From assembly GCA_022340665.1 (NCBI GenBank), contig JAJDNM010000106.1:1-60200 (forward strand): a stretch of 60,200 nt of DNA. Direction: 5' to 3'. Each line of letters begins with the position of its first letter. The first letter of the stretch is position 1. The notes under the pieces are model-generated. The model saw nothing but the letters and a program-made list of their open reading frames with translations. It was not told the origin of the DNA and did not search any database. This DNA comes from Acidobacteriota bacterium. GTDB lineage: Bacteria; Acidobacteriota; Thermoanaerobaculia; Thermoanaerobaculales; Sulfomarinibacteraceae. This document shows positions 1 to 60,200 of the stretch, piece after piece. The position numbers and the translations under genes are program-made.

Positions 1-3
1 CTT

Positions 4-864
4 CTATCCAAATCTCCCGGTGATGTACTCTTCGGTGATCGCTTTCGCGGGCTTGGTGAACATGGTGGTCGTATCTCCCACCTCCACCAGTTCACCAAGC
101 ATGAAGAAAGCCGTCCGATCGGCGATGCGTGCCGCCTGCTGAAGATTGTGGGTGACGATGACGATGGTGTAGGCCTCCTTGAGCTGGAAAAGGGTTTCCT
201 CGATTTTGGCCGTCGAAATAGGATCGAGGGCCGAGGCCGGTTCGTCGAGAAGCAGGATGTCGGGCTCATTGGCGAGCGTCCTGGCGATACAGAGCCTCTG
301 CTGCTGACCGCCTGAAAGATCGAGGGCGGAGTTGTCGAGCCGGTCGCGCACCTCCTCCCAGAGGTCGGCCTGGCGCAACGATCTCTCGACCAGCTCATCG
401 AGGCGTCCACGACCCCGGATTCCGGTCATCCTGGGTCCGTAGCTGATGTTTTCGCGAATCGACATCGGAAAGGGGTTCGATTTCTGGAAGACCATGCCGA
501 CTCGTTTCCGCAGGCGTTCGAGATCGACGTCAGGCCGATGGACATCCATCCCCTCGACCACCACCTTGCCCTCGACCCTGACCCCCTCGATCATGTCGTT
601 CATTCGATTGAAGCACCTGAGATACGTCGACTTGCCACACCCCGACGGTCCAATCAGGGCGGTGATCTGACGCGCCGGCATTTCGAGGTCGATACCCTTG
701 AGAGCGTGTGTTTCTCCGTAGAAGAGGTGGAGTCCGTCGCTTTCGAGGGCGATGTCGGTGGTCGCTTCTTCTGCTCGACCTTTGGTGGCGTTTTTCGGAT
801 CGAGAGGGTTGCGGAAGACGTTCGGTTGATCGTTCACCATCATTTCATTCCCGGAAAATTCCAT
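4..864 (-). CDS. pstB: Phosphate ABC transporter ATP-binding protein PstB
   Basis: PstB is the cytoplasmic ATPase that powers high-affinity phosphate import through PstCA. The roughly 286-residue protein has a Walker A motif (GPSGCGKST, near residue 72-80), the ABC signature LSGGQQQRL near 184-192, Walker B ILLLDEP, and the H-loop in VTHNLQQA. It matches the PstB family in length apart from a leader of about 40 residues before the ABC core. I chose the ATG at 864, which overlaps the pstA stop by one base (TGATG); a GTG three bases upstream is also possible. It is the last gene of a pstSCAB operon; phoU, often next, would lie left of the window edge. Identification is near certain. Confidence 0.97.
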
Positions 865-2534
865 CACACCACCTGTCCCTGATAGGCCCGACGCAAACGG
901 CGCCGAATCACGATGGCGGTCAAATTCAAGAGGATGACCAGCAACAACAACACCAGCGTGGTGGCGAAGGCCATCGGTTTTGCGGCCTCCACGTTCGGCG
1001 ACTGCATCGAAATGTCGTAGATGTGGAAGCCGAGGTGCATGAACTTTCTCTGCAGGTGGAGAAAGGGTGCGGTCGCATCCACCGGAAGGCTCGGCGCCAG
1101 CTTCACCGCTCCGGTCAGCATCAACGGCGCCACTTCGCCAGCCGCGCGGCTGACGGCGAGAATGAGCCCGGTGAGAATGCCCGGCATGGCGGCAGGCAGG
1201 ATGATCTGCCGCAACGTTTGCCAGCGCGTCGCCCCGAGCGCCAGCGATCCGTCACGCCAGCTTGTCGGTACAGCCATCAAACCTTCGCGGGTCGCCACCA
1301 CAACCACCGGCACCGTCAGGAGCGCCAGGGTCAATGATGCCCAGAGCACACCGCCCGTGCCGAAGGTAGGTGTCGGCAGCTTGTCGGAGAAGAACGTCTT
1401 GTCCACCGAGCCGCCCACCTGGTATACGAAAAATGCGAGCCCAAACATGCCGAAGACGATGGACGGCACGCCGGCCAGGTTGTTAACCGCCTGGTTTGCA
1501 AGTCGCAGAGGGAGTCCGGGCCTTGCATACTCTGCCATGTAGACGGCGGTCACGACCCCGAGCGGAACCACCGCAACGCTCATCAACAGCACCAGAAGCA
1601 CCGTCCCGAAAAGAGCCGGAAAGATCCCACCCTCGGTATTCGCCTCTCTCGGCTCGGAAAACAGGAACAGGACACCCTCGCGAGCGGCGTGGAGCACCCG
1701 GGATGAGAATCCCAATTTGTTTGACCACACGACCTCGATCACGTTGGCGAGCGGCACCTCGATTTCGTCGGCACCCGACACCAGGACGATTCGCGAATCC
1801 ATCAATCGGCGCGAATATTCGTCAAGATCATGGAGTAGGGCATCGAGGCGCGGAGCGAGGCGCTCGGCTTCCGCCGAGACCGCCTCCGCGAGCTCGGCGA
1901 TCTCCTGCTCACCTTCCGGGCTCTTCGCGCGTGTCGAACGCTCGAGCAGATCCAGGCGTTCCTCCAGCCGCGTCAGCGGACGGCGGAGGTCGTCGCGCGC
2001 CTCCTCGAGTCGGCGTCGCTCGCGGCGCCACTCTTCGCCCGTCTCGAGAAGTGCCTCGAGCGCTTGCGGCGAATTCGTATCGACCTCGGTTCCATCCTCT
2101 CGAAACGCACCCTCGATACGGCCAAATGCGTCACCGTACTCCGTCCGTACCACCCTTACGAGGTCCCCCGGCTGCGACTCTTCAACGATCTCTGCCTCAT
2201 CTACCCAGAGAAAGTCGGCTCGTGTGAGCTCGCGGTTTCCCGTCTTGAGCTGGATTCGATGTCCGGCCGCGTCGATCCCTGACTCGGTCGAGGGAATGGG
2301 TTCACGCCCGACGACCTCCCCGATACGAACCGACCCATTCTCGAGAATGAACTCCGAAATGCGCGCTGGCCAAAACCAACCGAAGGCGTTGACCGCAACA
2401 ATCCACATCAGCGCGGCCAGCATGAGCAGCACGATCAGCGTAGCCAGAGCCGTGCCCCAGATCCCGGGCAGCCCCGAGGGCAGTCCTCGGCTGGCGCCGA
2501 CGAATGACATCTCGCGGGCTTCAGAATCTGGCAT
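864..2534 (-). CDS. pstA: Phosphate ABC transporter permease PstA, extended form
   Basis: This is an inner-membrane permease subunit of the Pst phosphate importer. The C-terminal half (about residues 305-556) is a standard PstA domain with the EAA loop region ([27 protein letters not shown]). At 556 residues it is almost twice the usual length. Between the first membrane segment (about 30-52) and the second (about 310-335) lies an inserted region of about 250 residues, probably periplasmic. It includes a charged, Arg/Glu/Leu-rich coiled coil around 165-245. The ATG at 2534 overlaps the pstC stop by 14 bases, indicating translational coupling. The function of the insertion is unknown; long PstA forms are known in some Gammaproteobacteria. 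Confidence 0.95.
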
Positions 2535-4791
2535 AACGCTTCCGCAGGTAGGTGCCGACGAGATCAGCGGCGGTCGTAAGAACGAAGGTGAAGGTGAAGA
2601 GTAGGGTGCCGGTCAGGAACAGCACGCGGAAGAGCGTCCCACCGACCGGCGCCTCAGGAATTTCCACCGCCAGCGCCGCGGACATCGTTCGCATCCCGTT
2701 GAAAATCGAGAGGTCCAGCAGCGGGGTATTACCCGCCGCCATGAGTACGATCATCGTCTCTCCCACCGCCCTCCCGAGACCGAGCATGACTGCAGCGAAG
2801 AGTCCCGGGCTGGCCGCCGGCACGACCAGCTTGATCGCGGTCTGCCATCGCGTCGCGCCGAGAGCCCGGCTCGCGTTGACCAGTGCTCGCGGCACCGCGG
2901 AGCATGCATCCTCGGCAATGGTGAAGATTACAGGGATGACCGCAAAGCCGAGGCCGAGCCCGACGACTATGCTGTTGCGCTGGTCGTACCGGAGCCCCCA
3001 TTCGGTGAAGAGCCATCGTTGGAGATCGCCATCGAAGAAACGCGCCTCGATCGGCGTCGCCACCAGCGCTGCCAGACCGAAGGCGGCAGAGCCTGCCACG
3101 AGCAGGACCAGAAGCTCGACTCCATCTGGCAGGCGACGGCGCCACTCAACGGGCACCAATCGCCAGAGGGCCATCGCCAGCAGGATGGAAAATGGCAGCG
3201 CGATCACTCCAAGAAGGACAGCAAGAAGAACCTCCTCGAGCCGCGGTGCGAGCCACAGCGCCGCCAGGAATCCGACCACAACTGACGGCACGGCGGCCAT
3301 AAGCTCGAGGGTCGGCTTGACCGTCGTTTGAATCCACGGCGGTGCGAGTTGTGAGACGTAGATCGCCGCCAACAGGGCCAGCGGAACGGAAAAGAGCATG
3401 GCGTAGAACGTCGCCTTGAGCGTGCCGAAGATCAGCGGCCACACGCTCAGTTTCGGCTCGAATGCGTCCGATCCTCCTGTTGACTGCCATACCCATTTAC
3501 GGGCCGCATAGCCCTCGTACCACACCGGAAGAAAGAGTGTCCGGAAGCTGATCTCCGGGTGCGGGTTGTCGATCAGGCGGCGCAGGACGGTACCGTTACT
3601 GATAGCCACCGCACCATCACTCTTGGGATCGATGGCCAGCGCGCTGATCGGCTCCTCCGACCAGCGGTCGATCAGCAATCTTCGGCCGGACGTCGAATAG
3701 TAAAGTCCGACACTGCCGTCGTCGCCCCCCACAGCAAACCCGCGACGACGGCTGGCCGGCGCGATGACGCGAGCTCGCGTCGGCAGCGGTGGTGCGCTTC
3801 GAACAACTGTCCATTGCGATGGGGCGGTTGAAAACTCGAGATCCTGGCGGTTCGAGAAACGCTGGCTGACCTCGTCGTCCGGCACCACGGCCGCCTCTCC
3901 CGGGCTGATCGTCGAACGGCCCAGTTTCAACCGCTCCTGCCCCCTATTCTCGACCTTCAATCGCGGCACCTCGAGGAGCACGTGAATCGATCCATCCATG
4001 CCCGCGGCCACCAGGGTTCCACCTCCAATGAGAAACCGCGAAACTGCAATCGGGCTTTCGACTCCCACCACCGAGACGTCTTCCAACGACGGCCAGCGGA
4101 GGACCCTCAACGCGCCGGACGTTGTCACCGCCGCAATGGCTCCGAGCCCCTCGGCCACTGCAATTGAAGATGTGCCGGTAAGAGCTCTCGGGGCCGGCAC
4201 CATCTCCCACCCTTCCTCCTCCGCATCCCATCGCGCGAGTCGCACCTCACCACTGCTCTTCCACGCGGCAAGGACCACATTTCCGTCTTCGTCACCATTT
4301 GCGGTGATCCCCGCCCAGTCGTCACCACCGAGAGTCAAGGGTTCGGCCGATGCCCGCCATCGCGCTGAGGTGTGACGGACCTCTCCTTCCCATCTGTCAC
4401 GGAATTGGATCCGTCCAACGATTGCCTCACCGTCCGCGGTCACAGCCGACAGGAGGTCATGAATCTCATGGTCCGCGGTGGCGAGCAGAGCACCTGTTTC
4501 TGTGGTGATCGTCAGATCCGCCAACGCGGCCTCGCCCGAGAAGTGGATACGTCCTTCCCGTTCGAGGGCCCACACCAGCCCTCGCCGCGGATCGCTGCCC
4601 GCCAACAGGGGATAGTCATCCCCGATGAAGCTCTCAATCGGTCCCTGCGTGGCTTTCCGGAATAGGGGCAGCCCCTCGGCGCCGATGTTGATCACGATAC
4701 CGACGACCACGAGGATCACCAGCAACCCACCCCCTCGAATGACAGAGGTCGCAATCCGATCCTTTCGGTGCTCGGAAAAGAGGGGGCCCAT
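2521..4791 (-). CDS. pstC: Phosphate ABC transporter permease PstC with large periplasmic beta-propeller-like insertion
   Basis: This is the second permease subunit of the Pst importer. At 756 residues it is more than twice the usual length of about 310. The first membrane segment is at about 20-40. An insertion of about 370 residues follows, with repeated short beta-rich blocks (for example IAVAEGLGAIAAVTTSGALRV and GFAVGGDDGSVGLYYSTSGR) that read like WD40/beta-propeller blades. The canonical permease domain starts near residue 445 and carries the EAA loop ([23 protein letters not shown]). The ATG directly follows the pstS stop codon. The propeller would face the periplasm near PstS; a sensing or docking role is only inference. 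Confidence 0.94.
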   Translation of the reverse strand: MGPLFSEHRKDRIATSVIRGGGLLVILVVVGIVINIGAEGLPLFRKATQGPIESFIGDDYPLLAGSDPRRGLVWALEREGRIHFSGEAALADLTITTETGALLATADHEIHDLLSAVTADGEAIVGRIQFRDRWEGEVRHTSARWRASAEPLTLGGDDWAGITANGDEDGNVVLAAWKSSGEVRLARWDAEEEGWEMVPAPRALTGTSSIAVAEGLGAIAAVTTSGALRVLRWPSLEDVSVVGVESPIAVSRFLIGGGTLVAAGMDGSIHVLLEVPRLKVENRGQERLKLGRSTISPGEAAVVPDDEVSQRFSNRQDLEFSTAPSQWTVVRSAPPLPTRARVIAPASRRRGFAVGGDDGSVGLYYSTSGRRLLIDRWSEEPISALAIDPKSDGAVAISNGTVLRRLIDNPHPEISFRTLFLPVWYEGYAARKWVWQSTGGSDAFEPKLSVWPLIFGTLKATFYAMLFSVPLALLAAIYVSQLAPPWIQTTVKPTLELMAAVPSVVVGFLAALWLAPRLEEVLLAVLLGVIALPFSILLAMALWRLVPVEWRRRLPDGVELLVLLVAGSAAFGLAALVATPIEARFFDGDLQRWLFTEWGLRYDQRNSIVVGLGLGFAVIPVIFTIAEDACSAVPRALVNASRALGATRWQTAIKLVVPAASPGLFAAVMLGLGRAVGETMIVLMAAGNTPLLDLSIFNGMRTMSAALAVEIPEAPVGGTLFRVLFLTGTLLFTFTFVLTTAADLVGTYLRKRYARF

Positions 4792-5763
4792 TCAGTCGGC
4801 GATCTTTGCCAATTGCACGGACGCCGTGTTGGCATCGAGCGGATCGAACCCGGCCTTGATGATGACCCGCTGCCCCTGGGTTGAAAGGATGAATCGCAGG
4901 TATTCCGCGGTCAGGCGATCGAGCGATCTCGACGGTGCCTTGTTGACGTAGATATGAAGAAATCGGGCCAGAGGGTAGCTGCCGTTAGCTGCGTTCTCCG
5001 ACGACGCAGCCACCGCTGGCTGGCCGTCAGCCGGCGACAACGGCACAGCCCGCACACCTGAGGTCGCATAACCGATTCCCGAGTATCCGATGCCGTACGC
5101 ATCCTTTTCGATCCCCTGAACCACCGAGGCCGAGCCCGGCTGCTCCTTGACCGAGTCCTTGTAGTCACCCTTGCAGAGCGCGTGCTGTTTGAAGTAGCCG
5201 TAGGTTCCGGAGGCAGCGTTTCGGCCGTAGAGCGATATGGGCGCGGTGGCGTACCGTCCGCCGAGCTCGAGCTGGCCCCAGGTGCCGATATCGAGAGCCA
5301 CTCCACACCTGCGGGTTTTGGAGAAGATCGCGTCGACCTGCTGGATGGTCAGCGACCCGATGGGATTGTCCTTGTTGACGAAGACCGCAAGGGTATCGAG
5401 CGCGACGTCGAAGCGGGTCGGTTCGTAGCCAAAGGCCTCTTCGAAGGCGTCCAGTTCCTTGTTCTTCATCTTGCGCGACATGTCGCCGAGCTGGACGGTG
5501 CCCTCGATGAGTGCCGGCGGCGCGGTCGAAGAGCCCTTGCCCTCGACTTGGATTTTGACCTGTGGATAGATCTTGCGGAACTCCTCGGCCATCAGGGTCT
5601 GGAGCTCGAGCATGGTGTCGGAGCCCGCAGCGTTGAGTGTGCCGCGCAGGCCCTCCACCTTCCGATACGCGGTCAGACCGGGATCAAGACTCGGCCCTTC
5701 CGCCATAGCGGGTAGCGCAGCCACAGGTAACACACACGAAAGAACGATGGTTTTGATTTTCAT
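4792..5763 (-). CDS. pstS: Periplasmic phosphate-binding protein PstS
   Basis: PstS is the periplasmic phosphate-binding protein that delivers phosphate to PstCA. The start is the ATG at 5763, preceded by AGGAGG six bases upstream; a longer in-frame reading lacks a signal peptide. The 323-residue protein begins with a signal peptide (MKIKTIVLSCVLPVAALPAMA). It has the family motifs AAGSDTMLELQTLM, where phosphate contacts the Gly-Ser-Asp loop, a GKGSSTAPPALIEG loop, and SGTYGYFK. It heads pstSCAB and is preceded by its own Pho-box-like array at 5817-5845, in the gap after the porin gene, so strong phosphate-starvation control is expected. Confidence 0.96.
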   Translation of the reverse strand: MKIKTIVLSCVLPVAALPAMAEGPSLDPGLTAYRKVEGLRGTLNAAGSDTMLELQTLMAEEFRKIYPQVKIQVEGKGSSTAPPALIEGTVQLGDMSRKMKNKELDAFEEAFGYEPTRFDVALDTLAVFVNKDNPIGSLTIQQVDAIFSKTRRCGVALDIGTWGQLELGGRYATAPISLYGRNAASGTYGYFKQHALCKGDYKDSVKEQPGSASVVQGIEKDAYGIGYSGIGYATSGVRAVPLSPADGQPAVAASSENAANGSYPLARFLHIYVNKAPSRSLDRLTAEYLRFILSTQGQRVIIKAGFDPLDANTASVQLAKIAD

Positions 5764-5816
5764 CACAGTCCTCCTATTTCCCGCCCCGGTTGATTGGTCG
5801 GGTTTCACGAGCAGCG

Positions 5817-5845
5817 TAAGAACCACGGGTTAAGCCCCTGTAAAG
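5817..5845 (-). promoter_or_regulatory. Pho-box-like array upstream of pstS
   Basis: On the minus strand there are three 7-mers spaced exactly 11 bp apart: CTTTACA (5845-5839), CTTAACC (5834-5828) and GTTCTTA (5823-5817). The layout of 7-mers separated by 4-bp spacers is that of PhoB binding sites. It lies about 54 bp upstream of the pstS start codon. The same 7-mers recur upstream of the porin and the TonB receptor. Confidence 0.72.
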
Positions 5846-5867
5846 CAATCACGGTTTTCTCTCGTCA

Positions 5868-7190
5868 TCAGTACTTGACCTGAAGCGTCAGCTGAATGCG
5901 ATCCTCGGTATCGAGGCCGGGAACGCTGTGCTCGAGCCGGTCGTAGTCGAGGAGCCAGTAGTTGCCTTTGAAAAACCGCCAGGCGATGCCGGCGATGAAG
6001 CGCTTCTTCACGTCCGCGGATTGGTCATCGCGATTGGTGTCAAACCAATCGTAGCGACCGATCAGACTGAAACGCTTCTCCGCGTCGAGGCGAATTTCGG
6101 TGAATAACGAATACCCGTCATGGGGCAGCGCGTTACCCTCGGCACCGACCGCTGACCCCTTCTGATTACCCTCGCCGCGCTCATACTGGGCAGTGGCGAC
6201 AAGACGCTCGCTCTCATAGCTGACCATGGCGGCCAGGACCTGCATGTCCGGAACCGTTTCCCCAGGATCTTCACTCTGGTTGCCCTTGCCAGCGATCCCG
6301 AACGCCGAAACCTGCAACCCCGGCACGAGATCGGGGACCGGCCGAATAGTCAAACGTCCTTCGAGTGTCTTGTTGGTATTTTTCTCCTCGGCGTGGTAAC
6401 CGCCTCCGTTGTAGATTCCGACGCCGAAAGATCCCCAGCGACCCGCATAGTGGTTCTGTACGCTCTGCTTGAATTCGTCTGGCATATCGCGGCCAAGATT
6501 GCCACCAAAGAGAACGCCCATATCCGCGGAGTTGAACAGCCCGTTACGCTCCATGAACATCGTGTCCTGCATGCGGAAGAGGTTGATGTGTTCCTCAAAG
6601 TCGAGCCATGGCATGTGGGCCACACCCCATTCCACATGGGGCTTCTGAACAAAGCCGTCCCAGTTCCAAGCGAATTGGCCGTATGCGTACTTCAGGCGGA
6701 CTTTGAGATCGCCGTTCTCGTCTTGGTGCACGTCGGGGGTGATGCGCGCGGAGAAATGTGGCGTGATCTTCTTGCGGATATCGATATAGCCTCGCTTGAT
6801 CAGGAATCGGGAGTAGTCGTCCCCGCTCGAGGTGTCCCCGATCTGACCCGAGAGGTAGACAAGTGAACCGATCTTGAGATCCTCCACGCCGAGGAGACTT
6901 GAGGGGACCGTCGGCTCCTCTTCCGCACGCACCGCGGTTGGTGCGGCCGCCGTCTCCGCGGCGGTGGTCGGGACCGCCTCAGTCGCAGGCGCCGGAACGG
7001 CCATCTTTTCACCTTCCGACCGCCTCCGGTCGTACTCGGCCTGCACTTCCAGCGCCTGCTCCATGGTGATCACACCCTGCTCGACAAGCAGCTCGAGCAG
7101 GGGATCGAGCTCGCGCTCCTGCGCACCCACACCCAAGACGCCCGTGAATACGAGGGTCAGTGCTGCAATCCACGTCGCCCATTGCCTCAT
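5868..7190 (-). CDS. OprP/OprO-type phosphate-selective outer-membrane porin
   Basis: This is an outer-membrane channel predicted to pass phosphate or polyphosphate. The 440-residue protein has a signal peptide (cleavage near VGAQ, residue 24). A short Glu/Leu-rich helical segment (about 30-57, LLELLVEQGVITMEQALEVQAEYD) is typical of OprP-like porins. A 16-18-strand beta barrel with alternating aromatic strands follows, ending in the aromatic QLTLQVKY. The ATG at 7190 is preceded by AAGGAGG. It sits between pstS2 and pstS, with an extensive Pho-box-like array just upstream, which strongly supports a phosphate role. Ion selectivity cannot be read from sequence alone. Confidence 0.88.
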   Translation of the reverse strand: MRQWATWIAALTLVFTGVLGVGAQERELDPLLELLVEQGVITMEQALEVQAEYDRRRSEGEKMAVPAPATEAVPTTAAETAAAPTAVRAEEEPTVPSSLLGVEDLKIGSLVYLSGQIGDTSSGDDYSRFLIKRGYIDIRKKITPHFSARITPDVHQDENGDLKVRLKYAYGQFAWNWDGFVQKPHVEWGVAHMPWLDFEEHINLFRMQDTMFMERNGLFNSADMGVLFGGNLGRDMPDEFKQSVQNHYAGRWGSFGVGIYNGGGYHAEEKNTNKTLEGRLTIRPVPDLVPGLQVSAFGIAGKGNQSEDPGETVPDMQVLAAMVSYESERLVATAQYERGEGNQKGSAVGAEGNALPHDGYSLFTEIRLDAEKRFSLIGRYDWFDTNRDDQSADVKKRFIAGIAWRFFKGNYWLLDYDRLEHSVPGLDTEDRIQLTLQVKY

Positions 7191-7269
7191 CGATACCTCC
7201 TTTGCGGCCCTTCACCGTTCCGTCCACTGATGCCCTTTGACACGCGGAATCCGCGTGCCGCCCGTATGA

Positions 7270-7348
7270 TGTAAAGGAGTTGTAAGGGGGAAATGATCCC
7301 GATGTGAAGCTGATGTTAAGTCTTAACCTGTATGAAGTTCGTGTTAAG
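7270..7348 (-). promoter_or_regulatory. Multi-site Pho-box-like array upstream of the OprP-like porin
   Basis: Read on the minus strand, five 7-mers fall on a strict 11-bp period: CTTAACA (7320-7314), CTTCACA (7309-7303), GATCATT (7298-7292), CCTTACA (7287-7281) and CTTTACA (7276-7270). Two more, CTTAACA (7348-7342) and CTTCATA (7337-7331), are 11 bp apart but 6 bp out of phase with the first group. The array fills most of the gap between pstS2 and the porin and ends about 80 bp before the porin ATG. I could not assign a convincing -10 box. Confidence 0.78.
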
Positions 7349-7360
7349 AATGGGTCGCGA

Positions 7361-8191
7361 TCAATTTTTCCAGAGTGGCATGTAGCCTACCTCGGCGACC
7401 ACTCGCTGACCTTCTGTGCTCAAACACCAGTCGATGAATTGACTCGCCAGTCCGATCGGTGGCTCGGTCGTATAAAAGGCGAGATACCGGGTCAGGGGAT
7501 AGCGTCCTCGACCCACTTCCTCAAGGGTCGGAGCCACCCCATCGACCGCGATCGGCACGACGCCCTCGAGAAAGTAGGCGTGTCCGCCGTAGCCGATCGC
7601 GGCCGGATCCTCGGCCACGCCGGAAAGGACGGCTCGAGTGGTTGTCAGGGTTGTGGCGTGCGGGGCGTAAGGAGCTCCGCCGAGGACATGATCGCGGAAA
7701 AACCGGTGAGTCCCCGAGTTCGGTGGGCGGACAATCACTGTGATCTCGAGCACGGCACCACCGACGTTCGACCAGTCGTCGATGGACCCGGCGAATATCC
7801 CGCGGAGCTGGTCGAGGCTGAGGTCGCGCACGGGATTGGCCTCGTTGACCCAGACGCTGAGCGCGTCTTGGGCAATCAGAAATCGTACGCCCAGAGTGCC
7901 GAAACGGTCATGGATTGCCGCGACCTCGGGCGAAGACATCGGCCGTGATGCCGCTGAGATCACCTCGCGGCCCTCGATCAACGCCTGGATTCCGGTGCCG
8001 CTGCCACCACCCTCGACCTCCACCTTGTCGCCCGGGTGCGTCCGCATGAATCCCGCTGCGAGCCGGCGGTTCAGCTCGAGCATGGTGTCCGAGCCGATAA
8101 CTATGACCCCTTCCGCGGTCGGCGAGGTCGCAACACAGCCAAACCATACCCCAACCACGACAAGTGCCGAAAGGACCATTGCCGACCTCAT
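7361..8191 (-). CDS. Second PstS-like phosphate-binding lipoprotein
   Basis: This is a PstS-family substrate-binding protein of about 276 residues. I place the start at the ATG at 8191, which overlaps the stop of the upstream peptidase gene (ATGA). That start gives a lipoprotein signal ending in VWFGC, whereas a longer in-frame reading begins inside the peptidase gene with no signal. Core motifs match PstS: IGSDTMLEL, a GGGSGTGIQALIEG loop and PNSGTHRFF. Unlike pstS it is membrane-anchored, shorter, and not followed by permease genes. It could be a second receptor for the same PstCA or have a different ligand preference. Confidence 0.88.
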   Translation of the reverse strand: MRSAMVLSALVVVGVWFGCVATSPTAEGVIVIGSDTMLELNRRLAAGFMRTHPGDKVEVEGGGSGTGIQALIEGREVISAASRPMSSPEVAAIHDRFGTLGVRFLIAQDALSVWVNEANPVRDLSLDQLRGIFAGSIDDWSNVGGAVLEITVIVRPPNSGTHRFFRDHVLGGAPYAPHATTLTTTRAVLSGVAEDPAAIGYGGHAYFLEGVVPIAVDGVAPTLEEVGRGRYPLTRYLAFYTTEPPIGLASQFIDWCLSTEGQRVVAEVGYMPLWKN

Positions 8192-9864
8192 CTTCGCCTC
8201 TGCTCTTCTGCCAGACTCAACAACCGCTGGTAGGCGTACGGAACACCCGGCTTCCACTCGGGAGCCAGATCAGCATCGGCAACAGAGAGAATCAGGTGCG
8301 AGATCAGGGCGAGGTGCTGACGGCTCGCGGAGAAATCAATCGGCTGGTGAAGGTCATCCGAGGGAGCGTGATACCGCTGCTTGAACCAAGAAGCAGCCAA
8401 CGCGACCGCTTGTTCCCGGCTGTGGTGTTGCCAGCTGAAACCCTCATTCACGAGCATCGCGGGCACACCGGCCTCCGCAAACACCGCCTGCTCGGACCGG
8501 CTGAACGCCTCGTGCCCAATGACCGCCTCGGCGGGTCGGACCACTTCAAGCCCTCGAGCCGCAGCGACCTTCTCCAAATGACGGCCGAGAGTCGAGAGTT
8601 CTGCACCGATGCCCATGACATCACTGAACTGATCTTGAAAGGCGAGTCCATCGACGTTGATGTTCGCCACGATTTTCGACAGAGGAACTGGGGGGTGGTC
8701 GAGGAAAAACCGCGCTCCCAGGTTGCCCTCCTCCTCGCCTGTCGTGAAGAGAAATATGACCGTCCGCCTCGGCCTCTCTGTCGACACCGATAGGACTCGT
8801 GCCACCTCGATCAGCCCCGCCGCACCGATCGCATTGTCGATCACCCCGTTGTAGATCGGATCGCCATTGATCTTTGGACCAAGCCCGAGATGATCATAGT
8901 GGGCCGATACGACCACCGACTCGTCTCGCAACCGTTTCCCGCCACCACGAATGCGCCCGACCACGTTCGAAGCGACGAAGGAGCGCACCCGGAATTCTCC
9001 CTCGAAGCTCAGGCTCACCGGCAAGTGGAAAGAGCACAGGGCCTGTCGCCGTTCCATCGACTCGACCTGCTCGAAATCGAACAGTGCGTCCTCGAAGAGG
9101 GCCCCCGCAATTTCTGGCCGAAGCAGAACCGCAAGGTGAGTCGGCACGGAGGAGGCGAGGCTGAAATGCTCAAAGGAATAGTCCCGTTGCAGACGGTCCC
9201 AGCCCCGCCCACCTGCTTCTCGTTTTCGGGTGAGGAGGACGCTGCCAACGGCGCCGCGTGACAGAGCGATGCGAACCTTGCTTTCGAGCGCCGAGTACAC
9301 CGTGGGTTCGGTGCCCGCGAAATAGTCGGCCTGGTCCGATGGCGGTTCGCCGGGAAGAAACACCGCCACCTTCCCATGCGCGTCCACGTCGGCGTAATCG
9401 TTGTAATCGAACTCCGGTGCGACGATCCCGTATCCTACGAAGACCATCGGCGTCTGGCGGGCGAGCCAGGTTTGGGCACCTGTCGAGTGCAGGAGATAAT
9501 CATCACCGAGGCGCAGGGTCCTCCTGTCGCCGAACGCAGAAATGGTCAACCGACTCTCGGGTAGCGGCGCGCTCCCCACGAGCGGCACTCGCTGAAAAAA
9601 CGACCCGCCATCACCGAGTGGCTGAACGCCAAGCTTTTCGAGCTGGGCCGCGATGTAGGCCGCTGCGAGACGGCCGCCTCGGCTGCCCGGTGCACGACCT
9701 TCCAGCGCGTCTCCCCCGAGAACCACGGTGTGCCGGCGAATCTCCTCCGCTGAGATGGTCTCCACCCTATCTCGCCACGAATCATCGGTCTCTCCGCCAC
9801 CCGCGACCCCTCCCAGGGCAGCGAGAATCAAGGCTAACCGGCACAGTCGTCGCCACGATCTCAT
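8188..9864 (-). CDS. Secreted M28-family zinc peptidase
   Basis: This is a predicted exported aminopeptidase of family M28 (558 residues). It has a signal peptide (about 1-20), a PA-like inserted domain (about 140-300, with GYGIVAPEFDYNDYADVDAHGK) and a catalytic domain from about 310. Metal and catalytic motifs are visible: SAHYDHLG (first zinc His), the bridging Asp in GVIDNAIGAAGLIEVA, the Glu pair in FLFTTGEEEGNLGARFF, and an Asp in NINVDGL. The ATG has GAGGAA upstream and the 3' end overlaps pstS2. Its place in a phosphate island is unexpected; it may trim peptides or phosphopeptides outside the inner membrane, but this is a guess. Confidence 0.88.
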   Translation of the reverse strand: MRSWRRLCRLALILAALGGVAGGGETDDSWRDRVETISAEEIRRHTVVLGGDALEGRAPGSRGGRLAAAYIAAQLEKLGVQPLGDGGSFFQRVPLVGSAPLPESRLTISAFGDRRTLRLGDDYLLHSTGAQTWLARQTPMVFVGYGIVAPEFDYNDYADVDAHGKVAVFLPGEPPSDQADYFAGTEPTVYSALESKVRIALSRGAVGSVLLTRKREAGGRGWDRLQRDYSFEHFSLASSVPTHLAVLLRPEIAGALFEDALFDFEQVESMERRQALCSFHLPVSLSFEGEFRVRSFVASNVVGRIRGGGKRLRDESVVVSAHYDHLGLGPKINGDPIYNGVIDNAIGAAGLIEVARVLSVSTERPRRTVIFLFTTGEEEGNLGARFFLDHPPVPLSKIVANINVDGLAFQDQFSDVMGIGAELSTLGRHLEKVAAARGLEVVRPAEAVIGHEAFSRSEQAVFAEAGVPAMLVNEGFSWQHHSREQAVALAASWFKQRYHAPSDDLHQPIDFSASRQHLALISHLILSVADADLAPEWKPGVPYAYQRLLSLAEEQRRR

Positions 9865-9883
9865 GGTTCCTCATGGTAGAACG

Positions 9884-9909
9884 AAAAAGGCCCCGGCGGG
9901 CACCGGGGC
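9884..9909 (-). terminator. Rho-independent terminator after the CHRD-like secreted protein gene
   Basis: On the minus strand a GC-rich hairpin (GCCCCGG / CCGGGGC with a short loop, 9889-9909) is followed by five T residues. It sits 47 bp past the stop of the gene ending at 9956 and just before the M28 gene. That gene pair therefore needs read-through or an unrecognised promoter. Confidence 0.75.
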
Positions 9910-9955
9910 AGATGAAGACAAGTGGACGGAAGAGGATTGGAGATGTATCTCGGCG

Positions 9956-11023
9956 TTACGGGCTCTGGGTGGCCGGGATGTATGTTCCGTCGCCCGACAC
10001 GTTGTCGGTGATTGTTCCGTAGACGAAGATGTTGTCGCTGGCGCTATAGGTGACATAGAGATCGCCATAGCCCGCGAGCGCCGGCCAGACGGCCTGCAGG
10101 AAATCCTGATTCTGCTCGAGCCCGGCGACGGTCACGGTTTCGGTGCCGAGGAGGGTGCCATCGGTGTCCCAACCGGAGAGGGTCAGGGTGACTTCGCTGG
10201 AGTTCGGGTTGAACCAGCCAAGCGCACCACGGAAGCCCTCGCCGGAGTTCCGATCGGCGTTCTCGAGAAAGGAGATGATTCCCGACTCGTAGGCCTCGTC
10301 CATGCTCACGGAGTTAACGAACAGACCCAGGGTCCCGGCGTCAAGCGCGGTTTGGTCGTTGTAGACCCGGGAGGCAGCGATCAGGCTGCTCTCCGAGGAG
10401 ATCTTCACCGCGCCCTGCGCAGTATTGAAGCCGAACAGGTTGACCAGGAAGTCCTCGAGCACCAACTGCTCGTTGGCGGCCACATCCACCGTCTCGGTGG
10501 CGTCAGGCTCGGTGTTGCCACCGATGTCGTTGGCATAGAATTCGATGGTCGCGGTGGTTGCCTCGCCGGAACGGTTGATGATCCGGGCATCAGTGCGGAA
10601 GTATGTCTGATTGGCGCCCGGGTTGGATGCCGCCACCGGGAAGTAGGCCTCGGTCGCGACCGCGCCGCCGCCGGTGCCGAGCACGCCGCTCAGGGTGTCG
10701 GTGCCGTTGGTGACGTTGAGCGTCCAACCCGACGGATTGGCGACCATGTCGGCGGAAAACGAGGAGTTGACGGTGCCGGACGCGGTGCCGGTGTCGCCGA
10801 AGCTGGCCCCGAGGTCGACCGAATCCGCCCCATTGGTGAGCTCGGCCGAGCTCGGTGCCGGGTCGAGGCCGCTAGAGATGATGGTGTAATCGATGTCCGA
10901 ACCGTCAATCACGATGGCGGCAAAGCCGGTGCCGGCCTCACCGTCCAGATTGACATTGAAGGTCTGGGCTCCCGCTGCCAGGGGCAGGAGAAGCAACGCG
11001 ACGCATGCGATGACTCGCTTCAT
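9956..11023 (-). CDS. Secreted protein with CHRD-like N-terminus and a two-unit acidobacterial-type surface domain
   Basis: This is an exported protein of unknown function, about 355 residues. The start is the ATG at 11023, preceded by AAGGAG, giving the signal peptide MKRVIACVALLLLPLAAGAQ; a longer in-frame reading runs into the upstream gene. Residues about 20-120 resemble a CHRD domain (FNVNLDGEAGTG... GTASGTV). Residues about 130-355 contain a beta-sandwich-like unit: TYFRTDARIINRSG, then LVLEDFLVNLFGFNTAQGAVKIS, then GFRGALGWFNP. The same unit occurs in the protein at 57503-58651. It is last in an operon with a lipoprotein and the beta-helix gene. I assign no function. Confidence 0.82.
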   Translation of the reverse strand: MKRVIACVALLLLPLAAGAQTFNVNLDGEAGTGFAAIVIDGSDIDYTIISSGLDPAPSSAELTNGADSVDLGASFGDTGTASGTVNSSFSADMVANPSGWTLNVTNGTDTLSGVLGTGGGAVATEAYFPVAASNPGANQTYFRTDARIINRSGEATTATIEFYANDIGGNTEPDATETVDVAANEQLVLEDFLVNLFGFNTAQGAVKISSESSLIAASRVYNDQTALDAGTLGLFVNSVSMDEAYESGIISFLENADRNSGEGFRGALGWFNPNSSEVTLTLSGWDTDGTLLGTETVTVAGLEQNQDFLQAVWPALAGYGDLYVTYSASDNIFVYGTITDNVSGDGTYIPATQSP

Positions 11024-11033
11024 GGAATACTCC

Positions 11034-11612
11034 TTAATCGTTGATGAAGCTGTAGATCTTGAACCGGCCGTCATCGGTCTCGAGAAGACTGCCGAAAAGC
11101 CGCAGCTCCTCCCGATCCCCGTCAGGCCGGACAACTTCAACGTAGTTCTCGCGATGGATGTGGAACGTGTCGTGATCCGTCGTTTTGCCGCGCGCCTCGA
11201 CACCCACGATCTCGAAGCATTGGCCACCGAAATCGGTGGCGATTCGCTTCAGGGAGCTTTCGTGTTGCAGCTGGTGCTGCTGCCACACGAAATCCCAGGT
11301 GAGATTGCTTTTGGGCCGGTTGGCGATGGGCAGGGTCGGCCACACGAGGTCGCGGAACTCCTCCCTGCTCACCGCCAGAGACCGCATCACGTCGACGTCG
11401 CCGCTCTCGATCGCCGCCTCGAGGGCATCGAAGAGCTCCTCGCGGCTGGCGAAGGTGTTGACGAAGGCCGTCACCTTGTCGGCGGCAGGGGTGTCACCGC
11501 CATTCGACGCGGTGACCACCGCGCCGCTCGGCGTATCGGCTGCGACCGAACAGGCCGTTAGCAACATGGTTGCGCAGAGCGCCGGGATCAATCGGTTCCA
11601 CACGGTCTTCAA
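11034..11612 (-). CDS. Small lipoprotein of unknown function in the phosphate island
   Basis: This is a predicted lipoprotein of about 192 residues. The signal peptide ends in the lipobox LLTAC (Cys near 21). The mature protein has a low-complexity linker, then an alpha/beta region (EELFDALEAAIESGDVDVMRSLAVSREEF... DGRFKIYSFIND) resembling the NTF2-like or DUF4440-type fold, though I cannot confirm it. No ATG is available at the start: the best start is a TTG at 11612, two bases after the beta-helix stop, so translation is probably coupled. Eleven bases separate it from the next gene. Confidence 0.75.
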   Translation of the reverse strand: MKTVWNRLIPALCATMLLTACSVAADTPSGAVVTASNGGDTPAADKVTAFVNTFASREELFDALEAAIESGDVDVMRSLAVSREEFRDLVWPTLPIANRPKSNLTWDFVWQQHQLQHESSLKRIATDFGGQCFEIVGVEARGKTTDHDTFHIHRENYVEVVRPDGDREELRLFGSLLETDDGRFKIYSFIND

Positions 11613-11614
11613 TC

Positions 11615-13516
11615 CTAGTTCTTCGACCAGATGGTCCAGCCGTCGAGGGTCCAGTTGGAGCCCGGGGCCACCGCGCCGATGTACTTGACGCGCTCGAAGA
11701 AGCGGTCGTTGGGCGGGGCCTGGACGTACCTGGGGTCCGTGGCCGGCGAACCGGGCAGGATGGAGATGTCGGGAACCAGGTAGTAGACCGGGCTCGCGAG
11801 CATCGGATCGACGTCGTCACGATTCATCGGCATGTCCTCGTTGAACCAGGTCAGTGCGCCCTGCCAGTCATCTTCATAGGGATCGTCGGGGATGTTGTCC
11901 TTGCCGCTCCAGCTGCCGTTGTTGTAGATGATGGAGCTGGCCAGGGTGAGGTTGGGGTCGGTGCCGTTGGCCTGGTTCCAGGTCGCACTGTTCTCCACGT
12001 CCTGGCCTTGGTCGTCGAGTGAGCCGACAACCACACCGTTCTCGCGGAAGTAGGAGACGATCAGGTTGTAGAGCTTGCCGCCGGTGCCGTGGCGCAGCTT
12101 GAGGCCGTCGTCGCCGGAGTCACCTGTGTCGGCGGAGCCGATCAGCGTCGCGTTGTAGATCTGCGGGTTGGAGATCGGCGTTGCCGTCATATCGTCTTCC
12201 CAGTTGTCGGACTCGAAGCCGTGGTCGGCTGACACTGCGCCATCCTGGACCACGACCCAGAACTGGCCCTTGCCGTTCCAGCCGAGGGTCCAGTCGAAGC
12301 TGTCGTCCTTGGCTCCGGTCATGAGGGCGTACTTGAGCTCGGCAGCACCGCCGAAGAACTCGACGCCGTCGTCCTCGTTGTAGTGGACCTGGATGTGGTC
12401 GTAAGTGCCGCCCCTGCCGACGCCCTGGAAGGCGATGCCGTTGAGCTCGTTGTCGGGGCTGAACTCGATGCCCGCGAACTCGACGCGCACGTACGACATG
12501 TTGCCTGAGTTGTCGTCGTCATCGGGGTTCTCCCCGCCGCCGAAGGTGCCGGTGTCACCCTCTCCCTCCTGCTCGCCGCCGGGCGAGTTGAGGTGAGCGT
12601 AGCCGTTGAGGATGAGGCCGCCCCAGTCCTGCGGGGCGCGCGAACCCAGTTCCAGCGGTGAGGTGAAGATGATCGGCAGCTCGGCCGTGCCCTCGGCCAT
12701 GATCTTGGCGCCCTGGGCGATGATCAGGGTGCCGAGGCCCTCGGTGTCGCCCATGATGACCGTGCCGGGCTCGATGGTCAGGGTGGCGCCGTCCTCGACG
12801 AAGATCGCGGTGTTGAGGTAGTAGAGGTTATCAGCGTCCCAGGTCGTGTCGGTGGTGACGTTGGCGTCAACCGCGACAATATCGTCGACGATGTTATACA
12901 TCGCGTTGCCGTACGAGATAGCCTCTCCGGACTCGTGGTCGAGGAGCGCACAGACGAACTGGTAATGACCGGTGGTGGCGGTTGCACCCGCGGGGGCCGG
13001 ACCGAAGGCGGCGGCCGAAGGCGCGTACAGCATCATGCGGTCGATGGTGGGCGTCCATACCGGGATCCCGTCCTCGGAGCCGAACAGGTCGGTCGCCTCG
13101 CCGGCCGGCAGAATGCCGTCGACCGCGTTGACGAAGAAGCGCTCGCCGGTATCGCGGTTCTCCCAGTACATGACCATCAACACCGGCATCGAGTACCCGT
13201 TGGGATCGATGCTGAGGTAAACCGACATCCCGTCGCCGAGGTAGGTGACCGGATCGTAGGCCGGGTAATTGGTCTCGACCAGCACCGCCGGCTTGGCCGT
13301 GGACGCGGAGGCCTTGGCCTCGACCGCGGCCTTGGCCGGGATCGCCGACAGATCGGCCGCGCGCACCCACGGCGCGATGGCGAGCGGATATCCCGGCTGA
13401 TCGAAATCACCCATACGCTGGTCGGCCCGCCGGACTCGCGGATTGGCAGCATCGAGGCTGCCGCCGTGCAGCATCACCGCCGCCACCAGAAGAAACAGAA
13501 ACACTCGCATTCTCAT
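11615..13516 (-). CDS. Secreted right-handed beta-helix protein paired with the TonB receptor
   Basis: This is an exported protein of 633 residues with a signal peptide (about 1-23). Residues about 205-560 form a right-handed parallel beta-helix: ATLTIEPGTVIMGDTEGLGTL, then WGGLILNGYAHLNSPGG, repeated G/N/D-rich turns, and GVEFFGGAAELKYALMTGAKDDSFDWTLGWNGKGQFW. This family is common next to TonB-dependent receptors in Bacteroidota and others and is usually unannotated. The Asp/Asn-rich turns suggest calcium binding. It follows the TonB receptor gene by 105 bp, with a weak Pho-box-like array between. A surface capture role for phosphate compounds is inference. Confidence 0.82.
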   Translation of the reverse strand: MRMRVFLFLLVAAVMLHGGSLDAANPRVRRADQRMGDFDQPGYPLAIAPWVRAADLSAIPAKAAVEAKASASTAKPAVLVETNYPAYDPVTYLGDGMSVYLSIDPNGYSMPVLMVMYWENRDTGERFFVNAVDGILPAGEATDLFGSEDGIPVWTPTIDRMMLYAPSAAAFGPAPAGATATTGHYQFVCALLDHESGEAISYGNAMYNIVDDIVAVDANVTTDTTWDADNLYYLNTAIFVEDGATLTIEPGTVIMGDTEGLGTLIIAQGAKIMAEGTAELPIIFTSPLELGSRAPQDWGGLILNGYAHLNSPGGEQEGEGDTGTFGGGENPDDDDNSGNMSYVRVEFAGIEFSPDNELNGIAFQGVGRGGTYDHIQVHYNEDDGVEFFGGAAELKYALMTGAKDDSFDWTLGWNGKGQFWVVVQDGAVSADHGFESDNWEDDMTATPISNPQIYNATLIGSADTGDSGDDGLKLRHGTGGKLYNLIVSYFRENGVVVGSLDDQGQDVENSATWNQANGTDPNLTLASSIIYNNGSWSGKDNIPDDPYEDDWQGALTWFNEDMPMNRDDVDPMLASPVYYLVPDISILPGSPATDPRYVQAPPNDRFFERVKYIGAVAPGSNWTLDGWTIWSKN

Positions 13517-13597
13517 AACTCTCCCCCTTTCATGGGATCAAAGGTGTGGCCCCGCTGAGGCCGTAAAGTTCTTCCGGCAGTCATCCCACCGTGGCGG

Positions 13598-13626
13598 AGT
13601 GGAGTGAATGTGAAGAAGGTGTTAGA
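13598..13626 (-). promoter_or_regulatory. Weak Pho-box-like array upstream of the beta-helix gene
   Basis: On the minus strand TCTAACA (13626-13620), CTTCACA (13615-13609) and CTCCACT (13604-13598) fall on an 11-bp period. The array overlaps the last codons of the TonB receptor gene and lies about 80 bp before the beta-helix start. The middle 7-mer equals units found at the porin and TonB receptor; the outer two are degenerate. Confidence 0.5.
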
Positions 13627-16561
13627 ACACTGTGTAGGTGACTCCCAGGCCGAAGCTCCGACCGCGCTGGTAGCGCTGCTCGAATCCCCCCGTGAGCTCG
13701 TACTTCTCGTCAGTCAAGTTCGAAGCGGTGATCGAAAGGCTGAGCCCGTCACCCAGGAAGCCGAGCCGCTGCTTCCACACCAGATCGAGGGTCGAGTAGG
13801 GCTTCTGGTAGACGTCGGGCAACCCGACGCCACCCGCCTGGTGGAGGGTCTCGCCCTTGCTGTTGTAGAGCAGCCGGACAGCCGTCCCCCAGCGCGGGGG
13901 CGCCCACTCGAGCACCGCGTTGAAGGCGTAGTCGGGCTGGCCGACCAGCGGACGCGAGGTGCTGGTGAGAATGGGATTCTCGCCGATATCGATCTCGGAG
14001 TCGACGTAGGTGTAATTGAGCTGCACCATGAAGGGCGACAACGCGTCGGCGATGAAACCGAGGTCGCGGCGGAACTCGAGCTCGGCGCCGATGTTGGTCG
14101 CGCCCGGGGTGTTGATCCAGGTCGACTGCAGCTCGACCGCGAGCAGCAGCGTGCGCTCGATTGGATTGCTGAAATCCTTGTAGAAAACGCTCGCCGCGAT
14201 GACCCCGAACTGATCCGGGAACCACTCCCAACGGAGGTCGAAGCTCGAGATCTTCGCAGTCTCGAGGAGCGGATTACCGCGCGCTGACTGGCCGCCCATC
14301 ACGTCAGTCCACTCGAAGGGTGCGAGCTCACGGAACTCGGGCCGGTTGACCGTGCGGCTGACGGCCGCACGGAGGTTGGTGTTGGAGTTGAGGCGGTAGG
14401 TGGCGGAGAGGGCCGGCATGATCTCGCCGTCCGTGACCCGCGACTCGATTGTTTGTGAGTCGACACTGAACGGATCGAAGGTGGTGACGACGATCTCGGA
14501 GTCCTCGTAGCGCAGGCCTCCGTTGAATCGCCACTTGCCGATGGTGGCGTCGGCCATCAGGTAGGCCGCGCCGAGATCGTGGCTGGCGCTGTAGGTGTCG
14601 GTGGGCCGGGTCTCTTCCTTGATTTCGAGGCCGTCCGGGCGAATGTTGTCCTCGATGAAGATGTCGTCCGGAACCGGCGTCAGGTCGATGCCCTGGAGGC
14701 CTCGGAAGGTGAACCTGAAACGGCGCGAGGAGAAATCGCGCTCGCGGTTGTAGAACGCGACGCCACCCTTCACGCTGCCGAAGATTTCGCCCGACATGAA
14801 AAACTGGGTCCAGTCGGCGCCTCCGTCAACGATGTCGTCCGCGAGGTCATTGTAGAGCAGGAAACCGCTCTGGCTCTCGGCCGTGAGGACCATCTCGCCG
14901 TTTTCCAACTTGTAGAAGGAGTCGCGGAGGTTCCAGGTGTTGTTGGCCTGCCCGTAGCTGCCACGCCACTCGAGCAATCCTCCACTCTGACCGATTTTCT
15001 CGAAGAAATGTTCTCCGCTCAGCTGGTAGGAGCCGACCTCCTCCTGCTTGTAGTCGATGCGGTAATCCGACACGCTGGTCGACTGATCGCGGTTGAAGCC
15101 CTCGAAGTACCGGTTGCCGGCCTTCGAGTCCCGTGTGTAGATGGTTCGCAGCTCGAGCTTGTGATTCTGGCCGAGCTTGAGCGAGAAGTTGCCGACCAGG
15201 CCGGCCCGCACACCCTCGGAGTCGGTCGCCATGTCGTAGTCGTTCATCACCGCCAGCTCGTTACCGTTACTGACGCTGTAGTAGATCTGCTCCTCGTCTT
15301 GGTGGTAGAAGCTGTGGGCGTGGGTCGCGGACAGCACCATCCCGAAGTTGCCGAAGGTGTCGCCGTAGGTCAGGTTGAAGTCCGAGCTGGGGCTGGCATT
15401 GGGGTACGGACTGTCGACATAGCCTTTGGCGGTGTTCTCCGCCGTCCAGGCACCAATTAAGTCCCAACCGAACTGCTGCATCTCCTCCGGGCCGAAGCCC
15501 GGTTTGAAGGCGTTGCCACGCACTAGTTTTTCATCGGGTATCGAGGCGGGAAGCCCCTGACCGCCGTCACCGAAGAAGCTCAAACCGCCCAGGTAACGGC
15601 CGAAGGCATCGCCCGTCGTGTTCGAGTTGGTCTTGCCACCGATGCCGATTTCGAGGGTCGGCGAGGTCGGAAAGTCGAGGGTCTCGATCTCGACCAGACC
15701 GGCGACGAAGTCACCCGACTGGTCCGGTGTATACGATTTCGACACCCGAACGTTGTCGAGCAGCTTGGTCGGGAAGAGGTCGAGCGGCACCACCTTCTTG
15801 TCGAACTCGGTGGTGGGTAGCTTGGAGCCGTTCAGCGTCGTGTTCGAGTATCGCTCACCGAGGCCCCGCACGTAGACGTACTTGTCGTCCTGGACCGAGA
15901 TCCCGGTCACACGCTGGAGCGCGCCAGCGGCGTCGCCGCCCGCGTTCCTGCTCATCTCCTGTTTGGAGATGGCGTCGGAGATCTCCGCCGCCTGCTTGCG
16001 TTGCACCAACAGCGCCTGCTCGGTCGACTCGTCGGCGGCGGCCGCCTCGACGGTGATTTCGCCAACGAAAACCCCGCTGTCTGCGGCACTGTTCACTTCG
16101 CTCCCGGTATCGATAGATGACGTGGCCGCTGGAGCTCCGGCCAGGTCCTCGACCTGCTCACTCTCGTCTTCGGGAACGATCTCGTCTGCCGCTTCACGCA
16201 CTGCCACTTCCGCATCTGCCATCGCAACCGGGGCGTCTGTCGATGGGAGCAGCACGACCGCGAAATCGGCGTTGCTTCCGTCCGTGACCACCACATCGGT
16301 GACCTTGTTCGGCTCGAAGCCATCCTTGCTGACGATCACCGTGTAGGTTCCCGGCGGGGCTTCACCCCGAAAATCGCCGCCGACTCCCGTCGGGAAGCTG
16401 ATGTCGGTGCCTTCCACCGTGAGGGTGGCGCCACGCACCGGCTGTCCGGTGAAGCCATCGATGACCACACCGGTGATGGTGCCCCCGGCGATCGCAATCG
16501 CCGGAAACAGAATGATGCTCACGCAGAGCAGGGCCAGTGGCCCAATATTTCTGATATTCAT
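13622..16561 (-). CDS. TonB-dependent outer-membrane receptor with N-terminal carboxypeptidase-regulatory-like domain
   Basis: This is an outer-membrane active transporter of 979 residues. Order of parts: signal peptide (1-26); a carboxypeptidase-regulatory-like beta-sandwich (about 28-110, GTITGVVIDGFTGQPVRGATL); an unusual Ala/Glu/Asp-rich low-complexity linker (about 112-185); a plug domain (about 190-330, with ALQRVTGISVQDDKYVYVRG and LGERYSNTTLNGSKLPTTEF); and a 22-strand barrel ending in the aromatic GLGVTYTVF. No canonical iron-siderophore context exists. A Pho-box-like array lies 79-118 bp upstream, and a phosphatase and a beta-helix gene flank it, so a phosphate or organophosphate substrate is inferred. 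Confidence 0.92.
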   Translation of the reverse strand: MNIRNIGPLALLCVSIILFPAIAIAGGTITGVVIDGFTGQPVRGATLTVEGTDISFPTGVGGDFRGEAPPGTYTVIVSKDGFEPNKVTDVVVTDGSNADFAVVLLPSTDAPVAMADAEVAVREAADEIVPEDESEQVEDLAGAPAATSSIDTGSEVNSAADSGVFVGEITVEAAAADESTEQALLVQRKQAAEISDAISKQEMSRNAGGDAAGALQRVTGISVQDDKYVYVRGLGERYSNTTLNGSKLPTTEFDKKVVPLDLFPTKLLDNVRVSKSYTPDQSGDFVAGLVEIETLDFPTSPTLEIGIGGKTNSNTTGDAFGRYLGGLSFFGDGGQGLPASIPDEKLVRGNAFKPGFGPEEMQQFGWDLIGAWTAENTAKGYVDSPYPNASPSSDFNLTYGDTFGNFGMVLSATHAHSFYHQDEEQIYYSVSNGNELAVMNDYDMATDSEGVRAGLVGNFSLKLGQNHKLELRTIYTRDSKAGNRYFEGFNRDQSTSVSDYRIDYKQEEVGSYQLSGEHFFEKIGQSGGLLEWRGSYGQANNTWNLRDSFYKLENGEMVLTAESQSGFLLYNDLADDIVDGGADWTQFFMSGEIFGSVKGGVAFYNRERDFSSRRFRFTFRGLQGIDLTPVPDDIFIEDNIRPDGLEIKEETRPTDTYSASHDLGAAYLMADATIGKWRFNGGLRYEDSEIVVTTFDPFSVDSQTIESRVTDGEIMPALSATYRLNSNTNLRAAVSRTVNRPEFRELAPFEWTDVMGGQSARGNPLLETAKISSFDLRWEWFPDQFGVIAASVFYKDFSNPIERTLLLAVELQSTWINTPGATNIGAELEFRRDLGFIADALSPFMVQLNYTYVDSEIDIGENPILTSTSRPLVGQPDYAFNAVLEWAPPRWGTAVRLLYNSKGETLHQAGGVGLPDVYQKPYSTLDLVWKQRLGFLGDGLSLSITASNLTDEKYELTGGFEQRYQRGRSFGLGVTYTVF

Positions 16562-16639
16562 TTCGCTGTGTCCTCCGTCCGTCCGTTGAGGGTCACGGCA
16601 CCGATCCCATCCGATGCCGAGGACAGTTCAACCGAACGG

Positions 16640-16679
16640 TGTGAAGGAGAACGCTTCGAAATGTAAAAACAGTGTGAAG
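16640..16679 (-). promoter_or_regulatory. Pho-box-like array upstream of the TonB-dependent receptor
   Basis: Four minus-strand 7-mers have an 11-bp period: CTTCACA (16679-16673), TTTTACA (16668-16662), GAAGCGT (16657-16651) and CTTCACA (16646-16640). The two outer copies are identical to units in the porin array. The array lies between the stop of the phosphatase gene and the receptor start, so the receptor has its own promoter. Confidence 0.75.
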
Positions 16680-16684
16680 CGCAT

Positions 16685-18553
16685 CTACCCGGGGCTGGTG
16701 GGGAGATCGATACCCAACCACCGCGCCACCATCGGTGCGACCTCGGTCACCTGAATTTCACCGAGGTGTGTTCTTTGAACGCCCGCTCCGCGAGCGAAGA
16801 GCATCCCGCACATCTCGTCATGCGATGCGAGGAAGCCGTGCTGGCCGTAGTAGCGGCTCGGCTCCAGCGCCGGTCCGTCGAAGCCGCTCGAGGCGGCGAA
16901 GCCCGGGGCGAGGAAGACGATCAGGTCGCCACTCGACGGGCTGTCGAGGCCGACCGCCCCGGCCTCCTTACGGGTAAAGATCCTCTCCACCGCCGGGCGT
17001 CCCTCGACCTCGAGATCGGCCAGCACCCGTGCGGCACGTCGCAGCAGCTCGGGCGCCTCCGCCTCGGAGACAACGCCTCCCGGCTCACGTCCCTCGAGGT
17101 TGAGGTAGAGGTGGAAGAACGCGCCGCCAGTGATGGCGAGCATCGGCGTATCAGGGGACGGTCGCGAGTGCCCGTCATCGTCGATGATCGTCACCATGCC
17201 GGCGTCGGCCAGCGCCCGGTTCGGCCGCACGACGTCGAAGATCGGTATCTGGCCGTGATCGGACACCACCACCAGCGCATCACGCTGCGGATCGAGAGAG
17301 TTCCAGATCGAGGCCACGGACCGGTCTATCGAGCGGCCAACCCGCTTGAGTCCCTCCTCTGCGGCGAGCACGCGACCGGGGCTGAAGGCCCACTGCATGG
17401 TATCCACGATCAGGCTCGCATGCTGGTAGACGTCCGCCGACGAGTGGTAGACGAAGACCAGATCCGCGTCCTCCTCTGCCAGCACCCAGCCGAGCATCCG
17501 ATCGAGGTACCGGTCTAGGCGTTCTGTCTGCTCGACGAAGGTGTCGAGGTCGATGCCGTGCGCCAGGTCCAGCCACCAATCGGCCACCATCCGATCTGCT
17601 TCGCCCGGCCAGGGGCCGATGGCCTCCGTGATTCGGTCCTCGAAGCTGTCCGGATAGGCGGTGAGTCGATTGGCCCCCCCACGATAGAAACGCATTCCGC
17701 CGGTCAACCGGTCGACATGCAGCACCTTGCACCAGGCACCGTATCTGCGCGGCCGCAGATCATCGGGCCCCTGCGCCTCGAAGGCGATCTCGAGCCACTC
17801 CATCTCCCCCGCATAGCTCCAGTCGACCCCATCCGTACGACGTACAGCGACCGTGTCATACCGCGGGCGCCCATCCGGGTTCGAGTCGACCAGCGCCACC
17901 AGTACCTCGACCCGGTCCGGTGTGGACGATCCGAGATTGATCGAAAACCGCCACATCAGCGGTGACAGACCATCGCTGGACGGCACCTCGCCGGTAGTCT
18001 CAGCGATGTCCGGCTTGAACTCGATGATTTCAGACGGCGACACCGGCGGACCCGGCCATACGGCACCGAAATCACCGATTCGATCGACCGCGCCCGCGTC
18101 CGCACCGGGCCACATCAGGGTGGCAACTCGCAGACCGCTGCTGCGCGCAGCTTCCCAGAGGGTCAAAGCATCGCTCGATGTCGTGAAACCGGAAACGCGC
18201 TCGGTGATCGGCGCGCCCGGTTTCTTGAAGTCGTTGCCGACGATGCCGGTGCCGGCTGCGTCGCGGCCGGTGACGAGCACGTTGTGCACCACCGCAGTCA
18301 GGGTCGGGTTGACGATGCGCAGCCGTTCGGCGGCCAGGCCCTGTTGGGCCATGCCGGCCAGGCCGTTCGGTGTCGCAATCGTCGGATCCTCGAGCCACTG
18401 ATGGACGAGGTCAGCGCCGACGCTGTCGAAGGAGGCTACGATGACGCGTTCTGCCCGGCCTCCCTGGGGGACGCTACCCTGACAGGCAAACGCAAGCGAG
18501 GCAACTACAGCGAGGGCAGAGACGGCGAAGCGAAAAGAGGGATGATTCAGCAT
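16685..18553 (-). CDS. AlkP-superfamily phosphatase/phosphodiesterase lipoprotein (NPP type)
   Basis: This is a predicted periplasmic or surface phosphodiesterase of about 622 residues. The start is the ATG at 18553, giving a lipoprotein signal ending SLAFAC; a longer reading adds 18 residues derived from an intergenic repeat. Catalytic features match nucleotide pyrophosphatase/phosphodiesterases: first metal Asp in IVASFDSVGADL, nucleophile Thr in NPTLTAVVHNVLVTG, second metal set in YHSSADVYQH, then VVVSDHGQIPI and GQHGFLASHDE. All expected metal ligands appear present, so it should be active. It would release phosphate from organic esters next to the TonB receptor. I found no Pho box directly upstream. 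Confidence 0.9.
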   Translation of the reverse strand: MLNHPSFRFAVSALAVVASLAFACQGSVPQGGRAERVIVASFDSVGADLVHQWLEDPTIATPNGLAGMAQQGLAAERLRIVNPTLTAVVHNVLVTGRDAAGTGIVGNDFKKPGAPITERVSGFTTSSDALTLWEAARSSGLRVATLMWPGADAGAVDRIGDFGAVWPGPPVSPSEIIEFKPDIAETTGEVPSSDGLSPLMWRFSINLGSSTPDRVEVLVALVDSNPDGRPRYDTVAVRRTDGVDWSYAGEMEWLEIAFEAQGPDDLRPRRYGAWCKVLHVDRLTGGMRFYRGGANRLTAYPDSFEDRITEAIGPWPGEADRMVADWWLDLAHGIDLDTFVEQTERLDRYLDRMLGWVLAEEDADLVFVYHSSADVYQHASLIVDTMQWAFSPGRVLAAEEGLKRVGRSIDRSVASIWNSLDPQRDALVVVSDHGQIPIFDVVRPNRALADAGMVTIIDDDGHSRPSPDTPMLAITGGAFFHLYLNLEGREPGGVVSEAEAPELLRRAARVLADLEVEGRPAVERIFTRKEAGAVGLDSPSSGDLIVFLAPGFAASSGFDGPALEPSRYYGQHGFLASHDEMCGMLFARGAGVQRTHLGEIQVTEVAPMVARWLGIDLPTSPG

Positions 18554-18578
18554 CGCTGTGATGGTAGCGCACAACGAT

Positions 18579-18680
18579 GGAATTCGGATTTCGGAATTCC
18601 CACCCACCCTCCCGTCCTTCGGATCGGTTCCTCAGGTGATTGGGCAGCATTCCTAATTCCTCATTCCTACTTCCTCATTC
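18579..18680. repeat. Heptad element 1 (mirror-image arms, G-quadruplex-like spacer)
   Basis: Left arm: GGAATTC, GGATTTC, GGAATTC (18579-18599). Right arm: ATTCCTA, ATTCCTC, ATTCCTA, CTTCCTC (18649-18676), which is the same GGAAT-type heptad in the opposite orientation. The spacer begins with CCCACCCACCCTCCC (18599-18613), four G3 runs with 1-base loops on the minus strand. The right arm ends 6 bp from the stop codon of the gene at 18687. Confidence 0.85.
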
Positions 18681-18686
18681 GAGAGG

Positions 18687-19466
18687 TTATCCGCCGCAGG
18701 GGATGACGTGTGCGCCGGGCCAGGCGTCTGTCACCCGGTTACGGGTCCGCTCGGCCATCGACTTCGAGTCGAACGGCCCGATTCGGACGCGCCAAAGCTT
18801 GTCGATACCGTCGAGTACCAATGCTTTCTCACCCGCCCGATCGAGCTCCGCCTCCGCTCGTCGCGCGTTGTCGGCATCGCTGAACGCGCCCACCTGCACC
18901 CAAAAGCACGGTGAGTCGTTTGCCGGCTCGTTTTCCCGTGCCGGCGGGTCCGCGCGTCCGATCAGCCTGATCTCGACCGGGGCCACTCCGTCGATGTCGA
19001 GACCGATCGTCTTCGCAGCGGCGAAGGAAAGATCGATGATGCGTCCCTCGATGAAGGGTCCGCGATCGTTGATGCGGACCTCCACAGCTGCGCCGTTGTC
19101 GCGACGTGTCACTCGCACCAACGAGCCGAACTCCAGCGTCCGGTGGGCGGCCGTCAGCCGATGCATGTCGTAGGTCTCGCCGGACGCTGAACGACGACCG
19201 TGGTAGGGCTCGCCATACCAGGATGCGAGGCCTCTTTCGACCCAGTCCGTCTCCGGTGGCGACGCTGGAGCCGGTATCGGAGTCGGCGGCGGCGGTACAG
19301 GTCTCACCTGCAGTTGCTGGACTCCGCGGTGTGCGCAACCAACGGAGAGCACCAAACAGGCGAACAGGAAGATCGCAGGAGTTATGAGTTTTGAGTTTTG
19401 AGTCTTGAGTTCCCGACCACCCCCCCGGTTCTCTTGGGGGTGGATGGGGGACAACTCATAACTCAT
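18687..19466 (-). CDS. rlpA: RlpA-like lipoprotein with SPOR domain
   Basis: This is a septal-ring-type lytic transglycosylase/lipoprotein. After a lipobox (LSVGC, Cys at 44 in this reading) come a Pro-rich linker, a double-psi beta-barrel domain (about 75-165, GLASWYGEPYHGRRSASGETYD and INDRGPFIEGRIIDLS), and a C-terminal SPOR domain (about 185-257, PCFWVQVGAFSDADNARRAE) that binds denuded glycans at division sites. The start is odd: the only in-frame ATG lies inside a heptad repeat at 19466, so the first 30 or so residues (including ELKTQNSKL) are translated from the repeat element. No ATG/GTG/TTG sits just before the hydrophobic signal. The true start may be non-canonical or the repeat may have replaced it. 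Confidence 0.88.
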   Translation of the reverse strand: MSYELSPIHPQENRGGGRELKTQNSKLITPAIFLFACLVLSVGCAHRGVQQLQVRPVPPPPTPIPAPASPPETDWVERGLASWYGEPYHGRRSASGETYDMHRLTAAHRTLEFGSLVRVTRRDNGAAVEVRINDRGPFIEGRIIDLSFAAAKTIGLDIDGVAPVEIRLIGRADPPARENEPANDSPCFWVQVGAFSDADNARRAEAELDRAGEKALVLDGIDKLWRVRIGPFDSKSMAERTRNRVTDAWPGAHVIPCGG

Positions 19467-19487
19467 AACTCAGCACTCAAAACTAGA
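19379..19487. repeat. Heptad element 2: nested inverted repeat of GAGTTNT heptads around a GC hairpin
   Basis: Left arm of five heptads: GAGTTAT, GAGTTTT, GAGTTTT, GAGTCTT, GAGTTCC (19379-19413). Right arm AACTCAT, AACTCAT, AACTCAG, CACTCAA, AACTAGA (19453-19487) is its approximate reverse complement. The centre is a hairpin CCACCCCC / GGGGGTGG (19417-19443). The purB stop codon lies inside the right arm, and the left arm is read through by the rlpA reading frame. Confidence 0.9.
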
Positions 19488-20922
19488 CGTCGAGGTCTTT
19501 CGCCTCTGGCAGCTCCCCGGCCTGGTCGAGAATTGGCTGGACGTGCCCGGCGAGAAACTCTCGCACCTGCTGTGGCGCACGGCCGACGAAGCGCTCCGGG
19601 TCGAGGAGCGTGTCGAGCTCCGCGCGATCGAGCGGGATCTCGGGATCGTCCGCCACCAGATCCAGGAAAGGGTTGGCACCACCGTCCTCGAGCACCGCCG
19701 TCGCCGCCGCTCGCGCGTGAAGACGCAGCCGCTCATGAACCGCCTGCCGATCGCCTCCGCGACGAACCGCATCCATCAGAATCGCCTCCGACGACATGAG
19801 AGGCAGCTCTTCGCCGAGATTGCGCGCGATCATCGCCGGAAAAACCTGCAGCCCGTCCGCCACGTTGTGCACGATGCGCAGAATGGCGTCGGTGGCCAGG
19901 AACGCCTCGGGTAACGAGAGACGACGGTTGGCCGAATCATCGAGCGTCCGCTCGAGCCATTGTGCGGCAGCGGTGTGGGCCGGGTTGGCGGCAATCGACA
20001 TCAACCACCTGGAAAGGGCGGTGACCCTCTCCGAGCGCATCGGGTTGGCCTTGTACGGCATGGCGGAAGAACCCACCTGTCCCTCGGCCAGAGGCTCACG
20101 CAGCTCCTTCAGTCTCGCGAGAAGCCTGATGTCGGTGGCGAACTTGGACGCCGACTGGCCGACCCCGGAGAGTGCGTCGAGCACGAAGGCGTCCACCTTC
20201 CTCGGATAGGTCTGTCCGGTCACGGGATAGGTGTTCGAGAAGCCGAGAGTCTCGGCCACTCGCTGGTCGAGGGCCAACACCTTTTCGTGGTTGCCGTCGA
20301 AAAGCTCGAGAAACGTCGCCTGGGTCCCTGTCGTGCCTTTCACGCCACGCAGCATGAGACGGTCACGCTCGAAGCGGATGCGTTCGAGATCGAGCAGGAA
20401 ATCCTGCAGCCACAGGCAGGCCCGTTTGCCAACCGTTGTCGGTTGTGCGGGTTGGAAGTGGGTCATCCCGAGGGCTGGCTCGTCCGCCCACCTCTCGGAA
20501 AATACGGCAAGCGCCTTGATCACCGACAGAACCCGCGTGATCACGAGATCCAGCGCATCGCGCGTGATGATGAGATCCGCGTTGTCGCCGACATAGGCCG
20601 AGGTCGCACCGAGATGGAGGATCGGTTTTGCGGCCGGTGCGCGGTCGGCGAACGCCTCGAGGTGGGCCATGACATCGTGGCGAGTGCGCTTCTCGTAGTC
20701 CTTCACGCGCTCGAGATCAGACGGCGTCACCTCGAGATTGGCGAGCATCTGATCGAGCGCATCACCCGGGATCTCGAGGCCGAGCTCACGTTCGGCGGCT
20801 GCCAGCGCGAGCCACAGCCTCCGCCAGGTCGTATACCGGTTTCCGGTCGAGAAGAGCTTCTGCATCTCCTCGGAAGCATAGCGACCGGTGAGCGGGTGAT
20901 CGAAGCGATCTAATGAGGTCAT
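19483..20922 (-). CDS. purB: Adenylosuccinate lyase
   Basis: PurB catalyses two beta-eliminations in purine synthesis (SAICAR to AICAR, adenylosuccinate to AMP). The protein is about 479 residues. The start at 20922 has AGGAGG five bases upstream; a longer reading adds 25 residues that are translated heptad repeat. The fumarase/aspartase-superfamily signature is visible (SSAMPYKANPMRSERV), as are the helix motif GMTHFQPAQPTTVGKR, with the catalytic His region, and GATSAYVGDNADL. The stop codon TAG falls inside heptad element 2. It is followed by the rlpA-like gene on the same strand. Confidence 0.96.
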   Translation of the reverse strand: MTSLDRFDHPLTGRYASEEMQKLFSTGNRYTTWRRLWLALAAAERELGLEIPGDALDQMLANLEVTPSDLERVKDYEKRTRHDVMAHLEAFADRAPAAKPILHLGATSAYVGDNADLIITRDALDLVITRVLSVIKALAVFSERWADEPALGMTHFQPAQPTTVGKRACLWLQDFLLDLERIRFERDRLMLRGVKGTTGTQATFLELFDGNHEKVLALDQRVAETLGFSNTYPVTGQTYPRKVDAFVLDALSGVGQSASKFATDIRLLARLKELREPLAEGQVGSSAMPYKANPMRSERVTALSRWLMSIAANPAHTAAAQWLERTLDDSANRRLSLPEAFLATDAILRIVHNVADGLQVFPAMIARNLGEELPLMSSEAILMDAVRRGGDRQAVHERLRLHARAAATAVLEDGGANPFLDLVADDPEIPLDRAELDTLLDPERFVGRAPQQVREFLAGHVQPILDQAGELPEAKDLDV

Positions 20923-20952
20923 TGGTCCTCCTGGGGAAGTATAGCGGGAGGA

Positions 20953-21053
20953 GAGTTCTGAGTTCTCAGTTTTGAGTTTTGAGTTTTGAGTTCCCACCCA
21001 CCCTGCCGATGCTGGATGCTCGATCCGCCCACTCTCCCATCTCCCTTTCTCCC
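20953..21053. repeat. Heptad element 3 (three heptad types in series)
   Basis: GAGTTCT, GAGTTCT, CAGTTTT, GAGTTTT, GAGTTTT, GAGTTCC (20953-20994) run into CCCACCCACCC. Then come GATGCTG, GATGCTC (21008-21021) and a pyrimidine-rich run with 7-bp spacing of CTCC (about 21031-21053). It lies between the divergent purB and arginine deiminase genes. It is one of two elements that do not abut a stop codon. Confidence 0.75.
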
Positions 21054-21114
21054 CCGCCCCCCTGCTCCTCCGCGCCGCACCGGCTATGATGCCTGCGCGA
21101 GAGGAGAGAGCGGC

Positions 21115-22383
21115 ATGGTCCAGGTTTCGAGCGAAATTGGTCGGCTACGTAAGGTTCTCATGCACGAACCTGGGCTCGAGGTGGACCGGATGGTGCCGCC
21201 GATGATGGAGGAGCTGCTCTTCGACGACATCCTGTTCGGCGACCGGGCCCGCGAAGAACACCGGCGCTTTCGCCGCCTTCTGCAACTCCTCGGCGTCAGT
21301 GTCATCGAGGCCAACGATCTTCTCCGCCAGTCGCTCGCAAGTGAAGAGGCACGCACCTGGCTTTGGGCGAGATTACGGCCCGAGGCACCGCATACGCTGA
21401 CCTCCAGCTCACCACCGACCTCCGCCGAGGAGGCGGTGGAGATCGCAACCGCCGGCCTTCTCGCCGGGGAGGACAGCCATGGTATCGAGGTGGAGGATCT
21501 TTTCCGGCTGCCGCCGCTGCCCAACTGGTGCTTCCAGCGCGATCCGCAGGTGATCCTCGGCGACGGCATCGTCCATTCGGCCATGGCCACCACGGCCCGC
21601 TGGCGGGAGGGATTGCTTTCCCGCTGTATCTTTCATTTTCACCAAGAATTCAGCGGCACACCGACGATCCTCGACCCGATGTTCGAGGCGCGGGAGTCGG
21701 GTCAGTTCCTCGGTCCCCATCGTCCCCGTCTCGAGGGCGGTGACGTCCTCGTCCTCTCGCAGGATGTGGTGGTGGTCGGTGTCTCGGAGCGGACCAACAC
21801 GGTCGCGGTCGAGCTCCTCGCCGAGGCTCTTGCGAGGCGCGACGATGGTCCGCGGTGGCTCGAGATCGTGAACGTCCCGGCGCGCCGCGCCTACATGCAC
21901 CTGGACACCGTCTTCACCCCGATTGACCGCGATGCAGCTCTTGTCTTCGAACCCGTCATTTGCGGCGACGGCCCACAGGTCGCCGAATCTTTCGAAATCG
22001 ACCTCGGCTCTTCCGACCTCACGCCCGATCACACCGGATGCCTGCTGGACGCACTGACCCGGCGCGGCATCGACCTTGAACCGATCCCGTGCGGCGGCAG
22101 CGACCCGGTTGCACAGCAGCGCGAACAGTGGACCGATGGCGCCAACGCCTTTGCGCTGTCCCCCGGGATCATCGTTCTTTACGATCGCAACCTTGCCACC
22201 GCCGACGCACTCGACGGTACCGGCTTCCGGGTCCTGCAGGCCGAAGACGTACTCCTCGGTCGAGAGGAGGTGGCGCTCGATGGAGATGGCCGTGTCTGCC
22301 TGCTGATCGACAGCCACGAAATGTCACGCGCCCGCGGCGGACCACATTGCCTCACCCACCCGCTGGAGCGGGATGACATCTGA
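21115..22383 (+). CDS. arcA: Arginine deiminase
   Basis: It hydrolyses arginine to citrulline and ammonia, the first step of the arginine deiminase pathway. The ATG at 21115 is preceded by GAGGAGAG; an upstream in-frame reading is low-complexity and unlikely. The 422-residue protein has the guanidino-group-modifying enzyme pattern: RKVLMHEPGLEVDRMVPP, FQRDP (substrate Asp), LEGGDVL, MHLDTVFTPID (catalytic His), and near the C-terminus ARGGPHCLTHPL with the nucleophilic Cys. Carbamate kinase is encoded 3.5 kb away, but no ornithine carbamoyltransferase is in the window. A general amidinohydrolase role cannot be excluded. Confidence 0.9.
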   Translation: MVQVSSEIGRLRKVLMHEPGLEVDRMVPPMMEELLFDDILFGDRAREEHRRFRRLLQLLGVSVIEANDLLRQSLASEEARTWLWARLRPEAPHTLTSSSPPTSAEEAVEIATAGLLAGEDSHGIEVEDLFRLPPLPNWCFQRDPQVILGDGIVHSAMATTARWREGLLSRCIFHFHQEFSGTPTILDPMFEARESGQFLGPHRPRLEGGDVLVLSQDVVVVGVSERTNTVAVELLAEALARRDDGPRWLEIVNVPARRAYMHLDTVFTPIDRDAALVFEPVICGDGPQVAESFEIDLGSSDLTPDHTGCLLDALTRRGIDLEPIPCGGSDPVAQQREQWTDGANAFALSPGIIVLYDRNLATADALDGTGFRVLQAEDVLLGREEVALDGDGRVCLLIDSHEMSRARGGPHCLTHPLERDDI

Positions 22384-22386
22384 CCC

Positions 22387-22567
22387 GAGTTTTGAGTTCT
22401 GAGTTCTGAGTTCTGAGTTTTGAGTTGCCGGCGGCCCGTGGGCGTTGTGACTCACCATTCCGTGTTCCGGGGGTGCGGGTGGGAAATCCGAAATCCGAAC
22501 TCCCAATTCCAAAATGCCGGTGGGCGGGTGGGCATTCCTAATTCCGAATTCCGAATTCCGAATTCTG
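22387..22567. repeat. Heptad element 4 (compound, between convergent arcA and lpxL)
   Basis: The left array starts 3 bp after the arcA stop: GAGTTTT, GAGTTCT x3, GAGTTTT, GAGTTGC (22387-22428). A middle array has AAATCCG x2, AACTCCC, AATTCCA, AAATGCC (22484-22518). The right array has CATTCCT, AATTCCG x3, AATTCTG (22533-22567) and encodes the last residues of LpxL. G-rich spacers GGGGGTGCGGGTGGG (22469-22483) and GGTGGGCGGGTGGG (22519-22532) precede the second and third arrays. Confidence 0.9.
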
Positions 22568-23467
22568 CAGCCGCAGCTGTTTCCACCGGTCGTGGTACCA
22601 CAACCACTGGTCCGGGTTCCCACGAATCGCTTTCTCGAGAATCCCCATGTAGCGCGCGGTCAGTGAAACATCGTCGTGCTCTGACTCGGGCAGATCATCG
22701 ACAACCACAGGCTCGTCATACCGCAAACTGTAACGCCCGGGCCCTTCACGCAGTGCAAAGACCGGCACTACAGGCGCCCCGGTCTTGAGGGCCACGCGCG
22801 CGAGGATCGAGTGGGCCCACGCAGGTCGACCGAAGAAGGGCACCTCGACGCCGCGGTCCGGCGACGCCCGTTGATCGATCAGGATGCCCACCGCGCCACC
22901 CCGTTTGAGCTCCGCCAACATCTCGCGCAGCATGTTGTGTTTCCCGAATACCCGGTTGCCGTAGAGCTTGCGCAGGCGGTCGAGTTCGACCTCGAGGAGC
23001 GGGTTGTCGAGTGGTCGGTTGACAACTGCTATCCCGGATTCGAGCAGGAGTCCGGTTACCAGCGCAGCGACCTCCCAGGAACCGATGTGGGCGGTGAGGA
23101 AGAACACGCCGCGGCCGTAGCTGAATGCCTTCTCTACGTTTTCCAGCCCCGAGATTTCGACTGCGGCCATCAGCTCGTCGGGCTGAAGCCTCTGCATCCG
23201 TATCGCGTCAAGGGCTGATCTGGCGAAGTGTCTCGTGACATCCCGCGCGAGGGCGCGGCGCGCCGCATCATCCATCTCCGGAAAGGCGAGCTGGAGGTTG
23301 AAGTCGATGATCTCCCGCCGCCTTCCGCCGAGCGCCGAGTACACGGTCCCGAGCGCGTTGCCGACCTTCGCGAGGCCAGCCGGCGACAGCATGCCGGTCA
23401 GCCCGCGGGCCGTCCGGTAAGCCGCGTACTCGACCTGGTTTCGCAACGCAGAACGGTCCTTGCTCAC
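22538..23467 (-). CDS. lpxL: LpxL/HtrB-type lipid A acyltransferase
   Basis: This is an inner-membrane acyltransferase that adds secondary acyl chains to Kdo-lipid A. The start is a GTG at 23467, overlapping the lpxK stop (GTGA), with GGAGG upstream. The 309-residue protein has the HX4E catalytic motif in LTAHIGSWEV and the family blocks GILIDQRASPDRGVEVPFFGRPA and RGNPDQWLWYHDRWK. The family normally ends soon after the DRWK motif. Here the last ten residues (LQNSEFGIRN) are encoded by a heptad array that also supplies the stop codon. It lies in a waaA-lpxK-lpxL operon. Confidence 0.93.
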   Translation of the reverse strand: MSKDRSALRNQVEYAAYRTARGLTGMLSPAGLAKVGNALGTVYSALGGRRREIIDFNLQLAFPEMDDAARRALARDVTRHFARSALDAIRMQRLQPDELMAAVEISGLENVEKAFSYGRGVFFLTAHIGSWEVAALVTGLLLESGIAVVNRPLDNPLLEVELDRLRKLYGNRVFGKHNMLREMLAELKRGGAVGILIDQRASPDRGVEVPFFGRPAWAHSILARVALKTGAPVVPVFALREGPGRYSLRYDEPVVVDDLPESEHDDVSLTARYMGILEKAIRGNPDQWLWYHDRWKQLRLQNSEFGIRN

Positions 23468-24492
23468 GCGTCCACCTCCGGCAGGAGCCGCCACAGATCG
23501 TCCCAACTGCAGCCGACCGGCTCCACGATCGGCTCGACCACCCAGACGCCGGCCTCCGACGAGAGCTTGACCGCATCCTTGGCAGTCGTGACCGGCACTG
23601 CCGACGCCGCCCTCGCCTGGCTGAGGATGTCAGCGAGGTCCTGATCGGTGTAGGCGTGGTGATCCGGAAACCAGCGTGTCGCAACGATCTCCGCACCGGC
23701 TTCGACCAAGGTCGCGGCAAAGCCTTCCGGCCGACCGAGCCCGGCAAAGGCGAGAACCCGCTGGCCGGACAGGATCGTCGGCTCTCGCCATCCTTCGGGA
23801 GGGACAAGTACGCGATTCGGACGAATGCGCGAGACGAGTATTTCGAGCCCGGGAGCGACGCGGTGAGCAACCCTCTCGATCTCCGCCACCTGGGCACGCC
23901 ACTCGGTCGACACCTTGGTGACCAGTACTGCGCCCGCCCTCGCGAGCCCGGTCAGCGGTTCCCTCAAGCGACCCAGTGGAGGCAGCCGCCCCCCACCGAA
24001 GGGATCGCCGGCGTCGACCAGGACCAGGTCGAGATCGCGTTCGAGGCGACGGTGCTGGAAGCCGTCATCGAGCACCACGACGTCGGCGCCCAAGAGCTGG
24101 GCTCGCGCCCCACCGCGGGCGCGGTCTGGGTCGACCACGATCGGCACGCCCGGCAGGCGGCGCGCCATCTCCAGAGGTTCGTCACCGACCTCGGCCGCGG
24201 TCTGTTTCGGGTCCGGTCCGACAACTACCGCCTGGGCATCGTCGTCGCGCTTATAGCCACGGGTGAGTACCGCAGGATGTCGCCCCTTGCGAACGAGGTC
24301 CCGTGCGAGGGCAATCACCGTCGGCGTCTTGCCGGTCCCACCGAAGGTGAGATTGCCTACCGAGATGACCGGCACGTCCAGCCGGGTGCGTTCGATCCAT
24401 CCCCTCCGGTAAGCGGCATTCCTCGCCGCCACCGCGCCACGGTAGAGGGGTGTCATCGGCAGCAGCAGAAACCGCCAGCTCATGCTTGTCAT
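23464..24492 (-). CDS. lpxK: Tetraacyldisaccharide 4'-kinase
   Basis: LpxK phosphorylates the 4' position of the lipid A disaccharide at the inner membrane. The 342-residue protein is of normal length. It has an N-terminal membrane-associated helix, a P-loop (GNLTFGGTGKTPTV, about 46-60), the RGYKR motif, DDGFQHRRLERDLDLVLVD with the catalytic Asp, and FAGLGRPEGF. The ATG overlaps the waaA stop (ATGA), indicating translational coupling. It confirms a lipid-A-containing outer membrane. Confidence 0.95.
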   Translation of the reverse strand: MTSMSWRFLLLPMTPLYRGAVAARNAAYRRGWIERTRLDVPVISVGNLTFGGTGKTPTVIALARDLVRKGRHPAVLTRGYKRDDDAQAVVVGPDPKQTAAEVGDEPLEMARRLPGVPIVVDPDRARGGARAQLLGADVVVLDDGFQHRRLERDLDLVLVDAGDPFGGGRLPPLGRLREPLTGLARAGAVLVTKVSTEWRAQVAEIERVAHRVAPGLEILVSRIRPNRVLVPPEGWREPTILSGQRVLAFAGLGRPEGFAATLVEAGAEIVATRWFPDHHAYTDQDLADILSQARAASAVPVTTAKDAVKLSSEAGVWVVEPIVEPVGCSWDDLWRLLPEVDA

Positions 24493-25766
24493 GTCCCGTG
24501 GATGAGATCGAGCAGAGCGGATGACGTACGGTCAATGGCTCCGCGGTTGCTCTCGACCACCTCTCGTCCGGCGTTACCGGCGGCCGCCGCGAGGTCCGGC
24601 TCGTCGAGCCACGCCGCCGCGGCCACTCGCAGCTCGGCGCTGTCGGCCACCAGGCGGGCGCCCCCGGCCTCGGTCATTTCGTCGTAGACCTCCTTGAAGT
24701 TGTGGACGTGGTGCCCGCTCAGCACCGGGACTCCCCACACCGCCGCCTCGAGCGGATTATGGCCCCCGGTCGGCACCATCGAGCCGCCGATGAATGCAAC
24801 CGTTGCCAGGCGGTAGGCGCGAGCGAGCTCACCGATTGTGTCGACCAGATAGACGTCCGAATCGGCGACGACGCCCTCACCGCTGCTTCGGCGAGAGAAG
24901 GCCAGACCGCGATTGGCGAGCATTCGTGCCACCGCGTCGAATCGCTCCGGGTGGCGAGGAGCCAGGACCAGAAAGGGTGCGGCTCCGTCCGTCCCGAGAC
25001 CCTCGAGTGCGTCGAGGACCTGCGCTTCCTCGCCCTCCATGGTCGAGCCGGCGACCATGATCGGCCGGTTACCCGCTACCGATCGAATGTCGTCTTCCCA
25101 ATCCAGCGGGCGTTGGTCGGCCTCGAGATCGTATTTGACGTTCCCGGTGACGACAATCCGCTCTTCCGGCACGTGGAGCCCGGCGAATCGCTTGGCGTCG
25201 GCTTCCGACCGAGCCAGCACCAGCGCCAGTGGATCGAGGAGCGTTCGCAGTACGCCGGCGACCTTTCGGTAGCGCTGGTACGAACCCTCCGACAACCGAG
25301 CATTGACCACCGCCACCGGTACCTGGCGCAATCCCGCCTGGTGAATCATCTCTGGCCAGAGCTCGGTCTCGACCAGCACCAGCAGGCGCGGTCGTCCCGC
25401 CTCGAAGACCCGGATCACAGGGCCGGGCAGGTCGATCGGACAAGGAAACACGGGCAGCCGATCTCCGAGGGTGCGCCGAGCGAGCGCGAGACCGGTCGCG
25501 GTGGTCGCGGTCAGGAAGATCGGTAGCTCCGGCTCCTTCTCCTCGAGGTCGGCCACCAGCCTCCGAGCCAGCTCCACTTCGCCGACCGACACCGCTTGAA
25601 TCCAGACACCCCCCGGCCGGAGATCGGGCAGCGATTTCGCGAGCCGGTCGCGAAACCGGGGTCGACTCTTGCCCGCAAGCCGCTGGCAAATCTTGATCAC
25701 CGGTAATGCCACGGGTAGGAGACCGCCGAACAGCGACCGGTAAACCCACAAACTGGTGCTCGCCAT
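24489..25766 (-). CDS. waaA: 3-deoxy-D-manno-octulosonic acid (Kdo) transferase
   Basis: This GT30 enzyme transfers Kdo to lipid IVA. The 425-residue protein has an N-terminal membrane anchor (about 5-25), the family motif WIQAVSVGEVELARRLVADL, VETELWPEMI (catalytic Glu region), and C-terminal AFIGGSMVPTGGHNPLEAAVWGVPV. The ATG at 25766 follows a possible GTG one codon upstream. It is first in the waaA-lpxK-lpxL operon. The number of Kdo residues it adds cannot be told from sequence. Confidence 0.95.
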   Translation of the reverse strand: MASTSLWVYRSLFGGLLPVALPVIKICQRLAGKSRPRFRDRLAKSLPDLRPGGVWIQAVSVGEVELARRLVADLEEKEPELPIFLTATTATGLALARRTLGDRLPVFPCPIDLPGPVIRVFEAGRPRLLVLVETELWPEMIHQAGLRQVPVAVVNARLSEGSYQRYRKVAGVLRTLLDPLALVLARSEADAKRFAGLHVPEERIVVTGNVKYDLEADQRPLDWEDDIRSVAGNRPIMVAGSTMEGEEAQVLDALEGLGTDGAAPFLVLAPRHPERFDAVARMLANRGLAFSRRSSGEGVVADSDVYLVDTIGELARAYRLATVAFIGGSMVPTGGHNPLEAAVWGVPVLSGHHVHNFKEVYDEMTEAGGARLVADSAELRVAAAAWLDEPDLAAAAGNAGREVVESNRGAIDRTSSALLDLIHGT

Positions 25767-25849
25767 CACGCCTAGGATAAACCACGTCGGGGCTCGGCGA
25801 GCTCTCGAAACTTGGGGTTGTTGACGCCTCGTAACGCGTGATCGATCGA

Positions 25850-26857
25850 TCAGGCCAGGGTTGCGTACTCGACCTCACCGTCGGCCACCAGAAAGGTGCC
25901 GGCTCGGCCTTCCAGAGCATGCCTCAAGCTATCCGCGTCGGTGATCAGGACGTTCTTTCCAGTCGCCTCGACGAAGTCCATCGACGCCTTCACCTTCGGT
26001 CCCATGGAACCCGGGGGAAACTGATGGGAATCCATCATCTTGCTTGCATGATTGAGTGGCATCCGGCGCAACCATCGCTGGTTCGGGCGGCCGAAATTCT
26101 CGGCCACCATCGGCACCTGGGTCAACATGATGAAGAGGTCGGCTTCAAGTTCACAGGCGAGCATCGACGCCACGTAGTCTTTGTCGATCACCGCCTCTAC
26201 GCCCCGGAAATAGCCACCGACATCCTGATACACGGGAATGCCCCCCCCACCGCCGGCAATCAGGACCGCACCGTTCTCGATCAACCGCTTGAGCAGGTGG
26301 CAGCCGAGAATCTTCTGCGGTTTGGGCGATGCGACGACCTTGCGCCAGCCCCGCCCGGCATCCTCGACCATCTGCCAGCCGTGTTCCTGCATCAGGAGGT
26401 TCGCACGGTACGCGGTGAAGTACGGACCGACCGGTTTGGTGGGGTTTTCGAAAGCAGGATCCTCACGGTCGACCTCGACCTCGGTGAGGACTGCAGCGAT
26501 CTCTTTTTCGAGTTGTTCCTCGTTGAACCGATTGCGGAGCTGATTGGCCAGCATGTAGCCCATTGCGCCCTGGGTCTGGGCAACCGCCACATCCAGGGAC
26601 TGAGGCGGAATCTTGGTGATGGCCTCTTCGACCTGGATCATGATATTGCCGACCTGCGGGCCGTTGCCGTGAACGATCGCAAGCTCGTAGCCGCGATGGA
26701 TGATTTCCACCAGCCATCTGGTGGCTTTCCAGCTGAGGGTGAACTGCTCCTCCTGGGTGCCGTGGTCCTGCGGCCGCAGCAGGGCGTTCCCGCCGAACGC
26801 GATGACTGCGGTGCGTTGCTGCGCTCCGTCGAGCTCGATGCGATTTTTTCCGGTCAT
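25850..26857 (-). CDS. arcC: Carbamate kinase
   Basis: It interconverts carbamoyl phosphate plus ADP with ATP, carbon dioxide and ammonia. The start at 26857 is preceded by GGAGGCGAGA; the longer in-frame reading adds 28 residues with no support. The protein of about 335 residues has the amino-acid-kinase fold motifs IAFGGNALLRP, VHGNGPQVGNI, IAGGGGGIPVYQD, AVIDKDYVASMLA and GSMGPKVKASMDFVE. With arginine deiminase at 21.1 kb it gives two of three ADI-pathway enzymes, although they are not in one operon. Confidence 0.94.
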   Translation of the reverse strand: MTGKNRIELDGAQQRTAVIAFGGNALLRPQDHGTQEEQFTLSWKATRWLVEIIHRGYELAIVHGNGPQVGNIMIQVEEAITKIPPQSLDVAVAQTQGAMGYMLANQLRNRFNEEQLEKEIAAVLTEVEVDREDPAFENPTKPVGPYFTAYRANLLMQEHGWQMVEDAGRGWRKVVASPKPQKILGCHLLKRLIENGAVLIAGGGGGIPVYQDVGGYFRGVEAVIDKDYVASMLACELEADLFIMLTQVPMVAENFGRPNQRWLRRMPLNHASKMMDSHQFPPGSMGPKVKASMDFVEATGKNVLITDADSLRHALEGRAGTFLVADGEVEYATLA

Positions 26858-26965
26858 TCTCGCCTCCGGCCCGAAGTACGGGAAACCCCCATTGTCCGAC
26901 CGGGCCATGACGGTGTCAACATCAGGTCTGTCGCCGTCCACTGCTCATTCTTTATTCTCGGCGAT

Positions 26966-27799
26966 CTACCTCGGTTGCAGTACGATGACTCGCTCGACAC
27001 CCCCGACATCCTGCACGCTCCGGGCAACCGCGAGGCCGGTCGCGCACGCGATTTCGGTCACCGCACCGGCCTGGTCGTCTCCGACTTCGATGATCGCTCC
27101 CCCACACGGCCGCACCAGACGCCGTAGATCGCCGAGCAGCCGGCGCAGGAGATCGAGGCCGTCGATCCCACCGTCGAGAGCCTTCGCGGGATCGTGGCTG
27201 ACCTCGACTGGCAAGCGCACGATGTCGGTCGACCGGACATATGGAAGGTTGGCCACCACCAGGTCCCACGGCGGGCCAACGGCAGAGCAGAGATCACCGA
27301 CAAAGAGCGGAACCGAGACCCGGTGACGGACGCAGTTGCGGCGGGCTACTGCCAGCGCTGCCGGCGATCGATCCACCGCGGACACCTCCCAGCCGGGGCG
27401 TTCGGCCGCGAGCGTCACCGCGATGGAGCCCGAACCGGTGCCAACGTCAAGGACCTTCGCCGTCCTGGACAGCGGCAGGGCCAGGGCCGTCTCGACCAGG
27501 AGCTCCGTCTCCGGACGCGGCACCAACACGGAGGGATTGACCTCGAAGTCGCGACCCCAGAACGGACAGGTGCCGGTAAGATGGTGGGCCGGTTCGCCCG
27601 CAGCCCGTCTGCCGAGCCAGTCGCGAAAACGCTTTTCGACGTCGGCCGGAACCTCTCGCTCGGGATAGAGCCTCAGAGTCGTTTCCTCGACACCCCAAGC
27701 CGCAGCCAACAGCCACCTCGCCTCCCGCCGGGGATGGGGGATGCCTTCCCGACGAGGCAATATCTCGACACCGAGTCGTAGCGCCTCGTCGATTCTCAT
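26966..27799 (-). CDS. prmC: Release factor glutamine methyltransferase
   Basis: PrmC methylates the Gln of the GGQ motif in peptide-chain release factors using S-adenosylmethionine. The 277-residue protein has an N-terminal helical domain (about 1-80), RPETELLVE, the SAM-binding motif VLDVGTGSGSIAVTLA, and NLPYV in place of the more usual NPPY. The second position of the motif is variable in the family. It sits directly downstream of prfA, its substrate, with heptad element 5 between them. Confidence 0.93.
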   Translation of the reverse strand: MRIDEALRLGVEILPRREGIPHPRREARWLLAAAWGVEETTLRLYPEREVPADVEKRFRDWLGRRAAGEPAHHLTGTCPFWGRDFEVNPSVLVPRPETELLVETALALPLSRTAKVLDVGTGSGSIAVTLAAERPGWEVSAVDRSPAALAVARRNCVRHRVSVPLFVGDLCSAVGPPWDLVVANLPYVRSTDIVRLPVEVSHDPAKALDGGIDGLDLLRRLLGDLRRLVRPCGGAIIEVGDDQAGAVTEIACATGLAVARSVQDVGGVERVIVLQPR

Positions 27800-27817
27800 G
27801 TGACTGTCCAGAGGTCA

Positions 27818-27910
27818 TTTTTCGAATTTTGAATTTCGAATTTCGAATTTGCCGCATGGTCAGCGTCGGACGTGGAATACCGAATTCCGAATTCCGAATT
27901 CCGAACTCTG
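27818..27910. repeat. Heptad element 5 (AATTTCG and AATTCCG arrays between prfA and prmC)
   Basis: The first array is TTTTTCG, AATTTTG, AATTTCG x2, AATTTGC (27818-27852). The second is AATACCG, AATTCCG x3, AACTCTG (27876-27910), ending 4 bp from the prfA stop codon. A 23-bp spacer separates them. The arrays would lie in the prfA-prmC transcript. Confidence 0.9.
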
Positions 27911-27914
27911 GAGA

Positions 27915-28985
27915 TCAACCCAGCTCTTCCCTGAGGCGTTCTGCCTGGAAATCGGCAATCAGGGGATCGAGCAGGAGATCGAGGTGCCCTTCGAGAATCT
28001 CCCCCAGCCGGTGAACCGTGAGCGAGATGCGGTGATCGGTGACTCGCCCCTGAGGGAAGTTGTAGGTGCGAATCTTTTCGGAACGATCACCTGAGCCGAT
28101 CTTCGAACGACGGTCGGCCGCCCGCTCCGCATCCCGCTCGCGTTCTTCGATCTCTTTGAGGCGCGCCTTGAGAACCCGCATCGCCTTGGCCTTGTTCTGG
28201 ATCTGCGACTTTTCATCCTGGCAGGAAACCACCAGCCCGCTCGGCAGATGGGTGATGCGGACCGCCGAATAGGTCGTGTTGACGCTCTGTCCGCCCGGGC
28301 CCGAGGAACAGAATCGGTCGATTCGGAGGTCGTTCTCGTCAACTTCGACTTCAACCGCCTCGGCTTCCGGCATTACCGCGACTGTTGCCGCGGAGGTGTG
28401 GATGCGTCCCGAAGCTTCGGTTGCGGGGACTCTCTGCACGCGGTGGACTCCGGACTCGTACTTGAGGCGGGAGAACGCGCCATCCCCCTCGATCACCGCT
28501 ACTGCTTCCTTGATGCCACCGAGGCCGGTGTCAGACGAATCGGTGATCGACATCTTCCATCGCCTGGACTCGGCGTACCGGCCGTACATCCGCAGGAGTT
28601 CCGCAGCGAAGAGAGCCGCCTCGTCACCTCCGGTTCCGGCACGCACCTCGAGAATGACGTTGCGACGATCGTTGGGATCCACTGGCAGCAACAACAGCTT
28701 CAGCTTCTGCTCGTTGTCTTCCATCCGCGCAGACAACTCTTCGATTTCGGCCTCGGCCATCTGTCTCATTTCGGAATCGTCCGCCTCGGCCGCGATCTCA
28801 CGGGCGCCCTCGAGCTCCGAAGCAATCGTCTGGTGCTCGCGGTAGGCAACCACCATCGGTTCGATTTCGGCCAGCTTTTGCGCCACCTCGCGCGAACGCT
28901 TGGGATCGACTGCGATTTCTGGGTCAGCCTGCTGCTCGAGGAGGGCTTCGTGCTTCTTAGCGATTTCTTTCAGTCGTTCCAACAT
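27915..28985 (-). CDS. prfA: Peptide chain release factor 1
   Basis: RF1 terminates translation at UAA and UAG. The 356-residue protein has family length, an N-terminal helical domain, the [11 protein letters not shown] block, a PxT-like codon-recognition motif ([16 protein letters not shown]), and the catalytic GGQ in [25 protein letters not shown]-terminal blocks ([15 protein letters not shown]) match RF1 rather than RF2. It forms a conserved rpmE-prfA-prmC cluster. Confidence 0.97.
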
Positions 28986-29034
28986 GTGTTTCTCTTGATC
29001 CCGCCGTGATCTTAACCCGCAATTCGGCGCAAAC

Positions 29035-29062
29035 GAAAACCCGCGCGGTTTTTTGCGCGCGG
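29035..29062 (-). terminator. Terminator downstream of rpmE
   Basis: A perfect 8-bp stem (CCCGCGCG / CGCGCGGG) with an 8-base loop is followed on the minus strand by TTTTCG. A second hairpin with a GAAA tetraloop and a GCCGCC stem (about 29070-29090) lies between it and the rpmE stop. Confidence 0.7.
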
Positions 29063-29095
29063 GTCGGCACGCCGCCTTTCGGCGGCTCGGGTGAG

Positions 29096-29308
29096 CTACT
29101 TGGCGTCGGTGGTCTTGCCGTAGCGGCGCTCGAACTTCTCGACCATACCGGCCGTGTCCACCAGCTTCTGTTTACCGGTGTAGAACGGATGGCACGCACT
29201 GCAGATTTCGAGCCGCAGCTCGGTTTTCGTCGATCGGGTCTTGAAGGTGTTGCCGCATGCGCAACGAACCTCGACCTCGTGATACTCGGGATGGACTCCT
29301 GCTTTCAT
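29096..29308 (-). CDS. rpmE: Ribosomal protein bL31
   Basis: This is a large-subunit ribosomal protein of about 70 residues. The start is the ATG of [12 protein letters not shown] at 29308; a longer in-frame reading adds 23 residues upstream. It has the zinc-type pattern: a CAC pair early on and [13 protein letters not shown] later. So it is the zinc-binding paralogue rather than the zinc-free form expressed under zinc limitation. The C-terminal tail [12 protein letters not shown] is typical. Confidence 0.96.
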
Positions 29309-29385
29309 CTCACACCTCCACTTGGCTCCTTCGAACCAAGGACGCAGGATCTTACACCTATCCGAACTCAAGTGCAAGTCTCTTT

Positions 29386-29434
29386 GAATTAGGAATTAGG
29401 AGTCAGGAAATCGGAATTCCCGTCCACCCACCCG
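29386..29434. repeat. Heptad element 6
   Basis: GAATTAG, GAATTAG, GAGTCAG, GAAATCG, GAATTCC (29386-29420) are followed by a C-rich stretch CCCGTCCACCCACCC. It lies between rpmE and citF, 73 bp from the citF stop, and has no clear second arm. It is one of two elements that do not abut a stop codon. Confidence 0.8.
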
Positions 29435-29493
29435 GCCGCCGAGTAAGATCAGAGACGAGTTGGTATTCCTGAGGCCAGATTGGCGAGTCGATA

Positions 29494-31047
29494 TCAATCG
29501 ACGCGCCAGACGGTGTCGATGACGGTGCCGTCGACCCATTTGACCACCGCCACCGGCTCCTCTGTGAGCGCCGGCTTGGCCGGTACGCCACAGATCCGAT
29601 CGAGCTCTGCCTTGAGGTCACCGATCGGCCGGATTGGCAGCTTCGACCCCGCAACGGCATCGAGGAGATCCTGGCGGCGTGGATTGACCGCGATTCCCCG
29701 TTCGGTCACCACCACATCGATGAGCTCGCCGGGTCCGCAGAGGGTGGTGACCTCGTCGACGATCACCGGGATTCGGTCGCGGAACGACGGCACCAGCAGC
29801 ATCGCGCAGCGGGCGGCGAGGCAGTTTTGCCATCCGCCGATGCCGTGCAGAAGGCGACCGTCGGAGTGGGTCACGACGTTGCCGTTGAATTCGAGATCGA
29901 CCTCGGTCGCGCCCAGTACCGCGACGTCGACCATCGACGCAAAGTTGCCCTTGCCGTGGAAGTTGTACGAGGTGAAGGGGGAAGTGTCCTGGTGACGAGC
30001 GTCTTCGCGCATCGATCGCACACCGTCGAGGTCGAAGGTCTGGCCGTCGAGAATGAACTCGATCAGACCCTCGTCGAGCATTTCCACCATGTGCTGCGTC
30101 GACCCGCCTCGCGCGAAACGCGCGGTAACGCCCGCGTCGCGCATCAGCTGGGCGAGATACATGGCAAAGGCGAGGGTCGTGCCACCCGCCCCCGCCTGAA
30201 ACGAAAACCCGTCGCGCATGATGCCGGCCTCGGCGCAAAACCTCGCCGCAAGCTCCGCGATTCGGCGCCTGTCAGGACTCTGCGTAATCCGGGTCGTGCC
30301 GGAAACGATCTTCGAGGGGTCGCCAATCGACCCGATCTCCACGACAGCATCGACGTTGTTGCCCTGGATCTGCCACGGCAGGCACGGGAAAGGCACCAGA
30401 TTGTCGGTCACGACAATCACCTTCTCGGCGTAGATCGAGTCGGCGAGCGCGAAACCGAGCAGGCCGCAGGCTGCCGGACCTCGGAGCCCGTTGGCGTTGC
30501 CGAAGCTATCAGCGGTCGGGGCGGCGATCACCGCCACGTCGATGTGGACCTCCCCATCCTGGATCGCCTGCCAGCGCCCCCCGTGCGAACGCAGCACTCC
30601 GAGCCCGCGCATCTTGCCGGCCGAGCAATAGGCTCCGAGCGGACCGTTCATCGAACCCTCGATGTGGTGGATCACGCCGGAGTCGAGGTGTCCGATTTGG
30701 TTGGCGTGAACCGGGAAGGAGGCCGAGGGGAACCACATCAGGTCCCTGGCCCCGATTTCGGCGGCGGCATCGAAGATGAGATTTCCAACGGCATCGCCGT
30801 TGCGCAAGTGGTGATGCGTCGAAACCACCATGCCGTCCGTCAGACCGACCTTTTCGAGCGCCTCTTTCAGAGAAGACACTCTCTTGTCACCGTCCGCGGG
30901 GTAGTCGACGCAGCTCGCGATTCGTGGAGCGGCCTTCACCCCGTCGGGTCGGTGGTTTCCGAACCCCTGATACGGTATGGATGCCCGGCCGTTCACCTCC
31001 ACCGGGACCATCCGTCCGGCAGCGTTTCGTTCCAACTTCATTGCCAT
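29494..31047 (-). CDS. citF: Citrate lyase alpha subunit (citrate CoA-transferase)
   Basis: The alpha subunit moves the acyl-carrier group from acetyl to citryl form in citrate lyase (citrate to acetate plus oxaloacetate). The 517-residue protein matches CitF length. Blocks include STHHHLRNGDAVGNLIF, GSMNGPLGAYCSAGKMRG, CGLLGFALADSIYAEKVIVVTD, and the CoA-transferase active-site region EVDLEFNGNVVTHSDGRLLHGIGGWQN. It is transcribed after a citD-citE fusion gene, 100 bp apart with heptad element 7 between. No citC, citX or citG is in the window. Confidence 0.94.
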   Translation of the reverse strand: MAMKLERNAAGRMVPVEVNGRASIPYQGFGNHRPDGVKAAPRIASCVDYPADGDKRVSSLKEALEKVGLTDGMVVSTHHHLRNGDAVGNLIFDAAAEIGARDLMWFPSASFPVHANQIGHLDSGVIHHIEGSMNGPLGAYCSAGKMRGLGVLRSHGGRWQAIQDGEVHIDVAVIAAPTADSFGNANGLRGPAACGLLGFALADSIYAEKVIVVTDNLVPFPCLPWQIQGNNVDAVVEIGSIGDPSKIVSGTTRITQSPDRRRIAELAARFCAEAGIMRDGFSFQAGAGGTTLAFAMYLAQLMRDAGVTARFARGGSTQHMVEMLDEGLIEFILDGQTFDLDGVRSMREDARHQDTSPFTSYNFHGKGNFASMVDVAVLGATEVDLEFNGNVVTHSDGRLLHGIGGWQNCLAARCAMLLVPSFRDRIPVIVDEVTTLCGPGELIDVVVTERGIAVNPRRQDLLDAVAGSKLPIRPIGDLKAELDRICGVPAKPALTEEPVAVVKWVDGTVIDTVWRVD

Positions 31048-31104
31048 AATTCAGACTCCCGCTCTCGCTGACCCCGATCCCCCGGTTTCGGGAGTTCGGG
31101 CGGG

Positions 31105-31139
31105 AATAACGAATTCCGAATTCCGAATTCCGAATTCAT
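31105..31139. repeat. Heptad element 7
   Basis: AATAACG, AATTCCG, AATTCCG, AATTCCG, AATTCAT. The array ends 7 bp from the stop codon of the citD-citE fusion and lies between the two citrate lyase genes. G-rich sequence (GTTCGGGCGGG) precedes it. Confidence 0.88.
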
Positions 31140-31146
31140 CAATCTC

Positions 31147-32355
31147 CTACCCTTCCGCGTCCCAGTCCTTCGCCAATAAGCCGCCCGCCACCGCGAGTTC
31201 CACGGTGCGGAAAGCCTGTTGCACGACCGGTGGATCCACCATCTTCGAGCCGACCGCGACGGCTCCCAGCCCCTGCTCCTCGGCCTCGCGAGCCGCCCGC
31301 ACGACTCGAACAGCGCGCTCGGTTTCGGACTCGGATGGCGTCATCTCACGATGAACGACCGGGATCTGGCGCGGATGGATACAGCCAATACCATCGAACC
31401 CGAGGCCGCGCTCACGTCGCACATATGCGGCAAGACCACCCTCATCTTCGATATCCGAGAAGACCGAGGCGATGGGCTGAATGCCCGCCGCGCGCGCCGC
31501 AAAGACCGTCGTCTGTCTGGCGAGGAAGCTCTCGGAGCCGTCGGTTGTTCGTGGCGCGCCGAGCTCTGCCGACAGATCCTCGAGACCGAGAGTCAGGGCG
31601 ACGACGGAGGGGTCCGCCGACGCGATTTCGAAGGCACGGTGGATACCCCGGGGCGACTCGAGGATCGGCATCAGGAATGCTGCACCTTCTCCTGCGAGGT
31701 GTTGGAGCGTCTCCGCCGTTGCACTGACCAACTCCTCCGTTTCCACTTTCGGCAGGAGCACCGTGTGCGGGTTGTGGATGGCTACGGCGTCGAGATCCTC
31801 TTCGCCCAGCGGCCCCTGGTTGATCCGCACCATTCGCTCCGACTGCCCCCAGTCAAGGGCGATCAGGGCGTTGCGGACGAGTAGGCGGGCGGTGTCCTTT
31901 TCGGCCGGCGGGACCGAGTCCTCGAGATCGAGGATGATGCCGTCGGCGCCGTACAAGCCGCCCGAAATCATCAACTTGGGTTGGTTGCCGGGTATGTAGA
32001 GACGGCTGCGGCGAAGCCGGGAGCGCCGACGAGGAGCGTCCGCCCCGGGCGCCGGATTTGGCAGAACCGGCGGCCCGTCCAGTCCAGCACGGCGAAGACA
32101 GCTTTCGGTGCGGGCGAGAATCACCCACTCGAGCGCTCCCGCATCCGTGACCGTGATCCGCCCCGTGGTGACGCCGAAGGCGTCTGTGACTCGACGGACC
32201 GCATTATCGATCACCTCACCGTAGAGATAGTCGACCTTCGAGAACAGCTCGACAGCCAGCGGCTCGGAAGTCGGCTCGAATCTCACGTTGAGGTCCGAGC
32301 GCACGTGCTCTCCCGCGGGGCCCGCGGAAGCCGGTTTGATCCTGGCCTCACCCAT
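31147..32355 (-). CDS. citE: Fused citrate lyase acyl-carrier protein and beta subunit (CitD-CitE)
   Basis: The N-terminal part (about 1-95) matches the citrate lyase acyl-carrier (gamma) domain: HVRSDLNVRFEP, VDYLYGEVIDNAVRRVTDAFGV and GALEWVILARTE. An Arg/Pro-rich linker (about 96-112) leads to a CitE lyase domain (about 113-402: RSRLYIPGNQPKLM, GIILDLEDSVPPAEK, LLPKVETEE, GLEDLSAELG, GIGCIHPRQI). CitE cleaves citryl-thioester to oxaloacetate. The ATG at 32355 has AGGAGG upstream. In stand-alone CitD the prosthetic-group Ser lies two residues before the conserved Asp (ESSD); here that position is Arg and the Ser is one residue closer (VRSD), so the attachment site is uncertain. Confidence 0.88.
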   Translation of the reverse strand: MGEARIKPASAGPAGEHVRSDLNVRFEPTSEPLAVELFSKVDYLYGEVIDNAVRRVTDAFGVTTGRITVTDAGALEWVILARTESCLRRAGLDGPPVLPNPAPGADAPRRRSRLRRSRLYIPGNQPKLMISGGLYGADGIILDLEDSVPPAEKDTARLLVRNALIALDWGQSERMVRINQGPLGEEDLDAVAIHNPHTVLLPKVETEELVSATAETLQHLAGEGAAFLMPILESPRGIHRAFEIASADPSVVALTLGLEDLSAELGAPRTTDGSESFLARQTTVFAARAAGIQPIASVFSDIEDEGGLAAYVRRERGLGFDGIGCIHPRQIPVVHREMTPSESETERAVRVVRAAREAEEQGLGAVAVGSKMVDPPVVQQAFRTVELAVAGGLLAKDWDAEG

Positions 32356-32375
32356 GCTCACCTCCTGAGACCCGA

Positions 32376-32411
32376 CAACGTTACAACGTTGAACGTTGAA
32401 CGTTCAAACGT
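32376..32411. repeat. Heptad element 8 (GAACGTT type)
   Basis: CAACGTT, one extra A, CAACGTT, GAACGTT, GAACGTT, CAAACGT. It directly abuts the stop codon of the dehydrogenase gene at 32411. The core AACGTT is palindromic, as GAATTC is in other elements. Confidence 0.85.
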
Positions 32412-33595
32412 CAGAGCGACGCAATGATCGCGTCAGTCATCTGGGTCGTGGTCGCCGCGCCCTGGGTGATCGCGTCCGGCCCGCCACGCAACTTGAGCAT
32501 GTCGTAACTCCTCACCTCACCACTCGCGATCACGGCTGCCACCGCATTTCGGATCCTGGTCGCGATCTCGGCCTCGCCCAACCAATCGAGCATCATAACC
32601 GCCGACAGCACCATGGCGATCGGATTCACAATCGAGGGATCGAGGTCGGCGTACTTCGGCGCGGAGCCGTGGGTCGGCTCGAAGACTCCGACCTCCTGAC
32701 CGATGTTGGCGGAGGCCGCGAAACCGAGTCCGCCAACGAGTCCGGCAAAGCCGTCGGAAATGATGTCACCGAACATGTTGCCGGCGACAATGACACCGTA
32801 ATCCTCGGGGTTCTTGGTCAACCACATCATCTGGGCATCGATGTTGGTGTCCCACAGTTGAATCTGCGGATACTCCTGATGGACCTTCCGGGCTTCCGCC
32901 AACATCATGCCCGAGGTTTCGCGGATAACGTTTGGCTTCTCACACACCGTGACGCTGCCGTAACCGTGGGCTGCAGCGTAGGCGAACGCCTCTTTGCAGA
33001 TTCGACGACATTTGGCACGGGTGAAGATTCGGGTCGACACCGCCAGGTCCTCTCGCGGGACGTCTCTGAAGGCGCGGAACTTCGGATGCGTGTCGAGGGC
33101 CTCCCATACCTGATCCGGGGGGTTGGTCCACTCGACTCCACCGTAGAGGCCCTCGGTGTTCTGGCGGAAGATCACCGCATTGACCCGGGGCTCCTCCGTA
33201 CCGCCATCGGCGCCCCGGCGAATGAAGTTGAGCGGGTTTCCAGGGAAGGTAATGCACGGCCGAATCGACACATCGAGATCGAAGCGTTGACGCAGACCGA
33301 CGATCGGCGAGAAATACACCAAGCCCTTGTCTCTGAGCTCCGGTCTGATTTCCGCCGCAGCCTTGTCCTTCGGCTTCGACGTAATCGCGCCGAAGAGCGC
33401 TACCTTGTGCTCCGCGATCAGGTCGACCGTCTCCTCAGGAAGAGGGTTGCCTTCCGCGATCCAGTGCTTCCAGCCGATACCCGCCTCAATCCAGTTGGCC
33501 TCGAATCCGGCTGCCTCGAGCACTCGCAGGGCCTCCGGGAGCACCACGTTTCCAATTCCGTCGCCGGGCATCACGATCACGGATCGTTTCGTCAT
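32411..33595 (-). CDS. icd: Isocitrate dehydrogenase-family (NAD(P)-dependent beta-decarboxylating) enzyme
   Basis: This protein of about 394 residues belongs to the isocitrate/isopropylmalate dehydrogenase family. The ATG at 33595 is preceded by AAGGAGAA. Motifs: VIVMPGDGIGNVVLPEAL, RPCITFPGNPLNF, FRQNTEGLYGGVEW, CEKPNVIRETSGMML, the metal-binding Asp region VIVAGNMFGDIISDGFAGLVGG, and EPTHGSAPKYADLDP. The PKYA segment resembles NADP-dependent isocitrate dehydrogenases rather than isopropylmalate dehydrogenases. It lies just upstream of citrate lyase, which fits a citrate/isocitrate module. The exact substrate is probable but not proven. Confidence 0.85.
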   Translation of the reverse strand: MTKRSVIVMPGDGIGNVVLPEALRVLEAAGFEANWIEAGIGWKHWIAEGNPLPEETVDLIAEHKVALFGAITSKPKDKAAAEIRPELRDKGLVYFSPIVGLRQRFDLDVSIRPCITFPGNPLNFIRRGADGGTEEPRVNAVIFRQNTEGLYGGVEWTNPPDQVWEALDTHPKFRAFRDVPREDLAVSTRIFTRAKCRRICKEAFAYAAAHGYGSVTVCEKPNVIRETSGMMLAEARKVHQEYPQIQLWDTNIDAQMMWLTKNPEDYGVIVAGNMFGDIISDGFAGLVGGLGFAASANIGQEVGVFEPTHGSAPKYADLDPSIVNPIAMVLSAVMMLDWLGEAEIATRIRNAVAAVIASGEVRSYDMLKLRGGPDAITQGAATTTQMTDAIIASL

Positions 33596-34039
33596 GTCGA
33601 GTTCTCCTTCACCTTCGTTCGGCTCGGCGCCGATCGCAGGCGCTAAGATAGCGAAAGAGTCTTGATATGGGAAGATCGCAAGATCCAGACCGGCTCTCAC
33701 ATTCGTGACCTGCTATTCGCTCCTGCGGCAACACCTGGAAACAGCGACCTTTGGGAGCCCCGCGGGAGCCTGGCTTTTCGCATTTTCCAGCCTGCGGATG
33801 CCGAGCATCATGCATCAGCAGCTGGTGGCTCATGTCTTCATCCTCGTCGCCCTCTTAGCGTTGATCGAGACGCGAAAAACACGACAAGCTCGTCGTGTTT
33901 TCAGGCGAAAACAAACTGCCCGGGTTCGCTCTTGCCTCGAAGCGTGAGCCGATTGCCAGTATCGCGATGAGAGCGCGATAGCGTTGGTCGAGCTGCACAG
34001 GCTCGTCCGAAGGTCGTCAACATACAGGTCGGTAGCGCC
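33596..34039. other. Intergenic region with no convincing gene
   Basis: This 444-bp gap separates the glycosyltransferase gene from the isocitrate dehydrogenase gene. Open frames here lack ribosome sites and recognisable domains. It holds the ribosome-binding and promoter region of the dehydrogenase near 33600-33670 and one strong hairpin (33876-33901). No heptad arrays, tRNA or known RNA motif were recognised. Confidence 0.6.
33876..33901. terminator. Bidirectional terminator-like hairpin
   Basis: A perfect 10-bp stem AAAACACGAC / GTCGTGTTTT with a 6-base loop. T-runs follow the GC core on both strands. It lies 139 bp past the stop of the glycosyltransferase gene (34040) and probably ends that transcript. 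Confidence 0.7.
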
Positions 34040-34762
34040 TCATCGATCCCAGAGGTTGAAGCGCAGAATCGACCAAATCGCCGACACGCCGTCTTGCCAC
34101 CCGATCTTCTTCCCTTCGGCGTAGGTCCGACCATGATAGGAAATCGGTACCTCGTAGATCCTCACTCCGAGGCGGGCGACCTTGGCGGTGAATTCCGGTT
34201 CAAAACCGAAACGATCCGACTTCAGTGTGAGGCGGTCCAGGACCTGCCGCACGAATACCTTGTAACACGTCTCCATGTCGGTCAGGTTGAGGTCGGAGAA
34301 CATGTTGGACAGCAGGGTCAGGAACTGGTTGCCGAGGTAATGCCAGAAGAACAAAACTCGATGCGGTCCACCGAGAAAGCGCGAGCCGTAGACCACGTCT
34401 GCAAACCCGTCGATGATCGGCTGCAGCAGGACCGGATATTCCGCCGGGTCGTACTCGAGGTCCGCATCCTGAATCAGCAACACATCACCAGTGGCGGCGG
34501 AGAGCGCGGTCCGCAGGGCCGCACCCTTGCCCCGATTCACCTGGTGGCGCTCGCGCTTCATCGTCGCCGGGCGCTGGTCGCCACGACCCGGTGGTACCCA
34601 TGCCTCGAGCACCGACCAGGTTCCGTCAGATGAGCAGTCATCGACCGCGACGATTTCTAGCGCCTCGACCGGGTCTGGCAACGGCGCCATCGCAACCTTG
34701 TCGAGGAGGGCGCTCAACGTCCCTTCCTCGTTGTAGACCGGAATCACCACTGAAAGCTTCAT
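34040..34762 (-). CDS. GT2-family glycosyltransferase (polyprenyl-phosphate sugar synthase-like)
   Basis: This is a 240-residue GT-A fold enzyme similar to dolichol-phosphate-mannose synthases, which attach a sugar to a polyprenyl phosphate. Visible motifs: [12 protein letters not shown] at the N-terminus, [13 protein letters not shown], the metal-binding DADL segment in [16 protein letters not shown], and VYGSRFLGG. It has no C-terminal membrane segments, so it is the short soluble form. The GC-rich neighbours do not reveal its pathway. The sugar donor is unknown. Confidence 0.9.
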
Positions 34763-34792
34763 CGAGTCAAGCGTAGCGCACCCGAGATTGTT

Positions 34793-34886
34793 GAGTTAAG
34801 AGTCGAGAGTTCAAGCCGACCCCCTCCAGTTCAAAAAGCATCCCCAACTCGAAATTCTCCACTCTCAACTCTTAACTCTAACTCAC
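34793..34886. repeat. Heptad element 9 (mirror-image GAGTTNA arms)
   Basis: Left arm: GAGTTAA, GAGTCGA, GAGTTCA (34793-34813). Right arm: CAACTCG, AAATTCT, CCACTCT, CAACTCT, TAACTCT, AACTCAC (34845-34886), the opposite orientation of the same heptad. It ends 1 bp from the stop codon at 34888. The spacer is C-rich. Confidence 0.88.
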
Positions 34887-34887
34887 A

Positions 34888-36474
34888 CTAGTCCACCACC
34901 CGCAAAGGATGCTCTTCGACGAATGCCGGCGTCGCGGCGGCAACCAACACGCTCCCCTCCATGTACTGTGCAACCGGGAGATCAAGCAGATAACACAGGG
35001 TCGGTGCAACGTCCGGCGGGCGTACCGCTTGCGCCTTCCCGCCACGAGTGACACCGTCCCCGAGGAGGATGAACAATCCCTCCGGACACCCCTCGGACGA
35101 CGTGTGCCAGGAGCCGCCAGCGCCGAACGTCCTCTTCAGCTTTTCAAAGGAACCCGGCGCTTCGAGCCCGAAGGGAGACACCACCGCCGTGAGCCCGTGC
35201 CGATCACCGGCATCGAGCAACGCTCCGACCTGGAGGTCGACAAGCTCCATCACGAGCTCGAGGAAGAAACGCTCGCGCGTGTGCCGCGGCTTGAGGGGTT
35301 CATGGAAGCGCCGGGCCACCGCGAGGGTTTCGAAATGAACCCATACATTCCCGGCTCCCGAATCCAGCGCGTCTACGGCCCTCGCCAGATTGGCCTGGTC
35401 CCGCTCGATCGCCGACCATATCTGGAAGCGCCGTTCGGGAAAAGGTTCGAGAGCAGCTTCAAGGGACGCGCGCATCGCCGGCTCCAGGAGGTCTTCGTTG
35501 TCATCTTGTGCAGGGGACTGCAGGGAGGGGTCGTCACCCCACGAACCCGGCCACCCGAGAACCGTAGTCTCGACCCCGGACGCTGCGATGCGCGCCCACA
35601 ACGGAGCGACGGTCGCAGGTGGCGGCGCGACCTGTTCGGAGATGCCCCAGGGAAGGATCATCCGCGATCCCTCGGGCGTCCAGGGCAACAGGCGGAGGGT
35701 GTCGTCGAAGATCAAGGGGAGATCCCAACCCCGATTGTCCTTGACGCCGTGTCGCCCCGGATAGGTGCCGGTCGCGGCAGACGTCCACAGAGCCCACCTC
35801 AGAAACGGCCGATGGGGAGAGATCGGCGCCCAGGTCCCCTGCTCTCGGAGTTCGGCGAGGTTCGGGTAGCTCGAGCTCACCGCATCCGCCAGAAAGACCT
35901 TGGCGTCGAGCCCTTCAAGCCCGATGACGAGCAAGGTTCTCTCCGGTTCGCCGAGAGGATGCGCTGCAACTTCGAGGTACTCGCGCGGCGGCGTCGGTGC
36001 GGTCAGCAGTCGCACGACCGGTAGGATTGCCATCACGATCGAAAACGTGACGCGCCATTTCGTGCGGTTGTCGGACCGTCCCGCAAGCCACCCGGTGAAC
36101 ACCGCGAGGACGACGACGATCGCCCAGGCCACGGAGTCCTGGACGAGTACGCGGTGCGCCGGCCCGGAAAGCAGCTGGGCGTGAAATTTCGCATTTACCG
36201 CAGTCAGCGCAGCGGCCACGAAATACACCCCCGCATTCAGGGCTGGTGCCGCCCAACGGTCGTCTCGCCGCCGCAGTCTTTCGATGACGACCAACCCGAT
36301 GAGCAGCGGCACCCCAACCATGACCATACCCCACGAAGCCCACAGCGGCACTCCGATGAGCACACCGCGGACCGTCTGCGTGACCTCGGGGTTCATTCGC
36401 AGGACGAGGACCTCGGCAACCAGGCCCGCGGCGGCTCCCGCACCCAACGCATCGATCCATAGGCGGAGTTTCAT
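34888..36474 (-). CDS. Membrane AlkP-superfamily protein with degenerate active site
   Basis: This is a 528-residue protein with about four or five N-terminal membrane segments (within about 5-160), followed by an alkaline-phosphatase-superfamily domain (about 180-520). The fold is clear from LLVIGLEGLDAKVF, WTSAATGTYPGRHGV, GGSWHTS and RPPDVAPTLCYLLDLPVAQYMEG. But key residues differ from active relatives: first metal Asp is Glu (GLEG), the usual nucleophile Thr aligns with Arg (PFLRWALW), the middle Asp/His pair aligns with Ala/Arg (TLAVARRF), and the DHG metal motif is PFG (VVSPFGLEA). It is probably a non-catalytic member. Role unknown. Confidence 0.8.
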   Translation of the reverse strand: MKLRLWIDALGAGAAAGLVAEVLVLRMNPEVTQTVRGVLIGVPLWASWGMVMVGVPLLIGLVVIERLRRRDDRWAAPALNAGVYFVAAALTAVNAKFHAQLLSGPAHRVLVQDSVAWAIVVVLAVFTGWLAGRSDNRTKWRVTFSIVMAILPVVRLLTAPTPPREYLEVAAHPLGEPERTLLVIGLEGLDAKVFLADAVSSSYPNLAELREQGTWAPISPHRPFLRWALWTSAATGTYPGRHGVKDNRGWDLPLIFDDTLRLLPWTPEGSRMILPWGISEQVAPPPATVAPLWARIAASGVETTVLGWPGSWGDDPSLQSPAQDDNEDLLEPAMRASLEAALEPFPERRFQIWSAIERDQANLARAVDALDSGAGNVWVHFETLAVARRFHEPLKPRHTRERFFLELVMELVDLQVGALLDAGDRHGLTAVVSPFGLEAPGSFEKLKRTFGAGGSWHTSSEGCPEGLFILLGDGVTRGGKAQAVRPPDVAPTLCYLLDLPVAQYMEGSVLVAAATPAFVEEHPLRVVD

Positions 36475-36552
36475 GGTCCTTGAATGGTACCGTGACCGGA
36501 TGGCGTAGACTCGTCACGGAAGCTGGAATTTCAATTCTGCAGGGGAAGTGGA

Positions 36553-37266
36553 ATGGGCGGAAGACCATCGCTGTGTGTGGCACTCGACAGCAGTGATCGC
36601 GATTGGGTCGTCACGACCGCCAAGAGGCTCGTTGGTCACGTCGGTTGGCTCAAGGTCGGTCTCGAGGCGTTTTCAGCCCATGGTCCTGATCTCGTGGACG
36701 AGGTGGCTGCTCTTGGTCCGCAGGTTTTTCTCGATCTCAAGCTGCACGACATCCCGGCAACTGTACGGAGAGCGGCAGCCAACTGTGCCGCCTGCGGTGC
36801 ATCGATGTTCACCGTTCATGCGGCCGGTGGCCGAAACATGTTGGAGGCCGCCGTCGAAGGCGCCCATCAGGGATCGACCTCCAGTCCACCGAAGGTCGTT
36901 GCGGTGACCGTTCTCACCAGCCTTGACAGCGCGTCTCTCGCGGAACTCCAAATTCCGGCGCAGATCGGAGACTTGGTCGTGACCTGGGCACGCCTCGCAC
37001 AGAATAGCGGGCTCGACGGTGTTGTGTCCTCAGCCTGTGAGGCTGCCGCGGTGCGGCGGGACTGTGGAGTCGATTTCCTGATCGTTACGCCGGGGATCAG
37101 GCCGGCAACGAGCGCAACCGACGACCAGCGTCGCGTGGTCACCCCTGCCGAAGCGGTCCGATCGGGAGCAAACGTTCTGGTGGTTGGACGACCCGTTACC
37201 GGTGCGGACGATCCCGCTCAGGCTGCTTCAGACATCGTCGAAGAGATGGCCGCGGTGATGCGATAG
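36553..37266 (+). CDS. pyrF: Orotidine 5'-phosphate decarboxylase
   Basis: It catalyses the last step of UMP synthesis. The 237-residue protein has LCVALDSSD at the first strand, the catalytic tetrad in FLDLKLHDIPATVRR (DxKxxDI pattern), and the phosphate-binding IVTPGIRP and VVGRPVT loops. The ATG at 36553 follows AGGGGAAGTGG. It is divergent from the AlkP-like gene and convergent with the next. Confidence 0.96.
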   Translation: MGGRPSLCVALDSSDRDWVVTTAKRLVGHVGWLKVGLEAFSAHGPDLVDEVAALGPQVFLDLKLHDIPATVRRAAANCAACGASMFTVHAAGGRNMLEAAVEGAHQGSTSSPPKVVAVTVLTSLDSASLAELQIPAQIGDLVVTWARLAQNSGLDGVVSSACEAAAVRRDCGVDFLIVTPGIRPATSATDDQRRVVTPAEAVRSGANVLVVGRPVTGADDPAQAASDIVEEMAAVMR

Positions 37267-37268
37267 TG

Positions 37269-37286
37269 GGGCCGTTATTTCGGCCC
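37269..37286. terminator. Hairpin between convergent pyrF and the DUF4845-like gene
   Basis: GGGCCG / CGGCCC stem with the loop TTATTT, just after the pyrF stop and 5 bp from the opposing stop. No clear T-run follows, so terminator function is only plausible. Confidence 0.4.
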
Positions 37287-37290
37287 GGTG

Positions 37291-37665
37291 TCAGTTGTAG
37301 AAGAGCGGTCGTTCGTGATAATGCTCTTTGTGCCAGACATACGTGTAGCCAGGAAACTCGATCGGGAGGTCGTAGACGACCGTTACCTTGATCCTGTTCG
37401 ATGACCGCTTGATCGTCACATTCTTCTTGGTTACCGGAAGGTCAAGTTCTTCCGCCTTGTCGAGAATATCTTTCTCGATTCGCTTGTCGGTGTATACCCG
37501 CCGATTGGCACGATCCGAGAGAGCACCGATCTCCTTGTCGAGTTCACCGACACGCAGCATGATCGGTGTGACCTTGATGGCCACAAGCACAACTATCAGC
37601 GCCACAAGGCCGCCGACCAGGCAACCGAGGGGCACGTCACCGCGTTGATATCGCCACATTCTCAT
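37291..37665 (-). CDS. Small membrane protein, DUF4845-like, next to lepB
   Basis: This 124-residue protein has one membrane segment (about 14-34), then a helix and a small beta-rich domain (VTKKNVTIKRSSNRIKVTVVYDLPIEFPGYTYVW). Length, topology and position beside lepB fit the DUF4845 family, which lies between lepB and rnc in many Proteobacteria. The ATG at 37665 has GGAGG upstream. Function is not known. The assignment to DUF4845 is from pattern and context. Confidence 0.68.
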   Translation of the reverse strand: MRMWRYQRGDVPLGCLVGGLVALIVVLVAIKVTPIMLRVGELDKEIGALSDRANRRVYTDKRIEKDILDKAEELDLPVTKKNVTIKRSSNRIKVTVVYDLPIEFPGYTYVWHKEHYHERPLFYN

Positions 37666-37720
37666 GGAAGCGCCTCCGAGTGCGATCTCTTTTCGATCGT
37701 ATCATCCTAGCCCGGTCTTC

Positions 37721-38413
37721 TCACCGAATGAGTCGAAATGCACGCTCCCACCTGGTCTTCGTAAGAAAATTGAAGAACACCCCAGCCAGCTGTTTCAGCC
37801 GATGTCCGAAGCCCTGCCACTGCCAATCATTTCGCCCGGCCTCGTAGGACCAATAGATGATCACCGCCCGTCCTTTGACGTAGCTCAAAGGTACAGGACC
37901 CCAGAATCTCGAGTCGAGCGAGTTGTCGCGATTGTCGCCAAGGCAGAATATGGTCCCGGGCGGAACCGTGAACGGCCCGAAATTGTCGCGGATTCGAGAT
38001 GAAATCGGAGTCGACGAGGAATCCTCGTACACACGCGTGTCCTTGTGGACAACCATTGGTTCGATCTGAAGCTCGCCGTTGATATACAGCTCCTTTTTCC
38101 TGATTTCTACGATATCCCCGGCCACAGCCACACATCGCTTGATGAAGTCGCGGCGGGTATCTTCTGGGAACTTGAATACAACGACATCACCTCGTTCAGG
38201 ACTGCGGTAGGGAAAGAGTCGGTGAAGGACGGTGTCTGCGTTTCCGGCGAAGATGAATTTGTTGACCACGAGATGATCGCCGATGAGAAGATTGTCCTCC
38301 ATCGACCCCGACGGAATCTTGAAGTTTTCGAACACGAAGGTGCGGACGAACAGAGCAAGAATGAACGCCACGAGAATGGCTTCGTAGTACTCGCGAACGA
38401 CTGATTTCGACAT
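37721..38413 (-). CDS. lepB: Signal peptidase I
   Basis: This membrane-bound serine protease cleaves signal peptides from exported proteins. The 230-residue protein has one N-terminal membrane segment (about 10-30), the catalytic Ser in PSGSMEDNLLIGDHL, the catalytic Lys in RRDFIKRCVAVAGD, and the box GTIFCLGDNRDNSLDSRFWG. It lies 27 bp downstream of tsaD and 56 bp upstream of the small membrane protein gene. Confidence 0.96.
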   Translation of the reverse strand: MSKSVVREYYEAILVAFILALFVRTFVFENFKIPSGSMEDNLLIGDHLVVNKFIFAGNADTVLHRLFPYRSPERGDVVVFKFPEDTRRDFIKRCVAVAGDIVEIRKKELYINGELQIEPMVVHKDTRVYEDSSSTPISSRIRDNFGPFTVPPGTIFCLGDNRDNSLDSRFWGPVPLSYVKGRAVIIYWSYEAGRNDWQWQGFGHRLKQLAGVFFNFLTKTRWERAFRLIR

Positions 38414-38439
38414 CAGGCTTCTCCCAACATCGGAGGATT

Positions 38440-39519
38440 TTACACACTCACCCGGATCGGTGGCTTTCGCATTCCCGGAGGTTGCCAGGGTTCACGACCA
38501 CGGGCATCGAGACGCCGTGGGTCATCGGTGCGACCGTCGCGGTGAGCGAGCTGACCGGCATGGGCGATCATTGCGGCGTTGTCGGTGGTCCAGGGGAGCG
38601 GGGGAAGGAGACACTCCAGCCCCAAGTCGTGAGCACTCTCCTCGAGGCGCTGGCGCAGCAGCGAGTTGGCTGCGACACCTCCCGACGCCGTGATCTGCGT
38701 CGGCTTGTGGAGCTCGACGAGCTCCGGTAACGGGGCCAGAAGTTGCCCGATCACCGCAGATTCGAAGGACGCGGCGAAGTCGCAGATCTCCGGCGGCGCA
38801 ATTTCGGTTTTTGTGGCAACCCCGGCCATCTCATTTGCACGGATCCAGCGAATGGCTGCCGACTTGAGACCCGAAAACGAGAAGTCGAATGGCGAACCTC
38901 GGAGGCGGGGCTGTGGCAGAACAACCGTTGTCGGGTCGCCACGTCGGGCGAGATCGTCAATCGCAGGCCCGCCCGGATATCCGAGGCCAAGCACCTGCGC
39001 GACCTTGTCAAAGCTCTCCCCTGCTGCGTCATCACGAGTGCGTCCAAGGCGATTCCGAGCGCCAGACTCCATCAGGTACCAGCTCGAATGGCCACCCGAG
39101 GCCACCAACGCCAGCGCACGGTGGGCTTCCTGTTTCGCCGGCTCTCCCTCGAGGCTCAACAGCGACGACACCAGGTGGCCCTCCAGATGATCGACCGCGA
39201 CCAGCGGAAGGCGTCTCGCCCAGGCAAAGGCTGCTGCGTAACGAACGCCCACCAGGAGCGCGCCGACCAGGCCCGGGCCAGCAGTCACCGCGACCAATTC
39301 AATCGGTCCGGAGGTTGATTCGAGAGCACGATCGACGAGGAATGGCAGGGCCTTGAGATGCTCGCGCGAAGCCAACTCGGGGACCACACCCCCGTATCGG
39401 GCATGGGCCTCGATCTGGCTCGACAACAAGCTCACCTCCACCGCGCCGTCGCTGTCCAATATCGCCACAGCGCTCTCGTCGCAGGAGGTTTCAACACCCA
39501 GTGTTCGGAGCATGTTCAT
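38440..39519 (-). CDS. tsaD: tRNA N6-adenosine threonylcarbamoyltransferase
   Basis: TsaD makes the t6A37 modification on ANN-decoding tRNAs. The protein (about 359 residues) has LGVETSCDESAVAIL at the N-terminus, YGGVVPELASREHLKALP, the metal-binding HLEGHL (His pair), ASGGHSSWYL, the substrate loop DDAAGESFDKVAQVLGLGYPGGPAID, and ASGGVAANSLLR. Two close ATGs (39519 and 39513) are possible starts; I use the first. It heads a run with lepB. Confidence 0.96.
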   Translation of the reverse strand: MNMLRTLGVETSCDESAVAILDSDGAVEVSLLSSQIEAHARYGGVVPELASREHLKALPFLVDRALESTSGPIELVAVTAGPGLVGALLVGVRYAAAFAWARRLPLVAVDHLEGHLVSSLLSLEGEPAKQEAHRALALVASGGHSSWYLMESGARNRLGRTRDDAAGESFDKVAQVLGLGYPGGPAIDDLARRGDPTTVVLPQPRLRGSPFDFSFSGLKSAAIRWIRANEMAGVATKTEIAPPEICDFAASFESAVIGQLLAPLPELVELHKPTQITASGGVAANSLLRQRLEESAHDLGLECLLPPLPWTTDNAAMIAHAGQLAHRDGRTDDPRRLDARGREPWQPPGMRKPPIRVSV

Positions 39520-39552
39520 CTGATCCTGACACAACCGGTGTTACGAACAAGA

Positions 39553-39575
39553 ACGGGGAGGCAACGCCTCCCCGT
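39553..39575 (-). terminator. Terminator-like hairpin after the DUF1573 gene
   Basis: A 10-bp stem ACGGGGAGGC / GCCTCCCCGT with a 3-base loop lies 23 bp past the stop of the DUF1573 gene. A T-rich stretch (TTCTTGTTCG) follows on the minus strand. Confidence 0.6.
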
Positions 39576-39597
39576 CGAAGGTATCCACATCAACGGC

Positions 39598-40626
39598 TCA
39601 GCCGATGTTCGCCCTCACCGGCACCTCAATGACCGGGAATTCGGCATCGGAGGTTTTGAGAGTCAACACAGCATCCCTCGGTCCAGCATCGGCGTCCGGC
39701 TTGACGGTTACCGTCACCTGGTATCGACGACCACGCTCGATCGTCACGATCTCGGCATCAAACGCCGGGTCGTTCACCGAAGCGTCGTCTACCGTGACAG
39801 CCACTCCTGCTGAGCGGTTGTTGACAACGATGATGTTCCGCCCGGGCTGCTTCTTGGCCTCCACCGAGCCGAATTGAACCTGCGACGGAGTCACGTGAAG
39901 CAGCGCACGAACGACACCAAAGACCTTGACCGGCACCATCTTCGCTTTGGGATGATTGGTCTCGATCTCGAGCACCGCGTTGACCGGACCAACCGGAGGC
40001 TTCTCCTCCATCGACAGCACGATCTCGTACTGTTGCGGCGACTTTCCGGCCAGCAGTCGATCGCTCGGAACCTGATTGACCGATGCGAGCAGGAACGGCA
40101 CCGAGCTCTTCACTCCCGTCACCTTGAAATTCTTCTCTTCTTCATCGGCAACAACGGTGATCTTCTGCTCCATCGGCTCGTGCTGAACAGCGTTGAAACG
40201 AACCAGCGGTCTCGGCAAAACCTGGACGTAGGGATGGACCGTGGTCTTGATAACCACAGTGGTCGTCGGATCCTGAGGGTCGTTGGTCATGATCAGGATA
40301 GATTTCGATATCGGTCCCGTAAAATCGCGAGTTTCAAGCTTCGCCTTGATATACCCGGTCTTGCCGGGAGCGATCTCACGATCGAAGTCCGCCACCGTAC
40401 ATCCACACGTTGGCCTCACGGCCTTGATCTCGAGCGCCTCATCACCTTCGTTGACGATTGCGAAATCCACATTCAGAACATCACCCTGAGCGACCTTGCC
40501 CATGTCCTTGATTTTCTCGGGCACGACCATCTTGGGTCCGTCCGCAGCGGCACTGTACCCCGCAGCGGCCACTACCATTGCCGCTACAAGAGCGGTCGTA
40601 ATAATCACGGAACGACGGTTCGACAT
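39598..40626 (-). CDS. Secreted DUF1573-domain protein
   Basis: This is an exported protein of about 342 residues. The start is the ATG at 40626, with AAGGAGGACAG upstream, giving the signal peptide MSNRRSVIITTALVAAMVVAAAGYSAA. The first Ig-like domain (about 28-135) is a typical DUF1573 repeat: DMGKVAQGDVLNVDFAIVNEGDEALEIK and VRPTCGCTVADFDREIAPGKTGYIK, with the conserved CGC. A second region (about 230-342) repeats the Ig-like pattern (VHVTPSQVQFGSVEAKKQPGR-like). These proteins are envelope-associated with unknown role. It is divergent from mpl. Confidence 0.86.
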   Translation of the reverse strand: MSNRRSVIITTALVAAMVVAAAGYSAAADGPKMVVPEKIKDMGKVAQGDVLNVDFAIVNEGDEALEIKAVRPTCGCTVADFDREIAPGKTGYIKAKLETRDFTGPISKSILIMTNDPQDPTTTVVIKTTVHPYVQVLPRPLVRFNAVQHEPMEQKITVVADEEEKNFKVTGVKSSVPFLLASVNQVPSDRLLAGKSPQQYEIVLSMEEKPPVGPVNAVLEIETNHPKAKMVPVKVFGVVRALLHVTPSQVQFGSVEAKKQPGRNIIVVNNRSAGVAVTVDDASVNDPAFDAEIVTIERGRRYQVTVTVKPDADAGPRDAVLTLKTSDAEFPVIEVPVRANIG

Positions 40627-40710
40627 TTTCTGTCCTCCTTGTCTTCTCATCCACAAACAGAGACAATCTTAGGGAGCTGCCTATCGAGCCGCAACCACAG
40701 GAGCGTTTTT

Positions 40711-42138
40711 TTGCAGAACTTATACGAGAGGGCCGAGCGTCTCTATTTCCTACCGATCGGGGGCACGGCGATGGCGCCACTGGCCGGGATGTTGCATGAG
40801 GCCGGTCATCACGTCGAGGGCGTCGACTCTGAGCTTTATCCCCCCATGAGCACCCTTCTCGCAGAGCTTGGCATCCCGGTTCGGCTCGGTTTCGATCCCG
40901 AGAAGATGCCGACCGATATCGACCGAGTCATCATCGGCAACGCAATTCCCCGTCACAATCCGGAGGCTACGGCGGTCCTCGAGCAACGCATTCCCCACCT
41001 GTCGCAAGCGGAGGCTGTCGCGCATTACGTCCTCGCTCGCGGTCTCGACAGTATAGTCGTTGCAGGAACCCACGGAAAAACCACCACGTCAGCTATGGTG
41101 GCGTGGATCCTGGAGCGGGCGGGAGTCGACCCGAGCTATCTCATTGGTGGCCTGCCACGATGGAACCAACGTGGCTTCCGCCTCGGTGGTGGGCGCCACC
41201 TGGTCATCGAGGGAGACGAGTACAACTCTGCGTTCTTTGACCGAGGCGCGAAGTTCCTTCATTACCGTCCGCGGATCTTCCTGATCGGTCCGGTCGAGTT
41301 CGACCATGCCGACCTATACCCTGACCTGGACGGTATCCTGACCGCTTTCCGCGCCGGGGCGGCTCTCGTCCCGCGTGACGGCTCGGTAATCGTCAACGCA
41401 TGGCGCGAGGAGGCGGTCACCGCAGCCCGGGACGCGACAGCGCACATCATCCTCGTTGGACCTCATCCCGACTGCCCGCTGCAGCTCGCCTCGTGGCAGC
41501 CTGAGGGCGATCGCAGCACAGCCATCATCCGGTGGCGGGGGGAGGAGCATCTTCTTGAGCTCTCGCACGCCGGCCTTCACAATCTACAAAACGCCGCCAT
41601 GGCGGTTGCTGCTGCTGTTTCGGCCGGGATAGGGATCGCAACGGCGGTGACGTGTATCAAGTCCTTTCCGGGCGTTGCGAGGAGGATGGACGTCGTCGGT
41701 GAAGCTGCTGGCGTCATTGTGGTTGACGATTTCGCTCATCATCCGACGGCCCTCGGGGTGACGGTTGCTGCCGCCCGACAGCGATGGCCAAACCGCCGAC
41801 TGGTCGTCGCCTTCGAGCCCCGCTCTCTGACTGCAGCCCGACGATCTTTCCACGACGCGTATGTTGCAAACCTGGCCGGCGCAGACCTCGTGATGGTAGC
41901 GCCTCCCTACCATCGCAATCGCCTTGAAGCCACCGATGTCCTCGACCGATGCGACCTCGCCAGGGCGCTCGAGGAACGCGGAGTGACGGCTCTCATGCCC
42001 AATGAAGAAGACGACGTGGTCGACCAACTCCTCGGGGTCCTCCAACCAGGTGATGTGGTGATAGGCTGTTCTTCGGGCGCCTTCGGCGGCATGCACAGAA
42101 AACTGATCGAGGCCCTGCAATCTGGAGACGAGAGATGA
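40711..42138 (+). CDS. mpl: UDP-N-acetylmuramate:tripeptide ligase Mpl (peptidoglycan recycling)
   Basis: Mpl attaches recycled L-Ala-D-Glu-meso-DAP tripeptide to UDP-MurNAc. The ORF extends 837 bases further upstream, antisense to the DUF1573 gene, but that part is not plausible. I place the start at a TTG at 40711, seven bases after AGGAG, giving about 475 residues beginning QNLYERAERLYFLPIGGTAM. Motifs: the ATP-binding GTHGKTTTSAMVAWIL, VIEGDEYNSAFFDRGAKF, HNLQNAAMAVAAA, VVDDFAHHPTA and AFEPRSLTAARR. It overlaps pgpA (ATGA). Confidence 0.92.
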   Translation: MQNLYERAERLYFLPIGGTAMAPLAGMLHEAGHHVEGVDSELYPPMSTLLAELGIPVRLGFDPEKMPTDIDRVIIGNAIPRHNPEATAVLEQRIPHLSQAEAVAHYVLARGLDSIVVAGTHGKTTTSAMVAWILERAGVDPSYLIGGLPRWNQRGFRLGGGRHLVIEGDEYNSAFFDRGAKFLHYRPRIFLIGPVEFDHADLYPDLDGILTAFRAGAALVPRDGSVIVNAWREEAVTAARDATAHIILVGPHPDCPLQLASWQPEGDRSTAIIRWRGEEHLLELSHAGLHNLQNAAMAVAAAVSAGIGIATAVTCIKSFPGVARRMDVVGEAAGVIVVDDFAHHPTALGVTVAAARQRWPNRRLVVAFEPRSLTAARRSFHDAYVANLAGADLVMVAPPYHRNRLEATDVLDRCDLARALEERGVTALMPNEEDDVVDQLLGVLQPGDVVIGCSSGAFGGMHRKLIEALQSGDER

Positions 42139-42641
42139 GCACAAACCAGGCTCTCGCACGAGCAGTTGCAACCTTTGGCGGGCTTGGGGACAAGCTCCCG
42201 GCACCGGGAACAACCGTCGGGTCGTTGCTGCCAGCCCTACTGTGGTTCGGCATATGCGTTATCGCATCGGGCAATACCCCTCGCATTGTGACGACAGCCA
42301 TCGGCCTCGTGATCTTCACGGTCGCCGGCATCTGGTCTTCCGAACGCGAGGCGGAGCGCAGACAGAGCGCCGATCCACGTCCAATCGTCATCGATGAGGC
42401 GGCCGGCCAATGGTTGACCTATCTCGTCGCGCTGCCGTTCCTGCCGCTTCTGACCACGACTGAAATCGCCATTTTCGCCGCAGCGGGGTTCTTCCTCTTC
42501 CGCGTCTTCGACATCGTCAAGATCTGGCCGATCAAGGCCTTCGAGAAGTTGCCTGGCGGAATCGGCATCGTCGCCGATGATCTCGCGGCCGGATATATAG
42601 CCGCCGCCTGCCTGGCCGTCGGATGGCGGGTGTTGACCTGA
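42135..42641 (+). CDS. pgpA: Phosphatidylglycerophosphatase A
   Basis: This membrane phosphatase makes phosphatidylglycerol from its phosphate precursor. The 168-residue protein has the PgpA blocks GGLGDKLPAPGTTVGSL, DPRPIVIDEAAGQWLTYL (acidic metal ligands), FFLFRVFDIVKIWPI, and GGIGIVADDLAAGYIAA. Three to four membrane segments are visible. Its start overlaps the mpl stop (ATGA), so the two are translationally coupled. Confidence 0.95.
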   Translation: MSTNQALARAVATFGGLGDKLPAPGTTVGSLLPALLWFGICVIASGNTPRIVTTAIGLVIFTVAGIWSSEREAERRQSADPRPIVIDEAAGQWLTYLVALPFLPLLTTTEIAIFAAAGFFLFRVFDIVKIWPIKAFEKLPGGIGIVADDLAAGYIAAACLAVGWRVLT

Positions 42642-42704
42642 GAGCGGTAAATTTCTGGCCAGCGCTTCAGTTCGATCGAGGAACCAACTCGGGATGATCG
42701 TGGG

Positions 42705-43517
42705 CTAACTCAGGAGCTCTTCCGCGGGCTCGATCGAGGCCACGATTCGTGTCGGACCTGTGAGACGCGTCGCACAAACAGGAGCCTTGCCCAGCGCATC
42801 TACCACCAAGCGATCACCAGATGCGGGAACGAGCTCTACCCTTTCCGTATCTCGTTCAGCCATGACGATCAGCGCCACCGCTACCATGCCCGATCCACAT
42901 GCCAGGGTTTCTCCCTCCACCCCGCGCTCCCAGGTTCGCAGCAACACTTCACCGGTCGGCGCCACCTCGAAGAAATCGACATTTGCCCCTTCGGGGCCCA
43001 ACGCTTCATGCCGACGAAGTGACGGAGCGATGGATCGAAGGTCGAGGTCCGACAGTCCCTTAGTCTCGATGACCAGGTGCGGAACACCAATCTTCATCAG
43101 GCGGACTCCAGAGATGCTTTCCGGAATTTCGATTTCAGATACACGAACTCCAGGAGGTGGCAGAGGCAGGACCAGGCTCACCTGTCTGCCGCTGACCTCC
43201 GCCGGGATTTCGGCCCAGCCAGTCTCTACCACGAGATTCTCCTGGCAACCGAGGATCTCGACTGCAGCGCGAGCGGCGCAGCGCGTGCCATTTGCGCAGA
43301 AATCGCCCTTGCTGCCGTCGGCGTTCCGGTATCCGAGACGAACCCGGCCGCTTGCGACAGACTCGAGGGCGAGAGTCCCGTCAGCTCCGATCCCGCGTCG
43401 ACGATCACAGAGGCGGCGTACGAGGTCGGGTTCGGAATCGAAACGTTCGGCCCAGGCTCCCATGCCAAGAAGGAAGTCGTTCCCGGCGCCCTCGAGCTTG
43501 AAGAGTCTCGAGGTCAT
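42705..43517 (-). CDS. dapF: Diaminopimelate epimerase
   Basis: It converts LL-DAP to meso-DAP for lysine and peptidoglycan synthesis. The 270-residue protein has both catalytic cysteines in the usual settings: GSKGDFCANGTRC and GETLACGSGMVAVALI. N-terminal LEGAGNDFLL and VPHLVIETKGL match the family. Its ATG overlaps the stop of the upstream lipoprotein gene. It is convergent with pgpA, with no strong terminator between them. Confidence 0.96.
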   Translation of the reverse strand: MTSRLFKLEGAGNDFLLGMGAWAERFDSEPDLVRRLCDRRRGIGADGTLALESVASGRVRLGYRNADGSKGDFCANGTRCAARAAVEILGCQENLVVETGWAEIPAEVSGRQVSLVLPLPPPGVRVSEIEIPESISGVRLMKIGVPHLVIETKGLSDLDLRSIAPSLRRHEALGPEGANVDFFEVAPTGEVLLRTWERGVEGETLACGSGMVAVALIVMAERDTERVELVPASGDRLVVDALGKAPVCATRLTGPTRIVASIEPAEELLS

Positions 43518-44593
43518 GGCACCGCGCCCATCACGACGACACAGCTTGACGTGCCGCCGAGATTCCCGGCAGCATCCCGGGCAGCGATTTGATAAACAAT
43601 TTCGCCAAGTGGCGGTTCATCATCGGTGAACTCGATCGAACGGTGGTCCTCGGCGAGAATCTTCACCGGCCCGTCACCCACCTTGCGCGAAACGATGTAG
43701 ACCGCCGCGCTCGCCACGGATCGCCAACGGATGCGGACCTGAGCGCCCTCCGGAAGACACACGACATTCGAGGGCGCATCGGGGGGATAGGTGTCCGGAT
43801 GATCCACGCGAGCTGGCGAAGATGGCTGGCCGACCACTCGGCCGCCGCCGGGCGCGGTAACCACCGACCGCAGTCGATAGCTCCAGGCCTGCCCCTGGGG
43901 CGCTTTTTCATCTTTCCAGCTGCCCCCCTCCACGCCTTCAGACGTCAACGCCGTCCATTTGGCGCCGTCAGGCGACCGTTCGACCAGCGTCTTCGATTCG
44001 GAAGAGGGCGTCCACGTCAGTTCGATACCGCCGCTGTCTGCACTCAGTGCGAGATCAACCGGTGGCTCGGGGGGGGCCTGAGGCGCGAGGCGCGCAACGT
44101 TGGAAAGCTCCGATTCGCGATGACGACAACACACAGTGCGAACTCCATACCAGAGCACCCAAGAGCTCGGATCTTCAACGCTCTGCCGCCACAGGTCGAG
44201 ATCGTCACGAATGACGATGTCCGAGCCGCGGGTCGATTCAGGTATGTCTTCCGGGTCAATCGACCGCAGAATTTCCCCTTGAGTCTGCAAAAGCTGCCGC
44301 TGCATCTGGCGGTCCTGGGCAGAGATTGGCGGTGGGGGTTCCTGGCCGAGGGGGAGGACTGCCCTCCAGACCTGGATCTCCTCGATGTCGGTCAGGTTTT
44401 GACCGGAAGTGGTCAAGGACGGATAGCTCCACCGCAAGACCGCCTCGTGACCCTCCTGGAAAGCAGCAAGATCAGTCGTCCGCTCGGCCACCCGGATCAG
44501 CGGCGGCATCGGCGCACCTTCCTTCCCGCACCCCAGGCAGAGAAGCACGATGATCCCAGCCAGCAAAAGGCCCGGTGAACGAATCTCTGACAT
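43514..44593 (-). CDS. Lipoprotein with fibronectin type III-like domains
   Basis: This is a predicted lipoprotein of about 359 residues. The start is the ATG at 44593 (MSEIRSPGLLLAGIIVLLCLGC, lipobox CLGC); a longer frame begins in heptad element 10. Two or more FN3-like beta-sandwich units follow (about 40-140, 155-240 and 255-345: PPEPPVDLALSADSGGIELTW and YPPDAPSNVVCLPEGAQVRIRW). The sequence GKEGAPMPPLIRVAERTTDL after the lipobox is seen in similar acidobacterial and deltaproteobacterial lipoproteins. Function unknown. It is coupled to dapF. Confidence 0.82.
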   Translation of the reverse strand: MSEIRSPGLLLAGIIVLLCLGCGKEGAPMPPLIRVAERTTDLAAFQEGHEAVLRWSYPSLTTSGQNLTDIEEIQVWRAVLPLGQEPPPPISAQDRQMQRQLLQTQGEILRSIDPEDIPESTRGSDIVIRDDLDLWRQSVEDPSSWVLWYGVRTVCCRHRESELSNVARLAPQAPPEPPVDLALSADSGGIELTWTPSSESKTLVERSPDGAKWTALTSEGVEGGSWKDEKAPQGQAWSYRLRSVVTAPGGGRVVGQPSSPARVDHPDTYPPDAPSNVVCLPEGAQVRIRWRSVASAAVYIVSRKVGDGPVKILAEDHRSIEFTDDEPPLGEIVYQIAARDAAGNLGGTSSCVVVMGAVP

Positions 44594-44626
44594 TGATCCC
44601 ATAACCGGCAGTATCGCCGGGTTCGG

Positions 44627-44661
44627 AAATTCCGAATTCCGAACTCCGAGCTCCGAATTCA
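44627..44661. repeat. Heptad element 10
   Basis: AAATTCC, GAATTCC, GAACTCC, GAGCTCC, GAATTCA. The array ends 3 bp from the hslU stop codon and lies 34 bp upstream of the next gene's start. Variation is at the central base, while the GANNTCC frame is kept. Confidence 0.88.
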
Positions 44662-44664
44662 TGC

Positions 44665-45993
44665 CTACAGGATATACCTCGCCAAGTCACTGTCACCAAC
44701 GAGCTCGCCCAACCGCTCCTTCACCATGTCAGCCGTAACCTCGAAAAGCTCCCCGGAGTGCTCGGTGGCCGAAAAACTGATCTCTTCCAGCAGGCGCTCG
44801 AGAACCGTGTGAAGGCGTCGCGCACCGATGTTCTCCGCCGTCTCGTTGATTTCGGCAGCCATTCGCGCAATCGTCTGGACAGCGTCTTCGCTGAACCGAA
44901 GCTCGAGATTCTCGGTCCCGAGAAGTGCCGTGTACTGCCGAATCAACGAGTTCTCGGGCTCGGTCAGGATCCGCTCGAATTCTGCCGCACCGAGCGATTG
45001 GAGCTCAACCCGAATCGGAAAGCGTCCCTGCATCTCCGGTATGAGGTCTGCGGGACGAGATACGTGGAAGGCACCAGCCGCGATAAACAGCACGTGGTCG
45101 GTGCTGACCACGCCGTAACGCGTGTTGACATGCGTGCCTTCGACGATCGGCAGGAGATCACGTTGTACGCCTTCGCGCGACACGTCCGGCCCCCGTCCGC
45201 CCGCATCCTCGCGGGAGCAGATTTTGTCGATCTCGTCGAGAAAAACGATGCCTGAATTCTCCACCCGGCTGATGGCCTCGGCTTCCACCTGCGAGCGATC
45301 GATGAGCTTCTCTTCCTCCTCGGAGATCAGGATTCTCCTTGCCTCCGCCACCGTCATGCGCTTGCGCGCCTTGCGTCCCATGAGGCCGCCAAACATGTCC
45401 TTGAGGTTGATTCCCATCGATTCCATGCCCTGCGGAGTGAACATTTCCACCGTCGGTGTGCGGTCTTCGGACACGTCGAGCTCGACCTCGTTCTCCTCGA
45501 GAAGGCCGTCTCTGAGGGGACGCTTCATCGCTCGCCGTTTTTCCTCGAGCGAGGATTCCGCCGCGGAGCCCGAGCTCATCACGAGCAGGTCGAGGAGCCG
45601 GTCCTCGGCAATCCTTTCAGCGCGCACTGCGACTTCAGCTACTTTTTCAGAACGGACCAGCTGAATCGCCGCATCTACGAGATCGCGGACGATCGATTCC
45701 ACGTCACGGCCGACGTATCCGACCTCTGTGAATTTCGACGCCTCGACCTTGATGAAGGGTGACGCGGTGAGGCGCGCCAACCGCCGTGCGATTTCGGTTT
45801 TACCGACACCGGTTGGCCCGATCATGATGATGTTCTTCGGCGCCACCTCCTCGCGCAGCTCAGGTTCGAGCTGTTGGCGGCGCCAGCGATTGCGCAGCGC
45901 CACCGCAACGGCACGTTTGGCCGCGTCCTGACCGACGATGAACCGGTCGAGTTCCGATACCGTTTCTTGCGGGGTCAATGTGTCCAGATTCAC
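44665..45993 (-). CDS. hslU: ATP-dependent protease ATPase subunit HslU
   Basis: This AAA+ unfoldase feeds proteins to the HslV peptidase. The 442-residue protein has LDRFIVGQDAAKRAVAVALRNRWRR, Walker A GPTGVGKTEIARRLA, the pore motif GYVGRDVESIVRDL, Walker B GIVFLDEIDKI and the C-terminal tail ending LARYIL, which inserts into HslV. The start is a GTG overlapping the hslV stop (GTGA) with GAGGAG upstream. HslV is encoded first. Confidence 0.97.
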   Translation of the reverse strand: MNLDTLTPQETVSELDRFIVGQDAAKRAVAVALRNRWRRQQLEPELREEVAPKNIIMIGPTGVGKTEIARRLARLTASPFIKVEASKFTEVGYVGRDVESIVRDLVDAAIQLVRSEKVAEVAVRAERIAEDRLLDLLVMSSGSAAESSLEEKRRAMKRPLRDGLLEENEVELDVSEDRTPTVEMFTPQGMESMGINLKDMFGGLMGRKARKRMTVAEARRILISEEEEKLIDRSQVEAEAISRVENSGIVFLDEIDKICSREDAGGRGPDVSREGVQRDLLPIVEGTHVNTRYGVVSTDHVLFIAAGAFHVSRPADLIPEMQGRFPIRVELQSLGAAEFERILTEPENSLIRQYTALLGTENLELRFSEDAVQTIARMAAEINETAENIGARRLHTVLERLLEEISFSATEHSGELFEVTADMVKERLGELVGDSDLARYIL

Positions 45994-46532
45994 GCTTTCA
46001 GCTCCTCAACCGTAATGTGGTTGTTGGTGTAAATGTCGATGTCGGAGGCGATCGACAAGCTTTCCCTGACCACCTCTTCAGCACTCAGCTCGGTGTACTT
46101 GAGGAGCGCTCGCGCGGCGGCCAACGCATAGCTCCCGCCCGAGCCAACCGCCACCACGTCGTCGTCCGGGGAGAGGACCTCGCCGGTGCCTGAAACCAGC
46201 AGCGTGGTTTTGGCGTCTGCGGTGATCAGAAGCGCCTCGAGGTGGCGTAACGCCTTGTCTGTCCGCCAATCGCGGGCAAGCTCGACGGCTGCCCGCTCGA
46301 GGTTGTGGCCGAACTCCTCGAGCTTGGATTCGAAGCGCGTGAAAAGCGCCAGCGCGTCGGCCACCGAGCCGGCAAATCCCGCAATGACCTTGCCGCCGGC
46401 GAGTTTTCGTACCTTTGCCGCCCCATGTTTGAGAACCGTCGTTCCGAGGGTTACCTGGCCGTCTGAGCCCACCGCAACGACTTTTCCGCGTCGGACCGCC
46501 ACCACGGTCGTGTGGTGCCATTCATTATTCAT
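45990..46532 (-). CDS. hslV: ATP-dependent protease peptidase subunit HslV
   Basis: This is a proteasome-like threonine peptidase of 180 residues. The catalytic Thr follows a 7-residue pro-segment (MNNEWHHTTVVAVRRG), so maturation must remove more than the initiator Met. The core blocks VAVGSDGQVTLGTTVLKHGAAKVRKL, GFAGSVADALALF and AVGSGGSYALAAARALL match HslV. The ATG at 46532 has GGAGG upstream. It forms an operon with hslU. Confidence 0.96.
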   Translation of the reverse strand: MNNEWHHTTVVAVRRGKVVAVGSDGQVTLGTTVLKHGAAKVRKLAGGKVIAGFAGSVADALALFTRFESKLEEFGHNLERAAVELARDWRTDKALRHLEALLITADAKTTLLVSGTGEVLSPDDDVVAVGSGGSYALAAARALLKYTELSAEEVVRESLSIASDIDIYTNNHITVEELKA

Positions 46533-46607
46533 GTTGCCTCCAGTGTGCGTTGTCCATCCGAGCTGGGCGGACGAAACATACGAAGAATACTCCCGCCGGA
46601 TTCCTGG

Positions 46608-48803
46608 TCACAGCCTTTCGAGCTTGGCGATCGTCGGGACAAGGGTCTTGCGTCCGGCCCGATCGAAGAAAACCACCAACTTGAGTTGGGCGCCACTTCC
46701 CTGGCAGGCGAGTATGACCCCGGTTCCGAATCTCCGGTGCCGGACCCGGTCTCCCGGCCGCCACCCGGTTCCGTCGCCGTCGGTGACAGTCGCCGAGACC
46801 TTAGCCGCCCGTCGCTTCGATGGTCGGGGGAATCCACCCCGGCTCTCGCGCCTCCGGGAAGCGCGCCTGGTGGACGGATCTTCCCAGCTGAACGCCGATT
46901 CTGAAACATCTTCAACACCGCCCTTCGGCAGTTCATCCAGGAAACGCGAAAGGCGGGTGGGTTGCCGCTGGCCGAAGAGGAACCGGCTCCGGGCACCAGT
47001 TAGATACAACAGTTTTCTCGCTCGCGTCATTCCGACATAAGCCAGGCGACGCTCTTCCTCGAGGTTCTCCGGCTCGTCTCGCGAATTGGCATGCGGCAGC
47101 AGGCCGTCTTCCAAACCGGCTAGGAAGACCACGTCGAACTCCAGCCCTTTGGCCGAATGAAGGGTCATCAGGGCCACGCCTTCCGCCGCACCCTCGTCAT
47201 CGGTTTCTTCAAGAAGTGCTACCGCGTCGAGAAACTCGTCAAGGTCCTGACCCCGCAACGCAGCTTCGGCCACCGCAGCAGCCAGCTGCTGAAGGTTTTC
47301 CCGCCTCGCCACCCGATCTTCTGCTTCACCCTCATACATGGCAAAGAGCCCCGAAGCCTCGAGCAACCATCCGACAAGGTCCCCGGGCGACAGCTCCTCG
47401 CGCTGAGCTCGCGCCTCTGTCAGAACCGCAAAGAACGTATCCAGTGACTGGCGTGCGCGCGGACTGAGACCCTCAGGGAGCTGACGGGCGGCCTCCGGGA
47501 GAGCAACGCCCATCTCTCGCGCCGCGCGATGGAGCACATCGAGGGTGGCGGCTCCGACGCCTCGCGCCGGGACGTTGACCACCCGCTCGAAGGAGAGGAG
47601 ATCATCCGGCCGCACCACCAGCCGCAAATAGGCGAGCGCGTCTTTGATCTCGGCACGCTGCCAGAAGCGGAGTCCTCCAAACACCCTGTAGGGAATGCGT
47701 CGACGCGTCAGCTCCTCCTCGAACGGCCGGGTTTGCGCATTGGTCCTCATGAGCACGGCCATCTCCTCGAGCCGGAGATCGCTACGTCTTTCCTCGATAC
47801 GGTCTGTGACCCAGCGAGCTTCGCCGCGATCATCGACCGCGATATGGAGCCTCACCGATTCGCCGCCTTCACGGCTCGTGAACAGCTTCTTGCCACGGCG
47901 CCCGCGGTTCGCAGCGATGAGTCTGCCTGCAACTCTGAGAATGGGTTCGGTGGAACGGTAATTCTCTTCCAAAGCGACGACGCGGGCACCCGGAAAGAAG
48001 CGCTCGAAGGAGAGAATATTGTCGAGCTCGGCGCCACGCCAGCGATAGATCGACTGATCTTCATCACCGACCGCAGTGAGGTTGCCGCGGCCGCCCAGGA
48101 CCACCGTGAGCAGATTCATCTGCAGGCTGTTTGTGTCCTGAAACTCGTCGACGAGCAGGTATCGAGCGCGCCGGGAAACCGCATCGCGAACAGCGGAGTC
48201 AGCCTTGACCGCGCTCAGCGCGCGCACCAGCATGTCATCGAAATCGACTACAGCAGCCCTCTTCTTGAGTTCTTCGTAGCGCTCCCAAAGGCGAGCAAAA
48301 TTCTCGTCCGCTGCGCTGGCTGCTCGATTCGTGAATGTCCTCAGGTCGTGCCCACGATTGACCATGCCCGAAATCCGCGACAATACCATCCGTGGTGGCA
48401 GCTCTTTCGGGTCCAAGCCGAGCTCTTTGAGTACCTTCTTGACAAAGACTCGCTGGTCGTCTCCGTCGGCAATTCCGAAACGGGGAGGAAGACCCGCCGC
48501 GGCCGGATATCGGCGCAGAACTTCCAGTGCCCAACGGTGAAAGGTGCCGACGAAGCCGCCATGCAGAGGTTGCCCAAGAAGAGCTTCGACACGGTCTCGC
48601 ATTTCGCTCGCCGCTTTATTGGTGAACGTCACTGCCGTGATCTCTGCGGGACCGGCGGCCTTCGACCAGAGCAGGTGGGCGACGCGGTAGGTGAGAACAC
48701 GGGTCTTGCCCGAACCAGCGCCCGCCAATACCAGCAGCGGCCCCTCGCCGTGAGCGACTGCCACGCGCTGTTGCTGGTTGAGATCATCGAAAGGGAAGCT
48801 CAC
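46608..48803 (-). CDS. uvrD: UvrD/PcrA-type superfamily 1 DNA helicase
   Basis: This 3'-5' helicase acts in repair and replication-fork maintenance. The 731-residue protein has the UvrD motifs: DLNQQQRVAVAHGEGPLLVL, Walker A AGAGSGKTRVLTYRV, TFTNKAASEMRDRV, LVDEFQDTNSLQMNLL, GDEDQSIYRWRGAEL, LEENYRSTEPIL, VALMTLHSAKGLEFDVVFL and EERRLAYVGMTRA. A C-terminal Tudor-like segment (GDRVRHRRFGTGVILACQGS) is typical of PcrA/UvrD. The start is a GTG with GGAGG upstream. Confidence 0.95.
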   Translation of the reverse strand: MSFPFDDLNQQQRVAVAHGEGPLLVLAGAGSGKTRVLTYRVAHLLWSKAAGPAEITAVTFTNKAASEMRDRVEALLGQPLHGGFVGTFHRWALEVLRRYPAAAGLPPRFGIADGDDQRVFVKKVLKELGLDPKELPPRMVLSRISGMVNRGHDLRTFTNRAASAADENFARLWERYEELKKRAAVVDFDDMLVRALSAVKADSAVRDAVSRRARYLLVDEFQDTNSLQMNLLTVVLGGRGNLTAVGDEDQSIYRWRGAELDNILSFERFFPGARVVALEENYRSTEPILRVAGRLIAANRGRRGKKLFTSREGGESVRLHIAVDDRGEARWVTDRIEERRSDLRLEEMAVLMRTNAQTRPFEEELTRRRIPYRVFGGLRFWQRAEIKDALAYLRLVVRPDDLLSFERVVNVPARGVGAATLDVLHRAAREMGVALPEAARQLPEGLSPRARQSLDTFFAVLTEARAQREELSPGDLVGWLLEASGLFAMYEGEAEDRVARRENLQQLAAAVAEAALRGQDLDEFLDAVALLEETDDEGAAEGVALMTLHSAKGLEFDVVFLAGLEDGLLPHANSRDEPENLEEERRLAYVGMTRARKLLYLTGARSRFLFGQRQPTRLSRFLDELPKGGVEDVSESAFSWEDPSTRRASRRRESRGGFPRPSKRRAAKVSATVTDGDGTGWRPGDRVRHRRFGTGVILACQGSGAQLKLVVFFDRAGRKTLVPTIAKLERL

Positions 48804-48863
48804 GCCGCACCCACCTCCACGGGAGGCAAGAAGGTAACAGCACGAAGGCAGAGACTCAACTCC

Positions 48864-48982
48864 CTGGATGCGAGATGCTGGATGCTCGATACTAGAGGCG
48901 CCGGATCAACAATCTCTCTCGTTGAATTCTCCCGGGGTGGGCGAGTGGATCGGGAATCCAGTATCAAGAATCCAGCATCAGG
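48864..48982. repeat. Heptad element 11 (mirror-image CTGGATG arms)
   Basis: Left arm: CTGGATG, CGAGATG, CTGGATG, CTCGATA, CTAGAGG (48864-48898). Right arm: AATCCAG, TATCAAG, AATCCAG, CATCAGG (48955-48982), the opposite orientation. The spacer contains CCCGGGGTGGGCGAGTGG. It ends 12 bp from the glmS stop codon. Confidence 0.85.
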
Positions 48983-48994
48983 CGGGTGGACGCA

Positions 48995-50821
48995 TCACTC
49001 GACGGTGACGCTCTTCGCGAGATTGCGCGGCTGATCGACGTCAAGCCCGAGTTCAACCGCCACGTGATAGGCGAGCAGCTGCAGCGGCACCACCGTCACG
49101 ATTGGCTGGAGAAGCGGGTGCACCGCGGGAACCGCCAACATCAGGTCGACAACATCTGACAGGCCTTCTGCGTTCTCTTCCGCCACCGCGAGCACTACCG
49201 CACCGCGGGCTCGGACCTCCATCAGGTTGCTGATCAGCTTCTCGCGATTGGAGCCGCCGGGTACCACCGCCACCACCGGAAACCCCTCTTGAAGAAGAGC
49301 GATCGGCCCGTGCTTCATCTCGCCCGCCGGGTAGCCCTCGGCATGGAGATACGAGATCTCCTTGAGTTTGAGCGCTCCCTCGAGGGCAATCGGGTAGAGA
49401 ATGCCGCGCCCGAGGTAGAGAGAATCGGTGGCGTCGGCCAGCATGTCAATTCCCAGCTCAAAAAGCCGCGCGTCGATTGCCAGCGCTCGCTCGACCGCCT
49501 GCGGGAGCCGTTGCAGACCAGCCACGAGCTCGACATCAGTGGCGTCGGCTCGCCCACCGGCAGACCGCAGGCCAAGCGCTATCAGCACCAACGCCACCAA
49601 CTGGGATGTGAAGGCCTTGGTCGAAGCAACTCCGATCTCGGGTCCCGCTTGGGTCAAGATCTGCGACGAGGCGAGGCGCCAGGCGGAGGAGCCACGGACG
49701 TTACAGACCGTCGCCAGCAAGGCGCCGGCGTCACTCGCCATCTCCATCGCCGCAAGTGTGTCGGCCGTCTCGCCCGATTGCGTGACGCCGATGACCAGGA
49801 CATCTTCACCGACCAGGGGCGAACGATAGCGATACTCCGACGCGTAGTCGACCTCGGTCGGCAGGCCAGTCAGCTCTTCGAGCACGAACTTCCCGACCAG
49901 GCATGCGTGCCACGAAGTCCCGCAAGCCACCAGGTGTACGCGGCGCAGATTCTCCAGCTGCTGGTCGGAGAATCCGAGTCCATCCAGATTGACTCCGAGG
50001 CGATTCTCGTCAAGGTAGGTGAGAACCGTGTTGCGAATTGCGTCGGGCTGCTCATAGATCTCCTTGAGCATGAAGTGGCGATAGCCGCCCTTCTCCACCC
50101 GGGCGGCATCCCAGTCGAGCCTGTCGACCGCACGATCGACCGTGGTGCCCGTGGCGCCGAAAATCCTGTGACTGTCTCTCCTCACTTCGGCCACATCGCC
50201 ATTTTCGAGATACACCACCTGGCGGGTCCGATGCAGCAGCGCGGTGACGTCGGAGGCCACGAGGTTTTCGTCTTCGCCCAGCCCGACGACCAACGGCGGC
50301 CCGTTGCGGAAGGCAACCACGACATCGGGATCGGCGCGATGAACAGCCACCACCGCGTATTGACCCTCGAGACGAGGCAACACCGCAAGGACGCGCTTAC
50401 CGAGGGTGCCTTCCTCGCGGCCCAGAAGCTGAGCGATGAGTTCAGTATCGGTATCCGACTGCAGTTCGACCCCAGCCTCGAGAAGCTCCTTGCGGAGAGC
50501 ACCATAGTTCTCGAGAATTCCGTTGTGCACGACGGCCACCTGTTCGCTGCTATCGACCTGCGGATGGGCGTTGGCCTCGGTGGGTGCGCCGTGGGTTGCC
50601 CACCTTGTATGACCGATCCCAACCGAGCCGTGCAGCGGCTCGAGATAGGCCTTCTGCTCGAGATTTCCGAGCTTTCCCGCGGCACGCAGGATTTCGATAC
50701 CAGCGGTACCCATCACGGCGATGCCGGCAGAGTCATATCCGCGATATTCGAGGCGGCGCAGGCCATCGAGCAGAACCGGTACGACCTCGCCAGAGCCGAC
50801 GTAACCGATGATGCCGCACAT
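48995..50821 (-). CDS. glmS: Glutamine--fructose-6-phosphate aminotransferase
   Basis: It makes glucosamine-6-phosphate, the entry point to peptidoglycan and lipid A. The 608-residue protein starts MCGIIGYVG with the nucleophilic Cys1 of the glutaminase domain, then GLRRLEYRGYDSAGIAV and TRWATHGAPTEANAHP. The SIS domains include ACGTSWHACLVGKFVLEEL and ASTKAFTSQ, and the end is PRNLAKSVTVE. I saw no glmS ribozyme upstream; the gap to the transaldolase gene is only 18 bp. Confidence 0.97.
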   Translation of the reverse strand: MCGIIGYVGSGEVVPVLLDGLRRLEYRGYDSAGIAVMGTAGIEILRAAGKLGNLEQKAYLEPLHGSVGIGHTRWATHGAPTEANAHPQVDSSEQVAVVHNGILENYGALRKELLEAGVELQSDTDTELIAQLLGREEGTLGKRVLAVLPRLEGQYAVVAVHRADPDVVVAFRNGPPLVVGLGEDENLVASDVTALLHRTRQVVYLENGDVAEVRRDSHRIFGATGTTVDRAVDRLDWDAARVEKGGYRHFMLKEIYEQPDAIRNTVLTYLDENRLGVNLDGLGFSDQQLENLRRVHLVACGTSWHACLVGKFVLEELTGLPTEVDYASEYRYRSPLVGEDVLVIGVTQSGETADTLAAMEMASDAGALLATVCNVRGSSAWRLASSQILTQAGPEIGVASTKAFTSQLVALVLIALGLRSAGGRADATDVELVAGLQRLPQAVERALAIDARLFELGIDMLADATDSLYLGRGILYPIALEGALKLKEISYLHAEGYPAGEMKHGPIALLQEGFPVVAVVPGGSNREKLISNLMEVRARGAVVLAVAEENAEGLSDVVDLMLAVPAVHPLLQPIVTVVPLQLLAYHVAVELGLDVDQPRNLAKSVTVE

Positions 50822-50839
50822 TTCGACCTCCCGTTGGAC

Positions 50840-51943
50840 TCAGCCTGCCACCACTCCAGCCCGTGCCCTGTCGAGAGCCTCCAGAAGTTGATCGAAGGAG
50901 CGGGCGAACGCTGCTACTCCCTCCACCTGAAGCTCCATGGTGATGTCGTCGAGGCCGACTCCAAGGCCCTCGAGCTCCGAAAGGACGCGTTCTGCCCCGG
51001 AAACGTCCTCTTTCAGGCTTGCACGCGGTTCTCCGTGATCGCGAAACGCCTCGAGGGTCGCGACCGGAAGGGTGTTGACGGTTTCCGAACCGATCAACTC
51101 CTCGACGTATACCACGTCTCGATAATCCGGGTTCTTCGTACTCGTCGACGCCCACAGCGGCCTCTGCACTTGAGCGCCCCGCGCCGCATGAGCTGCAAAG
51201 GAGTCGGCTCCGAAAAGCTCCTCGAATCGACGATAGGCGAGCTTGGCGTTGGCGATCGCCGCCTGACCACGCAGCCCGAGGGCCTCGGGCGTCCCGATCT
51301 CCTCGAGCGCCGCGTCAACCTTGGTGTCGACCCGACTGACGAAGAACGATGCGACCGACGCAACACCCGCCGGGTGCGGGTTGGTGTCGATGCCGCGAAG
51401 GTATGCACTCGCCACTGCCTCGTAGTCGGCGAGAGAAAACATCAAGGTCGCATTGACATTGATTCCGCCACCGATCAGGTACTCGATCGCTGGAATTCCT
51501 TCGGGGGTCGCGGGCACCTTGATCATTAGATTCGGTCGGTCTACCGCGGCCCACAGTCGTTTCGCCTCGGCGATCGTACCCTCGGTGTCACGGGCGAGAT
51601 GGGGCGATACCTCGAGGCTCACGAACCCGTCAGACTGTTCACTCGAGTCCCACACCGCTCGCAAAAGGTCTGCCGCTCCGCGGATATCCTCGATCGCGAG
51701 AGTCTCATAAAGAGCGATGGTTTCCATCTCCGGGTTGTTGGCGAGCAAGCCTGCCACCGCTTCGTCGTACGCCCCACCGCCCTCGATCGCCTTCTGGAAG
51801 ATCGAGGGGTTCGAAGTGACGCCCCGAACTCCGTCCTCCGCTACCAATGTTGCCAGCCCGCCACCGGTCAGGAGGTCGCGCTCGATGAAATCCAGCCACA
51901 CCGCCTGCTGGTGCTCATCCCACAATCTCTTCAATTTATTCAT
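50840..51943 (-). CDS. tal: Transaldolase
   Basis: This non-oxidative pentose phosphate pathway enzyme has 367 residues and resembles the longer TalA-like group. Motifs: GVRGVTSNPSIFQKAIEGG, LMIKVPATPEGIPAIEYLIGGGINVNATLMFSLADYEAV with the Schiff-base Lys in the first block, RPLWASTSTKNPDY and GSETVNTLPVATLEAF. It lies between transketolase and glmS on the same strand, and intergenic gaps are short, so a tkt-tal-glmS operon is likely. Confidence 0.95.
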   Translation of the reverse strand: MNKLKRLWDEHQQAVWLDFIERDLLTGGGLATLVAEDGVRGVTSNPSIFQKAIEGGGAYDEAVAGLLANNPEMETIALYETLAIEDIRGAADLLRAVWDSSEQSDGFVSLEVSPHLARDTEGTIAEAKRLWAAVDRPNLMIKVPATPEGIPAIEYLIGGGINVNATLMFSLADYEAVASAYLRGIDTNPHPAGVASVASFFVSRVDTKVDAALEEIGTPEALGLRGQAAIANAKLAYRRFEELFGADSFAAHAARGAQVQRPLWASTSTKNPDYRDVVYVEELIGSETVNTLPVATLEAFRDHGEPRASLKEDVSGAERVLSELEGLGVGLDDITMELQVEGVAAFARSFDQLLEALDRARAGVVAG

Positions 51944-51983
51944 GCCGTCTCCGTGATCTCGTTCCGTTCAGATCGAGAAAGCG

Positions 51984-53999
51984 TCAGCTTCCTCCTCCCA
52001 ACAACTGTATCGCCTCCCCCACGAGCGCTTCGGCTGACAATCCGAGCTTCTCGGCCACCTCGGCCCCGGGCGCCGAGGCGCCGAAGCGGTCAATCCCGAT
52101 GACCGACCCGCTGTCGCCGACGACGTCCCGCCACCCGAGCGTCACGCCCGCCTCCACCGCCAATCGCGGGATACCTGGCGGCAGGACTTCCCGCCGGTAT
52201 GCCTCGGACTGCTCGGCGAAAAGCTCCCATGAGGGCAACGAGACAACACGCGTCCCGATGCCACGATCCGCGAGCTGGCGCGCAGCATCGACGGCCAGGC
52301 TCACCTCGCCGCCTGTCGCGATCAGCACGATGGCCGGAGGTTGGTCCACCGCATCGACAATCGTGTACGCCCCTCGCGCCACGCCCTCACGCCCATGTTG
52401 ACGGGCACCCTCGAGTGTCGGCAGGCCTTGGCGGCTCAAAAGGAGCGCGGTCGGGCCGTGGGTCCGTTCGAGCGCCACCTTCCAGGCCGCTGCCGTTTCG
52501 TTGGCGTCTGCAGGACGCAACACGACGAGGTCAGGAATTGTGCGAAGCGCCATCGCGTGCTCGACCGGTTGGTGTGTCGGGCCATCCTCCCCCACCCACA
52601 CCGAGTCATGTGTGAACACGTAAATCACGGGTTGCTCCATGAGTGCTGCGAGGCGGATGGCGGGACGCAGATAGTCGGAGAAGACGAGAAATGTCCCGCC
52701 ATAGGGGCGCACACCTGCGTGCAGGGCAAGACCGTTGAGGATCGCGCCCATCGCGTGCTCGCGAATTCCAAATCGCAGATTGCGGTTGGCGAGCGCATCG
52801 GCCTGGAGTACCCCGCTCGAGGAGATGAAGGTCTTGTTCGAAGGCGCGAGATCGGCGGACCCGCCGATGAGTTCGGGCAGTTTTTCGGCGATTGCATTCA
52901 GTACGGTTCCCGAGGCCGAGCGGGTGGCGACCTTGGCACCTTCATCGAAGGTTGGCAGCGCATCGGACCACGATCCCGGCAGTCGCCGGTCCAGCCGTCT
53001 CTCCCACTCAGCGGCCAACTCCGGTTCCGATGCCATCCAGTCTGACAACCTCTCCTCCCAGTCGCTCCGCCGTTCCTTCCCCCGTTGACCGACCTGCCGG
53101 CAATGCTCGCGAACTTCCGGTGGCACGAAAAAGCGTTCCTCATGTGGCCACCCGTATGCGGCCTTGGTAGCACGGACCTCATCCGCCCCGAGCGGCGCAC
53201 CGTGAGCTCCGGCCGTGTCCTGCTTGGTCGGCGCGCCGTACGCGATGTGAGTTCGCACCCTGATCAGAGTCGGTTTCCCTCCCCCGGACTTTGCGGTCTC
53301 GAAGGCTTCGGCCAGCGCCTCGAAATCGTTGGCGTCCTGGACCTCCAGAACCCGCCAGCCATGAGAGCGAAACCGGGCGGGAATGTCGTCCGAGAGCGTG
53401 ATATCCGTTTTCCCCTCGATCGTGATGCGGTTGTCATCCCAGATCCACACCAACTTGTCGAGACGGAGATGCCCGGCAAGCGACGCCGCCTCGGCGCTCA
53501 CGCCCTCCATGAGGTCGCCGTCTGAGCACACTACCCATGTCCGGTGATCGACCACCGCATGACCGGGGCGATTGAAGGTTGCAGCAAGATGGGCTTCCGC
53601 AAGGGCCATTCCGACCGACGTAGCAACACCTTGGCCGAGTGGCCCGGTTGTCATTTCGGCGCCTGGCACCACTCCGATCTCAGGGTGGCCGGGGGTCTTC
53701 GATTGCCATTGGCGAAAGTTCTTGATGTCTTCGAGGTCGAGGTCATACCCCATGAGATGGAGGACGCTGTAGAGCAGCATCGAAGCGTGACCGCAGGAGA
53801 GCACGAAGCGGTCGCGATCCGGCCATTGGGGATCTGCCGGATCATGCTTGAGGAATTTCGAGAACAGGACAAAGGCAACCGGGGCGAGTCCCATCGGCGC
53901 TCCCGGATGTCCCGAGTTGGCCTCTTCGACGGCGTCTATCGCCAACGTACGGATGGTGGTCACCGCGAGTTGATCGACCTCATCAAAGTGGTGGGACAC
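51984..53999 (-). CDS. tkt: Transketolase
   Basis: This thiamine-diphosphate enzyme of the pentose phosphate pathway has about 671 residues. The GTG at 53999 is preceded by GAGGAGGAG; a longer reading from 54029 lacks a ribosome site. Motifs: ANSGHPGAPMGLAPVA, GPLGQGVATSVGMALAE, the thiamine-diphosphate motif VCSDGDLMEGVSAEAASLAGH and LVWIWDDNRITIEG, HDSVWVGEDGPTHQPVEH and the C-terminal domain. Only one transketolase gene is in the window. Confidence 0.96.
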   Translation of the reverse strand: MSHHFDEVDQLAVTTIRTLAIDAVEEANSGHPGAPMGLAPVAFVLFSKFLKHDPADPQWPDRDRFVLSCGHASMLLYSVLHLMGYDLDLEDIKNFRQWQSKTPGHPEIGVVPGAEMTTGPLGQGVATSVGMALAEAHLAATFNRPGHAVVDHRTWVVCSDGDLMEGVSAEAASLAGHLRLDKLVWIWDDNRITIEGKTDITLSDDIPARFRSHGWRVLEVQDANDFEALAEAFETAKSGGGKPTLIRVRTHIAYGAPTKQDTAGAHGAPLGADEVRATKAAYGWPHEERFFVPPEVREHCRQVGQRGKERRSDWEERLSDWMASEPELAAEWERRLDRRLPGSWSDALPTFDEGAKVATRSASGTVLNAIAEKLPELIGGSADLAPSNKTFISSSGVLQADALANRNLRFGIREHAMGAILNGLALHAGVRPYGGTFLVFSDYLRPAIRLAALMEQPVIYVFTHDSVWVGEDGPTHQPVEHAMALRTIPDLVVLRPADANETAAAWKVALERTHGPTALLLSRQGLPTLEGARQHGREGVARGAYTIVDAVDQPPAIVLIATGGEVSLAVDAARQLADRGIGTRVVSLPSWELFAEQSEAYRREVLPPGIPRLAVEAGVTLGWRDVVGDSGSVIGIDRFGASAPGAEVAEKLGLSAEALVGEAIQLLGGGS

Positions 54000-54027
54000 G
54001 GCTCCTCCTCGTGTGGGACTCTCCGCC

Positions 54028-54050
54028 ACCGGCAGCCTACCACTGCCGGT
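54028..54050. other. Hairpin between mglA and tkt
   Basis: An 8-bp stem ACCGGCAG / CTGCCGGT with a 7-base loop lies between the mglA stop and the transketolase start. No T-run follows, so it may be a processing or attenuation structure rather than a terminator. Confidence 0.4.
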
Positions 54051-54106
54051 TTGGATTCTGACATCGTGCTTTCGTGTCGAGATTTGATGCTGACCGGCTA
54101 TGGTGC

Positions 54107-54691
54107 TCAGCGGCTCCGGAGTTCGTACAGAACCTGCTTGGCCACCGCCTTGAGGGTCTCGAATACGCCGATCCCTTTGGTAGCCACTGCCTCGAAGGTC
54201 GGCTCGCCCTTGAAATTGAGGAGGCGATACATGTCATCGACCAACATTGCGCTCGGGAGGTCTCGCTTGTTGAATTGCAGCACGTACGGAATGGTCTTGA
54301 GTTCGAAGCCGTTCTCGGCGAGGTTCTCTTCGAGATTTCTGAGCGACTCGACGTTGGCATCCATCCGCGCCTCCTGCGAGTCGGCGACAAACACAACACC
54401 ATCCACACCCTTGAGGATGAGCTTGCGGCTGGCATCGTAGAAGACCTGTCCGGGGACCGTGTAGAGGTGGAACCGCGTCTTGAACCCTCTCACCGCTCCG
54501 AGGTCGAGCGGCAGGAAATCGAAGAAGAGCGTCCGATCAGTTTCGGTCGCGAGAGATATCAGCTTGCCCTTCTGCTGCGGGCTGGATTTTTCGTAGATGT
54601 ACTGGAGATTGGTTGTTTTACCGCACAGGCCAGGACCGTAAAATACGATCTTGACGTTGATCTCACGGGCGGCGTAATTGATGAAGCTCAT
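54107..54691 (-). CDS. mglA: MglA-like Ras-family GTPase
   Basis: This is a small GTPase related to MglA, which sets cell polarity and motility in myxobacteria. The 194-residue protein has the P-loop [11 protein letters not shown] (MglA-type, with G-x-G-L-C-G-K-T-T), the switch region [39 protein letters not shown] split over strands, and the base-specificity motif FNKRDLP. It overlaps mglB (ATGA) and is the expected partner of that gene product. Whether it drives motility, polarity or another process here is unknown. Confidence 0.93.
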
Positions 54692-55176
54692 TCGGAGAAC
54701 AGAGCGTCGATATCGTCGTCAGTGATTTCTGCAAAGGGCGAAGCGGCCTCCACGGAACCGACTACCTGAGCCTTGGAATCCATTTCGTTGAGCACCCGTT
54801 CAATATCGGCCGACGCCTTGCGCACCCGAAGTCTGACCAGGCCGAGCGACGAGCGTTCGTCGAAAATGACGACCAGAATCAACTTCTGGCCGACGATCGA
54901 GATGTGAATATTGTCCTTCCGTCCCTCGTGGAAGAGGATCGAAAACTCCTTCTCGCCGATCAACCTGGCAAGGCCATCTGTGGCGGCTACATTGCCAGCG
55001 GTGAGCGATGCCAGAGAGGTGCTATCGACCAGGTTCACCTCGCCGGCGCCCGCGATCTGCTGGCCGTTCTTGTCAACCAGAAACACGATTTTCGCGGAGG
55101 CATCCATCCGCAGCGTGTTGAGGAGATGCTTGATTCGCTCGAACTCCTCCTCGTACATGACAAAAGACGTATTCAA
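54688..55176 (-). CDS. mglB: MglB-like Roadblock/LC7 GTPase-activating protein
   Basis: This is a Roadblock/LC7-domain protein of about 162 residues that would stimulate GTP hydrolysis by the MglA-like GTPase. Blocks: [69 protein letters not shown] split by loops, and a C-terminal helix. The first codon is TTG at 55176 with GGGAG upstream; the next ATG at 55158 has no clear ribosome site. It overlaps mglA. Confidence 0.9.
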
Positions 55177-55296
55177 TCCGTTACGCTCCCAGTAGTCTCA
55201 ATTCTAAACCCAACCGGTCCTTCGAGGCAAGCCGGACGCATTTCGCCCTGCCCCTCGAGGGTAGTCATAAACCCCGCATTTTCTGGAAAATGGAGC

Positions 55297-55896
55297 CTAC
55301 ACCTTGCGCCGTAGCTGGAGCGCCTGAGCGAGAGTCACACGATCCACTGCGGCCACCTCACCACCAATCGGGATGCCGGACGCCGGGCGGCTCACGGCAA
55401 TACCAAGCGGCTGCAACCGCCTTGCTATGTAAAGCGCGGTGGTCTCGCCCTCGACCGTCGGGTCAGTAGCCAGGATGACCTCATTCACCTCTCCCGACCT
55501 GCAGCGCGTTTCCAGCCGATCTATTGTCAGCTCCTCCGGACCGACACCGTGAAGTGGGGAAAGATGGCCGAGCAGCGCGTGGTAAAGGCCGCGGAACTCT
55601 CCGGTTGCCTCCACAGCCCAGGCGGTCGTCGGCTCCTCGACAACCAGGATCACGCCGCGATCGCGGCTTGGATCGGTGCACACCGCGCAGGGGTCATCCT
55701 CCGTCAGCAATGAGCACCTCGAGCACAAACCTACGGATTGACGGATCTCGTGAAGGACCCGTGCGAAGTCAGCGACTTCAACCGGGTCGATGGTCAACAG
55801 ATGTTCTGCGAGGCGTTGTGCAGTCCGCGGACCGACCCCTGGGAGACGCTCGAGATGCTCCAGGAGTGACCGGACGATCGGTGGCCGCAAATCCAT
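55297..55896 (-). CDS. recR: Recombination mediator RecR
   Basis: RecR works with RecF and RecO in gap repair. The protein of about 199 residues has a helix-hairpin-helix (LERLPGVGPRTAQRLAEHLL), a four-Cys zinc site (LCSRCSLLTEDDPCAVC), a Toprim domain (LVVEEPTTAWAVEATGEFRG, EVILATDPTVEGETTALYIAR), and a Walker-like C-terminal helix. I prefer the ATG at 55896 with GGAG six bases upstream over the GTG at 55944, which overlaps the dnaX stop. The dnaX-recR pairing is conserved in many bacteria. Confidence 0.94.
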   Translation of the reverse strand: MDLRPPIVRSLLEHLERLPGVGPRTAQRLAEHLLTIDPVEVADFARVLHEIRQSVGLCSRCSLLTEDDPCAVCTDPSRDRGVILVVEEPTTAWAVEATGEFRGLYHALLGHLSPLHGVGPEELTIDRLETRCRSGEVNEVILATDPTVEGETTALYIARRLQPLGIAVSRPASGIPIGGEVAAVDRVTLAQALQLRRKV

Positions 55897-55930
55897 CAGT
55901 GACTCCGGAGGATGTGCGACATCCTCATCT

Positions 55931-57316
55931 TCACGAGCCGTCACCGTCCGATTGCACCGCTACAACCTCTCCTCCGAGAATCCGGGTCGCGAGAATCACG
56001 CCGGGGTCGGCACCGGCTTCCTTCGTCAAGACGGCATCGTCCGGTTGTGTTCCCTCAGCGTCGGGCACCTGTTCCCGTGCCGCGCCCTCCTCCGTGGCAG
56101 ATGTTCCGGGTACGGCCGACGTCCGCCCAGCCTGCGAACCGGGACCACGTTCGGAGCCCGAACCGGCCGCGCCTGCTCCGGCATCCGGATCAGCAGCGCC
56201 GGATCCCCCGAGCCAATCTTCGACCCGGCGCACCGACGGCCATCGGGCGAGCCGGAGGCATGCTACCTCGAGTGCCACCTCGCGGTTTCCGGCCCCTCGC
56301 AGCAACGCCTCATGGTCGAGCCACAGCCCGAGCATCCGGCCGAGCGCGTTTTCTCCGAGCCCGTCAGCAAGGCTGCTGAACAGTCTTCGATGTGAATCTG
56401 ATATGACCGGAGCGAGCTTCGGATCGATCGCCAGATAGAGGGCGGTTCGCAGGGTGCGACCGACCTCCCGATACAGCACCGATGGATCCTGGCCTGCTGC
56501 AAGCTGCTCGCGGAGGAGCGCCAGGCCGTCGCCGATTCGGCCCTCCGCCAGAGCGCCCACCAGTCCAACAGTTACCTCGATCGGAGGGACACCGAGAATC
56601 GCTGCTACGGCCTCATCATCAACTTCGTCCGCCGCGAACGCGCGCAGTTGATCGAGCAGCGAAAGCGCGTCGCGGACGCTCCCGTCCGATGCGGCGGCGA
56701 TCGAAGCCGCGGCGGAAGGGGTCAGAGTGAAACCCTCGCTGGCCGCGATCTCCTCGAGACGGCCACGAATCAGCTCCGCTCCAACAGGCCGAAATTCGAG
56801 CTGCTGGCATCGGCTCTGGATGGTGTCCGGGACCTTGAGCCGCTCGGTCGTGGCAAAGATCCAGAGAATGTACGGCGGCGGCTCTTCAAGGCTCTTGAGC
56901 AGCGCGTTGAAGGCCTCGCGCGTCAACATGTGGACCTCGTCGACAATGATGACGCGAAACCGGTCTCTGGTCGGGCGGAACTGAAGGAGCTCGCGCAATT
57001 CCCGTACGTCGTCGATACCGCGGTTGGAAGCCCCGTCGATCTCGATGACGTCGATGCTCGATCCCTCGACCACCTCCCGGCAGGAGTCGCACGTGCCGCA
57101 GGGCTCCGCTGTTGGGCCCTCCGCGCAGTTGACAGCCTTGGCCAACAGGCGGGCGGCGGTGGTCTTACCGACGCCACGCAACCCGGAAAACAGGTAAGCC
57201 TGGCCGAATGTCCCGGAATCGAGGGCGTTACACAGGGTCTGGACGACGGCATCCTGGCCGAAAAGCTCGGAAAACTTCTGCGGCCGCCAGGTGCGCGCGA
57301 GTACCTGATAGGTCAT
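55931..57316 (-). CDS. dnaX: DNA polymerase III subunit gamma/tau
   Basis: This is the clamp-loader ATPase. The 461-residue protein has YQVLARTWRPQKFSELFGQDAVVQTL, Walker A GLRGVGKTTAARLLA, a zinc motif (CAEGPTAEPCGTCDSC), Walker B VIIVDEVHML, and the sensor motif in FATTERLKVPDTIQSRCQQLEFRP. The C-terminal region (about 370-461) is Gly/Ala/Glu-rich, shorter than a full tau tail, so this may be a gamma-like form. Upstream of recR. It is divergent from the secreted protein gene at 57503. Confidence 0.95.
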   Translation of the reverse strand: MTYQVLARTWRPQKFSELFGQDAVVQTLCNALDSGTFGQAYLFSGLRGVGKTTAARLLAKAVNCAEGPTAEPCGTCDSCREVVEGSSIDVIEIDGASNRGIDDVRELRELLQFRPTRDRFRVIIVDEVHMLTREAFNALLKSLEEPPPYILWIFATTERLKVPDTIQSRCQQLEFRPVGAELIRGRLEEIAASEGFTLTPSAAASIAAASDGSVRDALSLLDQLRAFAADEVDDEAVAAILGVPPIEVTVGLVGALAEGRIGDGLALLREQLAAGQDPSVLYREVGRTLRTALYLAIDPKLAPVISDSHRRLFSSLADGLGENALGRMLGLWLDHEALLRGAGNREVALEVACLRLARWPSVRRVEDWLGGSGAADPDAGAGAAGSGSERGPGSQAGRTSAVPGTSATEEGAAREQVPDAEGTQPDDAVLTKEAGADPGVILATRILGGEVVAVQSDGDGS

Positions 57317-57410
57317 CCGGGCATCTTATCCGATCCCGGAGATTGCTGCGGTGGCGGGGCGCCACCGAGTCCTTCAGCCTACTTTTCCAGGGGTTTCTCG
57401 TATGCTTTCA

Positions 57411-57439
57411 CTGACAATCATGGAAATACGCGGTACATA
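57411..57439 (+). promoter_or_regulatory. Sigma-70-like promoter for the secreted protein at 57503
   Basis: A -35 box CTGACA (57411-57416) and a -10 box TACATA (57434-57439) are separated by 17 bp, giving a start near 57446 and a leader of about 57 bases before the ATG. This is a pattern match only. Confidence 0.5.
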
Positions 57440-57502
57440 TTGGCTTGTTTTTGTTATCGTCTGTCAGATTGCGACCCGATGATACGACCAAGGAGGTCTC
57501 CG

Positions 57503-58651
57503 ATGAATCGTTCAGCTCTTACCGTCATGTGCCTCGCCGTCCTGCTGGCGGCGTCCCAGGTCGGCGCGATCTCGCCCAGCGACGATCTCTTGATCGCCGG
57601 GGCCGCACGCACCAACCGCTGGATTGCCGATCTGTATATCAACAATCCCGGCGATGCATCCGTGTCCGTCAACGTGATGTGGCTCGAACGCGGCCAGGCC
57701 AACCCGAATCCAGCCTTCCGGAATTTCAATGTCGGCGCGGGAGAGACCCTGATCCTCGACGACGTGCTGCACAACAACTTCGGTTTCAACAGAGCGGAAG
57801 GGGCCTTTCGCATTGTCGCAATGGGAGGGGTGGTGACCGCCAACCTGATCGTGTTCACCGGCGCCGGCGATCCCGACGGCACCTACGGTTCCGGGTTCGA
57901 GGCAATTCCCGCATCGGCCGCCACGGCTGCCGGAGAATCCACGAATTTGACCGGGGTCGTCCTGACGGACGATTTCTACACCAACCTCTTCGCCCTGGCC
58001 GGCGCCAACGGCGCCACCGTCGACATCGATCTCCTCGATCCCAGCGGCGCGCTGCTCGACACGGAGAATGTCGTCCTCCAACCCTACGAGCCATGGCTTT
58101 CCTCCGTCCAAAACCTGTGGGACCTGGCCTCGTTCGAGAATGGGACCGCTCTGGTCCGGGTTGGGGCCGGTTCGATGGTGATTCTCGGCTCGAAGGTCGA
58201 CCGCCGGAGCCTCGATCCGACCACCCTCGAGCAGGAGTTCGGCGCCGGAGCCGGTTCGGTCGACGGTACTTACCAGTTCGCGATCTACGACAGCCTGGGG
58301 TACGCCTCGGGCGGCAATCTGGTGATCGAAAACGGCATCGTCGAAGCGATCTACGGCACCTACACCAACTATGACAAGTTAGATAACGAAGACAATTTTG
58401 CGTGCCCTGTGATTTTCCCGTGGGGTTTCGAAATGCCCCCGACCCCGGTCGAGGACTTCGTCTCGGGAATCTCCTTCACCGACACTTGGGACGACAATAG
58501 CCAAATGACGTGGACCGTGACCTTTACGTTGAATGACGGCCTCGGCTTTAGCGGGACAGTCGAAGTGGTCGGCTCCAATTTCAGCGGCGACGACGCGGGC
58601 TGCAATGGCGAATTCCCAGCCCAGACCTTCGAGGGCGGCAAGAGCAACTGA
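57503..58651 (+). CDS. Secreted protein sharing the two-unit surface domain of the Pho-island protein
   Basis: This is an exported protein of about 382 residues. The ATG at 57503 is preceded by AAGGAGG and gives the signal peptide MNRSALTVMCLAVLLAASQVGA; a much longer upstream reading is antisense to dnaX. Residues about 25-245 carry the unit NRWIADLYINNPG, then LILDDVLHNNFGFNRAEGAFRI, then VDIDLLDPSGALLDTENVVL. These are clearly related to the protein at 9956-11023. Residues about 255-382 form a C-terminal domain (QFAIYDSLGYASGGNL ... FACPVIFPWGFEMPPTPVEDF) containing two cysteines. Function unknown. Confidence 0.85.
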   Translation: MNRSALTVMCLAVLLAASQVGAISPSDDLLIAGAARTNRWIADLYINNPGDASVSVNVMWLERGQANPNPAFRNFNVGAGETLILDDVLHNNFGFNRAEGAFRIVAMGGVVTANLIVFTGAGDPDGTYGSGFEAIPASAATAAGESTNLTGVVLTDDFYTNLFALAGANGATVDIDLLDPSGALLDTENVVLQPYEPWLSSVQNLWDLASFENGTALVRVGAGSMVILGSKVDRRSLDPTTLEQEFGAGAGSVDGTYQFAIYDSLGYASGGNLVIENGIVEAIYGTYTNYDKLDNEDNFACPVIFPWGFEMPPTPVEDFVSGISFTDTWDDNSQMTWTVTFTLNDGLGFSGTVEVVGSNFSGDDAGCNGEFPAQTFEGGKSN

Positions 58652-58674
58652 TCTGCCACTTCACGTGAATTCAC

Positions 58675-58700
58675 GGGCCGCCCTCCGGGGCGGCCCTTTT
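58675..58700 (+). terminator. Rho-independent terminator after the secreted protein gene
   Basis: A 9-bp stem GGGCCGCCC / GGGCGGCCC with the loop TCCG is followed by TTTT, 24 bp after the stop codon. Confidence 0.85.
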
Positions 58701-59989
58701 CATGCTCGGGCGGTTCCGTCCTCACCCGCGGCCACGATCGCGCGCTCCCAAAGGACGGGGCCGAGAAGTTGATTGACCACCACCGCCGCGACCACCAGGG
58801 CGGCCACGGTCTCGCCGATGTCCGGCACCTCTCGTTGAATGCGCGCCGCCAGCCCCAGCGAGAGGCCCGCCTGGGCGACGAATCCCATCCACCCGTACCG
58901 CACGACCTCGCGCCCCGCGCCGGCGACCATGGCGGGGTACCGCGTCGTCAGCCAGACCGCCCCCAGACGGACACAGACATAGACCACCGCCGTTATCCAG
59001 ACGGACGCGAAGACGCCGAGATCCAGGCCGGCGCCAACCAGCGCGAAGAAGACCACATAGATCGGCGTCGACGACTGCTCGAGGGCATCGAGAAACTGGC
59101 CCGCCACACGGGGGAAGAGGTTGCGCGCGGCGAAGCCCGCCGCCATGCATACGAGCAGGTGCTCTACCCAGGATCCTCTGCCGAGTTCTGCCGAGGCGAG
59201 GGCGAGCGCAATCACGGTCAGCGGCGCCATACGTCCAACCTCGACGAGATACAGGCCGAGCATCAGGCCGAGAAGCCCACCGATGACCAGCGACCCACCG
59301 ACCTCCATCGCAACGTGTCGGAAAACACCAAGCTCCACCGAGCCGCCACCCATCCACGAAACGGCGAGTGTGCTGACGACGGTGAACAGGAGGATGATCA
59401 CGAGATCTTTGACGATCGTCACCCCGAGGACCGTCTCCACCAGTTCGCCTCGAGCGCGAAGGTCGGAAACGACGGCGATCGTGGTCGCGGGTGATACTGC
59501 GACCGCGATCACTCCGAGCAGGGCGACCCCGGCCAACATCTCAGCACCGGTGGCAGGACCAAAGAACGGGATCGCCCCCAGGAGCACCCAGAGCAGGCTA
59601 GCAACCAGCACGAGAATGCCGACTGTGTGGGCGGCCGTGATGGCGACCATCGATCTCAGATTTCTGCGGACGACGTCGATGCGAAATTCCCCCCCGGCCG
59701 TGAGAGCGATGAGGCCGAGGGCAAGATCCTCGAAAAGGCGCAGAAGCCGGGCATCTCGTGCCGTTTCCAACGCAAGAGCGTGAGGACCTGCAGCCATACC
59801 GAACAGAAGGTACCCTGTGATTCGAGGGAGCCTGACACGCACCGCGAGCTCACCGCTGAGCACGCCTCCGATGACCACGCAACCGAGAGCCAGCAGCGCA
59901 GAACCGGCCGGATCATCGACCGCCACCTCACCCATCAAGCGCGCAGCCCAGCTGAACGCCGCCAGCACCAGGAAAAGAGCCCACCTCAT
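58700..59989 (-). CDS. CPA2-type cation:proton antiporter
   Basis: This is a membrane exchanger of the KefB/NhaA-like CPA2 superfamily, about 429 residues with about 12 membrane segments. The ATG at 59989 overlaps the stop of the upstream gene (ATGA). Helix blocks typical of the family: LPRITGYLLFGMAAGP, LFEDLALGLIALTAGGEF, LLGVIAVAVSPATTIAVVSDLRARGELVETVLGVTIVKDLVIILLF split across helices, and VFFALVGAGLDLGVF. There is no C-terminal NAD-binding (RCK) domain. Ion specificity is unknown. A second related gene lies immediately upstream. Confidence 0.85.
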   Translation of the reverse strand: MRWALFLVLAAFSWAARLMGEVAVDDPAGSALLALGCVVIGGVLSGELAVRVRLPRITGYLLFGMAAGPHALALETARDARLLRLFEDLALGLIALTAGGEFRIDVVRRNLRSMVAITAAHTVGILVLVASLLWVLLGAIPFFGPATGAEMLAGVALLGVIAVAVSPATTIAVVSDLRARGELVETVLGVTIVKDLVIILLFTVVSTLAVSWMGGGSVELGVFRHVAMEVGGSLVIGGLLGLMLGLYLVEVGRMAPLTVIALALASAELGRGSWVEHLLVCMAAGFAARNLFPRVAGQFLDALEQSSTPIYVVFFALVGAGLDLGVFASVWITAVVYVCVRLGAVWLTTRYPAMVAGAGREVVRYGWMGFVAQAGLSLGLAARIQREVPDIGETVAALVVAAVVVNQLLGPVLWERAIVAAGEDGTARA

Positions 59990-60200
59990 GGGGCGTTGAC
60001 CTCGGAACTTGCAGTCACCAGGGTGCGGCGCATCCACGCCACCGCGATGAGGTTGTTGCAGATGATGGCGACGACCACAGCCTCGAGAACCCCTCCGGTC
60101 TCGGGAAAAAAGCTCACCATTGCCACCAACAGACCGAGCGCGAGTTCACCCTGGGGCAGCAGGCCGAGCCCCAGACCCGCGTTCCGGACACCAACATCTC
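59986..60200 (-). CDS. Second cation:proton antiporter, C-terminal part only
   Basis: The window ends inside this gene. The visible last 70 or so residues read NAGLGLLPQGELALGLLVAMV, then SFFPETGGVLEAVVVAIICNN and LIAVAWMRRTLVTA before the stop at 59986. This matches the final two membrane helices of a CPA-type antiporter. Its stop overlaps the start of the next antiporter gene, so the two are coupled and could form a heteromeric or tandem exchanger. Confidence 0.7.
   Translation of the reverse strand, partial: DVGVRNAGLGLGLLPQGELALGLLVAMVSFFPETGGVLEAVVVAIICNNLIAVAWMRRTLVTASSEVNAP

Follow-up and report, generated by a model that had tools for sequence, protein, structure and literature searches.

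The DNA analysed here, called the window throughout, is a 60,200-nt stretch (contig C106) of an Acidobacteriota draft genome (3.95 Mb, 97% complete), probably Sulfomarinibacter-like (Thermoanaerobaculales). It carries a series of elements built from tandem arrays of 7-nt units (heptads), a kind of repeat that is scattered over several bacterial phyla and has no accepted function. The features are as follows.

18579-18599: element 1, left heptad arm (GGAATTC GGATTTC GGAATTC)
18599-18613, minus strand: element 1, inner edge GGGAGGGTGGGTGGG, C-rich on plus and G-rich on minus, a strict G-quadruplex (G4) motif
18600-18647: element 1, spacer of 48 nt
18648-18680: element 1, right heptad arm (ATTCCTA/ATTCCTC)
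19377-19484: element 2, GAGTTTT arms and a 38-nt GC core (CCCGACCACCCCC / GGGGGTGGATGGG), adjoining the stop codon of an adenylosuccinate lyase gene
20953-21007: element 3, one GAGTTTT arm only, C-rich edge CCCACCCACCCTGCC; the flanking genes are divergent
22386-22506: element 4, GAGTTCT arm, 54-nt spacer with end GGGGGTGCGGGTGGG, inverted AATCCGA arm
22519-22569: element 4b, GGTGGGCGGGTGGG edge and ATTCCGA arm
27820-27910: element 5, GAATTTC and ATTCCGA arms around a 21-nt spacer that lacks G3 runs; the stop codon of a prfA-like gene is 4 nt away
29387-29433: element 6, GGAATTA arm, C-rich edge CCCGTCCACCCACCC, and a decayed right arm at 29466-29481
31093-31139: element 7, GGGCGGG edge and ATTCCGA arm, adjoining the stop codon of an HpcH/HpaI (citrate lyase beta-type) gene
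32384-32408: element 8, AACGTTG heptads without a G-rich core, at a stop codon
34785-34887: element 9, arms of GAGTTAA type with 94% complementarity over 18 nt; the element ends at a stop codon

About 6 nt separate the right arm of element 1 from the stop codon of an RlpA-like gene (18687-19466, minus strand), and element 4 starts about 2 nt past that of an arginine deiminase-family gene; genes were called with our own codon-usage script, and individual gene-element distances carry error. Some arrays themselves provide a stop codon, as the arm of element 4b does for an acyltransferase gene (22538-23506, minus strand): over 22538-22569, the heptad array writes the last codons and the stop codon of this lipid A acyltransferase-like gene. 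At the site of element 2, an element is also present in two related genomes (G004 and G001).

Heptad arrays and G-rich edges

Within the 830 kb of the genome covered by our counts (in stretches, on contigs picked for containing the heptad pattern, so that array density is biased upward while within-contig contrasts are unbiased), period-7 tandem arrays numbered 137, of which 122 were intergenic; no other period from 4 to 13 gave more than 9. Class A heptads (units GAGTTNT, GGAATTC, GGAATTA, GAATTTC, and GATTTCG) form the majority of arrays; class B joins GATGCTG units to a conserved core of about 45 nt, and a few arrays have AACGTTG units. Class B repeats (window 48870-48985; also C90:34078-34187, C62:16243-16337, and C96 near 20198) are laid out as GATGCTG heptads, then the conserved core AACAAATCGATAAGTCGTCTCGCTGAATTGTCAAGGGG(T)GGGCGG, then inverted heptads.

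Class A arms lying within 110 nt of each other were converging in 30 pairs, diverging in none, and in the same orientation in 11. Spacers between converging arms cluster at 34 to 48 nt and are C-rich in their first part and G-rich in their last, giving an inverted, polarised composite of about 85 to 125 bp in the order heptad array, C-rich edge, loop, G-rich edge, inverted heptad array, with about 3 to 6 heptads in each arm. An arm fits its partner in the same element better than it fits the arms of other elements (0/5,000 permutations as good). For the core halves, complementarity within elements is no higher than between elements (swap/permutation test, no covariation signal), so the upper stem is generic pairing of C tracts with G tracts; a consensus structure was left aside, core interiors being too variable for confident alignment.

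A first-pass annotation of this DNA had described the minus strand of the element 1 spacer as carrying a G4 motif of a very stable type. The 15-mer at 18599-18613 was confirmed in sequence and position (GGGAGGGTGGGTGGG on the minus strand, CCCACCCACCCTCCC on the plus strand), and is the window's only G3 motif with four tracts and one-base loops; the only other strict G3 motifs (loops of 1 to 7 nt) are two overlapping ones at 21028-21062. Similar G-rich runs that had been listed at four other positions are all present there, none with four G3 tracts and short loops (0/4): the run at 20993-21007 has three G3 tracts on the minus strand, those at 22469-22483 and 22519-22532 have at best three each on the plus strand, and that at 29419-29433 reads GGGTGGGTGGACGGG on the minus strand.

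The proposed co-occurrence of G runs with heptad arrays extends to the wider sample, in which GGGNGGG was found in 54/76 class A regions versus 49/297 array-free regions (Fisher p = 2e-19). Far from being equally common where heptads are lacking, G runs are about fivefold rarer in array-free intergenic DNA (GGGNGGG/CCCNCCC density of 1.2/kb, against 5.9/kb in class A intergenic regions, over 830 kb). They also sit mainly on the inner side, CCCNCCC falling no more than 30 nt to the 3' side of the oriented array in 56/131 arms and to the 5' side in 7/131; contigs fetched after the pattern had been noticed gave 20/54 and 1/54. The suggestion of one composite element thus gains support, the G-rich run being a fixed and polarised part of an inverted-repeat element.

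Predicted hairpins and quadruplexes

Whole elements are predicted to fold into strong hairpins (mean z of -4.5 relative to shuffles; z < -2 in 26/30), and element 2 is predicted as a single long hairpin on either strand. When ViennaRNA was run with quadruplexes allowed, one entered the predicted optimum of 3/60 strands, including the minus strand of element 1, where the 15-mer is predicted to prevail even against the element's own hairpin. Taking as G4 motif four tracts of at least three G with loops of 1 to 7 nt on one strand, we counted four G3 tracts in 4/30 spacers and 11/91 G-rich edges, most edges having two or three; element 1 carries the motif, and the class as a whole does not. The earlier wording "G-quadruplex-type spacer" therefore suits the sequence of element 1 and fails as a description of the class. 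By these predictions, a unimolecular quadruplex may form in a minority of elements only, element 1 included, with G3-N1 spacing preferred.

A rival reading is that the (GGGN)2-4 edges work as DNA or RNA quadruplexes beside gene ends. The spacing G3-N1-G3 is in fivefold excess over dinucleotide shuffles of the same flanks (90 versus 18), four-tract motifs number 11 against 1.1 expected, the element 1 prediction points the same way, and G4-forming heptads near stop codons are known in Xanthomonas and Nostoc (PMC4692102). We nevertheless regard such a role as very improbable, given how few edges have four tracts and how few optima contain a quadruplex, and given the related genomes. The motif is not kept at the orthologous site of element 1, where G004 has three G3 tracts and G002 a CACAGAG palindrome without G3 runs, and the sister genus (g3, genome G006) mostly has other cores instead, so that G tracts are not conserved at orthologous sites. 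Arms in G006 also converge (11 versus 2), around spacers of mostly 29 to 43 nt, and most cores end in ATCGCA...TGCGAT in place of G runs; with arms and spacing alike and the core different, the architecture either predates the G runs or extends more widely than they do.

Position behind stop codons and turnover at kept sites

Elements adjoin stop codons: 64/113 lie within 15 nt on the stop-codon side, where uniform placement over the intergenic regions concerned would give 36 +/- 3, and 5 lie within 15 nt on the start side, versus 18. In the 10 nt next to the stop codon, elements are likewise packed more densely than uniform placement predicts. The occupied share of intergenic regions is highest between convergent genes (36%) and is 21% between divergent genes.

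An element placed directly behind a stop codon should become part of the upstream gene's transcript, as its 3' end. We tentatively favour an exchangeable 3'-end stem-loop, whose role would lie in termination and/or protection of the mRNA end. The G-rich run is the inner edge of this stem-loop, in which inverted heptad arrays flank a spacer that starts C-rich and ends G-rich; the transcript end would fold into one long hairpin topped by the GC-rich edges, and this hairpin would most likely promote termination and/or shield the mRNA end. Arrays would change through heptad slippage, and, as the turnover described below shows, other families take the place of an entire element, or of its two arms, at a given site. 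Divergent regions, which make up 19 of the 105 occupied intergenic regions, count against the favoured reading, as a 3'-end role there makes no sense. The elements were rejected as intrinsic terminators (GC stem plus T tract), since the listed terminator-like sites (14 canonical U-tract sites, versus 11 +/- 4 expected) never coincide with them. An Rfam scan of 18 kb gave one sub-threshold match, located elsewhere, and no family match to the elements.

Sites are shared between relatives. Of orthologous regions in G000 and G002, 15 were occupied in both, 31 in neither, and 15 in one only (odds ratio of 8.3, p = 3e-4; most G002 contigs were selected for heptads); pooling with G003 and G004 gave an odds ratio of 10.7 (p = 5e-6), which is inflated because those loci were fetched for holding heptads. 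Contig C40 of G002, found via adenylosuccinate lyase, gives the same shared-site pattern. The sites are kept while their sequence changes: 13/23 shared sites have no heptad in common, and heptad similarity at shared sites is barely higher than at random sites (0.24 versus 0.15; 238/5,000 permutations). Where the array is absent in one species, the region usually has another, unrelated strong hairpin, with z < -3 in 60% of cases, versus 14% where neither species has an array (p = 0.005), a contrast to which some "missing" arrays add, being heptad elements under the detection threshold. An assembly artefact was rejected, as differently named MAGs (AM3-A, GMC8, and Prado005) share the architecture in syntenic places.

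Individual loci of G002:C40 were inspected as well. L043-L044, the orthologues of window 18554-18686, 19167-19482, and 42642-42704, hold the palindromes ACCACAGAGTCACAGAG..CTCTGTGTCTCTGTGGT, GAACCGCTAAGAGCGCAAAG..CTTTGCGTTCTTTGCGGTTC, and ACCACCAAGGCACCAAG..CTTGGTGTCTTGGTGG; the first two occupy sites of heptad elements in other species, and at the third (42642-42704) the window has none. In L043, the orthologue of window 31048-31146 (element 7) holds inverted AGTGATC / AACTGAT heptads, which correspond to the TAACTGA unit of Beggiatoaceae.

A 3'-end role has a serious rival in the neutral survival of elements that lie behind stop codons. Selfish or neutral palindromic repeats, spread by transposition or template copying, would persist mainly where they harm neither coding sequence nor promoters; shared sites would be tolerated hot spots and structure a by-product. 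Random insertions that spare promoters would explain part of the position bias. The many copies, the patchy occurrence of arrays within the family, and the unrelated families at the same sites in sister species all fit, as do the class B copies, which with their conserved core of about 45 nt look like a recently dispersed family. The packing within 10 nt of stop codons above uniform placement is less easily accommodated, and no mobilising enzyme was found among the Y1/RAYT and reverse transcriptase genes looked for in the genome. The five matches to Y1 (RAYT/TIRYT) transposases showed no enrichment of arrays around them (5 arrays in 30.5 kb, versus 0.22/kb overall), and a RAYT/Y1 link was rejected, these genes lying away from the elements and RAYT-type transposases occurring also in relatives without arrays. 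Arrays made by reverse transcriptase were rejected too, with no RVT_1 match in the 97% complete genome. On balance, we consider neutral or selfish spread somewhat less likely than a 3'-end role.

A purely mutational origin would dispense with function altogether: polymerase slippage would favour 7-nt units, and template switching at hairpins would copy one arm to the other. Both arms of an element do match, and in many bacteria heptads are described as more frequent than any other long repeat unit, slippage having been proposed (Mrazek et al. 2007, as cited in PMC4679880 and PMC4692102). This account is very unlikely in our view, because it does not account for the GC-rich edges that elements share, their narrow spacer, the 30:0 convergence, the stop-codon adjacency, or the unrelated hairpins at the same sites.

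Returning to the favoured 3'-end stem-loop, the heptads described here may be viewed as the arms of a single architecture that, within a genus, stays in place and changes its sequence by exchange; the hairpin behind the stop codon may be what is selected, and the letters what is free. With hairpin position kept and letters free, sequence-based searches, G4 predictors included, see fragments only. If the slot is functional, orthologous sites with different families should give the same transcript end. A stronger version, which we think unlikely, holds that stem-loop slots are fixed at gene 3' ends and rewritten as a unit between unrelated families (several heptad families and CACAGAG-type and CGCAAAG-type palindromes); the process, so far undescribed, would either target stop codons or copy one arm from the other.

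Known heptad repeats and occurrence elsewhere

Heptad repeats as a kind are already known. The short tandemly repeated repetitive (STRR) sequences of cyanobacteria are intergenic, hairpin-capable 7-bp tandem repeats, one of them near a gene 3' end, and a role in transcript stability or termination has been suggested for them (PMC2670836). The elements described here share the tandem intergenic 7-bp units, the many copies (137 arrays), and the hairpin capacity; they differ in phylum, in their defined GC-rich (GGGN)n core, of which none is reported for STRRs in PMC2670836, and in that several heptad families have a common architecture and substitute for one another at a given site. Heptads common to both could be convergent.

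The G4-forming heptads GGGNATC and GGGGA(C/T)T of Xanthomonas and Nostoc are intergenic and near stop codons; related species have them between the same gene pairs, though their sequence varies, and inverted cases are noted (Rehm et al. 2015, PMC4692102). Heptad length, intergenic position near stop codons, kept gene pairs, and G-richness are thus held in common, but there the G tract lies inside the heptad and four units are preferred, whereas here the heptads are AT-richer and the G tracts, which have period 4, belong to the spacer. TAACTGA repeats of Beggiatoaceae, Cyanobacteria, and Bacteroidetes are mostly direct and lie just upstream of start codons (MacGregor 2015, PMC4679880); they resemble our elements as intergenic heptads of patchy phylogeny, with AACTGAT/AGTGATC heptads at the G002 orthologue of element 7, and differ from our elements, which are inverted and follow stop codons. 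REP/BIME palindromes and TIRYT-associated repeats (PMC3733652) are likewise multicopy extragenic palindromes, but the arms here are tandem heptads without a tie to Y1 transposase genes; no GTAG/CGTC tag (as in REP-type palindromes of 20 to 40 bp) was noticed in an informal look through the listed junctions. As far as the open-access literature shows, two features are new: the fixed convergent layout around a core edged by (GGGN)n, and the replacement of one family by an unrelated one where the site itself is retained.

The exact composite junction was found in 4/40 relatives, all of the same genus, and across the phylum in 1/149 sampled genomes, the window's own. A collection of 85,000 species yielded 37 stretches with the junction, mostly from three Thermoanaerobaculales MAGs; ten single matches elsewhere include similar-looking composites in Thermodesulfovibrionia and Tidjanibacter, although the query itself favoured that look. 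In G038, a distant genome of the same class, loci L148-L167 hold long direct series of GAGTTTC/GAGTTGC heptad arrays, plus arrays of period 8.

Two further repeats were observed. A dispersed repeat of about 140 bp with CGACAGCGGCGATTTGTGGCCGTAGCCGTGGGGATCG, up to 88% identical between copies (C42:6499-6732, C43:66875-67120, C132:2670-3044, and C77:16821-17080), is apparently a family apart from the heptad elements. A MITE-like interspersed inverted repeat, GGTGCCAC..GTGGCACC, has differing interiors (C62:19184-19748, C7:8439-8688, C7:5842-6182, and C132:61159-61445).
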